Shown one piece after another: positions 1 to 64,000 of a stretch of 64,000 nt of DNA (position 1 is its first letter; the number at the start of each line of letters is the position of its first letter). Origin of the DNA: Stenotrophomonas sp. ZAC14D1_NAIMI4_1 (lineage in GTDB: Bacteria; Pseudomonadota; Gammaproteobacteria; Xanthomonadales; Xanthomonadaceae); contig NZ_CP026001.1 of the NCBI RefSeq assembly GCF_003086775.1, forward strand, positions 1,948,407-2,012,406, written 5' to 3'. Below the pieces are notes generated by a model that ran no database searches, was not told the DNA's origin, and saw nothing but the letters and a program-made list of their open reading frames with translations. A program made the translations under genes and the position numbers.

Positions 1-2682
1 CAGGGCGCCAGCGATGGCGAGCTCGACGGGGACGCGGGGATATGGGAGCACGCTGCCTGGGAGCACGATGGCGCACAGCTGTCGCTGCGGGTGCGCGGCG
101 CGTCGCCTTCGGAAGCCTGGTGGGGGGTGTCGCGGCAGGCGATGGAGCTGGCCCTGCAGCGTGGCCGCCAGGCCGGACAGATCCGTGCCCTGGAACAGGC
201 TGAACGGCTTCAGCAGGCGCTGTTCCAGATTGCCGATCTGGCCGGTGCCGACCTGGAAATGGGCGAGATGCTGCGCCACGTGCATGGCGTGCTCGGCTCG
301 CTGATGTACGCCGAGAACTGCTACATCGTCGAGTACGACGATGTGCGCGACCAGATGCGCTTCCTGTATTTCGCCGACCAGGTGGATGACTTCGTGGCTG
401 ACCCTTCGATCAGCTACGACGCCGGGCAGATGCCGCGCAGCCTGACCGTGGCCCTGCTGCGCCATGGCAAGCCGCTCAGTGGCCCGTCGCGCGAACTGCT
501 GGCCGATGCCGAGGAAGAGCACGACCCCGAGCGCGGCCCGGAAAGCCTGGACTGGCTGGGCGTGCCGATGCTGCGCGATGGCCGCGTGTGCGGCGCCATC
601 GTGGTGCAGAGTTACGAACAGGCTGCGCTGTATGGCGAAGCCGAGCGCGCGCTGCTGGGCTTCGTTGCCCAGCACGTGCAGACCGCGATGGACCGGCGCC
701 AGGCACAGGTGCGGCTGGAACAGCAGGTGGAGCGACGCACGCTGGAGCTGCAGCGTGCCAACCGCAGCCTGCAGGACGAAGTGGCCGAGCGCCGTCGTGG
801 CGAACAGCTGCAGACCGCGCTCTACAACATCGCCGAGATGGCCATGTCGGCCGACAGCCTGGCCCAGTTCTATGGGCAGGTGCATGGCGTGGTGGGCCGG
901 CTGCTGGACGCGCGCAACTTCTACATCGCACTGGTCAATGCGCGCAGTGACGGCCTGGATTTCGTCTACTCGGTGGATGAGCACAACAGCTCGCGCGCGC
1001 CGCGCGCCTTCAGCCGCGGCCTGACCGAATACGTGGTGCGCCACCGACGCCCGCTGCTGGCATCGCGTGCGCAGATCGACGCGCTGCTGGCCACCGGCGA
1101 AGTGCGTGAGTCCGGCGCGCGTTCGCACTGCTGGCTGGGCGTGCCGCTGCTGCGCGACGACGAGGTGGTCGGCGCGATCGTGGTGCAGAGCTACACCGAC
1201 CAGATCGCCTTCAGCGTGCACGACCAGCGGCTGCTGACCTTCGTGGCGCAGAACATCGGTACCGGCCTCGCCCGCCAGCGCGACCAGCAGCGGTTGCGTT
1301 CGGCGCATGCCGAGCTGGAAAAACGCGTGGAAGAACGCACGCGCGAACTGGCTGAAGTGAATGACAAGCTGCTGGGCCAGATTGCCGAGCGGCTGCGCGC
1401 CGAGCAGCGCCTGACCCACCAGGCCATGCACGATGCGCTGACCGGGCTGCCCAACCGCCTGCACCTGCTGGACCGCCTGCAGGATGCGCTGGCGCTGGCA
1501 CGCCGCGAAGGCGGCCCGGTGTTCGCGATGCTGTTCCTGGACCTGGACCGCTTCAAGCTGGTCAACGACAGCATCGGCCACGCCGCCGGCGACCGCATGC
1601 TGGTGGAAGTGGCCAAGCGCATCGTGTCCATGGCCGGCGACGGCGATGTCGTGGCACGGCTGGGCGGCGATGAATTCGCCGTGCTGCTGCAGTGCCCGCA
1701 GGGATTGGCCCAGGCGCTGGATTTCGGCCAGCGCCTGCTGCTGGCCCTGCAGGAATCGATGTGGATCGCCGGGCGCGAACTGTTCCCCTCCGGCAGCCTC
1801 GGCATCGCCCTGTGGAATCCGCATTACCGCACCGGCGAAGAGCTGCTGCGCGATGCCGATGCGGCGATGTACCGGGCCAAGGCACAGGGCCATGACCGCT
1901 GCGCGATCTTCGATGAGGACATGCGCGAGCAGGCCATGCGCAGCCTGGACCTGGAAGCGGACCTGCGGCGGGCGATCAACAACCGCGATTTCGTGCCGTT
2001 CTACCAGCCCATCGTGCGCCTGTCCGATGGCGAGGTGGTGGGCCACGAGGCGCTGCTGCGCTGGCAGCACGAGCGCCGCGGCCTGCTGCTGCCCGGCGCC
2101 TTCCTGGAGCTGGGCGAGGAGAGCGGCCTGATCGAGCAGGTCGACTGGCTCATCTACGAGCAGGTCATCGCCGGCCTGGCCGACGGTGGGCGTGGCTATG
2201 TGTCTGTGAACGTGTCACCGCGGCATTTCCGTTCGGCCGATTTCAGTGCGCGCCTGTTCGGCCTGCTGGAAGCCAATGATGCCGATCCGCAGCGGCTGCG
2301 GCTGGAGATCACCGAGGTGGCATTGCTGGACGACGGCCCGCATACGCTGCGCATCCTCAAGGGGCTGCGCGAGCGGGGCATCCAGGTGCAGCTGGATGAT
2401 TTCGGGACCGGCTTCTCGGCGCTGTCCTACCTGCACCGGTTCCCGATCAGCACGCTGAAGATCGACCAGAGCTTCATCGCCGGCCTGCATGGGCCGGAGG
2501 CCCAGAGCACGCGCGCGCTGGTGGAAGGTGTGCTGTCGCTGGCGCGCACGCTGGGCATCGAGACCATCGGCGAGGGCATCGAGACCGAGGCCCAGCGGCA
2601 GAGCCTGTTCGAGCTGGGCTGTGACTACGGCCAGGGCTACCTGCTGGGGCGGCCGGCACCGTGGACGCGCGCGGTGGCCTGA
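1..2682 (+). CDS. GAF-GAF-GGDEF-EAL cyclic-di-GMP signalling protein (5' end off the window)
   Basis: The frame is open from the left edge, so the true start is outside; 893 residues are visible. Domains in order: GAF (about 85-230), coiled coil, a second GAF (about 276-420), coiled coil, GGDEF (about 475-635) and EAL (about 650-890). The diguanylate cyclase motif GGDEF is intact at 555-559. The phosphodiesterase motif EALLRW (from 683), DDFGTG (from 799) and a KID motif are also intact, so both activities are possible on sequence. The RxxD inhibitory site expected five residues before GGDEF reads GDGD, so the arginine is missing. Tandem GAFs suggest ligand or redox sensing that sets the balance of c-di-GMP synthesis and breakdown. 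There is no transmembrane segment in the visible part. A GTG at 91 could be taken as a start, but coding-like sequence continues upstream of it. Confidence 0.9.
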   Translation, partial: QGASDGELDGDAGIWEHAAWEHDGAQLSLRVRGASPSEAWWGVSRQAMELALQRGRQAGQIRALEQAERLQQALFQIADLAGADLEMGEMLRHVHGVLGSLMYAENCYIVEYDDVRDQMRFLYFADQVDDFVADPSISYDAGQMPRSLTVALLRHGKPLSGPSRELLADAEEEHDPERGPESLDWLGVPMLRDGRVCGAIVVQSYEQAALYGEAERALLGFVAQHVQTAMDRRQAQVRLEQQVERRTLELQRANRSLQDEVAERRRGEQLQTALYNIAEMAMSADSLAQFYGQVHGVVGRLLDARNFYIALVNARSDGLDFVYSVDEHNSSRAPRAFSRGLTEYVVRHRRPLLASRAQIDALLATGEVRESGARSHCWLGVPLLRDDEVVGAIVVQSYTDQIAFSVHDQRLLTFVAQNIGTGLARQRDQQRLRSAHAELEKRVEERTRELAEVNDKLLGQIAERLRAEQRLTHQAMHDALTGLPNRLHLLDRLQDALALARREGGPVFAMLFLDLDRFKLVNDSIGHAAGDRMLVEVAKRIVSMAGDGDVVARLGGDEFAVLLQCPQGLAQALDFGQRLLLALQESMWIAGRELFPSGSLGIALWNPHYRTGEELLRDADAAMYRAKAQGHDRCAIFDEDMREQAMRSLDLEADLRRAINNRDFVPFYQPIVRLSDGEVVGHEALLRWQHERRGLLLPGAFLELGEESGLIEQVDWLIYEQVIAGLADGGRGYVSVNVSPRHFRSADFSARLFGLLEANDADPQRLRLEITEVALLDDGPHTLRILKGLRERGIQVQLDDFGTGFSALSYLHRFPISTLKIDQSFIAGLHGPEAQSTRALVEGVLSLARTLGIETIGEGIETEAQRQSLFELGCDYGQGYLLGRPAPWTRAVA

Positions 2683-2715
2683 ACCACCGCGCAGGCCAGG
2701 CACGCTGGGCCACGC

Positions 2716-3309
2716 TCAACGCAGCGCGGCGCGTCGCTTCTCGTCGATCCACTTCGAGGCCTGGGCCGGCTCGTAGGCCTGCATCCAGGCCAGCATTTCA
2801 TCGATGTCCGAGCCGTACCACAGGTCCTGGCGCTGTTCCGGGTGCAGGAAGCGCTCTTCCACCATGCGGTCGATCATGCCGATCAGCGGGGCATAGAAGC
2901 CGTCCACGTCCAGGAAGGCGCAGGGCTTGTTGCCGATGCCGAGCTGGCGCCAGGTGAGCATCTCGAAGATCTCTTCCATGGTGCCGAAGCCGCCGGGCAG
3001 GGCGACGAAGCCGTCGGACAGGTCGAACATGCGCGACTTGCGCTCATGCATCGAGCCGACGATTTCCAGTTCGGTCAGGCCGCGGTGGGCCACTTCCCAG
3101 TCGGCCAGCTGGCGCGGGATGACGCCGGTCACTTCGCCGCCGGCGGCCAGCACGGCGTTGGCGACGGTGCCCATCAGGCCGACGTTGCCGCCGCCGTAGA
3201 CCAGGCGCATGCCATCGCGGGCGATGCGGTCGCCCAGCGCCATGGCGCGTTCGGTGTAGACCGGCTTGCTGCCAGCGTTGGAGCCACAGTAGACGCAGAG
3301 GGACTTCAT
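2716..3309 (-). CDS. LOG-family protein (nucleoside 5'-monophosphate phosphoribohydrolase)
   Basis: A 197-residue cytosolic protein of the LOG / lysine-decarboxylase-like fold. It carries the nucleotide-binding run GGGNVGLMG and the family signature PGGFGTMEE. Family members cleave cytokinin riboside monophosphates, or more generally nucleoside 5'-monophosphates, to base plus ribose 5-phosphate; older annotation as lysine decarboxylase is wrong for this fold. The start at 3309 fits the family N-terminus (MKSLCVYCGSN). It lies downstream of, and in the same direction as, the aminotransferase gene, with a terminator-like hairpin in between, so it is probably a separate or attenuated unit. Its physiological substrate cannot be read from the sequence. 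Confidence 0.9.
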   Translation of the reverse strand: MKSLCVYCGSNAGSKPVYTERAMALGDRIARDGMRLVYGGGNVGLMGTVANAVLAAGGEVTGVIPRQLADWEVAHRGLTELEIVGSMHERKSRMFDLSDGFVALPGGFGTMEEIFEMLTWRQLGIGNKPCAFLDVDGFYAPLIGMIDRMVEERFLHPEQRQDLWYGSDIDEMLAWMQAYEPAQASKWIDEKRRAALR

Positions 3310-3330
3310 GGGGGATTCCTGTCTCTTGGT

Positions 3331-3384
3331 GCGGAAACGAAAACGCCCCGCCGGCAACCGGGTCAGCGGTCGCGGGCGGGGTGT
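3331..3384 (-). terminator. Probable intrinsic terminator of the aminotransferase gene
   Basis: The arms CCCCGCC (3346-3352) and GGCGGGG (3375-3381) pair. Read on the minus strand, the structure is followed by a T-rich run (CGTTTTCGTTT). It sits between the aminotransferase stop and the LOG start. The 22-nt loop is long for a strong terminator, so it may only attenuate. Confidence 0.45.
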
Positions 3385-3411
3385 TGGTCGATTATGACGC
3401 GTTGGCGCGGA

Positions 3412-4908
3412 TTACGCGGCGGCGGCCTGCTCGCGGCGCGGGCCTTCACGCAGGGCGCGGCCGACCAGGCCCACCAGCAGGTCCAGCTCGTCGCTGTCCA
3501 TGCCGAAGTGCGGGGTGAAGCGCAGCGAGTTCTCGCCACCGTGGATCACGTTGATGCCGTGCTGGCGCAGCCATTCCTCGGTGGAACCGGCGCCATAGCA
3601 CTTGAACTGCGGGGCCAGCTCGCAGGAGAACAGCAGGCCGGTGCCCTGCACCTTGGTGATCAGCCCGCCCAGCTCGCTCTTCAGCTGTTCCAGCTTGCGC
3701 ACGGCCTCGGCGCCGCGTTCGGCGATGTTGGCGCGCACCTGCGGGGTGAGCTGGGCCAGGGTGGCGCAGGCCACGTCCAGCGCACGCGGGTTGCTGGTCA
3801 TGGTGTTGCCGTAGATGCCCTTGCGGTACAGCTGGGCGGCATGCTCGGTCACGGCCAGCACCGACAGCGGGTACTGCGCGGCATTGAGCGCCTTGGAGTA
3901 GGTTTCCATGTCCGGCGGATCCAGGCCTTCGAAGCCCGGGTAGTCCACCACCGACAGCACGCCGTGGGCACGCAGGCCGGCCTGGATCGAATCGAGCAGC
4001 AGCAGGCTGCCGTGGGCGCGGGTCAGCTCGCGGGCCACCGCATAGAATGCCGGCGGCACCGAACGGCCCGGGTCGCCTTCACCCATCACCGGTTCCAGGA
4101 ACACCGCTTCGATGAACCACTGGTTGCGCTCGGCATCCTCGAACACCTTGCGCAGGCCGGCCTCGTCGTACGGGGCGACCGTAATGACCGAATCCTCGCC
4201 ACGGTAGCTGGCCAGGTGCTGCTGGTAGCTCTTGCGGCTGGAATCGGAATACAGCGCCGGGCGGTCGGTGCGGCCATGGAAGCTGCCCTTGATGACCACG
4301 CGCTTGATGGCGGCACCGGCATGGCGCGCACCCGGGTCGGTCTGCAGCTTGGCGTTGACGTCGGCGATGCGCGCGGCCAGGCCGACCGCTTCGGAGCCGG
4401 AGTTCAGGCACATGAAGCGGGCGAACGGGCAGCCGCCGCGGCGGTGGCCGATCTCCGCGCGCAGGGCGGTGATGAAGCGCTGCTGCGACAGGCTGGGGGT
4501 CATGATGTTGGCCATCACCTGCGGGCGCGACATCGCTTCGAGCACCGCATCAGGGGTGTGGCCGAAGCCGAGCATGCCGTAGCCGCCTGCGTCGTACAGC
4601 ACCGCGCCCTTCAGGGTGACCACCCACGGGCCGCGCGCGGCCAGCGCCACGTACGGGGTCACCGCGTCGTCGGCATAGAAATTGACGAAGCCGTCCTGCA
4701 TCGCGTCGATCTGCGCCTGCTCGTCCTGCGCCAGCAGCGGCCCCAGCTCCTGCTGCACGCGCCCGAACTCGTCGGCGGCCGCTTCCACGGCGGCAACCAG
4801 CTGCGGGTGGCGGGCCGACAGTGCGACCAGGGTGGCGTCGTCCAGGCCGGTGGTGATGCGGCTGCCGGGCTGGGCGCGGAGGGGGGCGAGGCGTTCGATG
4901 AAGCTCAT
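3412..4908 (-). CDS. Class III PLP-dependent aminotransferase
   Basis: A 498-residue fold-type I aminotransferase. Visible are the glycine-rich region (NSGSEAVGLAARIA), a helix with SFHGRTDRP, an Asp of the cofactor-binding loop within LLLLDSIQAGLRAHG, and the Schiff-base lysine in ETYSKALNAAQYP. Class III members move amino groups of omega-amino acids, ornithine, diaminobutyrate or 4-aminobutyrate. The loop reads DSIQAG rather than the common DEVQTG, and the N-terminus is about 70 residues longer than in GabT/ArgD, so the substrate is unresolved. The start at 4908 is favoured by AGGAGA a few bases upstream. An in-frame upstream ATG near 4965 lies inside a terminator-like hairpin and is less likely. 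Confidence 0.85.
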   Translation of the reverse strand: MSFIERLAPLRAQPGSRITTGLDDATLVALSARHPQLVAAVEAAADEFGRVQQELGPLLAQDEQAQIDAMQDGFVNFYADDAVTPYVALAARGPWVVTLKGAVLYDAGGYGMLGFGHTPDAVLEAMSRPQVMANIMTPSLSQQRFITALRAEIGHRRGGCPFARFMCLNSGSEAVGLAARIADVNAKLQTDPGARHAGAAIKRVVIKGSFHGRTDRPALYSDSSRKSYQQHLASYRGEDSVITVAPYDEAGLRKVFEDAERNQWFIEAVFLEPVMGEGDPGRSVPPAFYAVARELTRAHGSLLLLDSIQAGLRAHGVLSVVDYPGFEGLDPPDMETYSKALNAAQYPLSVLAVTEHAAQLYRKGIYGNTMTSNPRALDVACATLAQLTPQVRANIAERGAEAVRKLEQLKSELGGLITKVQGTGLLFSCELAPQFKCYGAGSTEEWLRQHGINVIHGGENSLRFTPHFGMDSDELDLLVGLVGRALREGPRREQAAAA

Positions 4909-4944
4909 TGCAGATCTCCTGAAACAATGGGTCGCACGGGCCTT

Positions 4945-4975
4945 CAAAAGCAAAACGCGCGTCATCACGCGCGCT
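4945..4975 (-). promoter_or_regulatory. Terminator-like hairpin in the leader of the aminotransferase gene
   Basis: On the minus strand a perfect 7-bp stem (CGCGCGT, loop GATG, ACGCGCG) is followed at once by TTTTGCTTTT. This has the form of an intrinsic terminator but lies about 40-65 nt upstream of the aminotransferase start, so it is a candidate attenuator. No leader peptide with regulatory codons is obvious. Confidence 0.4.
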
Positions 4976-5154
4976 TGGGGCGGACTCGTGCTGCGGACTT
5001 CCGTTCCGATGCTAGCACTAGTTTTTTTGCGCGATAACCCCGCAGAAACCTGCTGCATAGCAGCATATTGCCCGACGTTCGCCACGAAGCGCGCTGGCTC
5101 GCAGGCGCTGGACGTACAATGCGCGCCAATGTCGACCTGTTGCCGATCACTGCC

Positions 5155-6186
5155 TTGAAGAAGTCCGATTTCCACTACGACCTGCCGGCCGAACTGATCG
5201 CCCAGGCGCCGCTGGCCGAGCGTTCGGCCAGCCGCCTGATGCTGGTGCCGCCGGCGCCCGCCGCCTTCACCGACGTACAGGTGCGCGACCTGCCGTCGCT
5301 GCTGCAGCCGGGCGACCTGATGGTGTTCAACGACACCCGGGTGATCCCGGCGCGGTTGTTCGGGCAGAAGGCCAGTGGCGGCCGCGTGGAGATCCTGATC
5401 GAGCGCCTGCTGGGCGGCCAGCAGGCGCGTGCCCAGGTGGGCGCCAGCAAGTCGCCCAAGGCCGGCAGCCGCATCGCCCTGGATGCCGGCGGCGAGGCCG
5501 AGGTGCTAGGTCGCGACGGCGAGTTCTACGTCCTGCAGTTCCACGTGCCCGAGTCGCTGGAGCAGTGGCTGCTGCACGCCGGTCGCCTGCCGCTGCCGCC
5601 GTACATCCAGCGCGAACCAGGCATGGACGACCGCGAGCGCTACCAGACCGTGTTCGCCCGCGAAGTGGGCGCGGTGGCCGCGCCGACGGCCGGCCTGCAT
5701 TTCGACGAGCCGCTGCTGGCGGCCTTGAAGGCCAAGGGCGTGGACTTCGGCCACGTCACCCTGCACGTGGGCGCAGGCACCTTCCAGCCGGTGCGCGCCG
5801 ATGACCTGAAGGACCACGTGATGCACCGCGAGTGGCTGAACGTGGGCGCTGAACTGGTGCAGCAGGTGCGGCGCACCCGCGAGGCTGGCGGCCGGGTGAT
5901 CGGCGTGGGCACCACCGTGGTGCGCGCGCTGGAAAGCGCGATGCGCGAGGGTGAACTGCTGCCGTTCGCCGGCGAGACGCAGATCTTCATCACCCCCGGC
6001 TACCGCATCCGCAGCGTGGACGCGATGGTGACCAACTTCCACCTGCCGGAAAGCACGCTGCTGATGATGATTTCCGCGTTTGCCGGCAAGGAGCGCGTAT
6101 TCGAGGCCTACCAGCACGCGATCGAGCAGCGCTACCGCTTCTTCAGCTACGGCGACGCGATGCTGCTGTTCCCGCAGGCGGGGTAG
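5155..6186 (+). CDS. queA: S-adenosylmethionine:tRNA ribosyltransferase-isomerase QueA
   Basis: Transfers the ribosyl part of SAM to 7-aminomethyl-7-deazaguanine in tRNA, giving epoxyqueuosine. The protein runs 343 residues from the TTG at 5155, which gives the N-terminus KKSDFHYDLPAELIAQAP expected for the family. An ATG at 5119 would add 12 residues, but it overlaps TACAAT (5115-5120), which looks like a -10 box. Family motifs visible are FNDTRVIPARLFG, APTAGLHF and VTNFHLPEST. tgt follows on the same strand after two SMAG repeats, so the two queuosine genes are neighbours as in many bacteria. The start choice is the only real uncertainty. Confidence 0.92.
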   Translation: MKKSDFHYDLPAELIAQAPLAERSASRLMLVPPAPAAFTDVQVRDLPSLLQPGDLMVFNDTRVIPARLFGQKASGGRVEILIERLLGGQQARAQVGASKSPKAGSRIALDAGGEAEVLGRDGEFYVLQFHVPESLEQWLLHAGRLPLPPYIQREPGMDDRERYQTVFAREVGAVAAPTAGLHFDEPLLAALKAKGVDFGHVTLHVGAGTFQPVRADDLKDHVMHREWLNVGAELVQQVRRTREAGGRVIGVGTTVVRALESAMREGELLPFAGETQIFITPGYRIRSVDAMVTNFHLPESTLLMMISAFAGKERVFEAYQHAIEQRYRFFSYGDAMLLFPQAG

Positions 6187-6214
6187 GGGGCTGACCTCTG
6201 CCTGAGTGTGGTGG

Positions 6215-6258
6215 GTGCGCACCGTTGGTGCGCACTTCAGGGCCATGCCCGGCGCTAC
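6215..6258. repeat. Two SMAG-type REP palindromes between queA and tgt
   Basis: The first unit (6215-6235) has perfect 8-bp arms GTGCGCAC around CGTTG. The second (6240-6258) is a GGGCC/GGCGC palindrome ending in CTAC, the complement of the diagnostic GTAG. Confidence 0.75.
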
Positions 6259-6318
6259 CGGAGCAGGGACGGCGGTTTTGGGAGACAATAGGCGACTATT
6301 TGCCTGAACGACCGCTCC

Positions 6319-7449
6319 ATGTCCCGATTGCAGTTCCAGCTCCAGACCCGCGACGGCCGTGCCCGCCGTGGCCGCCTGACCTTCCCGCGTGGCACGGTGG
6401 AAACGCCGGCCTTCATGCCGGTGGGAACCTATGGCTCGGTCAAGGGCATCCTGCCGGACCAGGTGCGCGCGCTGGGCGCCGAGATCATCCTCGGCAACAC
6501 CTTCCACCTGTACCTGCGGCCGGGCCTGGACATCATCGCCGACCACGGTGGCCTGCACGGCTTCTGCCAGTGGGATGGCCCGATCCTGACCGATTCCGGC
6601 GGCTTCCAGGTGTTCTCGCTGGCGCACCGCCGCAAGATCACCGAGCAGGGCGTGACCTTTGCTTCGCCCACCGACGGCGCCCGCGTGTTCCTGGGCCCGG
6701 AAGAGAGCATGAAGATCCAGAAGGTGCTCGATTCGGACGTGGTGATGATCTTCGACGAGTGCACCCCGTACCCGGCCACCGAGGATGTCGCCCGCCGTTC
6801 GATGGAGCTGAGCCTGCGCTGGGCCCAGCGCAGCCGCAACGCGCATGACGAGCTGGGCAATGACGCAGCGCTGTTCGGCATCGTCCAGGGCGGGGTTCAC
6901 ACCGACCTGCGCAGCCGCTCGGCCGAGGCCCTGCAGGCGATCGGCTTCGACGGCTATGCCATCGGCGGCCTGGCCGTGGGCGAACCGGAGCACGAGCGCA
7001 ACGCCATGCTCGACCACCTGGACCCGGAGCTGCCGGGCGACCGCCCGCGCTACCTGATGGGCGTGGGCCGGCCGGAAGACCTGGTCGAGGGTGTCGCCCG
7101 TGGCGTGGACATGTTCGACTGCGTGATGCCCACCCGCAATGCCCGCAACGGCCACTATTTCACCTCGTTCGGCACCGTACGCATCCGCAACTCGCAGTAT
7201 GCGCGCGACATGGACCCGATCGAGCCGGGCTGCGGCTGCGTGGCCTGCAGCGGCGGCTACACCCGCTCGTACCTGCGCCACCTGGACCGCTGCAACGAGA
7301 TGCTGGCGCCGATGCTGGGCACCCTGCACAACCTGTTCTATTACGAAAAACTGATGGCCGACATCCGCGCGGCCATCGAGGCGGGAACCTTCCAGGCCTT
7401 CCGCGAGTCCTTCTATGCAGCACGCGGGGCGGTCGCGCCGCCCCTGTAA
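6319..7449 (+). CDS. tgt: Queuine tRNA-guanine ribosyltransferase Tgt
   Basis: Exchanges guanine 34 in GUN-anticodon tRNAs for preQ1, the step before QueA. It is 376 residues, the usual bacterial length. The substrate-binding motif [10 protein letters not shown], the GVGRPEDL segment and the catalytic region around [13 protein letters not shown] are present. The structural zinc site is visible as CGCVAC with a histidine about 25 residues later in SYLRHLDRC. The start at 6319 gives the standard N-terminus. queA lies upstream and the preprotein translocase genes yajC-secD-secF lie downstream, a conserved gammaproteobacterial order. Confidence 0.97.
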
Positions 7450-7585
7450 CCCCGCAGCACCCCTGCCGAACGGCCCAAGGACGAACGTCCGGGGCCGTGG
7501 CATACTTCAAGGCTGACCCAGATCCGCGGTCGACACCCTGCGCCCGTCAAACGGGCCTGAGCGCCGCCCAACCTAAGGACCAACG

Positions 7586-7930
7586 ATGAACCTGCTTGCT
7601 TTCCTGATTCCCGCCGCCCACGCCCAGGCCGCCGGCGGCCAACCGCAGGGCATGGGCCTGACCACCCTGCTGTTCCCGATCATCCTGATCGCCATCATGT
7701 ACTTCCTGATGATCCGCCCGCAGATGAAGCGGCAGAAGGAACACAAGGCCATGCTGGAGAAGATCAAGCGTGGTGACGAAGTGCTGACCAACGGCGGCAT
7801 CGCCGGCGTGGTCACCGACATCGGCGACAACTTCATCACCATTGAAGTGGCTGACAACGTGCGCATCCGCGTGCAGAAGGGCGCTGTCGGCAACGTGCTG
7901 CCGGCCGGTACCCTGAAGTCGGCCCAGTAA
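7586..7930 (+). CDS. yajC: Sec translocon accessory subunit YajC
   Basis: A 114-residue inner-membrane protein with one transmembrane helix (about residues 27-47, rich in I, L and M) followed by the basic run RPQMKRQKEHKAM, the typical YajC arrangement. It associates with SecDF-YidC and the SecYEG translocon. It is followed after 61 nt by secD and then secF on the same strand. The translation start is preceded by AAGGA. Confidence 0.95.
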   Translation: MNLLAFLIPAAHAQAAGGQPQGMGLTTLLFPIILIAIMYFLMIRPQMKRQKEHKAMLEKIKRGDEVLTNGGIAGVVTDIGDNFITIEVADNVRIRVQKGAVGNVLPAGTLKSAQ

Positions 7931-7991
7931 GCCACTCCCTTTCCGATGCACAACCGCGGCGCCGGGGATGGCGCCGCGCGGGACCCAAGCA

Positions 7992-9848
7992 ATGCTCGAA
8001 TTTCCACGCTGGAAGTACGTCGTCATCCTGATCGTACTGGCGCTCAGTACCCTGTATGCGCTGCCCAACATCTACCAGAAGGACCCGGCCGTCCAGATCA
8101 CCGCCAACCGTGGCGGAGTGGTCGATGACGCGCTGCGCGACCGTGTGCTGGCCGACCTGAAGAAGGCCGGTGTCACCACGATCGGCGCCGAGAAGGAAGG
8201 GGACAGCCTGATCGTCCGCCTGCCGGACCTCAAGGCCCAGTCCGCGGCCAGCGATGCGCTGCGTGACACCGTGGGCGAGAACTACACGGTGGCCCTGAAC
8301 CTGGCCTCGACCGTGCCGGACTGGCTGGCCAAGCTGGGTGGTCGCCCGATGGTGCTGGGCCTGGACCTGCAGGGCGGCGTGCACTTCGTGCTGCAGGTCG
8401 ACCAGAAGGCTGCGCTGGACAAGCGCCTGGACGCCTACACCGAAGACGTGCGCAGCACCCTGCGTGACGCGCGCATTCCGTACCAGTCGGTCGAACGCCG
8501 CGCCGACAACACCATCGTGGCCAACCTGAGCCCGTCGGCCGGTGAAGATGCTGCTGCCAACGCCCGCACGGCGCTGGTCAAGTCGCAGCCCACCCTGGGT
8601 TACGACGTCAGTGGCAGCCGCATCACGGTGACCATTCCGGAGGCGGAAATCACTCAGATCGCCAACGGCGCCATCGAGCAGAACATCAACACCCTGCGCA
8701 ACCGCGTGAACCAGCTGGGCGTGGCCGAGCCGATCATCCAGCGCCAGGGCGCCGACCGCGTGGTCGTGCAGCTGCCGGGCGTGCAGGACACCGCCGAAGC
8801 CAAGCGCATGATCGGTGCCACCGCCACCCTGGAATACCGTGCGGTGGTCGAAGGCAACGCGCAGGACGCCATCGCCTCCGGCCGCATCCCGCCGGAAGCC
8901 AAGGTCTACCAGCAGCGTGATGGCCGTGGTCCGATCCTGTTGAACAAGCGCGTGATCGTCACCGGCGACCAGATGGTCGGCGCGCAGGCGGTGACCGACA
9001 CCAACAGCGGTGCCCCGGCGGTCAGCGTGACGCTGAACAACGTCGGCGGCCAGCGTATGTTCGACTTCACCAGCGCCAACGTGAACAAGCCGATGGCCGT
9101 GGTCTACACCGAGCGCGTGCCCACGGTGACCGAAGTGGATGGCAAGGAAGTGCGCGGCTTCAAGGTCAACGAGGAAGTGATCTCGGTGGCCAACATCAAC
9201 GGCGTGTTCGGCAAGAACTTCCAGACCACCGGTCTGCAGAAGAAGGAAGCCGAGGACCTGGCCAAGCTGCTGAAGTCCGGCTCCCTGGCGGCGCCGATGG
9301 ACTTCGTCGAAGAGCGCGTGGTCGGCCCGAGCCTGGGTGCGGAGAACGTCAAGAACGGTATCACCGCGGTGGTCTACGCGTTCCTGTTCACCCTGGTGTT
9401 CTTCACCGTCTACTACCGCATGTTCGGCTTGATCACCTCGCTGGCGATGCTGTTCAACCTGCTGATCGTGGTGGCGGTGATGTCGCTGTTCGGCGCGACG
9501 ATGACCCTGCCTGGCTTTGCCGGCCTGGCGTTGTCGGTCGGTCTGTCGGTGGATGCCAACGTGCTGATCAACGAGCGTATCCGTGAAGAGCTGCGTGCCG
9601 GCGTGCCGGGCAAGACCGCGATCGTGACCGGTTACGAACGTGCGTCGGGCACGATTCTCGACGCCAACCTGACCGGCCTGATCGTCGGCGTGGCCCTGTT
9701 CGCCTTCGGCACGGGCCCGCTGAAGGGCTTCGCCCTGACCATGATCATCGGTATTTTCGCGTCGATGTTTACCGCGATCACTGTATCGCGCGCCCTGGCG
9801 ACGCTGATCTATGGCCGTCGCAAGAAGCTCCAGAACGTGGCCATCTGA
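7992..9848 (+). CDS. secD: Protein translocase subunit SecD
   Basis: A 618-residue inner-membrane RND-type protein that uses the proton gradient to assist late steps of Sec export. An N-terminal transmembrane helix (residues 7-25) is followed by a large periplasmic domain containing GLDLQGGVHFVLQVD, then five C-terminal helices with the conserved GLSVDANVLINERIREEL. The start at 7992 gives MLEFPRWKY, the family N-terminus; an ATG 24 nt upstream is in frame but is less family-like. secF follows after 15 nt, so the two are surely co-transcribed. Confidence 0.96.
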   Translation: MLEFPRWKYVVILIVLALSTLYALPNIYQKDPAVQITANRGGVVDDALRDRVLADLKKAGVTTIGAEKEGDSLIVRLPDLKAQSAASDALRDTVGENYTVALNLASTVPDWLAKLGGRPMVLGLDLQGGVHFVLQVDQKAALDKRLDAYTEDVRSTLRDARIPYQSVERRADNTIVANLSPSAGEDAAANARTALVKSQPTLGYDVSGSRITVTIPEAEITQIANGAIEQNINTLRNRVNQLGVAEPIIQRQGADRVVVQLPGVQDTAEAKRMIGATATLEYRAVVEGNAQDAIASGRIPPEAKVYQQRDGRGPILLNKRVIVTGDQMVGAQAVTDTNSGAPAVSVTLNNVGGQRMFDFTSANVNKPMAVVYTERVPTVTEVDGKEVRGFKVNEEVISVANINGVFGKNFQTTGLQKKEAEDLAKLLKSGSLAAPMDFVEERVVGPSLGAENVKNGITAVVYAFLFTLVFFTVYYRMFGLITSLAMLFNLLIVVAVMSLFGATMTLPGFAGLALSVGLSVDANVLINERIREELRAGVPGKTAIVTGYERASGTILDANLTGLIVGVALFAFGTGPLKGFALTMIIGIFASMFTAITVSRALATLIYGRRKKLQNVAI

Positions 9849-9863
9849 CGGGACGACTCGCAC

Positions 9864-10844
9864 ATGAAAATTTTTCCGCTGCACATCCTCCCGAACGACA
9901 CCCAGATCGACTTCATGCGCTGGCGCCATGTCGCGATGGTCGTCACGATCATCGTGTTCCTGGCATCGATCGGCATCATCGGTTTCAAGGGCTTCAACTA
10001 CGCCCTGGACTTTACCGGCGGCACCCTGATCGAAACCCGTTTTGAAAAGGCCGTGGACGTCGAGCAGGTACGCGACAAGCTCGAGGAGGGTGGCTTTGAC
10101 GGCGCCCAGGTCCAGAGCGTGGGTGGCAACACCGACCTGCTGATCCGCCTGGCCCCGCACGGCGAACATGCACCGGGTACCGGTGCGGCCGCCGACGAGG
10201 ACAAGGCCACCGCTGCGGCAGTGGTCAAGGCGCTGTCCACCGCTGACAACCAGGCCACCGTGCTGAGTACCGCCTTCGTCGGTCCGCAGATCGGCAAGGA
10301 CCTGGCGATGAACGGTCTGTACGCCACCATCTTCATGCTGGCTGGCTTCCTGATCTACATTGCAGTGCGCTTCGAATGGAAGTTCGCGGTTACCGCCAGC
10401 ATCGTGGCGATGTTCGACCTGATCGTGACGGTGGCGTACGTGTCCCTGCTGGGCCGTGAGTTCGACCTGACCGTGCTGGCCGGCCTGCTGTCGGTGATGG
10501 GCTTTGCGATCAACGACATCATCGTGGTCTTCGACCGCGTGCGCGAAAACTTCCGCAGCCTGCGTGCCGAGCCGATGGAAGTGCTGAACCGTTCGATCAA
10601 CCAGACGCTGTCGCGTACGGTGATCACCGCGGTGATGTTCTTCCTGTCTGCGCTGGCCCTGTACATGTACGGCGGCAGCTCGATGGAAGGCCTGGCCGAG
10701 ACGCACATGATCGGTGCGGTGATCGTGGTGCTGTCCTCGATCCTGGTGGCGGTGCCGATGCTGACCATTGGTGCCCTGCGCGTGACCAAGCAGGACCTGC
10801 TGCCGAAGGCGAAGGACGTCGAGGCCCTGGCCCGTCGCCCGTAA
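9864..10844 (+). CDS. secF: Protein translocase subunit SecF
   Basis: A 326-residue partner of SecD with six transmembrane helices and a periplasmic domain. Diagnostic segments are NYALDFTGGTLIE after the first helix and GFAINDIIVVFDRVREN in the fourth. It is the last gene of the yajC-secD-secF run and is followed 28 nt later by a strong intrinsic terminator. The length is normal. No accessory domain is fused. Confidence 0.96.
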   Translation: MKIFPLHILPNDTQIDFMRWRHVAMVVTIIVFLASIGIIGFKGFNYALDFTGGTLIETRFEKAVDVEQVRDKLEEGGFDGAQVQSVGGNTDLLIRLAPHGEHAPGTGAAADEDKATAAAVVKALSTADNQATVLSTAFVGPQIGKDLAMNGLYATIFMLAGFLIYIAVRFEWKFAVTASIVAMFDLIVTVAYVSLLGREFDLTVLAGLLSVMGFAINDIIVVFDRVRENFRSLRAEPMEVLNRSINQTLSRTVITAVMFFLSALALYMYGGSSMEGLAETHMIGAVIVVLSSILVAVPMLTIGALRVTKQDLLPKAKDVEALARRP

Positions 10845-10871
10845 GCCCCCCGCTGCACGCAGTACACAGAG

Positions 10872-10895
10872 AACCCCGCGCAAGCGGGGTTTTTT
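10872..10895 (+). terminator. Intrinsic terminator of the yajC-secD-secF operon
   Basis: Stem AACCCCGC / GCGGGGTT with loop GCAA, followed directly by six T residues. Confidence 0.9.
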
Positions 10896-11065
10896 GTTGG
10901 CAGGGCTGCGCCCTGGTACGCGTCATCGCATGCGCGCTGTCGCTCCCACGCTTCGCTGCGCGAACCGTGGGCCCCACTTACCAGCTCCCAGACCCCCGCC
11001 GCTTCGCGGCCGCCCCCTGACTCAGGGGGCTTTGCCCCAGACCGGTTCCGCGCGGCTGTGGGTGG

Positions 11066-11206
11066 GTGCCGACCGTTGGTCGGCACATCTGTCAGATATC
11101 GAATGAGTCATCCACGCATGGCGTGGATCTACCGTGTCGACCAACGTCGACACGATTTTCCCATCAGACATCGATATCCGACCCAGTGCCGACCAACGGT
11201 CGGCAC
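11066..11206. repeat. Cluster of four SMAG-type palindromes downstream of secF
   Basis: Units at 11066-11086 (GTGCCGACC / GGTCGGCAC), 11110-11132 (ATCCACGC / GCGTGGAT ending CTAC), 11134-11153 (GTGTCGAC / GTCGACAC) and 11186-11206 (the first unit's arms around AAC in place of GTT). The segment 11066-11132 recurs in reverse complement at 21924-21991. Together with the structured element that follows, these repeats fill most of the 720-bp gap between secF and fabV; I see no gene in it. Confidence 0.8.
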
Positions 11207-11253
11207 CCACCAGAGCAGAAAGCCGTTCGGACAGATCGCGGAGAACCGTCGAA

Positions 11254-11426
11254 GGCGGGGTGGGGCCGGTTGAGGGGGTGTGAGCGCCATGGATGGCGCG
11301 ACCAAGCCCCCATGGACGGGTTTACGGCGTCCCCCTCAACCGGACCCACCCCGCCAACCCGCAGGAACCCAGCTTTTGACGTTGACGTTGACGTTGATCC
11401 AGCAGGTGCAGGGCTGCAAGCCCTGC
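11254..11426 (+). repeat. Structured composite repeat, copy A (long hairpin, hexamer run, GCAGGGC palindrome)
   Basis: A 25-bp stem (11254-11278 with 11331-11355, one G-U-type mismatch) encloses a 52-nt interior containing the inner hairpin GCGCCAT-GG-ATGGCGC. A run of TTGACG hexamers (three, 11376-11393) follows, then the palindrome GCAGGGCT-GCA-AGCCCTGC at 11408-11426. The same ordered parts recur at 21656-21816 (inverted) and 22020-22206. Confidence 0.8.
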
Positions 11427-11565
11427 AAAACAAACCCCACCCTACGCCAGCGTCGGTTGTGCAATCTTCCCCCGCGCACTACGATCCTGCGGTTCGCGCG
11501 CACCTGCGCGCGCCCGCATTCCTGCTGAGCGCCCCGTGCGCCGCATCTGCCAACCCGAGGTATCC

Positions 11566-12825
11566 ATGGTCATCAAACCGCGCGTCCGCGGCTTCATCTG
11601 CGTCACCACCCACCCGACCGGCTGCGAGGCGGCGGTCAAGCAGCAGATCGACTACATCCGCGCCCGGCCGCCGATCCAGAACGGCCCCAAGCGCGTGCTG
11701 GTCATCGGTGCCTCCACCGGCTACGGCCTGGCTGCGCGCATCACCGCCGCGTTCGGCAGCGGCGCTGCCACCCTGGGCATCTTCTTCGAACGCCCGGGTA
11801 GTGAGACCAAGCCGGGCACGGCGGGCTGGTACAACTCCGCGGCGTTCCACAAGTACGCCGACGAAGCCGGCCTGTATGCCAAGAGCATCAACGGCGATGC
11901 CTTCTCCGATGAAGTGAAGGCCAAGGCCATCGAGATGATCAAGGCCGACCTCGGCCAGGTCGACCAGGTCGTCTACAGTCTGGCCGCGCCGCGCCGCAAG
12001 CACCCCAAGACCGGCGAGATCATCAGCTCCACGCTGAAGCCGATCGGCGAGCCGATCGTCCTGCGCGGCCTGGATACCGACAAGGAAGTGCTGACCGAGA
12101 CCCACCTGCAGCCGGCCACGGCTGAGGAGATCGCCGGCACCGTCGCGGTGATGGGTGGCGAAGACTGGCAGATGTGGATCGATGCGCTGTCCGAGGCCGG
12201 CGTGCTGGCCAACGGCTGCACCACCACCGCCTTCACCTACGTGGGCGAAGAGATCACCCAGGCGATCTACTGGAACGGTTCGATCGGCGCGGCCAAGAAG
12301 GACCTCGACGACAAGGTGCTGGGCCTGCGCGCATCGCTGGCGAAGATCGGCGGCGACGCGCGCGTGTCGGTGCTCAAGGCCGTGGTCACCCAGGCCAGCT
12401 CGGCTATTCCGACCATGCCGCTGTACCTGTCGCTGCTGTTCAAGGTGATGAAGGCGCAGGGCACGCACGAAGGCTGCATCGAGCAGCTCGACGTGCTGTA
12501 CGACATCCTCTACGGCGGCAAGGCGGACGGCGTGGCTGTCGACCGCCTGCGCCACGACCTCGTCGATGGCCAGGGCCGCACGGTCGCCCTGGTGGACGAG
12601 GAAGGCCGCCTGCGCGCCGATTACAAGGAAATGGCCCCGGAAGTGCAGGGCAAGGTGCTGGAGCTGTGGCCGCAGGTGACCAACGAAAACCTGTACGAGA
12701 TCAGCGACCTGGCCGGCTACAAGGCCGACTTCCTGCGCCTGTTCGGTTTCGGCGTGGACGGCGTGGACTACGAGGCCGACGTCAACCCGGACGTCAAGAT
12801 CGCCAACCTGGTCGACCTGACCTGA
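11566..12825 (+). CDS. fabV: Trans-2-enoyl-CoA/ACP reductase FabV (NADH)
   Basis: The last reductive step of each fatty-acid elongation cycle. A 419-residue protein, about twice the length of FabI and typical for FabV. It has the dinucleotide-binding motif [15 protein letters not shown] and the family active site Y-x8-K at Tyr235 and Lys244 ([11 protein letters not shown]); these positions match the published FabV numbering. The start at 11566 gives the family N-terminus [10 protein letters not shown]. The family is known to be insensitive to triclosan, so this gene is expected to give intrinsic tolerance. It stands alone between repeat clusters, without other fab genes. Confidence 0.96.
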
Positions 12826-12835
12826 CAACCCCGTG

Positions 12836-12898
12836 GTAGTGCCGGCCGCTGGCCGGCATTGCGGGTATGCGTGGTTGCCGGCCAGCGGCCGGCACTAC
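12836..12898. repeat. Inverted pair of SMAG repeats
   Basis: Head-to-head units GTAGTGCCGGCC... (12836-12858) and ...GGCCGGCACTAC (12876-12898) form a cruciform-capable pair between the convergent fabV and fimX genes. It may act as their shared 3'-end structure. Confidence 0.85.
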
Positions 12899-12917
12899 CA
12901 TGACGGCATTGCCGCGT

Positions 12918-14987
12918 TCAGCCGAAATCGAAGTTCATCGACGGCAGCGCCGGGCCGACGAACTCGCCCTGCACGTAATCGACGCCTGCGCTGAACAGCA
13001 GGGTCATCGAGTTCGCATCGCTGACGAACTCGGCCATGGTGCGGATGCCGGCTTCCTGCGCACGTGCGGTGATCTGGCTGATGCGGTCGATGTTCTCGCG
13101 GGTCGCGCCAAGGTCGCTGGTGAAGCCGCGATCCAGCTTGAGGAACTGCGGCTCGAAGTGGGCCAGCAGCTGGAACGAATCCAGCCCCGAACCGAACTGC
13201 TCCAGGCCGATCCGGCAACCCAGCGGGGCGACGTCGGCCAGGAACTGCTGGGCGGCGCGCAGGTGGGTGAACACCTTGACCTCCGGCGCATGCAGCCACA
13301 GCCGTTCGCCCGGTACGCCCTGGGCCTGCAGCTGCTGGCGCAGGGTGGCGATCATCTTCGGGTCGTCGAACGACTCGGGGGTGACCTTGACCAGGATCTG
13401 CGTGTCATGGCCGGCACGGGCGCGTGCGCCGAGCACGTCGATGGCCTTCGAGACCACCCAGCGGTTGATGTCGCCCAGCAGGCCGTGCTCCTCGGCAATG
13501 CCGAGGAAGGCGGTCGGGCTGAGCAGCTCGCCGTTGTGCTCCAAGCGCAGGTAGGCCTCGTACAGCTCCAGCGGCTCGCCCTGCAGGTTCAGCACCGGCT
13601 GGTAGTGCAGCTGGAAGCCGTCACCTGCCAGCGCCTCGCGGATGCGCGCGACCCAGCGCTGCACGCGCTCTTCCTCGATGCGGTCGACCGCAGCCGGGTC
13701 GAAGATGCGCGAAGTGTTGCCCAGCGCGGCCGCAGCCTGCGCGCACTCGCTGGCACGCGCCAGCACCTGGCCGATGCTGGCGATCTTTTCGCCCACCTGC
13801 ACGCCGCCGAGGCTGACGGTGACCGTGGCCGAGCGTGCGCCGATGGTGAACACGTGCGCGGCAAAGGCTTCGCGGATGCGCTCGGCCAGGGCCAGGGTCT
13901 GTGCGTAGGCGCCGGCCTGCAGCACGGCGAAGCTGTGTTCGCCGAAGCGCGCCATCTGCGCATCCTCGCCCACCACGTCAGCCAGCAGCGCGGCCATCGC
14001 GCCGATCAGGGTGTCGGCCGAGGCCAGGCCGATATCGGGGATCAGGCGCGCGTAGTGGTCCGGCTCGACCAGCAGCAGGCCGAACTGGCCCTCGCTGCGG
14101 CCGGCCTGGGCCACGGCATCTTCCACCTGCAGCATGAAGGTGGGGCGGTTGAGCAGGCCGGTGACCTGGTCGCGCTGGCGCAGGTCCTCGACCTCGCGGG
14201 CCAGTTCGGTGTCCAGTTCCAGCCGGCGGCGGAACACCACCTGCAGGCAGGATTCGCCTTCGTAGGTGGCGGCGGTGAATTCCATGGTGGCCGGGAACGC
14301 ACTGCCATCCTGGTGGCGCGCATCCAGCTGGTACTGCGGCGGCGGCGCCTCGCCACGGCTGAGTGACTTCAGCAGCTGCTTGAAGCTGTCCACGTGCTGG
14401 GCGGCGACCATGTCCAGCAGCGAGATGCCTTCGACCTCGTCGAAGTCCTCGTAGCCGAACATTTCCAGATAGGCATCGTTGGCACGGATGTGCATGCCTT
14501 CGTGGACATAGGCGATGGGGTCGCGCGAGGAGGCGATCAGCGCGTCGCAGCGGCGCTCGGTCTCGCGCATCTGCGCCTCGATGCGGCGCAGGCCACGGCG
14601 CGCCTGCAGGTCGACCCACTGGTCGCGGACCACCGCCAGCAGATGTTCATTGCGCTGGCGCAGCGCCAGGGCGCGGACGCCGTTGCTGCTGGCCTGGACC
14701 AGTTCGTCCTCGTCGATGTGATCGGCCAGCAGCACCAAGGGGATGTCCTTGCCGCTGGCGGCGATGTGCTGGGCCACCAGTGGCAGTGGGATGCCCTGCG
14801 ACGGCGAGGCCAGCACCAGGTCGATGGCCTGGCTGGCCAGCACCTGCGACAGCTCGGCCGAATCCTGTGGCCGCCACGGGCGCACGGCGATGCCGCTGTT
14901 GCGCAGGGTGCTGACGATGGCTTCGGCGTTCTCGCCGCTGTCATCGACGATCAGCAGCCGGATGGTGATGTCGTTCGCGTTCTGCAT
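12918..14987 (-). CDS. fimX: FimX-like degenerate GGDEF-EAL c-di-GMP receptor for type IV pili
   Basis: A 689-residue protein, as long as the Xanthomonas FimX I remember. Order: receiver-like domain (about 1-130, LLIVDDSGENAE), PAS (about 155-270), degenerate GGDEF (the motif reads GEHSF near 350) and degenerate EAL (EAY near 476; the catalytic-loop DDFGTG is replaced by EQFGSG). The loss of catalytic residues fits a c-di-GMP effector rather than an enzyme. In Xanthomonas, FimX binds c-di-GMP with its EAL domain and works with PilZ and PilB in pilus assembly; that role is inferred here by family. The start at 14987 is favoured by GGGGAG at good spacing. The ORF extends upstream to 15101 without a ribosome site. 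Confidence 0.85.
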   Translation of the reverse strand: MQNANDITIRLLIVDDSGENAEAIVSTLRNSGIAVRPWRPQDSAELSQVLASQAIDLVLASPSQGIPLPLVAQHIAASGKDIPLVLLADHIDEDELVQASSNGVRALALRQRNEHLLAVVRDQWVDLQARRGLRRIEAQMRETERRCDALIASSRDPIAYVHEGMHIRANDAYLEMFGYEDFDEVEGISLLDMVAAQHVDSFKQLLKSLSRGEAPPPQYQLDARHQDGSAFPATMEFTAATYEGESCLQVVFRRRLELDTELAREVEDLRQRDQVTGLLNRPTFMLQVEDAVAQAGRSEGQFGLLLVEPDHYARLIPDIGLASADTLIGAMAALLADVVGEDAQMARFGEHSFAVLQAGAYAQTLALAERIREAFAAHVFTIGARSATVTVSLGGVQVGEKIASIGQVLARASECAQAAAALGNTSRIFDPAAVDRIEEERVQRWVARIREALAGDGFQLHYQPVLNLQGEPLELYEAYLRLEHNGELLSPTAFLGIAEEHGLLGDINRWVVSKAIDVLGARARAGHDTQILVKVTPESFDDPKMIATLRQQLQAQGVPGERLWLHAPEVKVFTHLRAAQQFLADVAPLGCRIGLEQFGSGLDSFQLLAHFEPQFLKLDRGFTSDLGATRENIDRISQITARAQEAGIRTMAEFVSDANSMTLLFSAGVDYVQGEFVGPALPSMNFDFG

Positions 14988-15078
14988 GCACTGCTCCCCA
15001 ATCTGCAAATCTAGATACACGATGCGCGGCGGTCCGTCCATGCGCTCGCCCCTTGCGGGGTTGGAACGGCGATGCGGT

Positions 15079-16263
15079 TCACACCACGCTGCCGGCGGCA
15101 TGGCCGCTGGCCCAGGCCCACTGGAAGTTGTAGCCGCCCAGCCAACCGGTCACGTCCAGCACCTCGCCGACGAAGTGCAGGCCGGGCACGCGCTTGGACT
15201 CGAGGGTGGCCGAAGAGACCTCGGCCGTGTCCACCCCGCCGAGGGTGACTTCGGCGGTGCGGTAGCCTTCGGTGCCGCTGGCCACCAGCGGGAAAGCGCC
15301 CAGCAGCTGCCCGGCCTGGCGCAGCACCGGTTCGTCCAGCTGCCGCACCGGGCGGTCCGGCAGCCAGTGCTCGCACAGGCGCTGGGCCAGCCGCTTGGGC
15401 AGCACCTCGGCCAATACCGTGCGCAGTTCGGCCGCCGGCCGGTCGCGTTTCATCTGCCGCAGCCACTCGGTCGCGTCCTGGCCCGGCAACAGGTCCAGTT
15501 CCAGGGCATCGCCGGGTTGCCAGAACGAGGAGATCTGCAGGATGGCCGGCCCGCTGACGCCACGATGGGTCAGCAGCATGAAGTTCTGGAAGTGCTTGCC
15601 GTTGCAGCGCGCCTCGATGGGCAGGGCAACGCCACTGAGGTCGGCCAGCCGCTCCTGGTGGGTGCCACTGAGGGTCAGCGGTACCAGGCCGGCGCGGGTG
15701 GGCAGGATCTGGTGGCCGAACTGGCGGGCCACCTCGTAGCCGAAGCCGGTGGCGCCCATGCTGGGGATCGACAGGCCGCCGGTTGCCACCACCAGCGAGG
15801 CGCAATGGAACAGGCCATCGGTGGTGTGCACGCGGAAGCCATCGCTGCCGTGTTCGATGCGCTGCACGCTGCAGTCGGTGCGGATCTGCACGCCGGCTGC
15901 CTGGCACTCGTCCACCAGCATCTTCACGATCTGCTTGGACGAGACATCGCAGAACAGCTGCCCCAGTTCCTTTTCGTGATAGGCGATGCGGTGCTTGTCC
16001 ACCAGCTCGATGAAGTGCCACGGCGTGTAGCGCGCCAGGGCCGACTTGCAGAAATGCGGGTTGGCCGAGACGAAGTTGGCCGGCGTGGTGCCGGTGTTGG
16101 TGAAGTTGCAGCGCCCACCACCGGACATCAGGATCTTCTTTCCGACCTTGTTGGCGTGGTCGATCACCTGCACGTGGCGGCCGCGCTGGCCGGCCGTGAT
16201 CGCAGTCATCAGCCCGGCTGCGCCGGCACCGATGACCAGCACGTCGCAGCGGATCGTACTCAT
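15079..16263 (-). CDS. HI0933/YhiN-family FAD-dependent oxidoreductase
   Basis: A 394-residue flavoprotein. It has the N-terminal FAD site VLVIGAGAAGLMTAI, the family signature GKKILMSGGGRCNFTN and a C-terminal FAD segment with GLHFVGEVLDVTGWLGGYN. Family members have known structures but no settled reaction. Its ATG overlaps the stop of the upstream yaeQ-like gene by four bases (ATGA), so the two are translationally coupled on the minus strand. There is no signal peptide. The molecular function should be treated as unknown beyond being an oxidoreductase. Confidence 0.9.
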   Translation of the reverse strand: MSTIRCDVLVIGAGAAGLMTAITAGQRGRHVQVIDHANKVGKKILMSGGGRCNFTNTGTTPANFVSANPHFCKSALARYTPWHFIELVDKHRIAYHEKELGQLFCDVSSKQIVKMLVDECQAAGVQIRTDCSVQRIEHGSDGFRVHTTDGLFHCASLVVATGGLSIPSMGATGFGYEVARQFGHQILPTRAGLVPLTLSGTHQERLADLSGVALPIEARCNGKHFQNFMLLTHRGVSGPAILQISSFWQPGDALELDLLPGQDATEWLRQMKRDRPAAELRTVLAEVLPKRLAQRLCEHWLPDRPVRQLDEPVLRQAGQLLGAFPLVASGTEGYRTAEVTLGGVDTAEVSSATLESKRVPGLHFVGEVLDVTGWLGGYNFQWAWASGHAAGSVV

Positions 16264-16808
16264 GCCTTGGCGCGCTTGCGCCAGTCCGGAATGATGTCGA
16301 GCTGGATCTGGTCGTTGAGGAGCTGCACCTCGCCGTCCTGGATCAGCACGCTGAAACGCATGGCGCGCTGGATCTGCTGGCCCCACTGTTCGACGAAGGC
16401 GCCGTCGAGGTCGACCACCGACAGGTTGTCGAAGCGGGCAAGGCCCTTGCCCTGCTTGTTCCACCAGATCTCGGACGCGTTGCCGCCGTAGTTCACCACC
16501 TGCACCTGGCGGCTGCGGTTGCAGGCCTTGCGCACGCGCGACTCGTCTGGGTGGCCCAGGTCGATCCACTGCAGGATGTCGCCGGTGTAATCGTGGTTCC
16601 ACAGGTCCGGTTCGTCGTCGGTGCTCAGGCCGCGGCCGAACTCCAGGCGGTCGTCGGCATTGAGGGCGAAGGCGAGCAGGCGCACCATCAGGCGATCGTC
16701 GGTTTCCGACGGGTGCTGGGCCAGGGTCAGGTTGTGGGTCGCGTAGTAGCCGCGATCCATGTCGCTGATCTGCAACTCGGCCTTGCGGATGGTGGCGGTG
16801 AGGGCCAT
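16260..16808 (-). CDS. yaeQ: YaeQ-family protein
   Basis: A 182-residue cytosolic protein matching the YaeQ family along its whole length: MALTATIRKAELQISDMDRG at the start, the acidic core ESRVRKACNRS with VVNYGGNASEIWW, and the end LDIIPDWRKRAKA. YaeQ has a nuclease-like (PD-(D/E)XK) fold and was first linked to suppression of RfaH phenotypes in E. coli; its exact role is unknown. It overlaps the flavoprotein gene by four bases. The start at 16808 is the only one that fits the family. Confidence 0.92.
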   Translation of the reverse strand: MALTATIRKAELQISDMDRGYYATHNLTLAQHPSETDDRLMVRLLAFALNADDRLEFGRGLSTDDEPDLWNHDYTGDILQWIDLGHPDESRVRKACNRSRQVQVVNYGGNASEIWWNKQGKGLARFDNLSVVDLDGAFVEQWGQQIQRAMRFSVLIQDGEVQLLNDQIQLDIIPDWRKRAKA

Positions 16809-16930
16809 GGGGAATCCGTCGACTAAAGACGACCATGATAGAGGTTTGCTGTAAGGGTGTCCGTCGCCAGGGTGTCTGCCGGGCGTCAACGATGGCACTC
16901 TGGCGGTGCTTTCCCTCCTGCCGCCCGCGC

Positions 16931-17293
16931 ATGCCCCGTTTCCCGATCCGCCGTCTCCGTATCGCCGACGCCGACTTCGTCTGCAGCGTCCGCGCATCCG
17001 CGCCGGGTGCGCGGCCTGCCAGCGTGGTGTTCGCCGCCTATGCGCCCGGGCGCCGGCTGCGCATGCGCTTCAGCAGCGCCCCTGCGCAGCGGCGGCTGGC
17101 GGCTGAGGCCGGGCTGGACCACGGCAGCCTGCGCATGGCCGACGGCACCTGGATCAACCTGCACCGGCCTGCGGTGATGCGTGCGCTGGTCCTGGCGGCG
17201 CTGGGCGATGGGCTGGGCGACGGCATGGAGCTCGATGGCTGGCAGGTGCTGGACGCAGCCACGTTGCCGGCGCCTGGGCCCGCCACGCCATGA
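16931..17293 (+). CDS. Small conserved hypothetical protein upstream of a pseudouridine synthase
   Basis: I do not recognise this 120-residue protein. It is basic at the N-terminus (MPRFPIRRLRIADADF), has no signal peptide or transmembrane helix, and ends in PGPATP. Its stop overlaps the start of the pseudouridine synthase gene (ATGA at 17290), which argues that it is real and co-expressed. In-frame ATGs at 16835 and 16892 could lengthen it. Its link to RNA modification is only an inference from position. Confidence 0.6.
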   Translation: MPRFPIRRLRIADADFVCSVRASAPGARPASVVFAAYAPGRRLRMRFSSAPAQRRLAAEAGLDHGSLRMADGTWINLHRPAVMRALVLAALGDGLGDGMELDGWQVLDAATLPAPGPATP

Positions 17294-18177
17294 GCCTGCC
17301 CAGCCGCCTGCAGCTGCCGCCGGGTGACTGGGCGTGCCTGCTCGATGGGCTGTGCGCGCGCTTCCCGCGCATCGGCCGCGGGCAGTGGCAGGACCGTTTC
17401 GCCCGGGGCCGGGTGCAGGACGCGCAGGGCAGGGCGCTCGCGCCGGACCAGCCCTGGCAGGTCGGGCTGGACATCGTCTATTTCCGCGAGGTCAGCGACG
17501 AACCGCGCATCCCGTTCAGCGAGCGCATCGTGTACCAGGATGAGCACCTGCTAGTGGCCGACAAGCCGCACCACCTGCCGGTCACGCCCGCAGGCGGCTA
17601 CGTGCGCGAGACCCTGCTGGCGCGGCTGGTGGCGCGCACCGGCAACACGGACCTGGTGCCGCTGCACCGGCTTGACCGGCTCACCGCAGGGCTGGTGCTG
17701 TTCTCGCAGCGGCCCGATTCGCGCGATGCCTACCAGCGGCTGTTCCGCGAACGGCGTATCGACAAGACCTATGAGGCGCTGGCGCCCGCGTTGCCGGGCC
17801 TGCAGTTCCCGCTGGAGCGGCGGAGCCGGATCGTGGCGGGCGAGCCGTTCTTCCGCATGGCCGAGGCACCGGGTGAGCCGAACGCGCGCACCCGGGTGGA
17901 CGTGATCGCGGCCGACGCGGCGATCTGGCATTACCGGCTGCGGCCGGAAACCGGGCGCAAGCACCAGCTGCGCGTGCACATGGCGGCGCTGGGCGCACCG
18001 ATCCTCGGCGATGACCTGTATCCGCACCTACAGCCAGCGGCGGATCCGCTGCGGGCGCCGCCATTGCAGCTGCTGGCGCGGGCCCTGGCGTTCCAGGATC
18101 CGCTGGATGGGCAGCGCCGGGTGTTCAGCAGTGACCGCTCGCTGCAGGCGCCGGACAGCCCGGCCGACGCGGTCTGA
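17290..18177 (+). CDS. RluA-family RNA pseudouridine synthase
   Basis: A 295-residue enzyme that isomerises uridine to pseudouridine in rRNA or tRNA. The catalytic block PLHRLDRLTAGLVLF contains the essential aspartate of HRLDR. It also shows the RKHQLRVHMAALG segment and ILGDDLYP near the C-terminus. The N-terminal 80 residues resemble a reduced S4-like region (GRGQWQDRFARGRV). The target site cannot be assigned from sequence. It is coupled to the small upstream gene, and its stop codon is the first TGA of a 14-bp tandem repeat. Confidence 0.88.
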   Translation: MSLPSRLQLPPGDWACLLDGLCARFPRIGRGQWQDRFARGRVQDAQGRALAPDQPWQVGLDIVYFREVSDEPRIPFSERIVYQDEHLLVADKPHHLPVTPAGGYVRETLLARLVARTGNTDLVPLHRLDRLTAGLVLFSQRPDSRDAYQRLFRERRIDKTYEALAPALPGLQFPLERRSRIVAGEPFFRMAEAPGEPNARTRVDVIAADAAIWHYRLRPETGRKHQLRVHMAALGAPILGDDLYPHLQPAADPLRAPPLQLLARALAFQDPLDGQRRVFSSDRSLQAPDSPADAV

Positions 18178-18244
18178 TCAGCGGGGCCTGATCACTGCGG
18201 ATTGATCACTGCGGATTGATCACTGCGGATTGATCACCGCGGCT
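18175..18244. repeat. Five 14-bp tandem repeats built on TGATCA
   Basis: Units start at 18175, 18189, 18203, 18217 and 18231; three are exactly TGATCACTGCGGAT. TGATCA reads TGA on both strands, and the outer units supply the stop codons of the two convergent flanking genes (stops at 18175-18177 on plus and 18234-18236 on minus). Confidence 0.9.
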
Positions 18245-18722
18245 TGATCCGGGCCAGCCAGCGGTCCAGCTCGGCGGCGAACAGCTGGCGGTCGCGCTGG
18301 CCCAGCGGCGGCGGGCCACCGGTCTGCACGCCCGACCCGCGCAGCTCTTCCATGAAATTGCGCATCGACAGCCGCTCGGCCATGTTGTTGGCGGTGTACA
18401 GCTGGCCGCGCGGGTTCAGGGCGACGGCCTTCTTCTCCAGCACCAGCGCAGCCAGCGGGATGTCCTGGGTGACCACCAGGTCACCGGCGGCGACCCGCTC
18501 GACGATGACACTGTCGGCCACGTCCTGGCCCTGTGGCACCTGGAGGGAGCGCAGCCAGCGCGAGGGCGGTGTGCGGATCCACTGGTTGGCGACCAGGGTC
18601 AGCTCCAGGCCGACCCGCTCGGCGGCGCGGAACAGGATGTCGCGGATGACAACAGGGCAGGCGTCGGCATCGACCCAGATCCTCGGATGCCCGTGTTCAG
18701 CGGGGGTTTCAGCTTCAGTCAT
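18234..18722 (-). CDS. yaiI: YaiI/YqxD family protein (DUF188, UPF0178)
   Basis: A 162-residue protein of the DUF188 family, which has a PIN-like, nuclease-type fold. The N-terminal signature [14 protein letters not shown] carries the conserved acidic pair, and a second conserved stretch reads [14 protein letters not shown]. The C-terminal part contains [20 protein letters not shown]. There is no signal peptide. No activity has been established for the family as far as I know. It converges on the pseudouridine synthase gene, and its last codons lie inside the TGATCA repeat. Confidence 0.9.
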
Positions 18723-19026
18723 CTACCCGGTGTAGGGTAGGAAAAACCTGAATGGGGACTCGGGTTTAGCCTCGATCGGCTGCCAGCCCTTGTCACGCCT
18801 AGCCGGGCAGGGGATGCGGCTGAATGTCGGGGCTATCGCTTTTTCCTGAAAACACGCGTATCGTTCGACCCACTGTGTTTGCTAGGGTCACCGTGAATCG
18901 TGGCCTGGTGCAGTTGATCTCACGATCCGCTCATCGATCCGCTTTACCAACGCCTGCAACTCAGTCTCGGCCCCGATACCCGGTGGCTGCGATTTTTTTC
19001 AACATGTGTTTCAGGAGTTAGTAACT
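18723..19026. other. Gene-free 304-bp region holding the cold-shock gene leader
   Basis: I see no ORF or RNA gene. The region should hold the divergent promoters of yaiI and the cold-shock gene and probably a long csp leader. AGGAG precedes the csp ATG by about 9 nt. No convincing -35/-10 pair stood out. Confidence 0.5.
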
Positions 19027-19236
19027 ATGTCTGATCGTCAGACCGGCACTGTCAAGTGGTTCAACGACGCCAAGGGCTTCGGCTTCATCACCCCGGAAAG
19101 CGGCCCGGACCTGTTCGTGCACTTCCGTGCCATCCAGGGCACCGGCTTCAAGACCCTGCAGGAAGGCCAGAAGGTTACCTTCATCGCCGTCCAGGGCCAG
19201 AAGGGTATGCAGGCTGACCAGGTGCAGGCGGTCTAA
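19027..19236 (+). CDS. Cold-shock domain protein
   Basis: A 69-residue single CSD protein that binds single-stranded RNA and DNA. The nucleic-acid-binding motifs RNP1 (KGFGFI, inside [12 protein letters not shown]) and RNP2 (LFVHF) are both present. The start at 19027 follows AGGAGTTAG. A strong terminator lies 27 nt after the stop, so it is a monocistronic unit. The divergent gap upstream leaves room for a long 5' untranslated leader, the usual place for cold-shock control. Which CspA paralogue it is cannot be told from sequence alone. Confidence 0.95.
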
Positions 19237-19263
19237 TCCGTCTGCTACCGTTTGGTAGCCAGA

Positions 19264-19296
19264 AACGCCGGAAGCGAAAGCTTCCGGCGTTTTTTT
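19264..19296 (+). terminator. Intrinsic terminator of the cold-shock gene
   Basis: A perfect 12-bp stem AACGCCGGAAGC / GCTTCCGGCGTT with a GAAA tetraloop and a run of T residues. Confidence 0.95.
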
Positions 19297-19356
19297 ATGC
19301 GCGCGATGCATGCACCCCCGCGCGGTACGATGCGCGCTTCCCCTAGGAGCCCACCC

Positions 19357-20046
19357 ATGCGCATCGTCCACCACCTGGAAAACTCCCGTTCGCTGCGCGT
19401 GCTGTGGATGCTGGAGGAGCTGGGGCTGGACTACGAGCTGCGGCGCTACCCGCGCGATCCGAAGACGCTGCTGGCGCCGCCGGAGCTGCGCCAGGTCCAC
19501 CCGCTCGGCAAATCGCCGGTGCTGCAGGATGGCGATCTGGTGCTGGCCGAGTCCGGGGCGATCCTCGATTACCTCGTCGACCGCTACGACACCGGGCGGC
19601 AGTTCTCGCCGTCGCCGGTACCGGCCGACGGTGCCGAGCGCATCGACTACCGCTACTGGCTGCATTACGCCGAAGGTTCGGCGATGCCGCCGCTGCTGCT
19701 GACCCTGGTGATCGGCCGCATCCGCAGCGCGCCGATGCCGTTCTTCGCCCGGCCGATTGCCCGCGGCATTGCCGACAAGGCCGAGCGCAGCTTCATTGGT
19801 CCGCAGCGTCGCCTGCACCTGGATTGGATGGAGCGGAGGCTGGCCGAAAGCCCCTGGTTTGCCGGTGATCGCTTCACCGCGGCCGACATCCAGATGAGTT
19901 TCCCGATCCAGGCGGCTGCGGCCCGTGGCGGTGGCCTGGACGACAAGCCGGCCCTGCGCAGCTTCCTTGCGCGCATCGGCGAGCGCCCGGCCTACCGGCG
20001 CGCCGAGGCGCACGGCGGCGCCCTGCAGGCCCTGCGCGGCGATTGA
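19357..20046 (+). CDS. Glutathione S-transferase family protein
   Basis: A 229-residue cytosolic GST. The N-terminal thioredoxin-like domain (1-80) has the active-site region NSRSLRVLWMLEELGL and the cis-proline motif GKSPVL followed by ESGAILDYL. The C-terminal all-helical domain has the hydrophobic-staple region FTAADIQMSFP. The start at 19357 follows AGGAG. selO begins 31 nt downstream and may be co-transcribed, which would put two redox or stress functions together. The substrate is unknown. Confidence 0.93.
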   Translation: MRIVHHLENSRSLRVLWMLEELGLDYELRRYPRDPKTLLAPPELRQVHPLGKSPVLQDGDLVLAESGAILDYLVDRYDTGRQFSPSPVPADGAERIDYRYWLHYAEGSAMPPLLLTLVIGRIRSAPMPFFARPIARGIADKAERSFIGPQRRLHLDWMERRLAESPWFAGDRFTAADIQMSFPIQAAAARGGGLDDKPALRSFLARIGERPAYRRAEAHGGALQALRGD

Positions 20047-20077
20047 GGAGCGGCCCTGCCGCCCCCATCCTGCAGGG

Positions 20078-21643
20078 ATGGATACCAGCGCCCCCCGTTT
20101 CGACAACCGCCTGCTGAGCGCCCTGCCGGGCGACCCCGAGAGCGGCCCGCGCCGCCGCGAAGTGCGCGGCGCCGCATGGTCATCGGTGATGCCGACCCCC
20201 GTGGCCGCCCCCACGTTGCTGGCCTGGTCGCCGGACGTGGCCGCGCTGCTGGGCCTGGAAGCGGCAGACGTGGAAGGCGAGGACTTCGCCCAGGTATTTG
20301 GCGGCAACGCGCTGTACGCAGGCATGCAGCCATGGGCAGCCAACTACGGTGGCCACCAGTTCGGCCATTGGGCGGGCCAGCTGGGCGATGGCCGGGCGAT
20401 TTCGCTGGGTGAACTGGTGGCGGCCGATGGCCGGCACTGGGAGCTGCAGCTGAAGGGCGCCGGGCCGACCCCGTACTCGCGCGGCGCCGATGGCCGTGCC
20501 GTGCTGCGCTCGTCCATCCGCGAGTTCCTGTGCAGCGAAGCGATGCATCACCTGGGCGTGCCGACCACGCGCGCCTTGTCGCTGGTCGGCACGGGCGAAG
20601 ACGTGGTGCGCGACATGTTCTACGACGGCCACCCGCGCGCCGAGCCGGGCGCCATCGTCTGCCGTGTCGCGCCGTCGTTCATCCGCTTCGGCACCTTCGA
20701 ACTGCCGGCATCCCGCGGCGAGACCGCGCTGCTGAAGCAGCTGGCCGAGGCCTGCATCGCCCGCGACTTCCCCGAGCTGCAGGGCGAGGGCGAGGCGTTG
20801 TACGGCGACTGGTTCGCGCAGATCGCCGTGCGCACCGCCGAGCTGATGGCGCACTGGATGCGGGTCGGTTTCGTGCACGGAGTGATGAACACCGACAACC
20901 TGTCCGTGCTGGGCCTGACCATCGACTACGGCCCGTACGGCTGGGTGGAGGATTACGCCCCGGACTGGACGCCCAACACCACCGACGCCCAGGGCCGCCG
21001 CTACCGCTTCGGCACCCAGCCACAGGTGGCGTACTGGAACCTCAACCGGCTTGCGCAGGCACTGTCGCCGCTGTTCGCCGACGTGCAGCCGCTGCAGGCC
21101 GGTCTGGCCGCGTTCCAGTCCACCTTCGTCGCCTGCACGCGGCGCGATGCCGCCGCCAAGCTGGGGCTGGCCGCCGCCGATGACGAAGACCTGCAGCTCT
21201 ACCTGCGCTGGCAGCAGTTGCTGCAGGACGGCGGCATGGACATGACGTTGGCCTGGCGCGCGTTGATGCGCGTGGACGCGGAGGCACCGGATGCGGGTGT
21301 GCTCGAAGCGGTGTACTACGACGAAGCACGCCGGCAGGCGGTGCAGGCGCCGCTGCAGCAGTGGTTGCAGGACTACGCCGCGCGGCTGCGTGTCGATCCG
21401 CTGGCGGCCGATGCGCGCCTGGCGAAGATGGCGGCGGCCAATCCGCTGTACGTGCTGCGCAACTGGTTGGCGCAGGAAGCGATCGACCGGGCGGAGCAGG
21501 GCGACCTGGGGGGCGTACACGCGCTGCAGGATGTGCTGCGTGACCCGTACACGGAACGCCCGGGGCTGGAGCACTATGCCGGGAAGCGGCCGGCGTGGGC
21601 GGATGACCGCGCAGGCTGCTCGATGCTGTCCTGCAGTTCGTAG
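20078..21643 (+). CDS. selO: Protein adenylyltransferase SelO (YdiU)
   Basis: A 521-residue pseudokinase-fold enzyme that AMPylates protein hydroxyl groups and is linked in E. coli to redox homeostasis and glutathionylation. The conserved blocks GGHQFGHWAGQLGDGRAI and LKGAGPTPYSRGADGRAV and the catalytic-loop equivalent FVHGVMNTDN are present. The protein ends in CSMLSCSS, with cysteine at the place used for selenocysteine in eukaryotic SelO. The start at 20078 is close to the end of the GST gene. A repeat block begins right after the stop. Confidence 0.94.
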   Translation: MDTSAPRFDNRLLSALPGDPESGPRRREVRGAAWSSVMPTPVAAPTLLAWSPDVAALLGLEAADVEGEDFAQVFGGNALYAGMQPWAANYGGHQFGHWAGQLGDGRAISLGELVAADGRHWELQLKGAGPTPYSRGADGRAVLRSSIREFLCSEAMHHLGVPTTRALSLVGTGEDVVRDMFYDGHPRAEPGAIVCRVAPSFIRFGTFELPASRGETALLKQLAEACIARDFPELQGEGEALYGDWFAQIAVRTAELMAHWMRVGFVHGVMNTDNLSVLGLTIDYGPYGWVEDYAPDWTPNTTDAQGRRYRFGTQPQVAYWNLNRLAQALSPLFADVQPLQAGLAAFQSTFVACTRRDAAAKLGLAAADDEDLQLYLRWQQLLQDGGMDMTLAWRALMRVDAEAPDAGVLEAVYYDEARRQAVQAPLQQWLQDYAARLRVDPLAADARLAKMAAANPLYVLRNWLAQEAIDRAEQGDLGGVHALQDVLRDPYTERPGLEHYAGKRPAWADDRAGCSMLSCSS

Positions 21644-21655
21644 GGGGTTTCTTCT

Positions 21656-21816
21656 GCAGGGCTTGCAGCCCTGCACCTGCCGAAGCAACAGCAAAAGCGT
21701 GCTATCCGTGGGATGGCGGGGTGGGTCCGGTTGAGGGGGACGCCGTAAACCCATCCATGGGGGCTTGGTCGCGGCATCCATGCCGCTCACACCCCCTCAA
21801 CCGGACCCACCCCGCC
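21656..21816 (-). repeat. Structured composite repeat, copy B (inverted)
   Basis: Read on the minus strand it shows the same order as copy A: a perfect 25-bp stem (21715-21739 with 21792-21816), a 52-nt interior, degenerate TTGCTG/TTGCTT hexamers, then a GCAGGGCT palindrome (21656-21674). The inner hairpin reads GCGGCAT-GG-ATGCCGC, a compensatory change relative to copies A and C. Confidence 0.8.
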
Positions 21817-21877
21817 TTCGACAGTTTTCTGCGGTCTGTTGGAACCTGCTGCTGTTGGTGCCAGCTGCTGTTGGTGG

Positions 21878-21991
21878 GTGCCGACCGTTGGTCGGCACGG
21901 GGTCGGATATCCCGGCATTACGAGTAGATCCACGCCATGCGTGGATGAATTCATTCGATATCTGACAGATGTGCCGACCAACGGTCGGCAC
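21878..21991. repeat. Three SMAG-type palindromes between composite repeats B and C
   Basis: Units at 21878-21898 and 21971-21991 (GTGCCGACC / GGTCGGCAC arms, differing GTT/AAC centres) flank a GTAG-headed unit at 21924-21946. 21924-21991 is the near-exact reverse complement of 11066-11132. Confidence 0.8.
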
Positions 21992-22019
21992 CCACCAACA
22001 GCCGCGTGAACCTGTCAGA

Positions 22020-22206
22020 GGCGGGGCGGTGTGGGTGGGCAGGACCGTTGGCGCCATGGATGGCGCCATCGAGCCCCCATGGACGGGTTTACGGCGTGTC
22101 CTGCCCACCCACACCGTCCCGCCCAGCCAGCAGAAAGCCAGAGCCGCTCTGGCCTTTGACGTTGACGTTGCCCTGGCTCGAAGCAGGTGCAGGGCGGCAG
22201 CCCTGC
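22020..22206 (+). repeat. Structured composite repeat, copy C
   Basis: A 26-bp stem (22020-22045 with 22098-22123) whose sequence is unlike the stem of copies A and B but is again self-complementary with one wobble. It encloses a 52-nt interior nearly identical to copy A from its inner hairpin onward. Two TTGACG hexamers (22156-22167) and a GCAGGGC-GGCA-GCCCTGC palindrome (22189-22206) follow. Confidence 0.8.
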
Positions 22207-22243
22207 CAACACCCCCACCTACAACGATGGTATTACCTATTCA

Positions 22244-22300
22244 GTGCGATATTCGCACGCGCAGTCGATTACCGCACTTGAATGGTGCAGTGCGATAAAC
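22244..22300. promoter_or_regulatory. PcaR/PcaU-type operator cluster upstream of quiC
   Basis: GTGCGATATTCGCAC (22244-22258) matches 13 of 15 positions of the PcaR/PcaU consensus GTTCGATAATCGCAC as I recall it. An inverted half-site (CGATTACCGCAC, 22266-22277) and a direct half-site (GTGCGATAAAC, 22290-22300) follow. A palindrome plus an extra repeat resembles the three-repeat PcaU operator of Acinetobacter. Confidence 0.65.
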
Positions 22301-22436
22301 CTAATTTCACTCCCACAGTTTCACAGCAGTCCAAGCGATCCACCCCTGGCGGGGCGAGGGCAGCAGCCGGTCCGGTGCTGAAGCCAGGTGCAGGGGAAGA
22401 CCGCCGGATTTCCCTTCATCTGTGCGGAGTGATCGC

Positions 22437-23948
22437 ATGCGCCGTCGTCTGTCCGTTGTTTCCCTGTCCCTGCTTGCCGTGCTCCCGTCGCTGGCGCTGG
22501 CTTACCAGGCCGAACCGCCGCGCGAAGACCTGCAGGTCCTGCGCGTGGACCGCTACGCCGACGACGCCAATGCCGGCTCGCTGCGCTGGGCCATCACCAC
22601 CGCCAACGCCGCACCGGGCCGCTATCGCATCGAGATCGACGCCGTCGGCACCGCACCCTACGTGATCAAGCCGGCCGCGCCGCTGCCGGAAATCAAGGGT
22701 CCGGTGCAGATCATCGGCACGCCGTGGGCGCGCGATGGCCAGTACGTCGCCATTGATGGTTCGGCCTACGTCACCGGCACCGGTACCGATGCCTGCCCGG
22801 GCGCCGAGCCGGGCCAGTCCGGCACCAACGTGCGCACCACCACGCTGCCGGGCCTGGTCCTGCGCGATACCCAGGGCGTGGAACTGGCCGGCCTGGAGAT
22901 CCGCAACTTCTGCATCGGCGTGCTGGTCAACCGCGCCAGCCACAACGAGATCCATGACAACCGCATCGTCGCCAACAAGGGCGGCGCCGGCATCATGCTC
23001 ACCGGCGACGACGGCAAGGGCCAGTCCACCGCCACCACCACCGTGCACAACCGCATCGTGCGCAATGCGTTCCTCGACAACGGCGACGGCCTGGAGCTGA
23101 CCCGCGGCGCGGCCTGGAACCTGGTGGCCGACAACCTGTTCCAGTCCACCCGGGCCAACCCGGAACCTTCGCAGGGCATCGAGATCCTGTGGGGCAACGA
23201 CAACAGCGTGGTCCACAACCGCTTCGTCGATTACTCCGATGGCCTGCAGATCAACTGGGGCAACCGCAACTACATCGCGGCCAACACCTTCACCGGCAAT
23301 TCGCTGGGCCTGAGCATCACCGGCAGCGGCAACGTGGTCGATGGCAACACCATCACCGGCAATGGCATCGGCATCGGCGTGCGCCCGCAGCCGATCAGTG
23401 CGCCGAACCGCTTCACCGCCAACCGCATCTTCGGCAACGGCCTGCCGATCGAGCGCTGCGAAGCCGGCGGCGCCTGCGTGAAGGGCCAGCCGCGCGGCGC
23501 CATCGTGTTCGGCGTGCCCGGCCTGGAACACGCCAGCTTCGTCGGCTCGCGTGGCCGTGGCGTCGACAACGATCCGTCCAAGCGCGCACGCATCTGCACC
23601 GCTGCCGGCCAGGCCGATTGCCAGCCGCAGCCGAACCTGGGCCAGGCAGCGCCGCAGCTGACCGCCGTGCAGGGCAAGGGCGCGCAGCGCCAGCTGACCG
23701 GCCGTTTCCAGGGCGTGCCCGACAGCCGCTACCAGGTGGAAGTGTTCGGCAACCGCGCAGCCAGCGGCAGCGAGGCCGAGCTGGTGCTGGGCAGCGTCGA
23801 GGCCCGCACCGATGCGCAGGGGCAGGGCAGCTTCACCTTCGCGCTCGGTGCCGGGGCAGATGCTGCCGCTGCCGGCAGCCTGACCGCCACCGTCACCTCG
23901 GCGCAGGGCGCCACCTCCCCCCTGAGCGCGCCGCTGTCGCTGCGCTGA
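22437..23948 (+). CDS. quiC: Exported beta-helix protein, probable periplasmic 3-dehydroshikimate dehydratase QuiC
   Basis: A 503-residue protein with a signal peptide (MRRRLSVVSLSLLAVLPSLALA). It then shows a right-handed parallel beta-helix of the pectin-lyase type: repeated N-x-I/V turns such as NEIHDNRIVANKGGAGIML and NYIAANTFTGNSLGLSI. The Acinetobacter QuiC dehydratase, which converts 3-dehydroshikimate to protocatechuate in the periplasm, is to my knowledge also of this fold. The assignment rests on that and on position as first gene of a run with an OprB-like porin, a dehydroquinase and a PcaK-like transporter. The start at 22437 follows GGAG; a GTG at 22422 is in frame but poorer. 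It could otherwise be an unrelated beta-helix enzyme. Confidence 0.75.
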   Translation: MRRRLSVVSLSLLAVLPSLALAYQAEPPREDLQVLRVDRYADDANAGSLRWAITTANAAPGRYRIEIDAVGTAPYVIKPAAPLPEIKGPVQIIGTPWARDGQYVAIDGSAYVTGTGTDACPGAEPGQSGTNVRTTTLPGLVLRDTQGVELAGLEIRNFCIGVLVNRASHNEIHDNRIVANKGGAGIMLTGDDGKGQSTATTTVHNRIVRNAFLDNGDGLELTRGAAWNLVADNLFQSTRANPEPSQGIEILWGNDNSVVHNRFVDYSDGLQINWGNRNYIAANTFTGNSLGLSITGSGNVVDGNTITGNGIGIGVRPQPISAPNRFTANRIFGNGLPIERCEAGGACVKGQPRGAIVFGVPGLEHASFVGSRGRGVDNDPSKRARICTAAGQADCQPQPNLGQAAPQLTAVQGKGAQRQLTGRFQGVPDSRYQVEVFGNRAASGSEAELVLGSVEARTDAQGQGSFTFALGAGADAAAAGSLTATVTSAQGATSPLSAPLSLR

Positions 23949-23970
23949 TCACCTCCACGAGACCGCGACC

Positions 23971-25272
23971 ATGAATCCTGCGAAATCCCCTTCACTGGGC
24001 CTGTCCCTGGGCATCCTCGCCACTGCGCTGCTGCCGGCCCTGGCCAGCGCGCAGTCCAGCAACCGCTACGACGGCAAGACCCTCACCGGCGACTGGGGCG
24101 GTACCCGCACCGACCTGTACGAGCGCGGCATCGCGTTCCGCGGTGACTACGTGGGCGAAGCGATGGGCGTGGTGGACGGTGGCTACGGTGAAACCGGTGC
24201 GCGCTACGCGCAGCAGGTGCGCGTGGGCATGGACCTGGACATGGGCAAGCTGGCCGGCTGGGACGGCGGTGCGTTCCACTTCACCCTCAACGACCGTCGC
24301 GGCCGCAGCACCTCGGTGGACTTCGTCGGCAACCGCTTCCCGATCCAGGAAGCGTACGGCGGGCAGTACACGCGGCTGACCGAACTGAGCTACGACCAGA
24401 CCTTCAACGCGGGCCAGTCGTATTACAAGCTGGGCTACTACGCGATGGGCAACCAGTTCGGCCTGCACAGCCTGCTGACCCACTTCGTCAACGCGGCCTT
24501 CTGCGCGCACCCGCTGGCGATGTCCGGCAACAGCGGCTGGTACAACTACCCGATGGCACGCTGGGGCGGCGAGTTCGCGCAGCAGATCAGCCCGGCGGTG
24601 AACGTGCGCACCGGCTGGTTCCAGGTCAATCCGAACCTCGGCGGCAACATCGAGCGCAATGCGTTCCGTCCGTTCGTCTCGGGCACCACCGGTTCGCTGT
24701 TCCCGGTGGAAGTGACCTGGACCCCGGCCAAGGGCAGCCGCTACGCCGGCGTCTACAAGTTCGGCGGTTACTACGACACCTCGCGCGTGGGCAAGCGCGG
24801 CCTGGATACCTCGCCGACCACCGGCCGCCACGGCGCCTACGTGCTGGCCGAGCAGCGCCTGACCCAGGAGTCGGCCGACCCGAGCCGCGGCCTGACCGCG
24901 TTCGCGCAGTACATGGTGTCCGACACCGATACCGCGCAGATCAAGCGCTGGTATGCGCTGGGCGGCGTCTACCAGGGCATCGGCTCGCGCGCGCAGGACA
25001 GCATCGCGCTGGGCTACGTGGGCGCCGACATCAACGACCGCCTGGTCGATGCGCGCCGGGCCACGCTGATGGCCGGGGGCGTGCCCACCGATTCGCCGCT
25101 GTACAACCTCAGCCAGGCCGAGGAGCTGTTCGAACTGTCCTACAGCTTCCAGGTGAACCCGTGGCTGATGATCCGCCCGGACGTGCAGTACATCATCAAC
25201 CCCGGCACCTTCAATTACAGCGGTACCGACAACGCCTGGGCCGTCGGTGTCCAGGCCAAGGTGACCTTCTGA
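23971..25272 (+). CDS. quiX: OprB-like outer-membrane porin QuiX
   Basis: A 433-residue beta-barrel porin with a signal peptide cleaved after about residue 27 (LPALASAQ). It has the carbohydrate-selective porin hallmark LTGDWGGTRTDL near the mature N-terminus and a C-terminal aromatic (KVTF), the outer-membrane insertion signal. It sits 22 nt after quiC and 35 nt before quiB. In Acinetobacter the matching gene quiX lies in the quinate operon. The likely role is diffusion of quinate, shikimate or related acids into the periplasm. Uptake specificity is inferred from context. Confidence 0.85.
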   Translation: MNPAKSPSLGLSLGILATALLPALASAQSSNRYDGKTLTGDWGGTRTDLYERGIAFRGDYVGEAMGVVDGGYGETGARYAQQVRVGMDLDMGKLAGWDGGAFHFTLNDRRGRSTSVDFVGNRFPIQEAYGGQYTRLTELSYDQTFNAGQSYYKLGYYAMGNQFGLHSLLTHFVNAAFCAHPLAMSGNSGWYNYPMARWGGEFAQQISPAVNVRTGWFQVNPNLGGNIERNAFRPFVSGTTGSLFPVEVTWTPAKGSRYAGVYKFGGYYDTSRVGKRGLDTSPTTGRHGAYVLAEQRLTQESADPSRGLTAFAQYMVSDTDTAQIKRWYALGGVYQGIGSRAQDSIALGYVGADINDRLVDARRATLMAGGVPTDSPLYNLSQAEELFELSYSFQVNPWLMIRPDVQYIINPGTFNYSGTDNAWAVGVQAKVTF

Positions 25273-25307
25273 TGGCCGCGCGCTCCCTCCACGCTCTGGT
25301 GACTGCC

Positions 25308-26159
25308 ATGAAATTCCCGTTCGCGTCCGTTGTCCTCGCCGGTGCGCTCAGCGCCTCCCCCCTGCTGGCCCTGGCCGCACCGCCGCCGGCGGTGCTGCAG
25401 GTCGGCCAGCTGCGCATCGGCGAGGGCAGCCCCCGCACCATCGTGCCGATCACCGGTGCCACGGCTGACGTTGCCCTCCAGCAGGCTGCCGCCATCGCTG
25501 CCAGCAAGGCCACCGACATCGCCGAGTGGCGCATCGACTACCTGGACATCGCCACCGATGGCAAGGCGCTGGTCGCGCTGGGGAAGCGCATCCAGGCGAC
25601 GCTGGGCGGCAAGCCGGTCATCGTCACCTTCCGCACCAAGGCCGAAGGCGGCGCCAAGCCGATCAGCGATGCCGACTACGGCGCGCTCTACGCCACGCTG
25701 CTGCGTGGCGGCGTCGCCCAGTTGATCGACGTGGAGATGTTCCGCGACCCGAAGGTGGTGCAGGCGCTGGTGGCGCAGGCGCACAAGGCGGGGGTGAAGG
25801 TGGTGATGTCCAACCATGACTTCCACGCCACGCCGCCGCGCGAAGAGATCGTCGCGCGGCTGCTGAAGCAGCAGGAACTGGGCGCGGACGTGCTGAAGAT
25901 CGCCGTGATGCCGCGCGATGCCGGTGATGTACTGGCCCTGCTCGATGCCACCTGGCAGGTGCGCCAGCAGAGCGACAAGCCGCTGCTGACGATGTCGATG
26001 GGCGGCACCGGCGTGGTGTCCCGGCTCGCGGGCGAAACCTTCGGCCAGGCCCTGACCTTCGGCATGATCGGCACCCCGTCGGCGCCAGGCCAGGTCGAGG
26101 TCGATCGCCTGCAGGACGTCCTGCAGGTCATCCATGCATCCAGCCAGGCCGGTCGCTGA
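25308..26159 (+). CDS. quiB: Periplasmic type I 3-dehydroquinate dehydratase QuiB
   Basis: A 283-residue class I dehydroquinase with an N-terminal signal peptide (MKFPFASVVLAGALSASPLL, cleavage near ALAA), unlike biosynthetic AroD. Catalytic residues are complete and keep the AroD spacing: Glu73, Arg75, Asp77 (EWRID), His170 (SNHDFHATP) and the Schiff-base Lys197 (LKIAVMP), 27 residues after the histidine as in His143/Lys170. It would dehydrate 3-dehydroquinate to 3-dehydroshikimate in the periplasm, between QuiA and QuiC. An in-frame ATG at 25272 overlaps the porin stop and would add 12 residues; 25308 gives a cleaner signal peptide. Confidence 0.9.
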   Translation: MKFPFASVVLAGALSASPLLALAAPPPAVLQVGQLRIGEGSPRTIVPITGATADVALQQAAAIAASKATDIAEWRIDYLDIATDGKALVALGKRIQATLGGKPVIVTFRTKAEGGAKPISDADYGALYATLLRGGVAQLIDVEMFRDPKVVQALVAQAHKAGVKVVMSNHDFHATPPREEIVARLLKQQELGADVLKIAVMPRDAGDVLALLDATWQVRQQSDKPLLTMSMGGTGVVSRLAGETFGQALTFGMIGTPSAPGQVEVDRLQDVLQVIHASSQAGR

Positions 26160-26212
26160 GACCTTCCCCGCCGGACGTTCCATCGCATCACGCTGTTGCA
26201 GGAAACCGCACC

Positions 26213-27532
26213 ATGAGCCACGCCTCCGCCGCCGCACCCTCGCTTGTCCTGGAACGGATGAGCCCCTTCCAGTGGACCGCCATCGCCATCTGCGTGCTGT
26301 TGAACATGCTCGATGGCTTCGATGTGATGGTCATGGCCTTCACCGCACCGCACGTATCGGCGGACTGGGAACTGTCGGGCAAGGTGCTGGGGCTGATGCT
26401 CAGTGCCGGCCTGGTCGGCATGGCGCTGGGTTCGTTCCTGCTGGCGCCATTGGCGGATCGCTGGGGCCGGCGGCCGATGATCGTCTGCTGCCTGCTGATC
26501 CTGACCAGCGGCATGGCGCTGTCGGCGCTGGCTGCCAACGCCTGGCAGCTGGGCGCGCTGCGCGTCTATACCGGCATCGGCATCGGCGGCATGCTGGCCG
26601 GTGTCGGCGTGATCACCGCCGAGTACGCCAACGCCAAGTGGCGCAGCACGGCGGTCGCGCTGCAGGCCACCGGTTATCCGATTGGCGCCACCGCTGGCGG
26701 CCTGCTGGCGGCGTGGATGCTGGAGCACTGGTCCTGGCACAGCGTGTTCCTGATCGGTGCGGGTGCCTCGCTGCTGTGCATTCCGCTGGTGCTGAAGTGC
26801 CTGCCGGAATCGCTGGATTTCCTGGTCGCGCGTCGCCCGGCCAACGCGCTGCCGCGGCTTAACGCACTGCTGTCGCGCATGCGCATGCCGGAACTGCAGG
26901 CACTGCCACCGGCGCCGGTGCGTGATGGCCAGCGCCAGGGCTATGCGGCGCTGTTCGTGGGCGACCTGCGCCGCGTCGCGCTGCTGATCGCGCTGGCCTT
27001 CTTCCTGCACATGTTCGCCTTCTACTTCGTGCTGAGCTGGACACCGAAACTGCTGGTCTCGGCCGGTGTCTCGGCGCAGCAGGGCATCACCGGTGGCGTG
27101 CTGCTGAACCTGGGCGGCATCGTCGGCGGCAGCCTGTTCGGCTGGCTGGCCTCGCGCTGGTCGCTGTCGAAGCTGACTGCCGGTGCGTTGCTGCTGGCGA
27201 TGGTCTCGATGCTGGGCTTTGCCGCCTTCAATACGCAGCTGGGCGTGGCGTTCCCGTTGGCCTTCGTGATCGGCGCGGCGTTGTTCGCGGCGATGGCTGG
27301 CCTGTATGCGGCAGCGCCGGTGGTGTTCGCCGCCGAAGTGCGTACGACCGGCCTGGGCTGGGCCATCGGCATCGGCCGCGTCGGCGCGATCCTCTCGCCG
27401 CTCACCGTGGGTGTGCTGGTGGATGGCCACTGGCAACCCTCGGCGCTGTACGTGCTGTGCGCACTGCCGCTGCTGCTGGCGGCCTGGGCATGCCTGGGCC
27501 TGCGCGTCGGCGTGGGCCAGAACCGGCGTTGA
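26213..27532 (+). CDS. pcaK: MFS aromatic acid:H+ symporter, probable protocatechuate importer PcaK
   Basis: A 439-residue, 12-helix major facilitator of the AAHS family. The first helix carries MLDGFDVMVMAFTAP, corresponding to the DGFD motif needed for transport in PcaK. The loop 2-3 motif reads GSFLLAPLADRWGRRP. It is the last gene of the quiC-quiX-quiB run and lies just upstream of the pca genes. It would import protocatechuate made in the periplasm for ring cleavage inside. It could also take 4-hydroxybenzoate or shikimate. Confidence 0.85.
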   Translation: MSHASAAAPSLVLERMSPFQWTAIAICVLLNMLDGFDVMVMAFTAPHVSADWELSGKVLGLMLSAGLVGMALGSFLLAPLADRWGRRPMIVCCLLILTSGMALSALAANAWQLGALRVYTGIGIGGMLAGVGVITAEYANAKWRSTAVALQATGYPIGATAGGLLAAWMLEHWSWHSVFLIGAGASLLCIPLVLKCLPESLDFLVARRPANALPRLNALLSRMRMPELQALPPAPVRDGQRQGYAALFVGDLRRVALLIALAFFLHMFAFYFVLSWTPKLLVSAGVSAQQGITGGVLLNLGGIVGGSLFGWLASRWSLSKLTAGALLLAMVSMLGFAAFNTQLGVAFPLAFVIGAALFAAMAGLYAAAPVVFAAEVRTTGLGWAIGIGRVGAILSPLTVGVLVDGHWQPSALYVLCALPLLLAAWACLGLRVGVGQNRR

Positions 27533-27559
27533 ACCGATGTCCGGAGCCCGTCACTCAAT

Positions 27560-27595
27560 GTGCGATTATCGAATCAACTGGCCGAATATCGCATT
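27560..27595. promoter_or_regulatory. PcaR/PcaU-type operator pair upstream of pcaI
   Basis: The reverse complement of 27560-27574 is ATTCGATAATCGCAC, one mismatch from the recalled PcaR consensus GTTCGATAATCGCAC. A second, weaker site with CGAATATCGCAT lies at 27584-27595. The pair sits 110-144 nt upstream of pcaI. Confidence 0.75.
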
Positions 27596-27703
27596 GACCG
27601 GACGGGGCGCCGTGGCGACCATGTCCGGGTCGTGTTTTCCCTTCGCAGTGGCCCTGCAGCGTGGCGGCGGTGACCGCCGGCAGGCAGGGCAAGGAGCAAT
27701 GCA

Positions 27704-28384
27704 GTGATCGACAAGACCGTGGCCAGCGTGGAAGCAGCGGTGGCCGATATCCATGATGGTGCCACCGTGATGATCGGCGGCTTTGGTACCGCCGGCATGC
27801 CTGACGAGCTGATCGACGCGCTCATCGCACAGGGCGCGCGCGAACTGACCATCATCAACAACAACGCCGGCAACGGCGATACCGGCCTGGCTGCGCTGAT
27901 CAAGCACAAGCGCGTGCGCCGCATCGTCTGCTCGTTCCCGCGCCAGGCCGATTCGCAGCACTTCGATGCTGCTTACCGCGCTGGCGAGATCGAACTGGAG
28001 CTGGTGCCACAGGGCAACCTGGCCGCGCGCATCCACGCGGCCGGCTCCGGCCTGGGCGCGATCTTCACCCCGACCGGCTACGGCACCGAGCTGGCCCAGG
28101 GCAAGGAAACGCGCGAGATCGACGGCCGCCACTACGTGCTCGAATACCCGCTGCATGCCGACTTCGCGCTGATCAAGGCCGACCGCGGCGACCGCTGGGG
28201 CAACCTGGTGTATCGCAAAACCGCGCGCAACTTCGGCCCGCTGATGGCCATGGCCGCACGCTGCGCCATCGTGCAGGTGCGTGAGGTGGTGGCGCTGGGC
28301 GAACTGGACCCGGAGGCCGTGGTGACCCCGGGCATCTTCGTACAACGCGTAGTGCCGGTGGCCGCTGAAGGAGTGCAGGCATGA
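27704..28384 (+). CDS. pcaI: 3-oxoadipate CoA-transferase subunit A PcaI
   Basis: A 226-residue alpha subunit of the family I CoA transferase that activates 3-oxoadipate with CoA from succinyl-CoA. It shows the family I alpha features VMIGGFGTAGMPDELIDAL and TIINNNAGNGDTGLAALI. The start is GTG at 27704, preceded by AAGGAG at ideal spacing. Its stop overlaps the pcaJ start (ATGA). It heads the run pcaI-J-F-H-G-B-D-C and has its own upstream operator region. Confidence 0.95.
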   Translation: MIDKTVASVEAAVADIHDGATVMIGGFGTAGMPDELIDALIAQGARELTIINNNAGNGDTGLAALIKHKRVRRIVCSFPRQADSQHFDAAYRAGEIELELVPQGNLAARIHAAGSGLGAIFTPTGYGTELAQGKETREIDGRHYVLEYPLHADFALIKADRGDRWGNLVYRKTARNFGPLMAMAARCAIVQVREVVALGELDPEAVVTPGIFVQRVVPVAAEGVQA

Positions 28385-29028
28385 ACAAGCTCAGCCGCGA
28401 ACAGATGGCCGCGCGCGTGGCGCGCGACATTCCCGAAGGGGCTTACGTCAACCTGGGCATCGGCCTGCCGACCACGGTGGCCAACTTCCTGCCGGCCGAC
28501 AAGGAGATCTTCCTGCAGTCGGAAAACGGCCTGCTGGGCATGGGCCCGGCGCCGGCCCCCGGCCAGGAAGATCCGGACCTGATCAACGCCGGCAAGCAGC
28601 CGGTCACGCTGCTGACCGGCGGCTGCTATTTCCACCATGCCGATTCGTTCGCGATGATGCGTGGCGGCCACCTCGACATCTGCGTGCTCGGTGCGTTCCA
28701 GGTGTCGGCACACGGCGACCTGGCCAACTGGAGCACGGGCGCTGCCGACGCGATCCCCGCCGTGGGCGGTGCGATGGATCTGGCCATCGGTGCCAAGCAG
28801 GTCTTCGTGATGATGGACCTGTTCACCAAGAAGGGCGAAAGCAAGCTGGTGGCCGAGTGCAGCTACCCACTTACCGGTCTGCGCTGCGTGTCGCGCGTGT
28901 ATACCGATGTGGCGGTGTTCGACCTCGGCGCCGACGGTGCGACCGTGCTGGAAATGGTCGAGGGAATGGACATCGAACAACTGCGTGAACTGACCGGCCT
29001 GCCGCTGGCACTGGCCGAGGGAGCCTGA
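28381..29028 (+). CDS. pcaJ: 3-oxoadipate CoA-transferase subunit B PcaJ
   Basis: A 215-residue beta subunit. The catalytic glutamate, which forms the glutamyl-CoA intermediate, is in [10 protein letters not shown]. The oxyanion-side segment [18 protein letters not shown] is conserved. It overlaps pcaI by four bases and ends one base before pcaF, so the three are tightly coupled. Length and motifs are normal. Confidence 0.96.
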
Positions 29029-29029
29029 G

Positions 29030-30244
29030 ATGAGCCTGCACGAGACCTACATCGTCGATGGCATCCGCACCCCGATCGGCCGCTACGGCGGCGCGCTGTC
29101 CGGCGTGCGCGCCGATGACCTCGGCGCGATCCCGCTGAAGGCACTGCTGGCGCGCCACCCGCAGCTGGACCCGGCGCGGGTCGAGGATGTCTACCTGGGC
29201 TGTGCCAACCAGGCCGGTGAGGACAACCGCAACGTCGCCCGCATGAGCCTGCTGCTGGCCGGCCTGCCGCTGACGGTGCCGGGCAGCACGATCAACCGCC
29301 TGTGTGGTTCGGGACTGGATGCGATCGGTACCGTGGCCCGCGGCATTGCGGCGGGCGAGCTGGGCCTGGCCATCGCCGGCGGCGTCGAATCGATGTCGCG
29401 CGCGCCGTTCGTGATGGGCAAGGCGACCTCGCCGTTCGCCCGCGACCAGCAGATCGAAGACACCACCATGGGCTGGCGCTTCATCAACCCGCGCCTGCGT
29501 GAACTGCACGGCGTGGAGGCGATGGGGCAGACCGCCGAGAACGTGGCCGAGCGCTACGGCATCAGCCGCGAGGACCAGGATGCGTTCGCCCTGCGCAGCC
29601 AGCAGCGCACGGCTGCTGCGCAGGCGCGTGGTTTCTTCGACGGCGAAATCGTCGCGGTGGACGTGCCGGGCCGCAAGCGCGGCGAGACCGTGACCGTCGA
29701 CCGTGATGAACACCCGCGCGGCGATACCACCGCCGAGGCGCTGGCCAGGCTGAAGCCGCTGTTCCGCCAGCCGGGCACGGTCACCGCCGGCAATGCCTCG
29801 GGCATCAACGATGGCGCCGCCGCGCTGCTGCTCGCGTCGGGCGCGCAGGTGAAGGCGCTGGGCCTGGCCCCGCGCGCGCGCATTCTTGGCTTCGCCAGCG
29901 CCGGCGTTGAGCCGGCCATCATGGGCATGGGCCCGGTGCCGGCGAGCCAGAAGCTGATGGCACGGCTGGGCCTGTCGATCACCGATTTCGATGCCATCGA
30001 ACTGAACGAAGCCTTCGCCTCGCAGGGCCTGGCCTGCATGCGCCAGCTCGGCCTGGCCGATGATGCCGCGCACGTGAACCCCAACGGCGGTGCCATCGCC
30101 CTGGGCCATCCCCTGGGCATGAGCGGTGCGCGGCTGGCGTTGACCCTGCTGCGCCAGCTGGAAGCCAACGGTGGCCGCCGTGGCCTGGCCACGATGTGCA
30201 TCGGCGTGGGGCAGGGCGTGGCGCTGGCCATCGAGCGCGTGTAA
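29030..30244 (+). CDS. pcaF: 3-oxoadipyl-CoA thiolase PcaF
   Basis: A 404-residue thiolase that splits 3-oxoadipyl-CoA into succinyl-CoA and acetyl-CoA, the last step of the pathway. The nucleophile is Cys92 in [12 protein letters not shown]. The C-terminal motifs [19 protein letters not shown] and TMCIGVGQG carry the catalytic histidine and second cysteine. It is co-directional with pcaIJ and followed by pcaH after 69 nt. FadA-like and PhaA-like thiolases share these motifs, so the assignment to PcaF leans on context. Confidence 0.94.
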
Positions 30245-30313
30245 GCCTTCCCCCGCATCCATGATCTGCAAGACAGCCGCGGCCTTCGGGCCGCTCGCCA
30301 ACAGGAGTACGCC

Positions 30314-31024
30314 ATGAGCGATCCCACCGAACTGCGCGGCTACCGCAAGCCGTACCCCGGCAGCCAGCCGCCGCGCATCCATCTGCCGTATGCCTCCACC
30401 GCGCTGCGTGGCCCGGGTACCGACCCGATCGCCATCCCGGTGACGCTCTCGGAAGTGACCGGCCCGAGCATCAACCGCATCACCCTGGGCGAGCATGCCG
30501 CCGACCTGACCGCCGGTTTCCCCGGCCAGCCGCAGGGCGAGCGCATCATCGTCAGCGGCCGCGTGCTGGACGAGAACGGCCGCCCGGTGCGCAACACCGT
30601 GGTCGAGGTCTGGCAGTGCAACGCCGCCGGCCGCTACCTGCACAAGGGCGACCAGCACGACGCACCGCTGGACCCCAACTTCAAGGGCACCGGCCAGGTG
30701 CTGACCGACAGCGAAGGCCGCTACCGGTTCACCACCATCAAGCCCGGCGCATACCCGTGGCGCAACCACTACAACGCCTGGCGCCCGGCACACATCCATT
30801 TCTCGCTGCATGGTGATGGCATCGGCCAGCGCCTGGTCACGCAGATGTATTTCCCCAACGACCCGCTGCTGGCGTTCGATCCCATCTACAACTGCGTGGA
30901 TGACGCCAAGGCGCGCGAGCGCATGGTGTCCTCGTTCGACTGGGAAAACACCGCCAACGAATTCGCGCTCGGCTACCGCTTCGACATCGTGCTGCGCGGT
31001 CGCAAGATGACCGTCTGGGAGTAA
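30314..31024 (+). CDS. pcaH: Protocatechuate 3,4-dioxygenase beta subunit PcaH
   Basis: A 236-residue iron-bearing subunit of the intradiol dioxygenase that opens protocatechuate to 3-carboxy-cis,cis-muconate. The four Fe(III) ligands fall exactly at the classical positions: Tyr108 (GRYLHKGDQ), Tyr147 (AYPWRNHY), His160 and His162 (PAHIHFS). The C-terminal DWENTANEFALGYRFDIV is typical. pcaG follows after four bases, giving the usual heterodimer pair. Confidence 0.97.
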   Translation: MSDPTELRGYRKPYPGSQPPRIHLPYASTALRGPGTDPIAIPVTLSEVTGPSINRITLGEHAADLTAGFPGQPQGERIIVSGRVLDENGRPVRNTVVEVWQCNAAGRYLHKGDQHDAPLDPNFKGTGQVLTDSEGRYRFTTIKPGAYPWRNHYNAWRPAHIHFSLHGDGIGQRLVTQMYFPNDPLLAFDPIYNCVDDAKARERMVSSFDWENTANEFALGYRFDIVLRGRKMTVWE

Positions 31025-31028
31025 GACC

Positions 31029-31592
31029 ATGAGTTTCCAATCCACTCCGTGGCAGACCGTAGGCCCGTACTACCGCCTGGGCCTGGAACCGCTGTACCGC
31101 ACCGAAATCGCCCCGGCCACCGCGCAGGGTGAACGCGTGGAGGTGCAGGGCCAGGTGTTCGATGGCAACGGCGTACCGGTATCCGATGCCGTGCTGGAAA
31201 TCTGGCAGGCCGACGCGCAGGGCATCTACGCCCACGGCGAAGACCCGCGTCGCGGCGACCACGACCCGGCCTTCGACGGCTGGGGCCGCGTGCCTACCGA
31301 CGACCAGGGCCGCTTCGCCTTCACCACCGTCAAGCCGGGTCGCGTGCCCGGCCTGCGTGGCGAGCCGCAGGCACCGCACCTGGTAGTGCTGGTGTTCATG
31401 CGCGGCCTGCTGCAGGCCACCCGTGGCCGCATCTATTTCAGTGACGAGGCCAGCAATGGCGAGGACGGCATCCTCGCGCTGGTGCCGGCCGAACGCCGCC
31501 ACACCCTGGTCGCGCAGGCGCAGGGCAAGGGCCTGTACCACTGGGACGTGCGCATGCAGGGCCCGGATGAAACGGTGTTCTTCGCCTACTGA
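31029..31592 (+). CDS. pcaG: Protocatechuate 3,4-dioxygenase alpha subunit PcaG
   Basis: A 187-residue non-iron partner of PcaH with the same intradiol dioxygenase fold. The start QSTPWQTVGPYYRLGL and the central VLEIWQADAQGIYAHGED are characteristic of alpha subunits, and the iron ligands are absent as expected. It ends in MQGPDETVFFAY. It lies directly behind pcaH; a 90-nt gap separates it from pcaB. Confidence 0.96.
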   Translation: MSFQSTPWQTVGPYYRLGLEPLYRTEIAPATAQGERVEVQGQVFDGNGVPVSDAVLEIWQADAQGIYAHGEDPRRGDHDPAFDGWGRVPTDDQGRFAFTTVKPGRVPGLRGEPQAPHLVVLVFMRGLLQATRGRIYFSDEASNGEDGILALVPAERRHTLVAQAQGKGLYHWDVRMQGPDETVFFAY

Positions 31593-31682
31593 CGCCGGCG
31601 CGCCCGCCGCGCCTTCCGGCCACTCCACGCCCGCGTGCAGCGCGCGCGGGTAAGCTGTGGCCACCCAGGATGGACTGCACCG

Positions 31683-33026
31683 ATGAGCCACTCCCCAACG
31701 CTGCTGGGCGGTCTGTTCGGCGACCCCGCCGTCGACGCCGTGTTCAGTGATGAAGCACGCCTGCAGGCGATGCTGGATGTCGAACGCGCCCTGGCGCGCG
31801 CGCAGGTGCAGTGCGGGGTGATCCCCGCCGCTGTGCTGGCGCCGATTGAAGCGGCCTGCAGCGCCGACCTGTACGCCGTACCCGCGCTGTCGGCCGCTAC
31901 GGCACTTGCCGGCAACCCGGCCATTCCGCTGGTCAAGGCGCTAACCGCGCAGGTCAAGGCGAACGATGCCGACGCCGCGCGCTGGGTGCACTGGGGCGCC
32001 ACCAGCCAGGACATCATCGATACCGGCGCAGTGCTGCAGCTGCGCGCGGCGGTCAGCCACGTGCGGGCGCGCCTGCAGGTGCTGTGCACGGCGCTGGCGC
32101 GGCTGGCCGAGGCCGAGCGCGGCACCGGCCTGCCGGGGCGCACGCTGCTGCAGCAGGCGGTGCCGGTGACCTTCGGGTTGAAAGCGGCCGGTTGGCTGGA
32201 TGCACTGCAGCGCAGCCAGCGGCGCCTTGATGCGCTGGCCGACGACACCCTGGTGCTGCAGTTCGGCGGTGCCGCCGGTACGCTGGCCTCGCTGCAGACG
32301 CGCGGGCTGGACGTGGCCGAAGCCCTCGCAGCCGGGCTGCAGTTGCCGCTGCCGGCGCTGCCCTGGCACACCGCGCGTGACCGCATCGCCGAGTTCGGCA
32401 GCGTGTTCGCGCTGCTGACCGGCAGCCTCGGCAAGATCGCCACCGACATCGTGCTGCTGATGCAGTCGGAAGTTGCTGAAGCCTTCGAGCCGGCGGGCGA
32501 GGGCAAGGGTGGTTCCTCGGCGATGCCGCACAAGCGCAACCCGGTTGGCTGCGTGGCGGCCATTGCCGCCGCAACGCGCGTGCCGGGCCTGCTGTCCACG
32601 TTGTTCAGCGCCCTGCCGCAGCCGCACGAGCGCGCGGCCGGGCAATGGCACGCCGAGTGGGACACCGTGCCGGAGATCGTGCGCCTGTGCGCCGGCAGCC
32701 TGGCCCAGGTGAGCGTGGTGGTGCAGGGTCTGCAGCTGGACCGCGGGCGCATGCGCCAGCACCTGGACAGCCATGGTGGCCTGCTCTATGCCGAGGCCGT
32801 AGCGGTCACCCTGGGCGAGCGCATCGGCAAGCCGGCCGCGCACGCGCTGGTGGAACACGCCGCCAAGCAGGCGCTGGCGCAGTCGCTGCATCTGCGCGAG
32901 GTGCTGGGGCAGACGCCGGAGGTCACCGCGCAGCTTTCCACCGCACAACTCGATGCCCTGTTCGCCGCCGACAGCTGGCGCGGCATGGCCGATACCTGGA
33001 TCGACCGCGTGCTCGCGCGCGGCTGA
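31683..33026 (+). CDS. pcaB: 3-carboxy-cis,cis-muconate cycloisomerase PcaB
   Basis: A 447-residue member of the fumarase/aspartase superfamily that lactonises 3-carboxymuconate to 4-carboxymuconolactone. The superfamily signature is clear as GGSSAMPHKRNPV, and HWGATSQDIIDTG carries the early catalytic region. Adenylosuccinate lyase shares these motifs, but the flanking pca genes settle the call. The start at 31683 gives MSHSPTLLGGLFGDP. Confidence 0.95.
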   Translation: MSHSPTLLGGLFGDPAVDAVFSDEARLQAMLDVERALARAQVQCGVIPAAVLAPIEAACSADLYAVPALSAATALAGNPAIPLVKALTAQVKANDADAARWVHWGATSQDIIDTGAVLQLRAAVSHVRARLQVLCTALARLAEAERGTGLPGRTLLQQAVPVTFGLKAAGWLDALQRSQRRLDALADDTLVLQFGGAAGTLASLQTRGLDVAEALAAGLQLPLPALPWHTARDRIAEFGSVFALLTGSLGKIATDIVLLMQSEVAEAFEPAGEGKGGSSAMPHKRNPVGCVAAIAAATRVPGLLSTLFSALPQPHERAAGQWHAEWDTVPEIVRLCAGSLAQVSVVVQGLQLDRGRMRQHLDSHGGLLYAEAVAVTLGERIGKPAAHALVEHAAKQALAQSLHLREVLGQTPEVTAQLSTAQLDALFAADSWRGMADTWIDRVLARG

Positions 33027-33049
33027 TCCCCACATTCGCTGGAGCACGC

Positions 33050-33835
33050 ATGCCCTTCCTCGACCTTCCGCAGCATCGCCTGCATTACCAGACCGAGGGC
33101 CGCGCCGATGGGCCGTGGCTGACCTTCTGCAATTCGCTCGGTACCGACCTGGGCATGTGGCAGCCGCAGGTGGATGCGCTGGCCACGCAGTACCGCATCC
33201 TGCGCTATGACCGCCGCGGCCATGGCCAGTCCAGTGCGCCGCCGGGGCTGTACACCGTGGCCGAGCTGGGCGCCGACGTGCTGGCGCTGTGGGATCACCT
33301 TGGCATTGAACGCAGCCATTTCTGCGGGCTGTCGATCGGTGGCCTGACCGGGCAGTGGCTGGGCGTGCATGCGGGCAACCGCCTGCGCACGCTCACCGTG
33401 GCTGCCACCGCAGCCAAGATCGGTACGCTGGACGGCTGGCAGGCGCGCATCGCCCAGGTCCTGCACGATGGCCTGCTGCCGCTGGTGGACGGCACCCGCG
33501 AGCGCTGGTTCACCGCCGCCTTCGCACAGACCCATGCCAGCCAGGTGGAGGACATCCTGCAGCGCTTCCTCGCCACCAGCGTGGCCGGCTATGCAGGTTG
33601 CTGCAACGCCGTGGGCATGGCCGATTTCCGTGATGTGCTGGGCCGCATCGGTGTGCCGCTGCTGGCCATTGCCGGTGACGACGATCCGGTCTGCGTGCCG
33701 GCCGAGCTGCAGGCCATCGCCGATGGCGTGGCCGTTGGCCACTTTGCCACGGTTCCCGGGCGGCACATCTGCAATCTGGAATCGCCGCAGGCGTTCACGG
33801 CCGCACTGGTCGCGCATCTCTCCGCGCAGCACTGA
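33050..33835 (+). CDS. pcaD: 3-oxoadipate enol-lactonase PcaD
   Basis: A 261-residue alpha/beta hydrolase that hydrolyses the enol-lactone to 3-oxoadipate. The nucleophile elbow is GLSIGGLTG. The acid is in AGDDDPVCVP and the histidine in VPGRHICNLE. It starts at 33050 after GGAG and lies 23 nt after pcaB and 22 nt before pcaC. In some bacteria PcaD and PcaC are fused; here they are separate. Confidence 0.95.
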   Translation: MPFLDLPQHRLHYQTEGRADGPWLTFCNSLGTDLGMWQPQVDALATQYRILRYDRRGHGQSSAPPGLYTVAELGADVLALWDHLGIERSHFCGLSIGGLTGQWLGVHAGNRLRTLTVAATAAKIGTLDGWQARIAQVLHDGLLPLVDGTRERWFTAAFAQTHASQVEDILQRFLATSVAGYAGCCNAVGMADFRDVLGRIGVPLLAIAGDDDPVCVPAELQAIADGVAVGHFATVPGRHICNLESPQAFTAALVAHLSAQH

Positions 33836-33857
33836 ATCACTCAACAGGGTTACGACG

Positions 33858-34244
33858 ATGGACGAACAGGAACGCTACGAAGCCGGCCTTGCGGTGCGCC
33901 GCCAGGTGCTGGGCGAGGCGCACGTTGACCGCTCGCTGCAGGCGCGCACCGAGTTCACGACTGAATTCCAGGATTTCATCACCCGCACGGCGTGGGGCAC
34001 GGTGTGGACGCGCGAGGGACTGCCGCGGCATACGCGCTCGCTGCTGACCATCGTGATGATGGTGGCGCTGGGCCACGATGAAGAGTTCAAGCTGCACATC
34101 CGTGCCGCCCGCAACAACGGCGTAACGCCGGAGGAGATCAAGGAGGTGCTGCTGCAGGCCGCGATCTATTGTGGCGTGCCGGCGGCCAACCACGCGTTCG
34201 CGCTGGCCAAGCCGATCCTGGAAGAGCAGGCGTCCGAGGGCTGA
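33858..34244 (+). CDS. pcaC: 4-carboxymuconolactone decarboxylase PcaC
   Basis: A 128-residue protein of the carboxymuconolactone decarboxylase (AhpD-like) fold. It shows LPRHTRSLLTIVMMVALGH and the helix EIKEVLLQAAIYCGVPAANH with the conserved histidine. It converts 4-carboxymuconolactone to 3-oxoadipate enol-lactone, the substrate of PcaD. It is the last gene of the pca run, and a pair of SMAG repeats follows 13 nt after the stop. Confidence 0.95.
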   Translation: MDEQERYEAGLAVRRQVLGEAHVDRSLQARTEFTTEFQDFITRTAWGTVWTREGLPRHTRSLLTIVMMVALGHDEEFKLHIRAARNNGVTPEEIKEVLLQAAIYCGVPAANHAFALAKPILEEQASEG

Positions 34245-34256
34245 CGCCGAACATCC

Positions 34257-34315
34257 GCCGGGCATGGCCCGGCGCTACCACGCCGCGGCCCCGGTAGCGC
34301 CGGGCCATGCCCGGC
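34257..34315. repeat. Inverted SMAG pair between pcaC and the regulator gene
   Basis: Units at 34257-34278 (ending CTAC) and 34294-34315 (starting GTAG) with GCCGGGC / GCCCGGC arms, in the gap between the convergent genes. Confidence 0.85.
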
Positions 34316-34324
34316 GGCTGTGCC

Positions 34325-35194
34325 TCAATTCAACAGCGTGCCCAGCCGCTGCGCCGCTTCGCGCAGGCGCGGCAGCAGCTGGGTCTGCATCACGCCCAGG
34401 CCGATGCGGCCCGCCTGGGTGCCGATGTTCAGCGCGGCCACCACATCGCCGCTGCGCGAACGCACGGGCACGGCGATCGAGCGCAGGCCGATCTCCAGCT
34501 CCTGGTCGACCAGCGAAACGCCTTCACGACGTACTTTTTCCAGCAGGTCGAGGAAATCATCCATGCGGGTGACGGTGCGGTCGGTGCGTGGCCGCAGCGG
34601 GTTGCGTTCCAGATAGCCTTCCAGCGTGTCGCGCGGCAGGGCGGCAAGCAGCACGCGGCCCATCGACGTGCAGTAGGCTGGCAGGCGGCTGCCCGCACGC
34701 AGGCCGATCGACATGATGCGAACGGTTTCCGCGCGTGCCACGTAAAGGATGTCATCGCCATCAAGCACGCCCAGCGAGCAGGATTCGTGCACGTCATCGC
34801 GCAGGGCATCCAGCACGGGCTGTGCGGCCGCGGTCATCGACGACGAGGCGACGTAGGCGCCGCCCATGCCCAGCACGCGCGGCAGCAGCACGAAACCGCG
34901 GCCCTGCTCGCCCACGTAGCCCAGCTTTTCCAGCGTGTACAGCACGCGCCGCACGGCTGCGCGCGAGATGCCGGTATCGGTGCTGATCTGCGACATCGTC
35001 ACTTCGCGCGGGTGCTGCGAGAACACGCTCAGCACGGCCAGGCCGCGGCCGAGCGAGGTCATGAAATCCGGATCGCCCTGGTTGTCCTGGATCTGCTGCA
35101 TCAGCTCATGGGCCAGTCCACGGTCCTGCGGTGGCGCAGGCGGGCGCTTGGGGCGACGGCTGGGAGGAACGGCAGGCATGGCAGCAGCTTTCAT
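34325..35194 (-). CDS. IclR-family regulator of the pca/qui genes (PcaR/PcaU type)
   Basis: A 289-residue regulator. The N-terminal winged helix-turn-helix (about 50-115) reads FMTSLGRGLAVLSVFSQHP then STDTGISRAAVRRVLYTLEK, close to the PcaR/PcaU/PobR branch. The C-terminal effector domain (about 130-285) shows YVARAETVRIMSIGLRAGSR and YCTSMGRVLLAALP. It lies between the pca operon and quiA, 86 nt behind quiA on the same strand. PcaR/PcaU-type sites upstream of quiC, pcaI and quiA make it the likely activator, with protocatechuate or 3-oxoadipate as effector. The start could also be the ATG at 35179. Confidence 0.88.
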   Translation of the reverse strand: MKAAAMPAVPPSRRPKRPPAPPQDRGLAHELMQQIQDNQGDPDFMTSLGRGLAVLSVFSQHPREVTMSQISTDTGISRAAVRRVLYTLEKLGYVGEQGRGFVLLPRVLGMGGAYVASSSMTAAAQPVLDALRDDVHESCSLGVLDGDDILYVARAETVRIMSIGLRAGSRLPAYCTSMGRVLLAALPRDTLEGYLERNPLRPRTDRTVTRMDDFLDLLEKVRREGVSLVDQELEIGLRSIAVPVRSRSGDVVAALNIGTQAGRIGLGVMQTQLLPRLREAAQRLGTLLN

Positions 35195-35280
35195 CAGGTT
35201 CGACCTTGCATGGTAAGCGCTGGAACCGGTAACCGGTACCCACGCGGCGCAGCCTGCCAGGCTGCACCGCGTGGCACGGC

Positions 35281-37704
35281 TCACTTGCGCTCGGGCAGCG
35301 CGTAGGCGATCACGTAGTCGCCACGGTCCGGCGACTGGCGTGCGCCACCGGCGGAAATCACCACGTACTGGCGGCCGGTCTTCGGCGACACGTAGGTCAT
35401 CGGCGTGCCCTGGCTGCCGACCGGCATGCGAGCCTTCCAGACTTCCTCGCCGGTGCGGCTGTCATAGGCGCGCAGGTAGTAATCCTGCGTACCGGCGAAG
35501 AACAGCAGGCCCGACTGCGTAGCCAGCGAACCACCCAGCGTCGGCATGCCGATCGGAATCGGCAGGCCCATCTTGATGCCCATCGGCCCGGTGTCCTTCA
35601 CCGTGCCCACCGGCACCTGCCAGACCAGCTGGCGGGTGGCCAGGTTGATCGCCGACATCGTGCCGAACGGGGGCTTCTGGCAGGGGATGCCCAGCTTGGA
35701 CAGGAAGCGGTCGCGCAGCGAGCCGTACGGCGTGCCGGTCTGCGACGCCGCACCCATTTCCACGCCACCGTCGCCGCTGGTCATCTGCGCGCGCGGGATG
35801 AGCTTGGTCCACAGGCCCAGGCGCATGTCGTTGACGAACAGATAGCCGGTGGTCGGGTCGATCGAGGCACTGCCCCAGTTCATGCCGCCCAGCGAACCCG
35901 GCCACTGCAGCGCGAGGTCTTCGCCCGGGGGCGTGTACATGCCGTCGTAGCGGAACTGCTTGAACTGGATGCGGCACAGCATCTGGTCGATCGGGGTGGC
36001 GCCCCACATGTCCGATTCGGTCAGCGTCTGTGCACCGATCTGCGGCAGGCCGACCGACAGCGGCTGGGTCGCGGCATAGCGCTCGCCCTGTGCATTGCCC
36101 TGCGGCGCGGGGATGTTGCGCACCTCGCTGATCGGCACGCCGGTCTGGCGGTTGAGCATGAAGATCTGCCCGGCCTTGGTGATCTGCAGCAGGGCCGGCA
36201 GCGTGCCGCCCTTGCCGTCGGGCACGTCGGTCAGGGTCGGCTGCGCGGGCAGGTCGTAGTCCCACAGATCGTGGTGCACGGTCTGGTAGACCCAGCGTTC
36301 CTTGCCGGTGGCAACATCCAGCGCGACCACGGCCGAGCTGTACTTGTCATCCTGCGGGGTCCGCTCGCCGGCCCACTGGTCCGGGGTGGTGTTGCCGGTG
36401 GGCAGGTAGACCAGGCCCAGCTGCGGGTCGTAGGCCATCGAGGTCCACACGTTCGGAGTGGCGCGGGTGTAGTGGATCGACGGATCCAGCGGCACGTCCG
36501 GGGTTTCCTTGGACAGATCCCAGACCCAGGCCAGCGCACCGGTACGCACGTTGTAGGCACGCACCACGCCGGACGGTTCACCTACTTCGATGTTGTCTGC
36601 CACGCGGCCACCAACCACGATCAGCTCGCCCGCCACCAGCGGCGCGGCGGTGAGCGTATAGAAGCCGGGCTTGATCTCGCCCATGCCGGTCTTCAGGTCG
36701 ACCACGCCGTTGCTGCCGAAGTCCGGGCACAGTGCGCCGGTCTTGGCATCCAGCGCGAACAGGCGCGCATCGATCGAGGTCATCAGGATGCGCTTTTCGC
36801 ACAGGGCCGGGCCGGCGCTGGCGGTTTCGGTGGCCGGCATCGGCGCGGGCGCCGGGGCCGCTGCAGTCGCCGCCGCGGGTGCGGTCGCTGCATCGAAATA
36901 GCCGAGGCCGCGGCAGCGCTGCCAGTTCGGTGCGGTCGCCTTGGGGTCGAAGGCCCAGCGCTGCTTGCCGGAGTCGGCATCGATGGCAATCACCTGGTTG
37001 TGCGGCGTGCACAGGTACAGGGTGTCGCCGATCTGCAGCGGGGTGTTCTGGTCCTCGGCACCGAAGCCGTTGCTTTCCGGCACGTCGCCGGTGTGTGCGG
37101 TCCAGGCAACCTGCAGTTCCTTCACGTTGGCCGGGGTGATCTGGTCCAGCGCGGCGAAGCGGGTGCCGGCAGTGGTGTTGCCCCAGTGCATCCAGTCGCG
37201 CTGTTCAGCGCCCTTGGCCACCGGCACCACCGGCGGCGTGGTGCCCTGCGCGGTCTGTACCGGGCGCGGCTGGAACGCAGACACCGCCGTGCCCAGCAGG
37301 CCAACCAGCAGCACTGCAGCCACGCCATAGGCACCGCGACCGGCAGCCTGGCCGCGGCTGCGGCGCAGCACCGGCCAGGCCAGGGCAACCAGCAGGGCCA
37401 GCACGGCCGGCATCACCAGGCGCGAGACCAGCGGCCAGAACTCCCAACCCGCATCCACCAGCGCCCAGGCCAGCGTGGCCACGAAGGCCAGGCCGTACAG
37501 CAGCGCACCGTTCGGCCGGCGCATCGCCAGCAGCACGCCAGCCACGGCCGACACCGCACCCATCAGCAGGAAATACCAACTGCCCCCCAGCTGTACCAGG
37601 CGAACACCGCCGACCAGCAGAGCCAGGCCGAACAGGGTCACCAGGATGCCGAGCAGGACCACCAGCACACGGCACAGGGCCGGAACTTTCGTCGTCTCGT
37701 CCAC
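35281..37704 (-). CDS. quiA: Membrane PQQ-dependent quinate/shikimate dehydrogenase QuiA
   Basis: An 807-residue quinoprotein. Five N-terminal transmembrane helices (about 1-145) anchor a periplasmic eight-bladed propeller that holds PQQ, the same plan as membrane glucose dehydrogenase. Propeller motifs visible include TPLQIGDTLYLCTPHNQVIA, WDYDLPAQPTL and a C-terminal GGSLATQSGLLFFAGTQD. It oxidises quinate or shikimate and passes electrons to ubiquinone. Sequence alone cannot fully exclude glucose dehydrogenase; the flanking qui/pca genes and the operator favour QuiA. The start is GTG at 37704, with GAGG upstream; no ATG is in frame nearby. A low-complexity Ala/Pro linker lies near residue 280. 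Confidence 0.85.
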   Translation of the reverse strand: MDETTKVPALCRVLVVLLGILVTLFGLALLVGGVRLVQLGGSWYFLLMGAVSAVAGVLLAMRRPNGALLYGLAFVATLAWALVDAGWEFWPLVSRLVMPAVLALLVALAWPVLRRSRGQAAGRGAYGVAAVLLVGLLGTAVSAFQPRPVQTAQGTTPPVVPVAKGAEQRDWMHWGNTTAGTRFAALDQITPANVKELQVAWTAHTGDVPESNGFGAEDQNTPLQIGDTLYLCTPHNQVIAIDADSGKQRWAFDPKATAPNWQRCRGLGYFDAATAPAAATAAAPAPAPMPATETASAGPALCEKRILMTSIDARLFALDAKTGALCPDFGSNGVVDLKTGMGEIKPGFYTLTAAPLVAGELIVVGGRVADNIEVGEPSGVVRAYNVRTGALAWVWDLSKETPDVPLDPSIHYTRATPNVWTSMAYDPQLGLVYLPTGNTTPDQWAGERTPQDDKYSSAVVALDVATGKERWVYQTVHHDLWDYDLPAQPTLTDVPDGKGGTLPALLQITKAGQIFMLNRQTGVPISEVRNIPAPQGNAQGERYAATQPLSVGLPQIGAQTLTESDMWGATPIDQMLCRIQFKQFRYDGMYTPPGEDLALQWPGSLGGMNWGSASIDPTTGYLFVNDMRLGLWTKLIPRAQMTSGDGGVEMGAASQTGTPYGSLRDRFLSKLGIPCQKPPFGTMSAINLATRQLVWQVPVGTVKDTGPMGIKMGLPIPIGMPTLGGSLATQSGLLFFAGTQDYYLRAYDSRTGEEVWKARMPVGSQGTPMTYVSPKTGRQYVVISAGGARQSPDRGDYVIAYALPERK

Positions 37705-37862
37705 GTTGCATGAACCTCATTGCGAAGAACCCGCACGGAGGCGGGCAAAGCCCCGCGCGCGCCAGGCGTGGCGGGGGCCGTCGGCATCCCGGGCGGCTGC
37801 GGGCCATGGCGGCGGGCAGGCGTCGGCCTGCTTATGACGCAGGCTGGGTGAATGACCGGTTA

Positions 37863-37892
37863 GGGCGATTATCGCACGCGTGTGCGATTTTG
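37863..37892. promoter_or_regulatory. PcaR/PcaU-type operator pair upstream of quiA
   Basis: GGGCGATTATCGCAC (37863-37877) matches the recalled PcaR consensus at 12 of 15 positions. A facing half-site GTGCGATTTTG lies at 37882-37892. The pair sits about 160-190 nt upstream of the quiA start, in the divergent gap with apt. Confidence 0.65.
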
Positions 37893-38002
37893 GCGTGACG
37901 CCAGCGCGCCACCGGTGGAACGCAGCGGCGCGGTGGTGCCGGGAACGGGCAGGGCAGGGGCGAACCGGTTACCCTATGCCGCCATACAAGCTGGTAGCTG
38001 CA

Positions 38003-38542
38003 ATGACCGACGCCACCGTGGCCGTCCCCGCCTGGGCTTCGCGCCTGCGCGATATCGCCGATTTCCCGAAGCCCGGCATCCTGTTCAAGGACATCATGCC
38101 GCTGCTGGCCCACGGCGAAGACTTCCGCGGCGCGATCTCGGCCATGGCCGACCGTTGGCGCGGGCAGCAGCTGGATGCCATCGTCGGCATCGAATCGCGC
38201 GGGTTCATCCTGGGCGCCGCCATGGCGCTGGAACTGGGCGTGGGCTTCGTGCCGGTGCGCAAGCCGGGCAAGCTGCCGGGCAAGGTGCTGCGCGAGGAAT
38301 ACACGCTGGAATACCGCAGCGACTGCATCGAAGTACATGCAGACGCACTGCCGGCCGGCGCGCGCGTGGCCATCATCGATGACGTGCTGGCCACCGGCGG
38401 CACCCTGGGCGCCGCGCTGTCGCTGGTACGCCGCCTGGGCGTTGAAGTGGTGGGTGCCGGCGTGCTGGTCGAGCTGGACGGCCTGGGCGGTCGCGCCCGC
38501 TGGGAAGCCGGCCTGCCGTTGCACACCGAACTGGTGTTCTGA
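38003..38542 (+). CDS. apt: Adenine phosphoribosyltransferase
   Basis: A 179-residue purine-salvage enzyme that makes AMP from adenine and PRPP. The PRPP-binding motif is [13 protein letters not shown]. The adenine-side segments [16 protein letters not shown] and [11 protein letters not shown] are typical of Apt. The start at 38003 gives a normal length; the frame is open upstream to 37880 but that part looks non-coding. It is divergent from quiA and shares its promoter region by position only. Confidence 0.95.
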
Positions 38543-38570
38543 GCAGGACGGATCGAATCACCGCACTCCG

Positions 38571-38627
38571 GTAGTTGCCAACCTTGGTTGGCATTGCCCG
38601 GGATGGCCAACCAAGGTTGGCCGCTAC
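38571..38627. repeat. Inverted SMAG pair after apt
   Basis: GTAGTTGCCAACC... at 38571-38593 and the facing ...GGTTGGCCGCTAC unit at 38605-38627, between the convergent apt and dbpA genes. Confidence 0.85.
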
Positions 38628-38631
38628 CAGA

Positions 38632-40008
38632 TCACATCATCCGCACGCGGAAGCGACGGCCCTTGATCTTGCCGGCTTCCAGCTTCGCGACCGCCTTGTT
38701 GACCTGCTCACGGGCGATGGCCACGTAGGAGCGGGTCGGGAAAATCGCGATCTTGCCGATGTGCTTGCCCGACAGGCCGGCGTCGCCGGTCAGTGCGCCG
38801 AGGATGTCGCCCGGGCGCAGCTTGTCGGTCTTGCCGCCATCGATGCGCAGGGTGCGCATCGCCGCCTGCGGCAGCTCGGCCGGGCGCGAAGTCGCCAGCG
38901 GCGTCTTCTGCCAGTCCAGCGGCTGGCCCAGGTGCGCTTCCACCGCCTCGGCACGGGTCTTTTCGCGGCCGGCCACCAGGCTGATCGCCAGGCCGCTGGC
39001 ACCGGCGCGGCCGGTACGGCCCACGCGGTGCTGGTAGCTTTCCACGTCGGTGGGCAGCTCGTAGTTGATCACCGCGGCCAGCTCTTCCACGTCCAGGCCG
39101 CGCGCGGCGACGTCGCTGGCCACCAGCACGTTGCAGCTTCGGTTGGCCAGGCGGAGCAGCACTTCCTCGCGGTCACGCTGTTCCATGTCGCCATGCAGGG
39201 CCAGCGCCGAGAACCCGAACTGCTGCAGCGAGTTGGCGACCTCGTCCACGTCCTTGCGGGTGTTGCAGAACACCACCGCCGATTCCGGCGTGTACTTCAG
39301 CAGCAGGCCGGCCAGCGCCTTCTGCCGGTGGGCCGGTTCCACTTCGCAGAACAGGTGGCGGATGGCCGGGGCCTGGTCGGCGCCTTCCACGGTCACTTCC
39401 AGCGCGTCGCGCAGCAGGTCGCGGGCGATCTCGCGGATGCTGTCGGGGAAGGTGGCCGAGAACAGCAGGGTCTGGCGGTCCTTGTGGGTGCGGCCGGCGA
39501 TCTCGCGGATCGGCTCTTCAAAGCCCATGTCCAGCATGCGGTCGGCTTCGTCCAGCACCAGGGTGCGCACCGCGCCCAGGTTCAGGGCGCGCTTGCGGGC
39601 CAGCTCCTGCACGCGGCCGGGGGTGCCGACCACCACGTGCGGATCATGGCCTTCCAGCGAGGCCAGCTGCGGGCCCAGCGGCACGCCACCGACCAGCAGC
39701 AGCAGCTTCAGGTTGGGGATGCCGGTGGCCAGCTTGCGGATCTGCTTGGCAACCTGGTCGGCCAGTTCGCGGGTGGGGCACAGCACCAGCGCCTGCACGC
39801 GGATCAGGCTGGGGTCGATGGCCTGCAGCAGGCCAAGGCCGAAGGCGGCGGTCTTGCCGCTGCCGGTCGGCGCCTGTGCAATCACATCGCAGCGATCCAG
39901 GATCGCCGGCAGGCTCTGCGCCTGGATCGGCGTGAGAGTGGTATAGCCGAGGGCGTCCAGGCCGGGCTGCAGGGCCGGGCTCAGCGGCAGGGTCGAAAAG
40001 TCAGTCAT
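38632..40008 (-). CDS. dbpA: ATP-dependent RNA helicase DbpA
   Basis: A 458-residue DEAD-box helicase for large-subunit ribosome assembly. Motifs in order: APTGSGKT (I), PTRELA (Ia), TPGR (Ib), DEADRML (II), SAT (III), ARGLD (V) and HRVGRTGRAG (VI). A C-terminal domain of about 75 residues (RIDGGKTDKLRPGDILGAL) is the DbpA RNA-binding domain that recognises 23S hairpin 92. The start at 40008 fits the family; the frame runs on upstream through SMAG repeats. Confidence 0.94.
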   Translation of the reverse strand: MTDFSTLPLSPALQPGLDALGYTTLTPIQAQSLPAILDRCDVIAQAPTGSGKTAAFGLGLLQAIDPSLIRVQALVLCPTRELADQVAKQIRKLATGIPNLKLLLLVGGVPLGPQLASLEGHDPHVVVGTPGRVQELARKRALNLGAVRTLVLDEADRMLDMGFEEPIREIAGRTHKDRQTLLFSATFPDSIREIARDLLRDALEVTVEGADQAPAIRHLFCEVEPAHRQKALAGLLLKYTPESAVVFCNTRKDVDEVANSLQQFGFSALALHGDMEQRDREEVLLRLANRSCNVLVASDVAARGLDVEELAAVINYELPTDVESYQHRVGRTGRAGASGLAISLVAGREKTRAEAVEAHLGQPLDWQKTPLATSRPAELPQAAMRTLRIDGGKTDKLRPGDILGALTGDAGLSGKHIGKIAIFPTRSYVAIAREQVNKAVAKLEAGKIKGRRFRVRMM

Positions 40009-40053
40009 GGCACATTGTACCTGTGCGCGGGGCCGGTCCCGCTCCGGGCCTTC

Positions 40054-40149
40054 ATCCACGCATGGCGTGGATCTACCGGGGCGGGGCTGCATCCACGCAT
40101 GGCGTAGATCTACCGTGCGCGATCCAGTAGATCCACGCCATGCGTGGAT
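40054..40149. repeat. Three SMAG units upstream of dbpA
   Basis: ATCCACGC-ATG-GCGTGGATCTAC at 40054-40076, the same with one arm mismatch at 40091-40113, and the inverse GTAG-headed form at 40127-40149. Confidence 0.85.
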
Positions 40150-40165
40150 GACATTGCCCCGGTAC

Positions 40166-40438
40166 TCAGCCCAGCCCGATGGCTGCCAACCGCACGGCCA
40201 TCGCCTGCAGCTGCGCTGGCGTCGCCGGATGTCCATCGGCCTGCGGCCCCAGCAGCAGCTGGTGGAACCACGGGTTGGCGTGCCGTGTGTCGAAGTCGAA
40301 CGAGCAGGTCGCCCGCACGCCCATCACGGCCTGCACGATCCCGATCAGCGTGTCCTCCGCCTCGTCGGCATTGCCCGGCCCGTAGCGGTCATCGAGCAGT
40401 CGTAGTGGAATCGGCAGCAGGGCGGGCGAGGCGGTCAT
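40166..40438 (-). CDS. Small conserved-looking hypothetical protein
   Basis: A 90-residue ORF that I do not recognise. It has a plausible protein composition (PIPLRLLDDRYGPG, TCSFDFDTRHANPWFHQLLL), no signal peptide and no transmembrane helix. It lies between SMAG repeats, in the same direction as its neighbours dbpA and the YeiH-like gene. The ORF avoids the repeats at both ends, which supports it being real. No function is proposed. Confidence 0.55.
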   Translation of the reverse strand: MTASPALLPIPLRLLDDRYGPGNADEAEDTLIGIVQAVMGVRATCSFDFDTRHANPWFHQLLLGPQADGHPATPAQLQAMAVRLAAIGLG

Positions 40439-40461
40439 GCCCCAAGTCTAAGCTCACGCCC

Positions 40462-40484
40462 GCAGATCCACGCCATGCGTGGAT
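40462..40484. repeat. Single SMAG unit with GCAG instead of GTAG
   Basis: Arms ATCCACGC / GCGTGGAT around CAT; the head reads GCAG. Confidence 0.7.
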
Positions 40485-40500
40485 GGCATGGCCCCGGCGC

Positions 40501-41580
40501 TCAGCCCAGCACCGCCAGCACACCCTGGTGGATGGCCAGCCCACCCAGCAGCAGCCACGCGAACAGGATCGATGCCAGCAGCAGCGGCTTCAGCCCGGCC
40601 TGGCGCAGCGCCGACACATGCGTGGTCAGGCCCAGCGCGGCCATGGCCATCGCCAGCAGCACGGTGTCCAGCTGCACCAGCCCGGCCTGCACGCCCGCCG
40701 GCAGTAGATGCAGCGAATTGAAACCGGCCACCGCGACGAACCCGAACGCGAACCACGGCACCACGATGCGCGGCGTGCTGCCATCGGCCGCCGCCTTGCC
40801 ACCGCGTGCCAGCCACAGCGACAGCACCACCAGGAACGGCGCCAGCAGCATCACCCGCACCATCTTGGTGATGACCGCGGTATCGGCGGCCGACTCGCTC
40901 ACCGCGCGGCCGGCGGCCACCACCTGCGCCACCTCGTGCATGGTCGCACCGGTGAACAGCCCGTACTGGCGCGCGTCCATGGCCAGCAAGCCATGCGACT
41001 GCACCAGTGCATACAGCGCCGGGTACAGGAACATCGCCAGCGTGCCGAACACCACGACCGTCGAGACCGCCACGGTGACCTGTGCCGCCCGCCCGCGCAC
41101 CACCGGCTCGGCGGCCATCACCGCCGCCGCGCCGCAGATGGCGCTGCCGGCGCCGATCAGCATCGCCGCCTCGCGGTCCATCCTGAAAACACGCACGCCC
41201 AGCCAGCACGCAAGCCCGAAGGTGCTGGCCACCACCAGTGCATCCATCGCCACGCCGGCCACGCCTACATGGCCGATGTCCTGGAAGGTCAGGCGCAGGC
41301 CATACAGCACGATGCCGGCGCGCAGCAGCCAGTGCTTGGAAAAGCCGACACCGGCTGCGCTGCCCGGCGCCAGCCGCGGGTAGAACGTATTGCCGACCAC
41401 GATGCCGGCGACGATGGCCACGGTCAGTGCACTCAGGCCATGGGCCTGCAGCCAGGGCAGCTCGGCCAGAGACAGCGATGCCGCCGCCACCAGGCCCACC
41501 AGCAGCAGGCCGGGCAGGCGCGGCTGCCAGCGCTGGCGCAGGGCGGGCAGAGACCAGGGGGAGAGGGTGGAGGCGTTCAT
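40501..41580 (-). CDS. YeiH/PSE-family putative sulfate exporter
   Basis: A 359-residue inner-membrane protein with about ten hydrophobic helices. Family stretches include FYPRLAPGSAAGVGFSKHWL and GAGSAICGAAAVMAAEPVV in the middle, followed by ATMHEVAQVVAAG. The family (YeiH, DUF819-related) is named for sulfate export only by weak inference, so the substrate is open. It is divergent from a LysR-type gene across a short AT-rich gap of 102 bp, the usual layout for a transporter controlled by its neighbour. Confidence 0.88.
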   Translation of the reverse strand: MNASTLSPWSLPALRQRWQPRLPGLLLVGLVAAASLSLAELPWLQAHGLSALTVAIVAGIVVGNTFYPRLAPGSAAGVGFSKHWLLRAGIVLYGLRLTFQDIGHVGVAGVAMDALVVASTFGLACWLGVRVFRMDREAAMLIGAGSAICGAAAVMAAEPVVRGRAAQVTVAVSTVVVFGTLAMFLYPALYALVQSHGLLAMDARQYGLFTGATMHEVAQVVAAGRAVSESAADTAVITKMVRVMLLAPFLVVLSLWLARGGKAAADGSTPRIVVPWFAFGFVAVAGFNSLHLLPAGVQAGLVQLDTVLLAMAMAALGLTTHVSALRQAGLKPLLLASILFAWLLLGGLAIHQGVLAVLG

Positions 41581-41682
41581 GGCGGGGCGAGGGCTGAGGA
41601 GATGCGCACAGAGTGCGCTCGCCCGAATGACCCGTAAAACGAATAATATTGTTGAAACCTACCTATCAAGAAGGTAAATGCC

Positions 41683-42561
41683 ATGCGCTTGACGCTGCGC
41701 CAGCTGCAGGTCTTCGTGGCCATTGCCGACCATGGCAGCACCACCGCCGCCGGCCAGGCGATCGCGCTTTCACAGTCCGCCAGCAGCGCCGCCCTGCAGG
41801 AACTGGAGGCCCATTTCGGCACGCCGCTGTTCGACCGTATTGGTCGCCGCCTGGCCCTGAACGGCCATGGCCGCGCCCTGCTGGAACCGGCCCGTGCGCT
41901 GCTGGTCAACGCCGCCGATCTGGAGCGCCAGCTCGCTGCCGGCGGCGATCCCGGCCAGGGCGCGCCGCTGCGGCTGGTGCTGGCCGCCAGTACCACCATC
42001 GGCAACTACCTGCTGCCGCCGCGGATTGCCGCGCTGTTGCGGCAGGCCCCCCAGGCCGAGGTCGACCTTCGCATCGACAACAGCGCGGGCGTGGTCGCCG
42101 CCGTGCAGCGCCTGGACGTGGACGCCGGCCTGATCGAGGGCCCGTGCCACGAGCGTGGCCTGCAGGTGACCCCGTGGCAGCAGGACCCGCTGGTGATCGT
42201 GGCTGCCGCCGACGCGCCCGCGCGCTGGTCGCTGGACGAACTGCGCGGCGCCCGCTGGCTGCTGCGCGAGCCGGGTTCCGGCACCCGTGAAGCGGTGGAA
42301 CAGGCGTTGCTGCCACACCTGCACGGCTTCGCCCAGACCCTGCAGCTGGGCAATACCGAAGCCATCAAGCAGGCCGCCATCGCCGGCCTCGGCGTGGCCT
42401 GCCTGTCGCGTCACGCGCTGGAAGAGCCGCTGGCCCTGGGCCGACTGCGCGTGCTGGAGACCCCGTTGCCCCTCCTGCAACGTACGCTGTGGCTGGTACG
42501 CCATCCCGGCAAGCAATGGCTGCCGGGCCTGCAGGCGTTGCTGGGGGAGGCGCAGCGGTAG
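41683..42561 (+). CDS. LysR-family regulator divergent from the YeiH-like exporter
   Basis: A 292-residue LysR-type protein. The N-terminal helix-turn-helix (LRQLQVFVAIADHGSTTAAG to ALQELEAHFGTPLFDRIGRR) is followed by a periplasmic-binding-like effector domain (about 90-290). It resembles the CysB/YeiE-CbbR branch in layout, and its position suggests it controls the divergent exporter. The AT-rich spacer (AATAATATTGTTG) probably holds the operator. Its TAG stop codon is at the same time the GTAG of the first of three tandem SMAG repeats. Confidence 0.9.
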   Translation: MRLTLRQLQVFVAIADHGSTTAAGQAIALSQSASSAALQELEAHFGTPLFDRIGRRLALNGHGRALLEPARALLVNAADLERQLAAGGDPGQGAPLRLVLAASTTIGNYLLPPRIAALLRQAPQAEVDLRIDNSAGVVAAVQRLDVDAGLIEGPCHERGLQVTPWQQDPLVIVAAADAPARWSLDELRGARWLLREPGSGTREAVEQALLPHLHGFAQTLQLGNTEAIKQAAIAGLGVACLSRHALEEPLALGRLRVLETPLPLLQRTLWLVRHPGKQWLPGLQALLGEAQR

Positions 42562-42705
42562 AGTCGACCGTTGGTCGGCCATGTGCCTTGGTAGAGTCGA
42601 CCGTTGGTCGACCATGCGCCTTGGTAGAGTCGACCGTTGGTCGACTATCGCGCAGCGCGGGCCTGCCCCCAGATCGAAGAACAGTCGACCAACGGTCGAC
42701 TCTAC
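42558..42705. repeat. Three tandem SMAG units at 33-bp spacing plus one inverted unit
   Basis: GTAGAGTCGACC-type units start at 42558, 42591 and 42624 (period 33 bp) with arms GTCGACC / GGTCGAC, the first diverged in its second arm. An inverted copy ending in CTAC lies at 42684-42705. The first GTAG contains the stop codon of the LysR gene. Confidence 0.9.
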
Positions 42706-42737
42706 CGCCGAGATTCCGACTGACGCCCGGCAACCGG

Positions 42738-42743
42738 TACAAT
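42738..42743 (+). promoter_or_regulatory. Candidate -10 box of uup
   Basis: TACAAT lies 6 nt before the ATG at 42750. Transcription would begin at or next to the start codon, giving a leaderless or nearly leaderless message. No clear -35 box was seen. Confidence 0.4.
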
Positions 42744-42749
42744 GGCCGG

Positions 42750-44633
<1,884 letters not shown>

Positions 44634-44646
44634 TTGCGCGGGATTC

Positions 44647-44750
44647 GTGCGGACCAACGGTCCGCACCTACCGGTAGATCCACGCCATGCGTGGATGGGT
44701 GATCCGTCAGTGCGGACCAACGGTCCGCACCCACCACCAACGGTCCGCAC
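44647..44750. repeat. Mixed SMAG cluster after uup
   Basis: GTGCGGACC / GGTCCGCAC units at 44647-44671 and 44710-44730, a GTAGATCC unit at 44674-44696 and a truncated GTCCGCAC copy at 44736-44750. Confidence 0.8.
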
Positions 44751-44768
44751 CCACCGGAATGCCGGGGG

Positions 44769-45230
44769 TTATTTGACCCCGTGCAGATCCCGCAGCTGGC
44801 TCGGCCGGCTGCCGAAGTACGCCGCCAAGTCGGCGATGTCCTGGTCGCTCAGGTCCTTCGCCTGCGGCGTCATCAATGCATGCTGGCGGTCGCCGGCCCG
44901 GTAGGCCTGCAGGGCATGGGCCAGGTAATCGCCGTACTGGCCACCCAGCTTGGGGTAGGTCGGGTCGATCGGCGCGTTGCCGTCGGCACCATGGCAATCA
45001 ATGCAGCTCTGGTTGGTCGCCTTGCCCTTCACCTTGGCCCGGGCTTCACCGGCTGCCTCGCGGCCCGGCGGCAGGCCGGCCGAGGAGGACGAACCGTGTT
45101 CGCCACTGGCGTGGCCAGGGTCGCCGGCCGATTTTTCACTGCTTTCCACCTGCGACTGCGAGCAGGCCGCCAGCAGCAGGGCAACGGACAGGGCGATGGC
45201 GTGACGCATCGTATGCGCGGCTTTCGACAT
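44769..45230 (-). CDS. Lipoprotein c-type cytochrome
   Basis: A 153-residue monoheme cytochrome. A lipoprotein signal peptide ends in the lipobox LLLAAC, followed by a Ser/Gly-rich stretch. The heme site is CIDCH, and a distal methionine is probably in HALMTPQAKDLS. The C-terminal helix DQDIADLAAYFGS is typical of class I cytochromes. A related cytochrome gene lies 9 nt upstream on the same strand. The pair could pass electrons to a terminal oxidase, but the partner is not visible. The start may also be the ATG at 45209. Confidence 0.88.
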   Translation of the reverse strand: MSKAAHTMRHAIALSVALLLAACSQSQVESSEKSAGDPGHASGEHGSSSSAGLPPGREAAGEARAKVKGKATNQSCIDCHGADGNAPIDPTYPKLGGQYGDYLAHALQAYRAGDRQHALMTPQAKDLSDQDIADLAAYFGSRPSQLRDLHGVK

Positions 45231-45239
45231 GGGCGGGCC

Positions 45240-45629
45240 TTACTTGACGGTGGACAGGTAAACAGCGAGATCGGCGATCTCCTGTTCGCTGAAACTCATC
45301 GACTGCGCCTGCATCGTCGGATGCCGGCGCTTGCCCTGGCGGTACTCGGTCAGGGCCTGGGTCAGGTACTGCTGGGTCTGGCCACCGATCTTCGGTACCC
45401 GGTAACTGGGGTAGGCGTTCTTGTAACCGGTGATGCCGTGGCAGCCCTGGCAGGTGTAGGCCAGCACCCGGCCATTATCGAAGTTGCCGGCCGGAGCGGC
45501 GGCAGCGGGCGGGGTGGCCTGGGCCGGAGCCGGGGCGGGTGCTGCAGGAGCAGGAGCGGGCTGTGCGGCGGCCCCGAGGGGCAGGAGGACGGCCAGAGCG
45601 AGACAAGCGGCGAGCGGCTGCGGGCGCAT
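45240..45629 (-). CDS. Periplasmic c-type cytochrome (cytochrome c4-like half)
   Basis: A 129-residue protein with a Sec signal peptide (LALAVLLPLGAAAQ) and a Pro/Ala-rich linker, then a monoheme class I domain with CQGCH and a methionine in HPTMQAQSMSFS. The end reads SEQEIADLAVYLSTVK. It resembles one half of a diheme cytochrome c4. The downstream lipoprotein cytochrome has a closely related C-terminal half (GDRQHALMTPQAKDLSDQDI), so the two look like duplicates. Confidence 0.88.
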   Translation of the reverse strand: MRPQPLAACLALAVLLPLGAAAQPAPAPAAPAPAPAQATPPAAAAPAGNFDNGRVLAYTCQGCHGITGYKNAYPSYRVPKIGGQTQQYLTQALTEYRQGKRRHPTMQAQSMSFSEQEIADLAVYLSTVK

Positions 45630-45656
45630 GATGTCGTTATCCGGGGATTCGGGTCT

Positions 45657-45686
45657 GGTCGTTCCGGCGTGGGGTACGGAACGACC
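45657..45686. other. Perfect 10-bp inverted repeat in a divergent promoter region
   Basis: GGTCGTTCCG (45657-45666) and CGGAACGACC (45677-45686), loop GCGTGGGGTA. A second palindrome, TTTCA-TCTAGC-TGAAA, lies at 45703-45718. Both are in the 206-bp gap between the cytochromes and the efflux operon and could be operators. Confidence 0.45.
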
Positions 45687-45835
45687 CGAGTATAGCCTCA
45701 GGTTTCATCTAGCTGAAATGGGGGCGGGCCGACCAGCGGCGTGAAGGCACCATGACCTTTGGGATATGGTGTTGCCGTGAAGTGGTGCATTACTTTGCTA
45801 CCACACCTGCCCACGCATCCTCCAGGGATCTGACG

Positions 45836-46993
45836 ATGTCGCACCCAACCTTCCTGCCCGGCCGCCGCACTGGACTCTGTGCCGCTGCCCTGCTGATCTC
45901 CACCTCCCTGCTGCTGGGCGGTTGCGCCGCGGGCCCCAATTCCGAAGCCAAGGCGGCCGAAACCAAGGACGAGAAGAAGGTCGACGCGGTCCCGGTGGAA
46001 GTGGCCGTGGCCAGCCACCGCGCCGTGGCGGCCAGCTACACCGGCACCGCTGCGCTGGAACCGCGCGCCGAATCGCAGGTGGTGGCCAAGACCTCCGGCG
46101 TGGCGCTGGCGGTGCTGGTCGAGGAGGGCCAGCGGGTGACCGCCGGCCAGCCGCTGGTACGCCTGGACCCTGACCGTGCACGCCTGGCCGTGGCGCAGAG
46201 CGAAGCGCAGATGCGCAAGCTGGAAAACAACTACCAGCGCGCACAGAAGCTGGTTGGCCAGCAGATGGTCAGCGCCTCCGACGTCGACCAGCTGCGCTAC
46301 GACCTGGAAAACATGCGCGCGCAGTACCGCCTGGCGACGCTGGAACTGTCCTACACCACGGTGGTGGCGCCGATCTCCGGGGTGATCGCCTCGCGCTCGA
46401 TCAAGACCGGCAACTTCGTGCAGATCAACACGCCGATCTTCCGCATCGTCGACAACTCCCAGCTGGAAGCCACCCTCAACGTGCCCGAGCGCGAACTGGC
46501 GACGCTGCGCGCCGGCCAGCCGGTCGTGCTCTCGGCCGATGCGCTGCCGGGCAAGACCTTCACCGGCACCGTTGACCGCATCGCGCCGGTGGTGGACTCC
46601 GGCAGCGGCACGTTCCGCGTGGTCAGCGCCTTCAACGGCACCGAGCATGCGCTGCAACCCGGCATGTTCGGGCGCATCCGCATCGACTACGACCAGCGCG
46701 CCGATGCCCTGGTGGTGCCGCGCCTGGCCATCCTCGACGACGGTGAGCCGGCGGTGTTCCGGGTGCGCGAAGGCAAGGTGGCGCGCGTACCAGTGAAGCT
46801 GGGCTATGCCGAAGGCCCGTGGGTGGAGATCCGCGAAGGCCTGGCTGCCGGCGACAAGATCGTCACCGCCGGCAAGGTCGCCCTGCGCGACGGCACCGCC
46901 GTGCAGGTCATCGCCGATCCCAAGGCTCCCAAGGCCAAGCCGGCCACCGTGGCCGCCGGTAAATCCGCAGACAAGGCCGGGAGCCAGCAATGA
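45836..46993 (+). CDS. RND efflux periplasmic adaptor (membrane fusion) lipoprotein
   Basis: A 385-residue MFP-family protein. The lipoprotein signal peptide ends in SLLLGGC. A biotinyl-lipoyl-like segment (VAKTSGVALAVLVEEGQRV), an alpha hairpin (AQSEAQMRKLENNYQRAQKL) and beta-barrel and membrane-proximal domains follow. The C-terminus is an Ala/Lys-rich tail. The stop overlaps the start of the first RND gene (ATGA), so expression is coupled. No outer-membrane TolC-like gene is in the operon, so the pump probably borrows one. The start at 45836 gives the clear signal peptide. Confidence 0.92.
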   Translation: MSHPTFLPGRRTGLCAAALLISTSLLLGGCAAGPNSEAKAAETKDEKKVDAVPVEVAVASHRAVAASYTGTAALEPRAESQVVAKTSGVALAVLVEEGQRVTAGQPLVRLDPDRARLAVAQSEAQMRKLENNYQRAQKLVGQQMVSASDVDQLRYDLENMRAQYRLATLELSYTTVVAPISGVIASRSIKTGNFVQINTPIFRIVDNSQLEATLNVPERELATLRAGQPVVLSADALPGKTFTGTVDRIAPVVDSGSGTFRVVSAFNGTEHALQPGMFGRIRIDYDQRADALVVPRLAILDDGEPAVFRVREGKVARVPVKLGYAEGPWVEIREGLAAGDKIVTAGKVALRDGTAVQVIADPKAPKAKPATVAAGKSADKAGSQQ

Positions 46994-49900
46994 GCGCCCC
47001 GGGACACGACCACGGTGCCTCGCCGGGCGGCGATGGCGCCGCTGCCGGCCTGCGCGGCGGCCTGGTGGAATTCGCCACCCGCCGCCGCGTCACCATCGCC
47101 ATGTGCACGGTCACGCTGCTGCTGTTCGGCCTGATCGCGCTGGGCAACCTCAAGGTCAACCTGCTGCCCGACCTGAGCTATCCCACCTTGACCGTGCGCA
47201 CCGAATACACCGGTGCGGCACCGACCGAAATCGAAAGCCTGATCACCCAGCCGGTGGAAGAAGCCGTGGGCGTGGTCAAGAACCTGCGCAAGCTGAAGTC
47301 GGTTTCGCGTACCGGGCAGAGCGATGTGGTGCTCGAGTTCGCCTGGGGCACCAACATGGACCAGGCCAGCCTGGAGGTGCGCGACAAGATGGAAGCGCTG
47401 AACCTGCCACTGGAGGCCAAGGCCCCGGTGCTGCTGCGCTTCAACCCGTCCACCGAGCCGATCATGCGCCTGGTGCTGTCCACCAAGGCCGCGCCGACCA
47501 GCGATGAGGACGCCATCCGCGAGCTGACCGGCCTGCGCCGCTATGCCGACGAAGACCTGAAGAAGAAGCTGGAGCCGGTGACCGGCGTGGCTGCAGTGAA
47601 GGTCGGCGGTGGCCTGGAAGACGAGATCCAGGTGGACATCGACCAGCAGAAGCTGGCCCAGCTCAACCTGCCCATCGACACCGTCATCAAGCGGTTGAAG
47701 GAAGAGAACATCAACATTTCCGGCGGGCGCCTGGAGGAGGGCTCGCAGCGTTTCCTGGTGCGCACCGTCAACCAGTTCGCCGATCTGGAAGAGATCCGCA
47801 ACCTGCTGGTCACCACCCAGTCGTCCAACGGCAGCGCGGCCGATTCGGCCCTGCAGCAGATGTTCAACATCGCTGCGTCCACCGGTTCTGCAGCAGCCGT
47901 CGCTGCGGCGTCGGCGGCGCAGAGTGCCTCCTCCGGCGGCGGCTCCAGCGTCGTTGCCAACGGCGTGCCGGTACGCCTGAAGGATGTGGCAACCGTGCGC
48001 CAGGGCTACAAGGAGCGCGAAGCGATCATCCGCCTGGGTGGCAAGGAGTCGGTCGAGCTGGCGATCTACAAGGAAGGCGACGCGAATACCGTGGCCACCG
48101 CCGAAGCGCTGCGCAAGCGCCTGGAACAGATCAAGGCCACCTTCCCCGGCGATGCCGAACTGACCACCATCGAGGACCAGTCGCGCTTCATCGAACACGC
48201 CATCAGTGACGTCAAGAAGGACGCGGTGATCGGCGGCCTGCTGGCCATCCTGATCATCTTCCTGTTCCTGCGCGATGGCTGGTCCACCTTCGTGATCAGC
48301 CTGTCGCTGCCGGTCTCGATCATTGCCACGTTCTTCTTCATGGGCCAGCTCGGCCTGAGCTTGAACGTGATGTCGCTGGGCGGCCTGGCGCTGGCCACCG
48401 GCCTGGTGGTGGACGATTCGATCGTGGTGCTGGAAAGCATCGCCAAGGCGCGCGAGCGTGGCCTGGGCATCCTGCAGGCGGCCATCGTCGGTACCCGCGA
48501 AGTGAGCATGGCGGTGGTGGCGTCCACCCTGACCACCATCGCGGTGTTCCTGCCGCTGGTGTTCGTCGATGGCATCGCCGGCCAGCTGTTCCGCGACCAG
48601 GCGCTGACCGTGGCCATTGCCATCGCGATCTCGCTGCTGGTGTCGATGACCCTGATCCCGATGCTGAGCTCGCTGAAGGGCCGGCCGCCGCTGGCCTTCC
48701 CGGAAGAAGCCGCTTCCGAACCGTGGCAGCCGCAGAGCCGCTGGCAGAAGCCGGTCGCGCTGGGCCGTCGGGGCTTCGTGGCCAGCGTGCGCTGGAGTTT
48801 CTTCGCCCTGGCCTGGCTGGTGGTGCGCCTGTGGCGCGGCGTGGTCGCCGTGGTCGGGCCGGTCATGCGCAAGGCCAGCGACATCGCGATGAAGCCCTAT
48901 GCCGGTGCCGAGCGTGGCTACCTGCGCCTGCTGCCCAATGCGCTTGCCCATCCCGGCAAGGTGCTGGGCCTGGCCGCGCTGGCCTTTGTCGGCACCATGG
49001 CCCTGGTGCCGATGCTCGGTGCCGACCTGATTCCGCAGCTGGCCCAGGACCGTTTCGAAATGACGGTGAAGCTGCCTGCCGGCACGCCGCTGAAGCAGAC
49101 CGATGCGCTGGTGCGCGAGCTGCAGCTGGCGCACGGCCAGGGTGAAGGCGTGGCTTCGCTGTACGGCGTCAGCGGCAGCGGCACGCGGCTGGATGCCAGC
49201 CCGACCGAAAGCGGTGAGAACATCGGCAAGCTGACCGTGGTGATGGAAGGCGGCGGCAACGCACGCACCGAAGCGGAAATCACCGAGCGCCTGCGTGACA
49301 CCATGGGCCAGCACCCCGGCGCCCAGGTCGACTTCGCGCGCCCGGCGTTGTTCAGCTTCTCCACGCCGCTGGAAATCGAGCTGCGCGGGCAGGACATGGC
49401 CACCCTGGAACAGGCCGGCCAGCGCCTGGCGGCACTGCTGCGCAGCAACGCGCACTACGCCGATGTGAAGTCGACGGTGGAAGAGGGCTTCCCGGAAATC
49501 CAGATCCGTTTCGACCAGGAACGCGCCGGTGCACTGGGCCTGACCACCCGCCAGATCGCCGATGTGGTGGTGAAGAAGGTGCGTGGCGACGTGGCCACCC
49601 GCTACAGCTTCCGTGATCGCAAGATCGATGTGCTGGTGCGTGCGCAGGAGGGGGACCGTGCCAGCGTGGACAGCATCCGCCGCCTGATCGTGAACCCGGG
49701 CAGCAGTCGTCCGGTCACCCTGGATGCGGTGGCCGATGTGGTCGCCACCACCGGCCCCAGCGAGATCCATCGCGCTGACCAGACCCGCGTGGCCGTGGTG
49801 TCGGCCAACCTGCGCGACATCGATCTGGGCGCGGCCATGCGCGAAGTGCAGCAGATGGTGGCCGAGCAGCCGCTCGGCGCCGGCGTCGGCCTGCACATCG

Positions 49901-50514
49901 GCGGCCAGGGCGAGGAGCTGGCACAGGCTGCCAAGTCGCTGATCTTCGCCTTCGGCCTGGCCATCTTCCTGGTCTACCTGGTGATGGCCTCGCAGTTCGA
50001 ATCGCTGCTGCACCCGTTCGTCATCCTGTTCACCATCCCGCTGGCCCTGGTCGGTGCGATCCTGGCGCTGCTGATGACCGGCAAGCCCATTTCGGTGGTG
50101 GTGTTCATCGGCCTGATCCTGCTGGTCGGGCTGGTCACCAAGAACGCGATCATCCTGATCGACAAGGTCAATCAGCTGCGCGAGGCCGGTGTGGCCAAGC
50201 ACGAGGCGCTGGTGGAAGGTGCGCGTTCGCGCCTGCGGCCGATCATCATGACCACCCTGTGCACCCTGTTCGGCTTCCTGCCGCTGGCGGTGGCGATGGG
50301 CGAGGGCGCCGAGGTGCGCGCACCGATGGCGATCACCGTCATCGGCGGCCTGCTGGTGTCGACCCTGTTGACCCTGCTGGTCATCCCGGTGGTGTACGAC
50401 CTGATGGACCGCCGCGGCGATGCCTACTACCGCGAGCGCGGCCGCAAGCATGCCGGCGAAGGCCTGCACGGTGCCGAGGCTGGCCACAGCGGCGGCGCGG
50501 AGGAACCGGCATGA
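46990..50514 (+). CDS. RND efflux pump inner-membrane subunit 1
   Basis: A 1174-residue proton-driven exporter of the RND superfamily with 12 predicted helices and two large periplasmic loops. The proton-relay residues are present: Asp475-Asp476 (LVVDDSIVVLE) in helix 4 and Lys1051 (VTKNAIILID) in helix 10. It is longer than AcrB (1049) because of a Ser/Ala/Gly-rich insertion at about 277-325 in the first periplasmic loop and a long loop between the helices of the first half and the second periplasmic domain (about 560-640). It overlaps both the adaptor and the second pump gene by four bases. Drug, metal or solvent specificity cannot be told. Confidence 0.92.
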   Translation: MSAPGHDHGASPGGDGAAAGLRGGLVEFATRRRVTIAMCTVTLLLFGLIALGNLKVNLLPDLSYPTLTVRTEYTGAAPTEIESLITQPVEEAVGVVKNLRKLKSVSRTGQSDVVLEFAWGTNMDQASLEVRDKMEALNLPLEAKAPVLLRFNPSTEPIMRLVLSTKAAPTSDEDAIRELTGLRRYADEDLKKKLEPVTGVAAVKVGGGLEDEIQVDIDQQKLAQLNLPIDTVIKRLKEENINISGGRLEEGSQRFLVRTVNQFADLEEIRNLLVTTQSSNGSAADSALQQMFNIAASTGSAAAVAAASAAQSASSGGGSSVVANGVPVRLKDVATVRQGYKEREAIIRLGGKESVELAIYKEGDANTVATAEALRKRLEQIKATFPGDAELTTIEDQSRFIEHAISDVKKDAVIGGLLAILIIFLFLRDGWSTFVISLSLPVSIIATFFFMGQLGLSLNVMSLGGLALATGLVVDDSIVVLESIAKARERGLGILQAAIVGTREVSMAVVASTLTTIAVFLPLVFVDGIAGQLFRDQALTVAIAIAISLLVSMTLIPMLSSLKGRPPLAFPEEAASEPWQPQSRWQKPVALGRRGFVASVRWSFFALAWLVVRLWRGVVAVVGPVMRKASDIAMKPYAGAERGYLRLLPNALAHPGKVLGLAALAFVGTMALVPMLGADLIPQLAQDRFEMTVKLPAGTPLKQTDALVRELQLAHGQGEGVASLYGVSGSGTRLDASPTESGENIGKLTVVMEGGGNARTEAEITERLRDTMGQHPGAQVDFARPALFSFSTPLEIELRGQDMATLEQAGQRLAALLRSNAHYADVKSTVEEGFPEIQIRFDQERAGALGLTTRQIADVVVKKVRGDVATRYSFRDRKIDVLVRAQEGDRASVDSIRRLIVNPGSSRPVTLDAVADVVATTGPSEIHRADQTRVAVVSANLRDIDLGAAMREVQQMVAEQPLGAGVGLHIGGQGEELAQAAKSLIFAFGLAIFLVYLVMASQFESLLHPFVILFTIPLALVGAILALLMTGKPISVVVFIGLILLVGLVTKNAIILIDKVNQLREAGVAKHEALVEGARSRLRPIIMTTLCTLFGFLPLAVAMGEGAEVRAPMAITVIGGLLVSTLLTLLVIPVVYDLMDRRGDAYYRERGRKHAGEGLHGAEAGHSGGAEEPA

Positions 50515-53500
50515 GCGTCGCCGAGTTCTCCATCCGCCGCCCGGTCACCACCATCATGTGTTTCGTGTCGCTGGTGGTGGTGGGCCTGATCGCCTCGTTC
50601 CGGCTGCCGCTGGAGGCGCTGCCGGACATCTCCGCGCCGTTCCTGTTCGTGCAGATTCCCTATACCGGCTCGACCCCGGAAGAGGTGGAACGGACCATCA
50701 TCCGCCCGGTGGAGGAATCGCTGGCGACGATGACCGGCATCAAGCGCATGCGCTCGCAGGCCACGTCCGAAGCCGCCTCGATCTTCATCGAGTTCAGCGA
50801 CTGGGACCGTGACATCGCCATCGCGGCCTCCGATGCACGCGAGCGCATCGATGCCATCCGCAGCGACCTGCCTGACGACCTGCAGCGCTACAACGTGTTC
50901 AAGTGGTCCAGCAGCGACCAGCCGGTGCTGAAGGTTCGCCTGGCCAGCGCCACCGACCTGACCGCCGCCTATGACATGCTCGACCGCGAGTTCAAGCGGC
51001 GCATCGAGCGCATCCCGGGCGTGGCGCGCGTGGACATCACCGGTGCGCCGCCGAACGAGGTCGAGATCGCCATCGATGCCGACCGGCTCAGCGCGCATGG
51101 CCTGAGCATCAACGAACTCAGCGACCGCCTGCGCACGCTGAACTTCTCGATCTCGGCGGGGCAGATCAACGACAACGGCCAGCGCGTGCGCGTGCAGCCG
51201 GTGGGCGAGATCACCGACCTGCAGGAAATGCGTGACCTGGTGATCAACGCCAAGGGCCTGCGCCTGGGGGACATCGCCGAGGTGCGCCTGAAGCCGGCGC
51301 GCATGAACTACGGGCGCCGCCTGGACGGCAACCCGGCCATCGGCCTGGACATCTTCAAGGAGCGCAGCGCCAACCTGGTGGATGTCTCGCGCGCTGCCCT
51401 GGCCGAAGTCGAGGCGATCCGCGCACAGGACTCGATGCGTGACGTGCAGATCAAGGTGATCGACAACCAGGGCAAGGCGGTTACCTCCTCGCTGCTGGAA
51501 CTGGCCGAAGCCGGTGCGGTCGGCCTGATCCTGTCGGTCACCGTGCTGTTCTTCTTCCTGCGCCACTGGCCGTCCACGCTGATGGTGACGCTGGCGATCC
51601 CGATCTGCTTCACCATCACCCTGGGCTTCATGTACTTCGCCGGGGTGACGCTGAACATCCTGACCATGATGGGCCTGCTGCTGGCCGTCGGCATGCTGGT
51701 GGACAACGCCGTGGTGGTGGTGGAGAGCATCTACCAGGAACGCGAGCGCATGCCGGGGCAGCCGCGCCTGGCCTCCATCATCGGTACCCGCAACGTGGCC
51801 ATCGCCCTCAGTGCCGGCACCCTGTGCCACTGCATCGTGTTCGTGCCCAACCTGTTCGGCGAGACCAACAACATCAGCATCTTCATGGCCCAGATCGCGA
51901 TCACCATCTCGGTCTCGCTGCTGGCGTCGTGGCTGGTGGCCGTCAGCCTGATCCCGATGCTGTCCGCGCGCATGGCCACGCCCAAGCTGCTGCATTCGCA
52001 GACCGGCGTGATCGCGCGGCTGCAGCGCCACTATGCCCGCCTGCTGGACTGGTCGCTGCGCCATCGCGGCTGGAGCCTGCTCGGCATCGTGCTGGTGGTG
52101 CTGGTCAGCCTGGTGCCGATGAAGTTGACCAAGGTCGACATGTTCGGCGGCGGTGGCGGCAAGGACGTCTTCATCGGGTACATGTGGAAGGGCGCCTACA
52201 CCTACCGGCAGATGTCCGAGGAAGTCGGCCGTGTTGAAGCCTGGGTCGAACAGAACCGCGAGCGCCTGCACGTGCAGCAGGTCTATTCCTGGTACAGCGA
52301 ACAGGAAGGTGGCTCGACTACCGTCACCATCGACGAGAAGTACGCCAAGGACATCAAGGCGCTGCAGGAAGAGATCCGCAAGGGCCTGCCGAAGTCGGCG
52401 CGCGCCGATTACTTCATCGGCAACCAGGGCGGCGATGGCGGTGGCAACCAGGGCGTGCAGGTCCAGCTGGTGGGCGATTCCAGCAGCATGCTGCAGGAGA
52501 TCGGCCAGGAAGTGCTGCCGCTGCTGGCCCAGCGCCCGGAGCTGCGCGACGTGCGCATCGACAACGGCGAGAAGGGCGGCGAACTGAAGGTGCACGTCGA
52601 TCGCGAGCGCGCCGCGGCGTTCGGCTTCAATGCCGAGCAGGTGGCCAGCTTCGTCGGTCTGGCCCTGCGCGGTGCACCGCTGCGCGAGTTCCGTCGTGGC
52701 GACAACGAAGTGCCGGTGTGGGTGCGCTTCGCCGGTGCCGAGCAGAGCAGCCCGGAAGACCTGGCCAGCTACAGCGTGCGTACCGGCGATGGCCGCAGCG
52801 TGCCGCTGCTGAGCCTGGTCAGTGTCGATGTGGGTTCGTCGGCCACCCAGATCGGCCGCACGAACCGCCAGACCACCCTCACCATCAAGGCCAACCTGGC
52901 CGAGAAGATCACCGCCCCCGATGGCCGCAAGGCGATCGAAGCGGTGCTCAAGCCGATGAGCTTCCCCGCCGGCTATGGCTTCACCTTCGATGGCGGTGAC
53001 TACGGCAACGACAACGAGGCGATGCAGCAGATGGTGTTCAACCTGCTCATCGCCCTGGTGATGATCTACGTGGTGATGGCGGCCGTGTTCGAGTCGCTGC
53101 TGTTCCCGGCGGCCATCATGAGTGGCGTGCTGTTCTCGATCTTCGGCGTGTTCTGGCTGTTCTGGGTCACCGGTACCTCGTTCGGCATCATGTCCTTCAT
53201 CGGCATCCTGGTGCTGATGGGCGTGGTGGTGAACAACGGCATCGTGATGATCGAGCACATCAACAACCTGCGGCGCGGCGGCATGGGCCGCACCCGGGCG
53301 CTGGTGGAGGGCTCACGCGAGCGCCTGCGGCCGATCATGATGACGATGGGCACGGCGATCCTGGCGATGGTGCCGATCTCGCTCACCAATACGCAGATGT
53401 TCGGCGATGGCCCGGAGTACGCACCGATGGCGCGCGCGATTGCCGGCGGCCTGGCGTTCTCCACCGTGGTCAGCCTGCTGTTCCTGCCGACCATCTACGC

Positions 53501-53585
53501 GGTGCTGGACGACCTGCGCAGTGCGGTGACACGCCTGATCCGGCGCGCGCGCGGCCTGGACAAGGCGGCCGCAACGGCCGCGTAG
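50511..53585 (+). CDS. RND efflux pump inner-membrane subunit 2
   Basis: A 1024-residue RND permease, coupled by ATGA overlap to subunit 1. It differs in the proton relay: helix 4 reads MLVDNAVVVVES (Asp398, then Asn399 instead of Asp), and helix 10 reads GVVVNNGIVMIE, with Asn908 where AcrB has its lysine. Two RND proteins behind one adaptor recall MdtABC or the S. maltophilia SmeIJK layout, so a mixed trimer is possible; I do not assign that name. The TAG stop codon is also the GTAG head of a SMAG repeat. Confidence 0.92.
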   Translation: MSVAEFSIRRPVTTIMCFVSLVVVGLIASFRLPLEALPDISAPFLFVQIPYTGSTPEEVERTIIRPVEESLATMTGIKRMRSQATSEAASIFIEFSDWDRDIAIAASDARERIDAIRSDLPDDLQRYNVFKWSSSDQPVLKVRLASATDLTAAYDMLDREFKRRIERIPGVARVDITGAPPNEVEIAIDADRLSAHGLSINELSDRLRTLNFSISAGQINDNGQRVRVQPVGEITDLQEMRDLVINAKGLRLGDIAEVRLKPARMNYGRRLDGNPAIGLDIFKERSANLVDVSRAALAEVEAIRAQDSMRDVQIKVIDNQGKAVTSSLLELAEAGAVGLILSVTVLFFFLRHWPSTLMVTLAIPICFTITLGFMYFAGVTLNILTMMGLLLAVGMLVDNAVVVVESIYQERERMPGQPRLASIIGTRNVAIALSAGTLCHCIVFVPNLFGETNNISIFMAQIAITISVSLLASWLVAVSLIPMLSARMATPKLLHSQTGVIARLQRHYARLLDWSLRHRGWSLLGIVLVVLVSLVPMKLTKVDMFGGGGGKDVFIGYMWKGAYTYRQMSEEVGRVEAWVEQNRERLHVQQVYSWYSEQEGGSTTVTIDEKYAKDIKALQEEIRKGLPKSARADYFIGNQGGDGGGNQGVQVQLVGDSSSMLQEIGQEVLPLLAQRPELRDVRIDNGEKGGELKVHVDRERAAAFGFNAEQVASFVGLALRGAPLREFRRGDNEVPVWVRFAGAEQSSPEDLASYSVRTGDGRSVPLLSLVSVDVGSSATQIGRTNRQTTLTIKANLAEKITAPDGRKAIEAVLKPMSFPAGYGFTFDGGDYGNDNEAMQQMVFNLLIALVMIYVVMAAVFESLLFPAAIMSGVLFSIFGVFWLFWVTGTSFGIMSFIGILVLMGVVVNNGIVMIEHINNLRRGGMGRTRALVEGSRERLRPIMMTMGTAILAMVPISLTNTQMFGDGPEYAPMARAIAGGLAFSTVVSLLFLPTIYAVLDDLRSAVTRLIRRARGLDKAAATAA

Positions 53586-53602
53586 CGTCGAGCCTGCTCG
53601 AC
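53582..53602. repeat. SMAG unit that contains the RND subunit 2 stop codon
   Basis: GTAGCGTCGAGCC followed by GCTCGAC; the TAG of GTAG at 53583-53585 terminates the gene. Confidence 0.75.
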
Positions 53603-53630
53603 TATCGGGCACGACAACGTGTTGTGGTGT

Positions 53631-53671
53631 GGGGGAGACCGGTCGTAGTGGGGCGGTCTCCCCCTTTTTTT
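53631..53671 (+). terminator. Intrinsic terminator of the efflux operon
   Basis: Stem GGGGGAGACC / GGTCTCCCCC (53631-53640, 53655-53664), followed by seven T residues. Confidence 0.92.
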
Positions 53672-53689
53672 CCTGCCGTGCAGGGCGTT

Positions 53690-53793
53690 GCCAACCAAGG
53701 TTGGCCTCTACCTTTCGCCATCTTGCGGCGCCGCCCGGGCATGGGCTCGGGCGCTACGGATTCCGTGACCGGTAGCGCCGGGCCACGCCCGGC
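53690..53793. repeat. Three SMAG units between the efflux operon and the TraB gene
   Basis: GCCAACC / GGTTGGC unit ending CTAC at 53690-53711, then an inverted pair at 53733-53757 and 53772-53793 with GCCCGGGC-type arms. Confidence 0.8.
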
Positions 53794-53805
53794 GGTGTGC
53801 TGCAG

Positions 53806-55038
53806 TCAACCCGCGACCTTGCCCCACACCTTGCCGGCGGTCAGCCACAGGCCCAGCATGCTGCCCAGGTTGGTCAGCATGAAGGTCAGCACCACCCGCG
53901 TGACGCGGTTGCGGTACCAGCCCTTCAGGCTCTGCGCATCGTCGCGCAGCTTGAGGAAGTCCTCGTAGGCCGGCTTGCGCAGGCGCGCTTCCACCAGCGC
54001 CGAGAACGCACCGGTGGGAATGCTCAGGCGGAACGGCTTGAACGGCGCCACGGCAATCGCGGTGAGGATGCTCAGCGGGTGGCTGCCGGCCAGCAGGCAG
54101 CCGATGCCGGCCAGGCCGCCGGTGTACATCGCCCACGTGGCCAGCAGTTCGGTGCCCACGCCCAGGCCGCCACGGTAGAAGCCCACGGCAACGCCGGTGA
54201 TCACGATGGCCAGGATGATCAGGGTCAACCACGGGATGTTGCGCTTCTTCGGCACGGCTTCCAGTTCCGCGCGCAGCGGTGCCGGTTCGGCGGTGTCGGT
54301 TTCCAGGTAGCGCGCCAGCCCGGCCAGGTGGCCGGCGCCGACCACCGCCAGCACCTCGCGCAGCTGCGGGTTGTGTTCCTCGCGCAGGCGCGTGGCCATG
54401 TAGCGGTCGCGCTCGCCGATGATGGTCTCGTACAGCGCCGGGCTTTCGGTGGCGAATTCACCGAAGCTCGATTCCAGCATGTCGCCCTGCTTGAGCTTCT
54501 CGATCTCGTTCTCGCCCACTTCTTCCGAGGAGAACAGGCCCGCGCCGAGGCCGGCCACCAGCTTCAGCTTGCCGAAGAAGCCCAGGCGCTGCGAGGCGCG
54601 GCGGAAGGTCAGGCCGACTTCGCGGTCGATCAGGTGCACCGGCAGGCCGCGCTCGCGCGCCAGGTCCACCGCGCGCTTCAGCTCGGCACCGGGCTCGATG
54701 CCCAGCTGTTCGGCCAGGCGGCGTTGGTAGGCCGACAGGGCCAGGTTGGCGGCGAACAGCGCCACGCGGCCCTTGCGGATCACTTCCACCAGGTCCAGCT
54801 TTGCCAGCGTGTCCGGGTCGCTCAGCGCCTGCAGGCGCTGCGGGTCCAGCTCGACGGCCACCGCATCGAAGCGGCCGCTGTCGATGGCTTTTTCCACCGC
54901 CTCGACGCTGGCGTGGGAAACGTGGGCGGTGCCCAGCAGGGTGTAACGCACGCCGTCGCGTTCAACGACGCGCACCGGCTGGCCGGCGAACAGATCGTCG
55001 CCGGTTTCGGGAAGGGTTTCAGTCATGGATTCATTCAT
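53806..55038 (-). CDS. TraB/GumN-type family membrane protein
   Basis: A 410-residue protein of the TraB family. The soluble N-terminal half has the conserved LLGTAHVSHASVEAV and VAVELDPQRLQAL, and later VGAGHLAGL, motifs that place it near Tiki-like metalloprotease folds. Three or four C-terminal helices (IPWLTLIILAIVITGVAVGF and following) anchor it in the inner membrane. Archaeal and bacterial homologues of this architecture have no proven function. The start may be the ATG at 55026; the one at 55038 overlaps the upstream GNAT gene by 8 nt. Confidence 0.88.
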   Translation of the reverse strand: MNESMTETLPETGDDLFAGQPVRVVERDGVRYTLLGTAHVSHASVEAVEKAIDSGRFDAVAVELDPQRLQALSDPDTLAKLDLVEVIRKGRVALFAANLALSAYQRRLAEQLGIEPGAELKRAVDLARERGLPVHLIDREVGLTFRRASQRLGFFGKLKLVAGLGAGLFSSEEVGENEIEKLKQGDMLESSFGEFATESPALYETIIGERDRYMATRLREEHNPQLREVLAVVGAGHLAGLARYLETDTAEPAPLRAELEAVPKKRNIPWLTLIILAIVITGVAVGFYRGGLGVGTELLATWAMYTGGLAGIGCLLAGSHPLSILTAIAVAPFKPFRLSIPTGAFSALVEARLRKPAYEDFLKLRDDAQSLKGWYRNRVTRVVLTFMLTNLGSMLGLWLTAGKVWGKVAG

Positions 55039-55561
55039 TGGAAGGTGCGGTGTCGGCGCCATCGCCGAGCGCGCGCTGCATCTGCACGGTGTCCAGCCAG
55101 CGGCCATGCTTGCGGCCCAGGCCCTTGAACACGCCCACCAGGTGGAAGCCGAAGCGTTCGTGCAGCTTGATCGAAGCGGTATTGGTCGGTTCGCCGATCA
55201 CCGCCACCATCTGCCGGTAGCCGCGCGCCACGCAGGCATCGATCAGCGCCTGCAGCAGGCCGGTGCCCACGCCCTTGCCCTGGTAGGCAGCGTCGACGTA
55301 GACCGAGTTCTCCACGGTCCACTGGTAGGCCACGCGGGTGCGGTAGGTGTTGGCGTAGGCATACCCCGCCACCTGGCCGTCGATCTCGGCGACCAGGTAG
55401 GGGAAGCCACGGTCGATGATGTCGCGCATGCGGCGCAGCATCTCGTCCTCGTCGGGGATGTCGTACTCGTAGGTGTTGACGAAGTCGGTCACTTCCACCG
55501 CGTAGATCGCGGTGATCGCGGCGATGTCGGCCGGGCCGGCATCACGGATGAGGACGGCCAT
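55031..55561 (-). CDS. GNAT N-acetyltransferase (phosphinothricin acetyltransferase-like)
   Basis: A 176-residue acetyltransferase. The acetyl-CoA-binding motif A reads YVDAAYQGKGVGTGLLQAL, and the C-terminal part has SIKLHERFGFHLVGVFKGLG, both as in the PAT/Bar and MddA branch. Members acetylate phosphinothricin, methionine sulfoximine or related amino acid analogues; the natural substrate is not known here. Its 3' end overlaps the TraB start and it follows aguB after 14 nt, so aguB, GNAT and TraB form one minus-strand unit. Confidence 0.9.
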   Translation of the reverse strand: MAVLIRDAGPADIAAITAIYAVEVTDFVNTYEYDIPDEDEMLRRMRDIIDRGFPYLVAEIDGQVAGYAYANTYRTRVAYQWTVENSVYVDAAYQGKGVGTGLLQALIDACVARGYRQMVAVIGEPTNTASIKLHERFGFHLVGVFKGLGRKHGRWLDTVQMQRALGDGADTAPSNE

Positions 55562-55575
55562 GGCAGCGCTCCGGC

Positions 55576-56463
55576 TCAGTCGATGTAGCGCTTGAGCAGG
55601 TCACCGTACGCATCGATGCGACGGTCGCGCAGGAACGGCCAGATGCGGCGCACGTGTTCGCTGCGCTGCAGGTCCACGTCGCACACCAGCACGGTGGCGT
55701 CGGTGCCGGCCTCGGCCAGGAACTCGCCCTGCGGGCCCAGCACGTGGCTGTTGCCCCAGAATTGGATGCCCGACGCGCCCAGCGGCGAGGCTTCATGGCC
55801 GACGCGGTTGCAGCTCAGCACCGGCAGGCCGTTGGCCACGGCATGGCCGCGGTGGCTCAGCACCCACGCGTCGCGCTGGCGGGTCTTCTCGTCCTGCACG
55901 TCGTCCGGGTCCCAGCCGATGGCAGTGGGGTAGAGCAGCAGTTCGGCACCGGCCAGCGCCATCAGGCGCGCCGCTTCCGGATACCACTGGTCCCAGCACA
56001 CCAGCACGCCAAGGCGGCCCACCGAGGTATCGATCGGGGTGAAGCCGATGTCGCCCGGGGTGAAGTAGAACTTTTCGTAGAAGCCCGGATCGTCCGGGAT
56101 GTGCATCTTGCGGTACTTGCCCAGCAGGGTGCCGTCCTTCTCGAAGACCACGGCGGTGTTGTGGTACAGGCCAGCGGCGCGGCGTTCGAACAGCGAACCG
56201 ACCAGCACCACGCCATGCTTCTTCGCCAGTGCGCCCAGGCGCTCGGTGCTCGGGCCGGGAATCGGCTCGGCCAGGTCGAATTCATCGACCGATTCGTGCT
56301 GGCAGAAGTACGGGCCGTTGTGCAGTTCCTGCAGCAGCACCAGTTTCGCGCCCTGCGCAGCCGCCTCGGCCACGCGTGCTTCGATCACCGCCAGGTTGGC
56401 GGCGGCATCACCGTGGTTGCGCTCCTGGATCAGGGCGACGGTAAGGGGGCTGCGCGAGTTCAT
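55576..56463 (-). CDS. aguB: N-carbamoylputrescine amidase AguB
   Basis: A 295-residue nitrilase-superfamily amidase that hydrolyses N-carbamoylputrescine to putrescine, CO2 and ammonia. The Glu-Lys-Cys triad is visible in LVLLQELHNGPYFC, KYRKMHIPDDPG and VLVCWDQWYPEAAR. It is very close to known AguB proteins in these stretches and in length. The start at 56463 gives MNSRSPLTVALIQERNHGD. aguA lies just upstream on the same strand, separated by an inverted SMAG pair. Confidence 0.95.
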   Translation of the reverse strand: MNSRSPLTVALIQERNHGDAAANLAVIEARVAEAAAQGAKLVLLQELHNGPYFCQHESVDEFDLAEPIPGPSTERLGALAKKHGVVLVGSLFERRAAGLYHNTAVVFEKDGTLLGKYRKMHIPDDPGFYEKFYFTPGDIGFTPIDTSVGRLGVLVCWDQWYPEAARLMALAGAELLLYPTAIGWDPDDVQDEKTRQRDAWVLSHRGHAVANGLPVLSCNRVGHEASPLGASGIQFWGNSHVLGPQGEFLAEAGTDATVLVCDVDLQRSEHVRRIWPFLRDRRIDAYGDLLKRYID

Positions 56464-56544
56464 GCGGGGCGTTCCTGCGGGGGAAAACCTGCATGTTAGC
56501 GCGGATGGCCTGCCGCGGCGTGTCGGCCGCTGAATGGCGTGCGG

Positions 56545-56620
56545 GTAGTGCCGGCCGCTGGCCGGCAATCCCGTGGATCCATCAGGCATTGCCTGGTTGC
56601 CGGCCAGCGGCCGGCACTAC
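56545..56620. repeat. Inverted SMAG pair between aguA and aguB
   Basis: GTAGTGCCGGCC-headed unit at 56545-56567 and the facing CTAC-ended unit at 56598-56620, the same sequence type as the pair after fabV. Confidence 0.85.
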
Positions 56621-56623
56621 CAT

Positions 56624-57661
56624 TTACGCCTTCAGCAGCCCTGCCGGCAGCTGCATGGTGATGCAGTGCAGGCTGCCGTTCTGCCAGATCAGCGAGCGGC
56701 AGGGCACCTGCACGATCTCGCGGCCCGGGTGGGCCTGGGCCAGCACGTCGCGGGCCAGGTCGTCGGCCGGGTCGCCATAGGCGGGCATCAGCACCGCGCC
56801 ATTGACGATCAGGTAGTTGGCGTACGACGCGGCCAGGCGGCGGCCTTCGTCCATCACCGGCTGTGCCCACGGCAGCGGGAACAGGCGGTACGGCTGCCCA
56901 TCCTTGGTGCGCAGCGCGGCCAGCTCGTTGCCCATCGCCTGCAGTTCGGCGTAGTGCGAGTCGCTCTGGTCGTCGCAGGCCTGGTAGACGATGCTGTCAG
57001 GCGAAGCAAAGCGGGCCAGGGTGTCGATGTGGGCGTCGGTGTCGTCGCCTTCCAGGTAACCATGGTCCAGCCACAGCACGCGGTCCTGCTGCAGCCAGTC
57101 GGCCAGGTCGGCCGTCAGGCTGGCGCGGTCGCGGTCCGGGTGGCGCTCGTGCAGGCACTTCCAGGTGGTCAGCAGGGTGCCTTCACCGTCGGTCTCGATG
57201 CCGCCGCCTTCCAGTGCGAACGGGATGCTGCGCACCGGTGCGTTGTTGAACACGCCAGCCTGGTCAAGCGCGCCCACCAGCTGGTCGTCCAGGGTGGCGT
57301 CGAACTTGCCGCCCCAGCCGGTGAAGCGGAAGTCCAGCAGCTGGAAGCTGCCGTCGGCGCGGCGCAGGGTGATCGGGCCGGAGTCGCGCAGCCAGGTATC
57401 GTCATAGGCTGCCGTCGTGAAGCGGACCCGGTCCATGTCGATGCGGTTGGAGCGCAGCCGCATTTCGGCATAGGTCTCCACATCGTCGTCGGCCACGCAG
57501 ATCAGCACCGGCTGGAAGCGGGTGATGGCCGCGACCAGCGCGATGTAGGTTTCCTCCACCTGGCCCAGGCGGTCGGCCCAGTCGGTGTCGGCGGTGGGCC
57601 AGGCAATCAGGACGCCGCTCTGGGCTTCCCATTCGGCAGGAAAACGAAGGGTCTGGTTCAT
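56624..57661 (-). CDS. aguA: Agmatine deiminase AguA
   Basis: A 345-residue enzyme of the guanidino-group-modifying superfamily that converts agmatine to N-carbamoylputrescine and ammonia. Visible are [17 protein letters not shown] at the start, the central [17 protein letters not shown] and the catalytic cysteine near the end in [11 protein letters not shown]. With aguB it forms the full agmatine-to-putrescine route. The SMAG pair between them may set different transcript levels. No regulator of the pathway lies next to it. Confidence 0.95.
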
Positions 57662-57700
57662 GGTCTCGCTACACAGGCCCGCCAGCGGCGGGTAGGGGGT

Positions 57701-58030
57701 TCAGCGGATCGGCGGCTTCGGGCCGATCTCGTTCGGATCCGCCTTGTTGGCCACCACGTCGATCACCTTCTGCTTCTCGAAGTAGACAGTGAACTGCGGG
57801 TAGACCCAGCGGTTGATGGTCGGCCACTGGCGCTTCTGCCCGCCGCGCGGCTGCAGCTGCTCGCTCGGCGCACCGAACTGCGACTGCACCTGCTGCATGC
57901 TCTGGCCGCGGACGGGCAGGGCACCGGCCGGCTTTTCAGCGGCGCGGTCGACCAGCAGGGTATCGGCCAGCGCCGGCGTGGCGGCGGCCAGGGTGGCCAG
58001 GACGGCCAGTGTGCTCAGGTAACGCTTCAT
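57701..58030 (-). CDS. Small exported hypothetical protein
   Basis: A 109-residue protein with a Sec signal peptide (MKRYLSTLAVLATLAAATPALA). The mature part is about 85 residues with GQSMQQVQSQFGAPSEQL, which resembles the short repeat of SmpA/BamE-like proteins, and ends in PNEIGPKPPIR. I do not recognise a functional family beyond that resemblance. It lies between aguA and rpmJ on the minus strand and is insulated from rpmJ by a terminator. Confidence 0.75.
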   Translation of the reverse strand: MKRYLSTLAVLATLAAATPALADTLLVDRAAEKPAGALPVRGQSMQQVQSQFGAPSEQLQPRGGQKRQWPTINRWVYPQFTVYFEKQKVIDVVANKADPNEIGPKPPIR

Positions 58031-58102
58031 CTCGATCTACTCCCCAGTGGTCAAGAAAGGCGATTACAGCAAAAAACGGCAGGAAAAAAAGCTGCATGCA
58101 AC

Positions 58103-58128
58103 AAAAAACCGCCCGAAGGCGGTTTTTT
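58103..58128. terminator. Bidirectional-looking intrinsic terminator after rpmJ
   Basis: Perfect 11-bp stem AAAAAACCGCC / GGCGGTTTTTT with a four-base loop. On the minus strand it ends the rpmJ transcript. Confidence 0.92.
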
Positions 58129-58179
58129 GCATCGGGTCGGTCCCGCGTGGGACCAGCCGCGGCCCGAAGGCCGTGAGGC

Positions 58180-58305
58180 TCAGCGCTGACGCGCCTTGAA
58201 ACGCGGGTTCGACTTGCAGATGACGAAGATCTTGCCACGACGACGGACGACCTTGCAGTCGCGGTGACGGGCCTTCGCCGACTTCAGGGAGGACAGGATT
58301 TTCAT
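58180..58305 (-). CDS. rpmJ: 50S ribosomal protein L36, zinc-site-lacking form
   Basis: A 41-residue basic protein, [17 protein letters not shown] at the start and PRFKARQR at the end. Ordinary L36 binds zinc with three cysteines and a histidine; here only two cysteines remain (17 and 30), and the histidine position is Phe, so zinc binding is probably lost (the C-minus type). The start at 58305 gives the normal length. It stands alone, far from the spc operon where rpmJ often lies. Confidence 0.93.
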
Positions 58306-58502
58306 GGCATACCTCGGCGTAAACAGTAGTTGTTCGGGTGGAGCGTGGCCGCGATATGCGCAAGACAATCGGCAGTTGGCGCTCGTTCAAGCCCGCCATT
58401 CTACCGGGCTTTTTGTCGTCGTTTCAAGTGGTTGCGCGAAAGTCCCTGCGCGGGGGCTTGGGCAGGGGCTAGAATGGCCCCTTCACACGCGCTAGGACCC
58501 CC

Positions 58503-59180
58503 ATGAATCCACTCGCTCCCGTCCTGACCATCGACGGCCCTTCGGGGGCCGGCAAGGGTACCATCAGCCGCATCGTGGCGCGCCGCCTGGGCTGGCACTA
58601 CCTGGATTCGGGCGCGTTGTACCGGGCGGTGGGCGTGGCTGCGAGCTGGGCCGATATCGACACCTCCGACGCCTCTGCCCTGGTGCGCTGCACCTTCGAC
58701 ACCCACGTTCAGTTTGTTGAACAGGGTGAGTCGATGCGGGTCATGGTCAACGGCACCGATGCCACCGACGAGCTGCGCCTGGAGACCACCGGTGCGCTGG
58801 CCTCGGCCATTGCCGCCATTCCCGAGGTCCGTGCCGCACTGAAGGAGCGCCAGCGCGCATTCAGGGAGCTGCCGGGCCTCGTCGCCGACGGCCGCGACAT
58901 GGGCACGGTGATCTTCAAGGACGCCCCCTACAAGGTCTTCCTGACCGCCAGTGCCGAGGAGCGCGCCGAGCGCCGGCATAAGCAGTTGAAAGACAAGGGG
59001 GTTTCTGTTAACTTTGATGACCTCCTGCGCGAGATCATGGCCCGCGACGCCCGTGATGCTCAGCGTACCGTGGCGCCCCTGAAGCCGGCAGACGATGCTG
59101 TCCTCATCGACACCACAGGCATCGGCATCGATGATGTCGTTGCCCGAGTGATGGATCTGCTTCCGGTTCCGGCTGCCTGA
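58503..59180 (+). CDS. cmk: Cytidylate kinase
   Basis: A 225-residue kinase that phosphorylates CMP and dCMP. It has the P-loop [14 protein letters not shown], the CMP-specific insert region, and [21 protein letters not shown] followed by [15 protein letters not shown]. The start at 58503 follows GGA. TAGAAT at 58470-58475 is a candidate -10 box. rpsA follows, the classical cmk-rpsA-ihfB order. Confidence 0.96.
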
Positions 59181-59392
59181 TCCGTTCGCGCGGGAGCACT
59201 GCCAGCAACATCGGCGGTGGTCGCGCATAGCAGTGCTGTACCAGCTCCGTCGCGCAATGATGCGTGGCGGTTTTCCTACTACACACGACCTGCTTTTCCG
59301 GGGTCGACCAACAGGCGGGCGGTAACGGTCTTCAGTGGGGCATGTCCCCGAAAGGAAGCCAACCGACCCATGTGTCCAACAGAGTAAATCTA

Positions 59393-61078
59393 ATGACCGA
59401 ATCATTTGCCGAACTGTTTGAAGCCAGCCAGGCCAACCTGGCCAAGCTGAAGCCGGGCGCCATCGTCAGCGGTACCGTTGTTGAAGTCCGCGGCGACGTC
59501 GTGGTGATCAACGCTGGCCTGAAGTCCGAAGGCATCGTGCCGATCGAACAGTTCCGTAACGACGCTGGCGAAATCGACGTCGCCGAAGGCGACATCGTCA
59601 AGGTCGCCCTCGACTCCATCGAGAACGGCTTCGGCGAAACCGTCCTGTCGCGCGAGAAGGCCAAGCGCGCGATGGTGTGGGACGAGCTGGAAGAAGCGTT
59701 GGAAAAGAACGAAACCATCACCGGCCGCATCAGCGGCAAGGTCAAGGGTGGTTTCACCGTGGACATCAAGGATGTCCGCGCCTTCCTGCCGGGTTCCCTG
59801 GTCGATGTGCGCCCGGTGCGCGATCCGGCCTACCTGGAAGGCAAGGAACTCGAGTTCAAGCTCATCAAGCTGGACCGCAAGCGTAACAACGTCGTGGTTT
59901 CGCGCCGCGCTGTCGTCGAAAGCGAGCACTCGGAAGAGCGCGAGCAGCTGATGGACAAGCTGCAGGAAGGCGCGATCCTGAAGGGTGTCGTCAAGAACCT
60001 GACCGACTACGGCGCGTTCGTGGACCTGGGTGGCATCGACGGCCTGCTGCACATCACCGACATGGCATGGAAGCGCGTGCGCCATCCGTCCGAAGTCGTG
60101 AACGTCGGCGACGAGCTGGACGTGCGCGTGCTGAAGTTCGACCGCGAGCGCAACCGCGTTTCGCTGGGCCTGAAGCAGCTGGGCGAAGATCCGTGGGATA
60201 ACATCGCCCGTCGTTACCCGGCCAACAGCCGTGTCTTCGGCAAGGTCTCCAACGTCACCGATTACGGCGCGTTCGTCGAGATCGAGCCGGGCGTCGAAGG
60301 CCTGGTGCACGTCTCCGAGATGGATTGGACCAACAAGAACGTCAACCCGTCCAAGGTTGTGCAGGTTGGTGACGAAGTCGAGGTGATGGTGCTGGACGTC
60401 GACGAAGAGCGTCGCCGCATCTCGCTGGGCATGAAGCAGGTTGCCGCCAATCCGTGGGAAACCTTCGCTGCCACCCACAAGAAGGGTGACAAGGTGTCGG
60501 GCCAGATCAAGTCGATCACCGACTTCGGCATCTTCATCGGCCTGGACGGCGGCATCGACGGCCTGGTTCACCTGTCCGACATCAGCTGGGCGACCACTGG
60601 CGAAGACATCGTTCGCAACTTCAAGAAGGGCGATACCCTGGACGCCGTCGTCCTGGCTGTCGATCCGGAGCGCGAGCGCATCTCCCTGGGCGTGAAGCAG
60701 CTGGAGCAGGATCCGTTCGGCCAGTACATGGCTGCCAATCCGAAGGGCTCCAAGGTCGAAGGCGTGGTGAAGGAAGTCGACGCCAAGGGCGCGATCATCG
60801 AGCTGGCTGACGGCATCGAAGGTTACGTCTCGGCACGCGACATCGCCAACGAGCGCGTTGACGACGCCACCCAGCACCTGAAGGTCGGCGACAAGGTCGA
60901 AGCCAAGTTCGTGGGCATGGACCGCAAGGGCCGTACCCTGCAGCTGTCGATCAAGGCCAAGGACGACGCTGAAATGCGCGAAGTGCTGGAGGAATACCAG
61001 TCCTCTTCGGCTGCCAGCGGCACCACCCAGCTGGGCGCGCTGCTGCGTGCACAGCTGAGCGGCAACAAGTCCGAGTAA
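59393..61078 (+). CDS. rpsA: 30S ribosomal protein S1
   Basis: A 561-residue protein of six S1 (OB-fold) repeats. The first two are divergent and bind the ribosome; the other four bind mRNA and show the repeated phrase [40 protein letters not shown] and [20 protein letters not shown]. The start at 59393 gives [13 protein letters not shown]. The 212-bp gap after cmk leaves room for its own promoter and for S1 autoregulation. Codon use is that of a highly expressed gene, richer in GAA, AAG and CGT than its neighbours. Confidence 0.97.
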
Positions 61079-61107
61079 TCGGCCTTACGCTGTACGTTGT
61101 TTCCTGG

Positions 61108-61137
61108 ACGGCCCGGGCATTGTTGCCCGGGCCGTTT
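61108..61137 (+). terminator. Terminator-like hairpin after rpsA
   Basis: Perfect 12-bp stem ACGGCCCGGGCA / TGCCCGGGCCGT with loop TTGT. Only a short T run follows, so read-through into ihfB is possible. Confidence 0.7.
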
Positions 61138-61168
61138 CAGGGTGAGTGACCCTTGATGTGAGCCGGCA

Positions 61169-61474
61169 ATGACCAAATCCGAACTGATCGAAATCCTCGC
61201 GCGCCGCCAGGCGCACCTGAAGGCCGATGATGTCGATCTGGCGGTGAAGTCGTTGCTGGAAATGATGGGCGGTTCCCTCTCTGCCGGGGATCGCATCGAA
61301 ATCCGTGGCTTTGGCAGCTTCTCGCTGCACTACCGTCCGCCGCGCCTGGGCCGCAATCCCAAGACCGGCGAATCGGTCGCCCTGCCGGGCAAGCACGTTC
61401 CCCATTTCAAGCCAGGCAAGGAACTGCGTGAGCGGGTCAGCAGCGTGCTGCCGCTGGACGCCGATCCGGCCTGA
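61169..61474 (+). CDS. ihfB: Integration host factor subunit beta
   Basis: A 101-residue DNA-bending protein of the HU/IHF family. The helical N-terminus [14 protein letters not shown] and the beta-arm region [20 protein letters not shown], with the conserved proline that intercalates into DNA, are clear. It pairs with IhfA, encoded elsewhere. The position after rpsA is conserved in gammaproteobacteria. Length and start are normal. Confidence 0.96.
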
Positions 61475-61551
61475 GTGTCCCGTCGCGTCACCGCGTGCGA
61501 ATACCGCGGCGAGTCGGATAAGCTACGACCTCCTGCCACTGGAGCTGTCGC

Positions 61552-61836
61552 ATGAAGGTTTTTCGTCTGCTGGTCCTGCTGGCGGTGCTGCTTCTCGGGT
61601 TGATCATCGGTGCCATGAACATGGACGAGATGACCATCAACCTGGTGTTCACCCAGCTCAAGACCTCGATCGGCGTGGCGATCATCGCTTCGCTGCTGAT
61701 CGGCGTCATCGTCGGTGCCGGCCTGGTGCTGGTGAGCGTGGTCATTCCGCTCTACGCCCAGCTGCGCCGTGCCAACAAGTCGGTCGCCACCCCCGTGGCC
61801 CCGGTTTCCCCCTCCCAATCTTTTGATGGACGCTGA
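61552..61836 (+). CDS. lapA: LapA-domain (YciS-like) inner-membrane protein
   Basis: A 94-residue protein with two transmembrane helices (about 3-22 and 42-65) separated by the short conserved MNMDEMTINLVFTQLKTSIG, the LapA/DUF1049 layout. A short, low-complexity Pro/Val/Ser tail follows. It lies 6 nt before lapB, as in E. coli, where LapA and LapB take part in control of LPS synthesis. It is probably co-transcribed with lapB. Confidence 0.9.
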   Translation: MKVFRLLVLLAVLLLGLIIGAMNMDEMTINLVFTQLKTSIGVAIIASLLIGVIVGAGLVLVSVVIPLYAQLRRANKSVATPVAPVSPSQSFDGR

Positions 61837-61842
61837 TCGAAG

Positions 61843-63021
61843 ATGGATTTCGTCACCGAGTGGTTCTGGTTCTTCCTGTTCGTTCCCCTGGCGGCGCTGG
61901 CCGGCTGGGTCATCGGGCGGCGCGGCGGGCAACGCCATGGCGACAACCAGGTCAGCCACCTGTCCAGCACCTATTTCCGTGGCCTGAACTATCTGCTCAA
62001 CGAGCAGCCGGACAAGGCCATCGAACTGTTCCTGCACATCGCCGAGCTGGACAAGGAAACCTTCGAGACCCAGGTCGCGCTGGGCCACCTGTTCCGCCGT
62101 CGTGGCGAGGTGGATCGCGCGATCCGCCTGCACCAGGGCCTGGTCAACCGCAACGACCTGAGCGACGCCCAGCGCGTGCAGGCACTGCTGGCGCTGGGCG
62201 AGGACTACATGAAGTCCGGCCTGCTGGACCGTGCTGAAACCGTGTTCACCGAACTGGCCCAGCTGGACCAGCGCGCACCGCAGGCGCTCAAGCACCTGAT
62301 CGGCATCTACCAGGCCGAGCGCGACTGGGAAAAGGCCATCGACAACGCCACCCGCTTCGAGGATGTCACCGGCGAGCCGATGGGCAAGCTGATCGGGCAG
62401 TTCGAGTGCGAGCTGGCCGAGCGCTTCCGTGGCGCCGGCAAGCTGGAAGAGGCGAGGGCGGCCATTGCCCGGGCCTACCAGGCCGATGCCATGTCGGTGC
62501 GCGCCGGCATCATCGAAGGCCGCCTGGAAACCGATGCCGGCAACGCCGAGGCCGCCGTGCGTGCCTTCGAGCGCGCCGCGCGCAATGATCCCGAGTACCT
62601 GCCCGAGCTGCTGCCGGCGCTGATGGAGAACTACCGCAAGGTGGGTGACCTTGGCGGCGCGCGTGCCTTCCTGTCGGAAATGACCGAGCACTACCGCGGC
62701 ATCGCCCCGGTCCTGGCGCTGACCCGCCTGATGGAAGAGCAGGAAGGCGTGGCACCCGCCCGGGCCTACCTCGGCCGCCAGTTGAAGGATCGCCCGTCGG
62801 TGCGCGGCGAATCAGCCCTGATCGACCTGACCCTGGCCGAAGGTGCCGATTCCACGGCCACCCTGCACGACCTCAAGCACATCACCGACCAGTTGCTGGT
62901 GCGCAACCCCGCCTACCGATGCACCCGCTGCGGTTTCGGCGCGCGTACCCACCACTGGCAGTGTCCGAGCTGCAAGGAGTGGGGCACGGTCAAGCCGCTG
63001 CTGAACTACGCGGTGCTCTGA
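61843..63021 (+). CDS. lapB: Lipopolysaccharide assembly protein LapB (YciM)
   Basis: A 392-residue protein: an N-terminal transmembrane anchor (about 4-24), then nine or so TPR motifs (NEQPDKAIELFLHIAELD is one), and a C-terminal rubredoxin-type zinc knuckle with two CxxC pairs (YRCTRCGFG and WQCPSCKEW). LapB acts with FtsH and PbgA/YejM to control LpxC and thus LPS amount in E. coli. It directly precedes a glycan-initiation gene, fitting an envelope context. Confidence 0.95.
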   Translation: MDFVTEWFWFFLFVPLAALAGWVIGRRGGQRHGDNQVSHLSSTYFRGLNYLLNEQPDKAIELFLHIAELDKETFETQVALGHLFRRRGEVDRAIRLHQGLVNRNDLSDAQRVQALLALGEDYMKSGLLDRAETVFTELAQLDQRAPQALKHLIGIYQAERDWEKAIDNATRFEDVTGEPMGKLIGQFECELAERFRGAGKLEEARAAIARAYQADAMSVRAGIIEGRLETDAGNAEAAVRAFERAARNDPEYLPELLPALMENYRKVGDLGGARAFLSEMTEHYRGIAPVLALTRLMEEQEGVAPARAYLGRQLKDRPSVRGESALIDLTLAEGADSTATLHDLKHITDQLLVRNPAYRCTRCGFGARTHHWQCPSCKEWGTVKPLLNYAVL

Positions 63022-63024
63022 GTC

Positions 63025-64000
63025 ATGGTCTGGCAGGTGATGGCCGCGCTGCTGGGGCTGGCCCTGCTCAGCGCCGCGCTGACCTGGGCGGCACGCGGCT
63101 ATGCGCTGCGCCAGCAGTTGCTTGATCAGCCCGGCGAACGCCGCAGCCACAGCGTGGCAACCCCGCGTGGCGGTGGCATCGCCATCGTCATCAGCCTGCT
63201 GGTGGCCGCCGTGGCGGCCATGTGGGCGTGGCCGGAAGCCGCTGTCAGCCTTGGCGTGGCCAGCCTCGGCCTGGTGCTGGTGGCGGGCATCGGCTGGTGG
63301 GATGACCATCGGCCCCTGCCGGCCCTGCGCCGCCTGCTGGTGCACTTCATCGCCGCCGGCCTGCTGGCCGCGCTGGTCAAGGTGCACGGTGGCAGCTGGC
63401 TGCTGGCCCTGCTGGTGCTGGTCTTCACCGCCTCGCTGATCAACATCTGGAACTTCATGGATGGGATCAACGGCATCGCCAGCAGCCAGGCGGTACTGGC
63501 CGCGCTGGGCTTCGCCGCCGTGCTGCCCTGGCCCTGGTCGCTGGTTGCCATCGCCCTGGGCCTGGCCTGCCTTGGTTTCCTGCCGTTCAATTTCCCGAAG
63601 GCGCGCATTTTCATGGGCGATGTAGGAAGTGGCGCGCTTGGCTATGCCGTCTCCGTCGTCCTGGCGGTGGCCGCGCTGCGTACGGAAATCAACTGGTTGC
63701 TGCTGCTGGTGCCCATTTCGCCGTTCCTCGTGGACGCGGGCTTCACGCTGTTGGCGCGCATCCTTTCAGGACAGCGCTGGATGGAACCCCACACCCAGCA
63801 TGTCTACCAGCGCGCGGTGCAGGCAGGAGCCAGCCACGCCCAGGTGACAGGGATGTATTTTGTTGTAGGCCTGTTCAGTATTACAGTGTTCAATATCTGC
63901 ACCAGATTGCAGCCGAGGTGGGAGGCTGTCGTAGCGGTCGCGTGGATTTCCGCGCTGGCCCTGCTTTGGCTCCTCCTGCGCAATGGATTGCGCCACCGAT
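63025..64000 (+). CDS. Undecaprenyl-phosphate glycosyl-1-phosphate transferase, WbpL/WecA-like (3' end off the window)
   Basis: 325 codons are open to the right edge. An integral membrane protein of the MraY/WecA family with about ten helices. Catalytic motifs are DDHRPLP, NIWNFMDGINGIASSQ and FPKARIFMGDVGSGALGY, and the HTQHVYQR histidine motif lies near 258. It would load the first sugar phosphate onto undecaprenyl phosphate for O-antigen synthesis. Placement right after ihfB-lapAB parallels the Pseudomonas O-antigen locus next to himD (ihfB). From about 63840 base composition falls and codon use changes (AGA, ACA, ATT, TTT appear). Confidence 0.9.
   Translation, partial: MVWQVMAALLGLALLSAALTWAARGYALRQQLLDQPGERRSHSVATPRGGGIAIVISLLVAAVAAMWAWPEAAVSLGVASLGLVLVAGIGWWDDHRPLPALRRLLVHFIAAGLLAALVKVHGGSWLLALLVLVFTASLINIWNFMDGINGIASSQAVLAALGFAAVLPWPWSLVAIALGLACLGFLPFNFPKARIFMGDVGSGALGYAVSVVLAVAALRTEINWLLLLVPISPFLVDAGFTLLARILSGQRWMEPHTQHVYQRAVQAGASHAQVTGMYFVVGLFSITVFNICTRLQPRWEAVVAVAWISALALLWLLLRNGLRHR

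Follow-up and report, generated by a model that had tools for sequence, protein, structure and literature searches.

The stretch of Stenotrophomonas sp. ZAC14D1_NAIMI4_1 DNA analyzed here, 64,000 nucleotides in length and hereafter called the window, contains three copies (A, B, and C) of a long-stemmed repeat, and the question raised by this locus is what kind of element they represent and in which form it is subject to selection. Inspection of the sequence and a repeat search showed that the coordinates and strands assigned to the copies by the sequence-only reading were exact (Table 1), with outer stems of 25, 25, and 26 bp (A, B, and C) and an interior of 52 nt in all three. As that reading also had it, one outer stem is common to copies A and B and another is found in copy C, and the change from GCGCC/GGCGC to GCGGC/GCCGC in copy B is a real compensated swap. 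The outer stems present one mismatch in copy A and one G-T wobble in copy C. The element strands gave fold z-scores of -6.3, -8.0, and -9.9 (A, B, and C), and none of 200 shuffles was equally stable. In a covariance-model search of the window at E <= 1, copies A, B, and C were the only matches; the model was built from copies of the host genome and fits the three by construction. In the window, no match at the gathering score was obtained for any Rfam family. The matches to Ysr224 and to microRNA families given by permissive Rfam scans were chance-like matches to long hairpins, often on the opposite strand, and were rejected as spurious. Also, a cspA thermoregulator-like match (76.4 bits, just under the gathering score of 78) was seen at 18933-19294, and an array of 14-bp units (GCGGATTGATCACT-like, with five overlapping 28-nt copies) at 18169-18252.

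Table 1. Coordinates of the three elements and of associated features (window positions, except for insert Y).
Feature	Position	Strand	Characteristics
Copy A, whole element	11254..11355	+	Outer stem 11254-11278 with 11331-11355; core 11279-11330; 95.1 bits (covariance model)
Copy A, hairpin 1	11279..11304	+	Loop ATGGAT 11289-11294; tandem G.A pairs below the stem; structure from covariation
Copy A, hairpin 2	11306..11328	+	Loop ATGGAC 11312-11317; 5-nt bulge TTTAC; structure from covariation
Copy B, whole element	21715..21816	-	Core 21740-21791; outer-stem type as in copy A; 94.6 bits (covariance model)
Copy B, hairpin 1	21766..21791	-	Loop ATGGAT 21776-21781; compensated GCGGC/GCCGC stem
Copy B, hairpin 2	21742..21764	-	Loop ATGGAT 21753-21758
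Copy C, whole element	22020..22123	+	Outer stem 22020-22045 with 22098-22123; core 22046-22097; 99.2 bits (covariance model)
Copy C, hairpin 1	22046..22071	+	Loop ATGGAT 22056-22061
Copy C, hairpin 2	22073..22095	+	Loop ATGGAC 22079-22084
Terminator-like hairpin and T run	10872..10895	+	Behind putative secF, upstream of the half cassette; read by eye
Half cassette, copy A only	10907..11438	.	From comparison with 12 relatives
Promoter-like TTGTGC-17 nt-TACGAT	11457..11485	+	Before putative fabV; read by eye
Head-to-head cassette	21640..22216	.	Copy B (-), centre 21817-22019 with SMAG-type palindromes, copy C (+), outer tails
Insert Y loci	Host genome, L290-L303		For example L291, around 1501-1575

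The core of the element forms a three-way junction, and each of its two hairpins is capped by a CANGGANG loop that varies mainly at the N positions. In order, the first arm of the outer stem is followed by hairpin 1, a single unpaired A, hairpin 2, GT, and the second arm of the outer stem. The foot of hairpin 1 is C-G or U-A, the pairs below its stem are tandem G.A or standard, and its loop is ANGGAN; hairpin 2 consists in most copies of GCY, three pairs, the loop ANGGAN, the bulge TTYRC, and RGC. The loops of both hairpins had gone unrecognized in the sequence-only reading, which also listed GGGTTTACGGCGT as a constant tail; in the fold this tail is not unpaired, since its GGG closes hairpin 2, its GGC closes the base of the same hairpin, and TTTAC is the bulge between them.

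The claim that the elements are structured and covarying is borne out by compensatory changes in two alignments. In the first, made of 37 diverse copies of the host genome, 20 of the 27 pairs changed on both sides and 96.7% of the cells were paired; the covariation score was 0.638 for the proposed fold versus 0.055-0.095 for slid versions, in which at most 47.1% of the cells were paired. In the second, comprising 25 loci from 25 other genomes and a 25-pair version of the fold, 98.4% of the cells were paired and 20 of the 25 pairs changed on both sides. The tandem position of hairpin 1 was G.A/A.G in 12 of the 37 copies (copy A type included) and standard pairs in the other 25. The outer stem varies almost freely yet stays complementary, with a median arm identity of 57% and a minimum of 17% among 80 distinct stems that had been selected for pairing. 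The core structure rests on covariation, because the minimum-energy folds of only 9 of the 105 distinct host-genome copies passed a strict test of the core; folding of single sequences recovers the outer stem, whereas hairpin 2 is often displaced.

The three copies are thus all present, but the family is by no means confined to them. In a BLAST-type search of the 4.70 Mb genome with copy A, which gave 148 candidates at first look, the 40 candidates scored were all full-length copies, and the core pattern CATGGAYGGGTTTACGGCGT, with up to three mismatches, matched 112 times versus none in a reversed control. The covariance model R1, built from the 37 diverse copies, gave at least 147 matches at E <= 0.01 (best 150 of 6588 candidates scored), about nine of which score weakly, several of them owing to inserts. 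The tests of layout and strand rest on 117 copies, not on 147.

These inserts lie in the loops of the two hairpins. Insert Y, a 75-nt structured sequence, gave 14 strong matches in the genome (40 of 60 candidates scored), all of them in the hairpin 2 loop, so at least 14 copies have this hairpin interrupted. It sits right after CATGG or a variant (CAGGG, CAAGG), at the same position in all, and its hosts carry several different outer stems. Insert X, which forms several hairpins and has its own AGGAC/AGGACA loops, is located in the hairpin 1 loop; among the collected loci it occurs in L066, L086, and L090, in L156 of a relative, and in a shorter form in L051. Both inserts are present together in one element (L086/L300).

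The mispairs of the outer stem indicate which strand is folded. If mutation is strand-symmetric, G.T and A.C are expected to be equally frequent, and an excess of G.T over A.C implies selection on one strand in its folded, single-stranded form. In 76 distinct 24-bp stems of the host genome, taken beside the core irrespective of pairing, the non-Watson-Crick pairs were 56 G.T, 9 A.C, and 55 others; in 61 distinct stems from the 83 hits of named records, chosen without rewarding G.T, they were 77 G.T, 9 A.C, and 62 others. Equality of G.T and A.C gave binomial p values of 2e-9 and 1e-14, respectively, for pairs that are not independent. Also, the element strand was more stable than its complement in 76 of 105 host-genome copies and in 53 of 60 others. 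The form under selection is therefore the single-stranded element strand, either RNA or, with lower probability, DNA, and the earlier proposal of selection or copying as a folded form is supported. Since G.T is a well tolerated mismatch in DNA too, the strand bias alone is no proof of RNA.

The sequence-only reading knew of no described element of this form. However, the architecture is that of the TwoAYGGAY RNA (RF01731), published in 2010 by Weinberg et al. and rated in their table as probably RNA and probably not cis-regulatory (PMC2864571). Binding of CsrA to this RNA was proposed in 2014 by Gardner and Eldai, who explained the paired motifs by the CsrA dimer and named the tandem G.A as a feature (PMC4333381); the CsrA-binding idea is thus already published and is not new here. 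The elements share with TwoAYGGAY a poorly conserved outer stem around two hairpins with AYGGAY terminal loops, which are present in copies A, B, and C and in most host-genome copies (many are ANGGAN elsewhere), and the tandem G.A, seen in the 12 aligned copies mentioned above. Close head-to-head pairs of RF01731 matches were also found in other genomes, namely G158 (one), G269 (two), and G263 (one, below the cut-off).

The RF01731 model itself gave 17 matches in the host genome at E <= 10 (best 150 of 317 candidates scored), which all fall on element copies, the 12 best being full-length and copy A scoring 24.1 bits. The alignment runs end to end, from model position 1 to 168, with matching outer stem, loops, and linker, yet the best score (37.8 bits) stays below the gathering cut-off of 43 bits, and no match reached that cut-off in the window. 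We therefore consider the element as a TwoAYGGAY-like variant and not as a member of the family. It differs by these scores, by its high copy number, and by hairpin 2, whose lower part is not paired in the alignment as in the RF01731 model but forms a shorter stem with the TTTAC bulge. In a survey of 274 genomes of the class, RF01731 passed its cut-off in at least 13 (nine candidates scored; the host genome, matched separately at weaker scores, was missed there) and R1 matched in at least 47 (17 candidates scored; host genome included). Only three genomes (G073, G186, and G218) are common to both lists, so the two look like sister groups. Our literature searches gave no published description of the dispersed high-copy form, with 0 to at least 147 copies within the genus, of the head-to-head cassettes outside genes, of the partners with unlike outer stems, or of the two structured inserts in GGA loops.

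The loops give key information on a possible ligand. In 61 distinct host-genome cores, collected with a motif that partly favours CANGGANG, both hairpins carry C-A-N-G-G-A-N-G with letters changing at N (T/A and T/G in hairpin 1; T/G/A/C and C/T/A in hairpin 2). An independent test was given by 56 segments from outside Stenotrophomonas (61 minus 5 of that genus), found with a search pattern that covered only hairpin 2 and its flank: hairpin 1 contained GGA in 55 of them and the full CANGGANG in 41. For the global regulator CsrA, SELEX gave the consensus RUACARGGAUGU, with GGA in a hairpin loop (PMC4347634). Many hairpin 2 sequences contain TACANGGANGTA, and GTACAGGGATGT at locus L107 is an exact match to this consensus. 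Sites of the CANGGANG or RUACARGGAUGU type are thus present in hairpin loops, as in the sRNAs that sequester CsrA/RsmA. The host genome has one csrA match, with an intact reading frame. Co-occurrence with csrA was uninformative in the class (43 of 47 element-bearing versus 192 of 227 other genomes; among the former, G008, G069, and G100 were listed negatives and G196 was counted negative by its absence from the match list).

Several GGA-loop hairpins are also found in CsrB/CsrC and RsmX/Y/Z, and the elements would resemble these sRNAs in function; they differ by having two sites, a long outer stem, and a dispersed repeat organization, as opposed to one or two regulated genes. Xanthomonas, the host of another such sRNA named RsmU, belongs to the same family as the present host. 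RsmU sequesters RsmA and has GGA motifs, but it is described as a single gene derived from an mRNA; the same report states that no homologue of CsrB, RsmY, RsmZ, and similar sRNAs was found in Xanthomonas (PMC7694677).

In the host genome, none of the 117 copies lies inside a gene predicted by a codon-usage gene caller, as the sequence-only reading had supposed for the copies of the window; this intergenic location applies to the host genome. In the loci of other genera, a mechanical ORF check placed 22 of 83 copies inside ORFs of at least 100 codons, a result on which we do not rely because such ORFs are unreliable in G+C-rich DNA. Among neighbouring copies less than 800 bp apart, 41 of 42 pairs are arranged as - then +, one as + +, and none as + then -. 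Cassette-like stretches of ~500-600 bp recur in the genome (query ~11741-12323, roughly 75-82% identity), and among 36 cassette centres listed, many contain SMAG-type palindromes and some terminator-like hairpins. Partners with a common outer stem made up 1 of 41 pairs versus 9.1 expected, with none of 5000 random pairings as low, and there was no such avoidance for core identity (P 0.086); the avoidance is weaker than it appears, because cassettes may be copied as units. In other genera the arrangement is not always head to head, 13 close pairs comprising six - +, three + -, and four of the same orientation. Also, another genome of the class has six same-orientation copies with a spacing of ~227 bp (G454:C1:94432-95644), and a similar tandem array of four was seen in an uncultured Saccharophagus (L180; survey of 72 of the 80 listed loci).

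The SMAG palindromes adjoin and separate the copies, and the sequence-only reading was right to keep the two apart. Like the elements, these GTAG-headed REPs are intergenic, abundant, and present in the same cassettes (PMC2613905, PMC3733652); the element is a three-way junction of ~100 nt without a GTAG head, and no GTAG beside a palindrome of 20-40 bp was found in the sequence of the copies. In the window (11051-11212 and 21857-22012), palindromes of the types GTGCCGACC...GGTCGGCAC and GTAGATCCACGC...GCGTGGAT adjoin the copies, and in many cases CTGTCAGATATCG comes next. Most copies of this genome also have a CTGTC motif directly beside their outer stems.

The place of copy A, between secF and fabV, illustrates gain and loss (gene names, including selO, are our reading of ORF translations). 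Among 12 relatives, four carry a full pair there (L143, L145, L146, and L148), two carry one element like the host genome (L144 and L147), and six carry none (L140, L141, L142, L149, L150, and L151). The empty site in L140 keeps a terminal hairpin-like piece, and no clear target duplication was visible by eye. Flanked by a terminator-like hairpin on the secF side and a promoter-like sequence on the fabV side, the cassette is probably absent from the mRNAs of both genes. The promoter-like letters are similar in most of the relatives read, with or without the cassette, except L151; no promoter of the cassette's own was identified at this place.

The element is variable at larger scale as well. 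R1 counts in 14 relatives of the genus were 0, 0, 1, 31, 35, 43, 64, 75, 81, 82, 93, 115, 122, and 136, all lower bounds (150 candidates scored per genome); the element is not essential, since it is absent from two congeners and present once in another. One genome of another genus in the family gave no R1 match. In a sample of the phylum, R1 matched in 31 of 398 genomes, all 31 in the same class. A search of named records gave at least 119 stretches, 80 of them listed, with the element in Xanthomonas, Arenimonas, Microbulbifer, Marinobacter, Rheinheimera, Shewanella, Alteromonas, Yersinia, and Methylotuvimicrobium, and a Stenotrophomonas maltophilia record (L204) contains a 5′ outer arm identical to that of copy C. 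Carriage by phages is rare (seven stretches with the element in a viral collection).

Such variation is also what non-autonomous mobile DNA of the REPIN or MITE type would show, a transposase recognizing the single-stranded DNA fold on one strand and the GGA loops being its contacts and not CsrA sites. The cassette-sized repeats, the presence and absence at the secF-fabV place, the range from 0 to at least 147 copies in the genus, the head-to-head pairs with SMAG REPs in many centres, and the four Y1-type transposase genes of the genome all fit this explanation. Nevertheless, the linkage to a transposase such as a RAYT, put forward as a check by the sequence-only reading, was not seen: none of the four Y1 loci (~3.3 kb) carries the element, with a single chance-level match (E 0.55). 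The elements also have no GTAG head, no clear target duplication was seen by eye at the secF-fabV place, and the loop constraint, recurring in many genera, fits an RNA-binding motif in detail. We therefore regard mobile DNA of this type as unlikely, although it is the most serious competitor.

It is still less probable that the elements are cis-acting RNAs in the untranslated regions of their neighbours, each controlled by CsrA binding. Rfam does class RF01731 as Cis-reg, and the median distance from the 3′ end of the 117 copies to the predicted gene that follows is 88 bp; however, that gene is on the opposite strand in 72 of the 117, the secF-fabV element is upstream of the promoter-like sequence, and the 2010 rating mentioned above points the other way. 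Finally, quasi-palindrome correction, that is template switching in replication, can produce compensated stem changes, and could alone keep the arms complementary without selection on the fold. It predicts neither the excess of G.T over A.C on one strand (56:9 and 77:9), nor fixed loop letters, nor a conserved bulge, and, already disfavoured by the strand bias, it is in our opinion very improbable.

The best reading of the element, which we consider reasonably probable, is thus a TwoAYGGAY-like, CsrA-binding RNA. Several results count against it, namely the place of the secF-fabV cassette, the absence or near-absence of the element in three congeners, the low share of minimum-energy folds that recover the core, and the inserts that interrupt hairpin 2. 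We infer that the copies are transcribed and that each of them, once transcribed, would most likely bind and sequester CsrA in the manner of CsrB and RsmZ. They have probably spread through the duplication of complete head-to-head cassettes into intergenic sites, which gives the repeats the look of a family of dispersed and partly selfish CsrA decoys. That the family as a whole acts as a sponge would be a further step. More tentatively, we hypothesize a mobile RNA element, varying in copy number and spread as head-to-head cassettes, whose summed copies might set the level of free CsrA in bacteria without known classical Csr sRNAs, and whose GGA loops also host the two structured insert modules.

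With two sites per copy, the 147 or more copies would provide up to ~290 potential CsrA sites. If they are expressed, the copy number of the repeat would be a heritable setting of CsrA activity, differing between close relatives (0 to at least 147). Also, for the TwoAYGGAY family, an orphan since 2010, the repeats provide an extensive natural data set, assign a strand, and suggest a function that can be tested directly.
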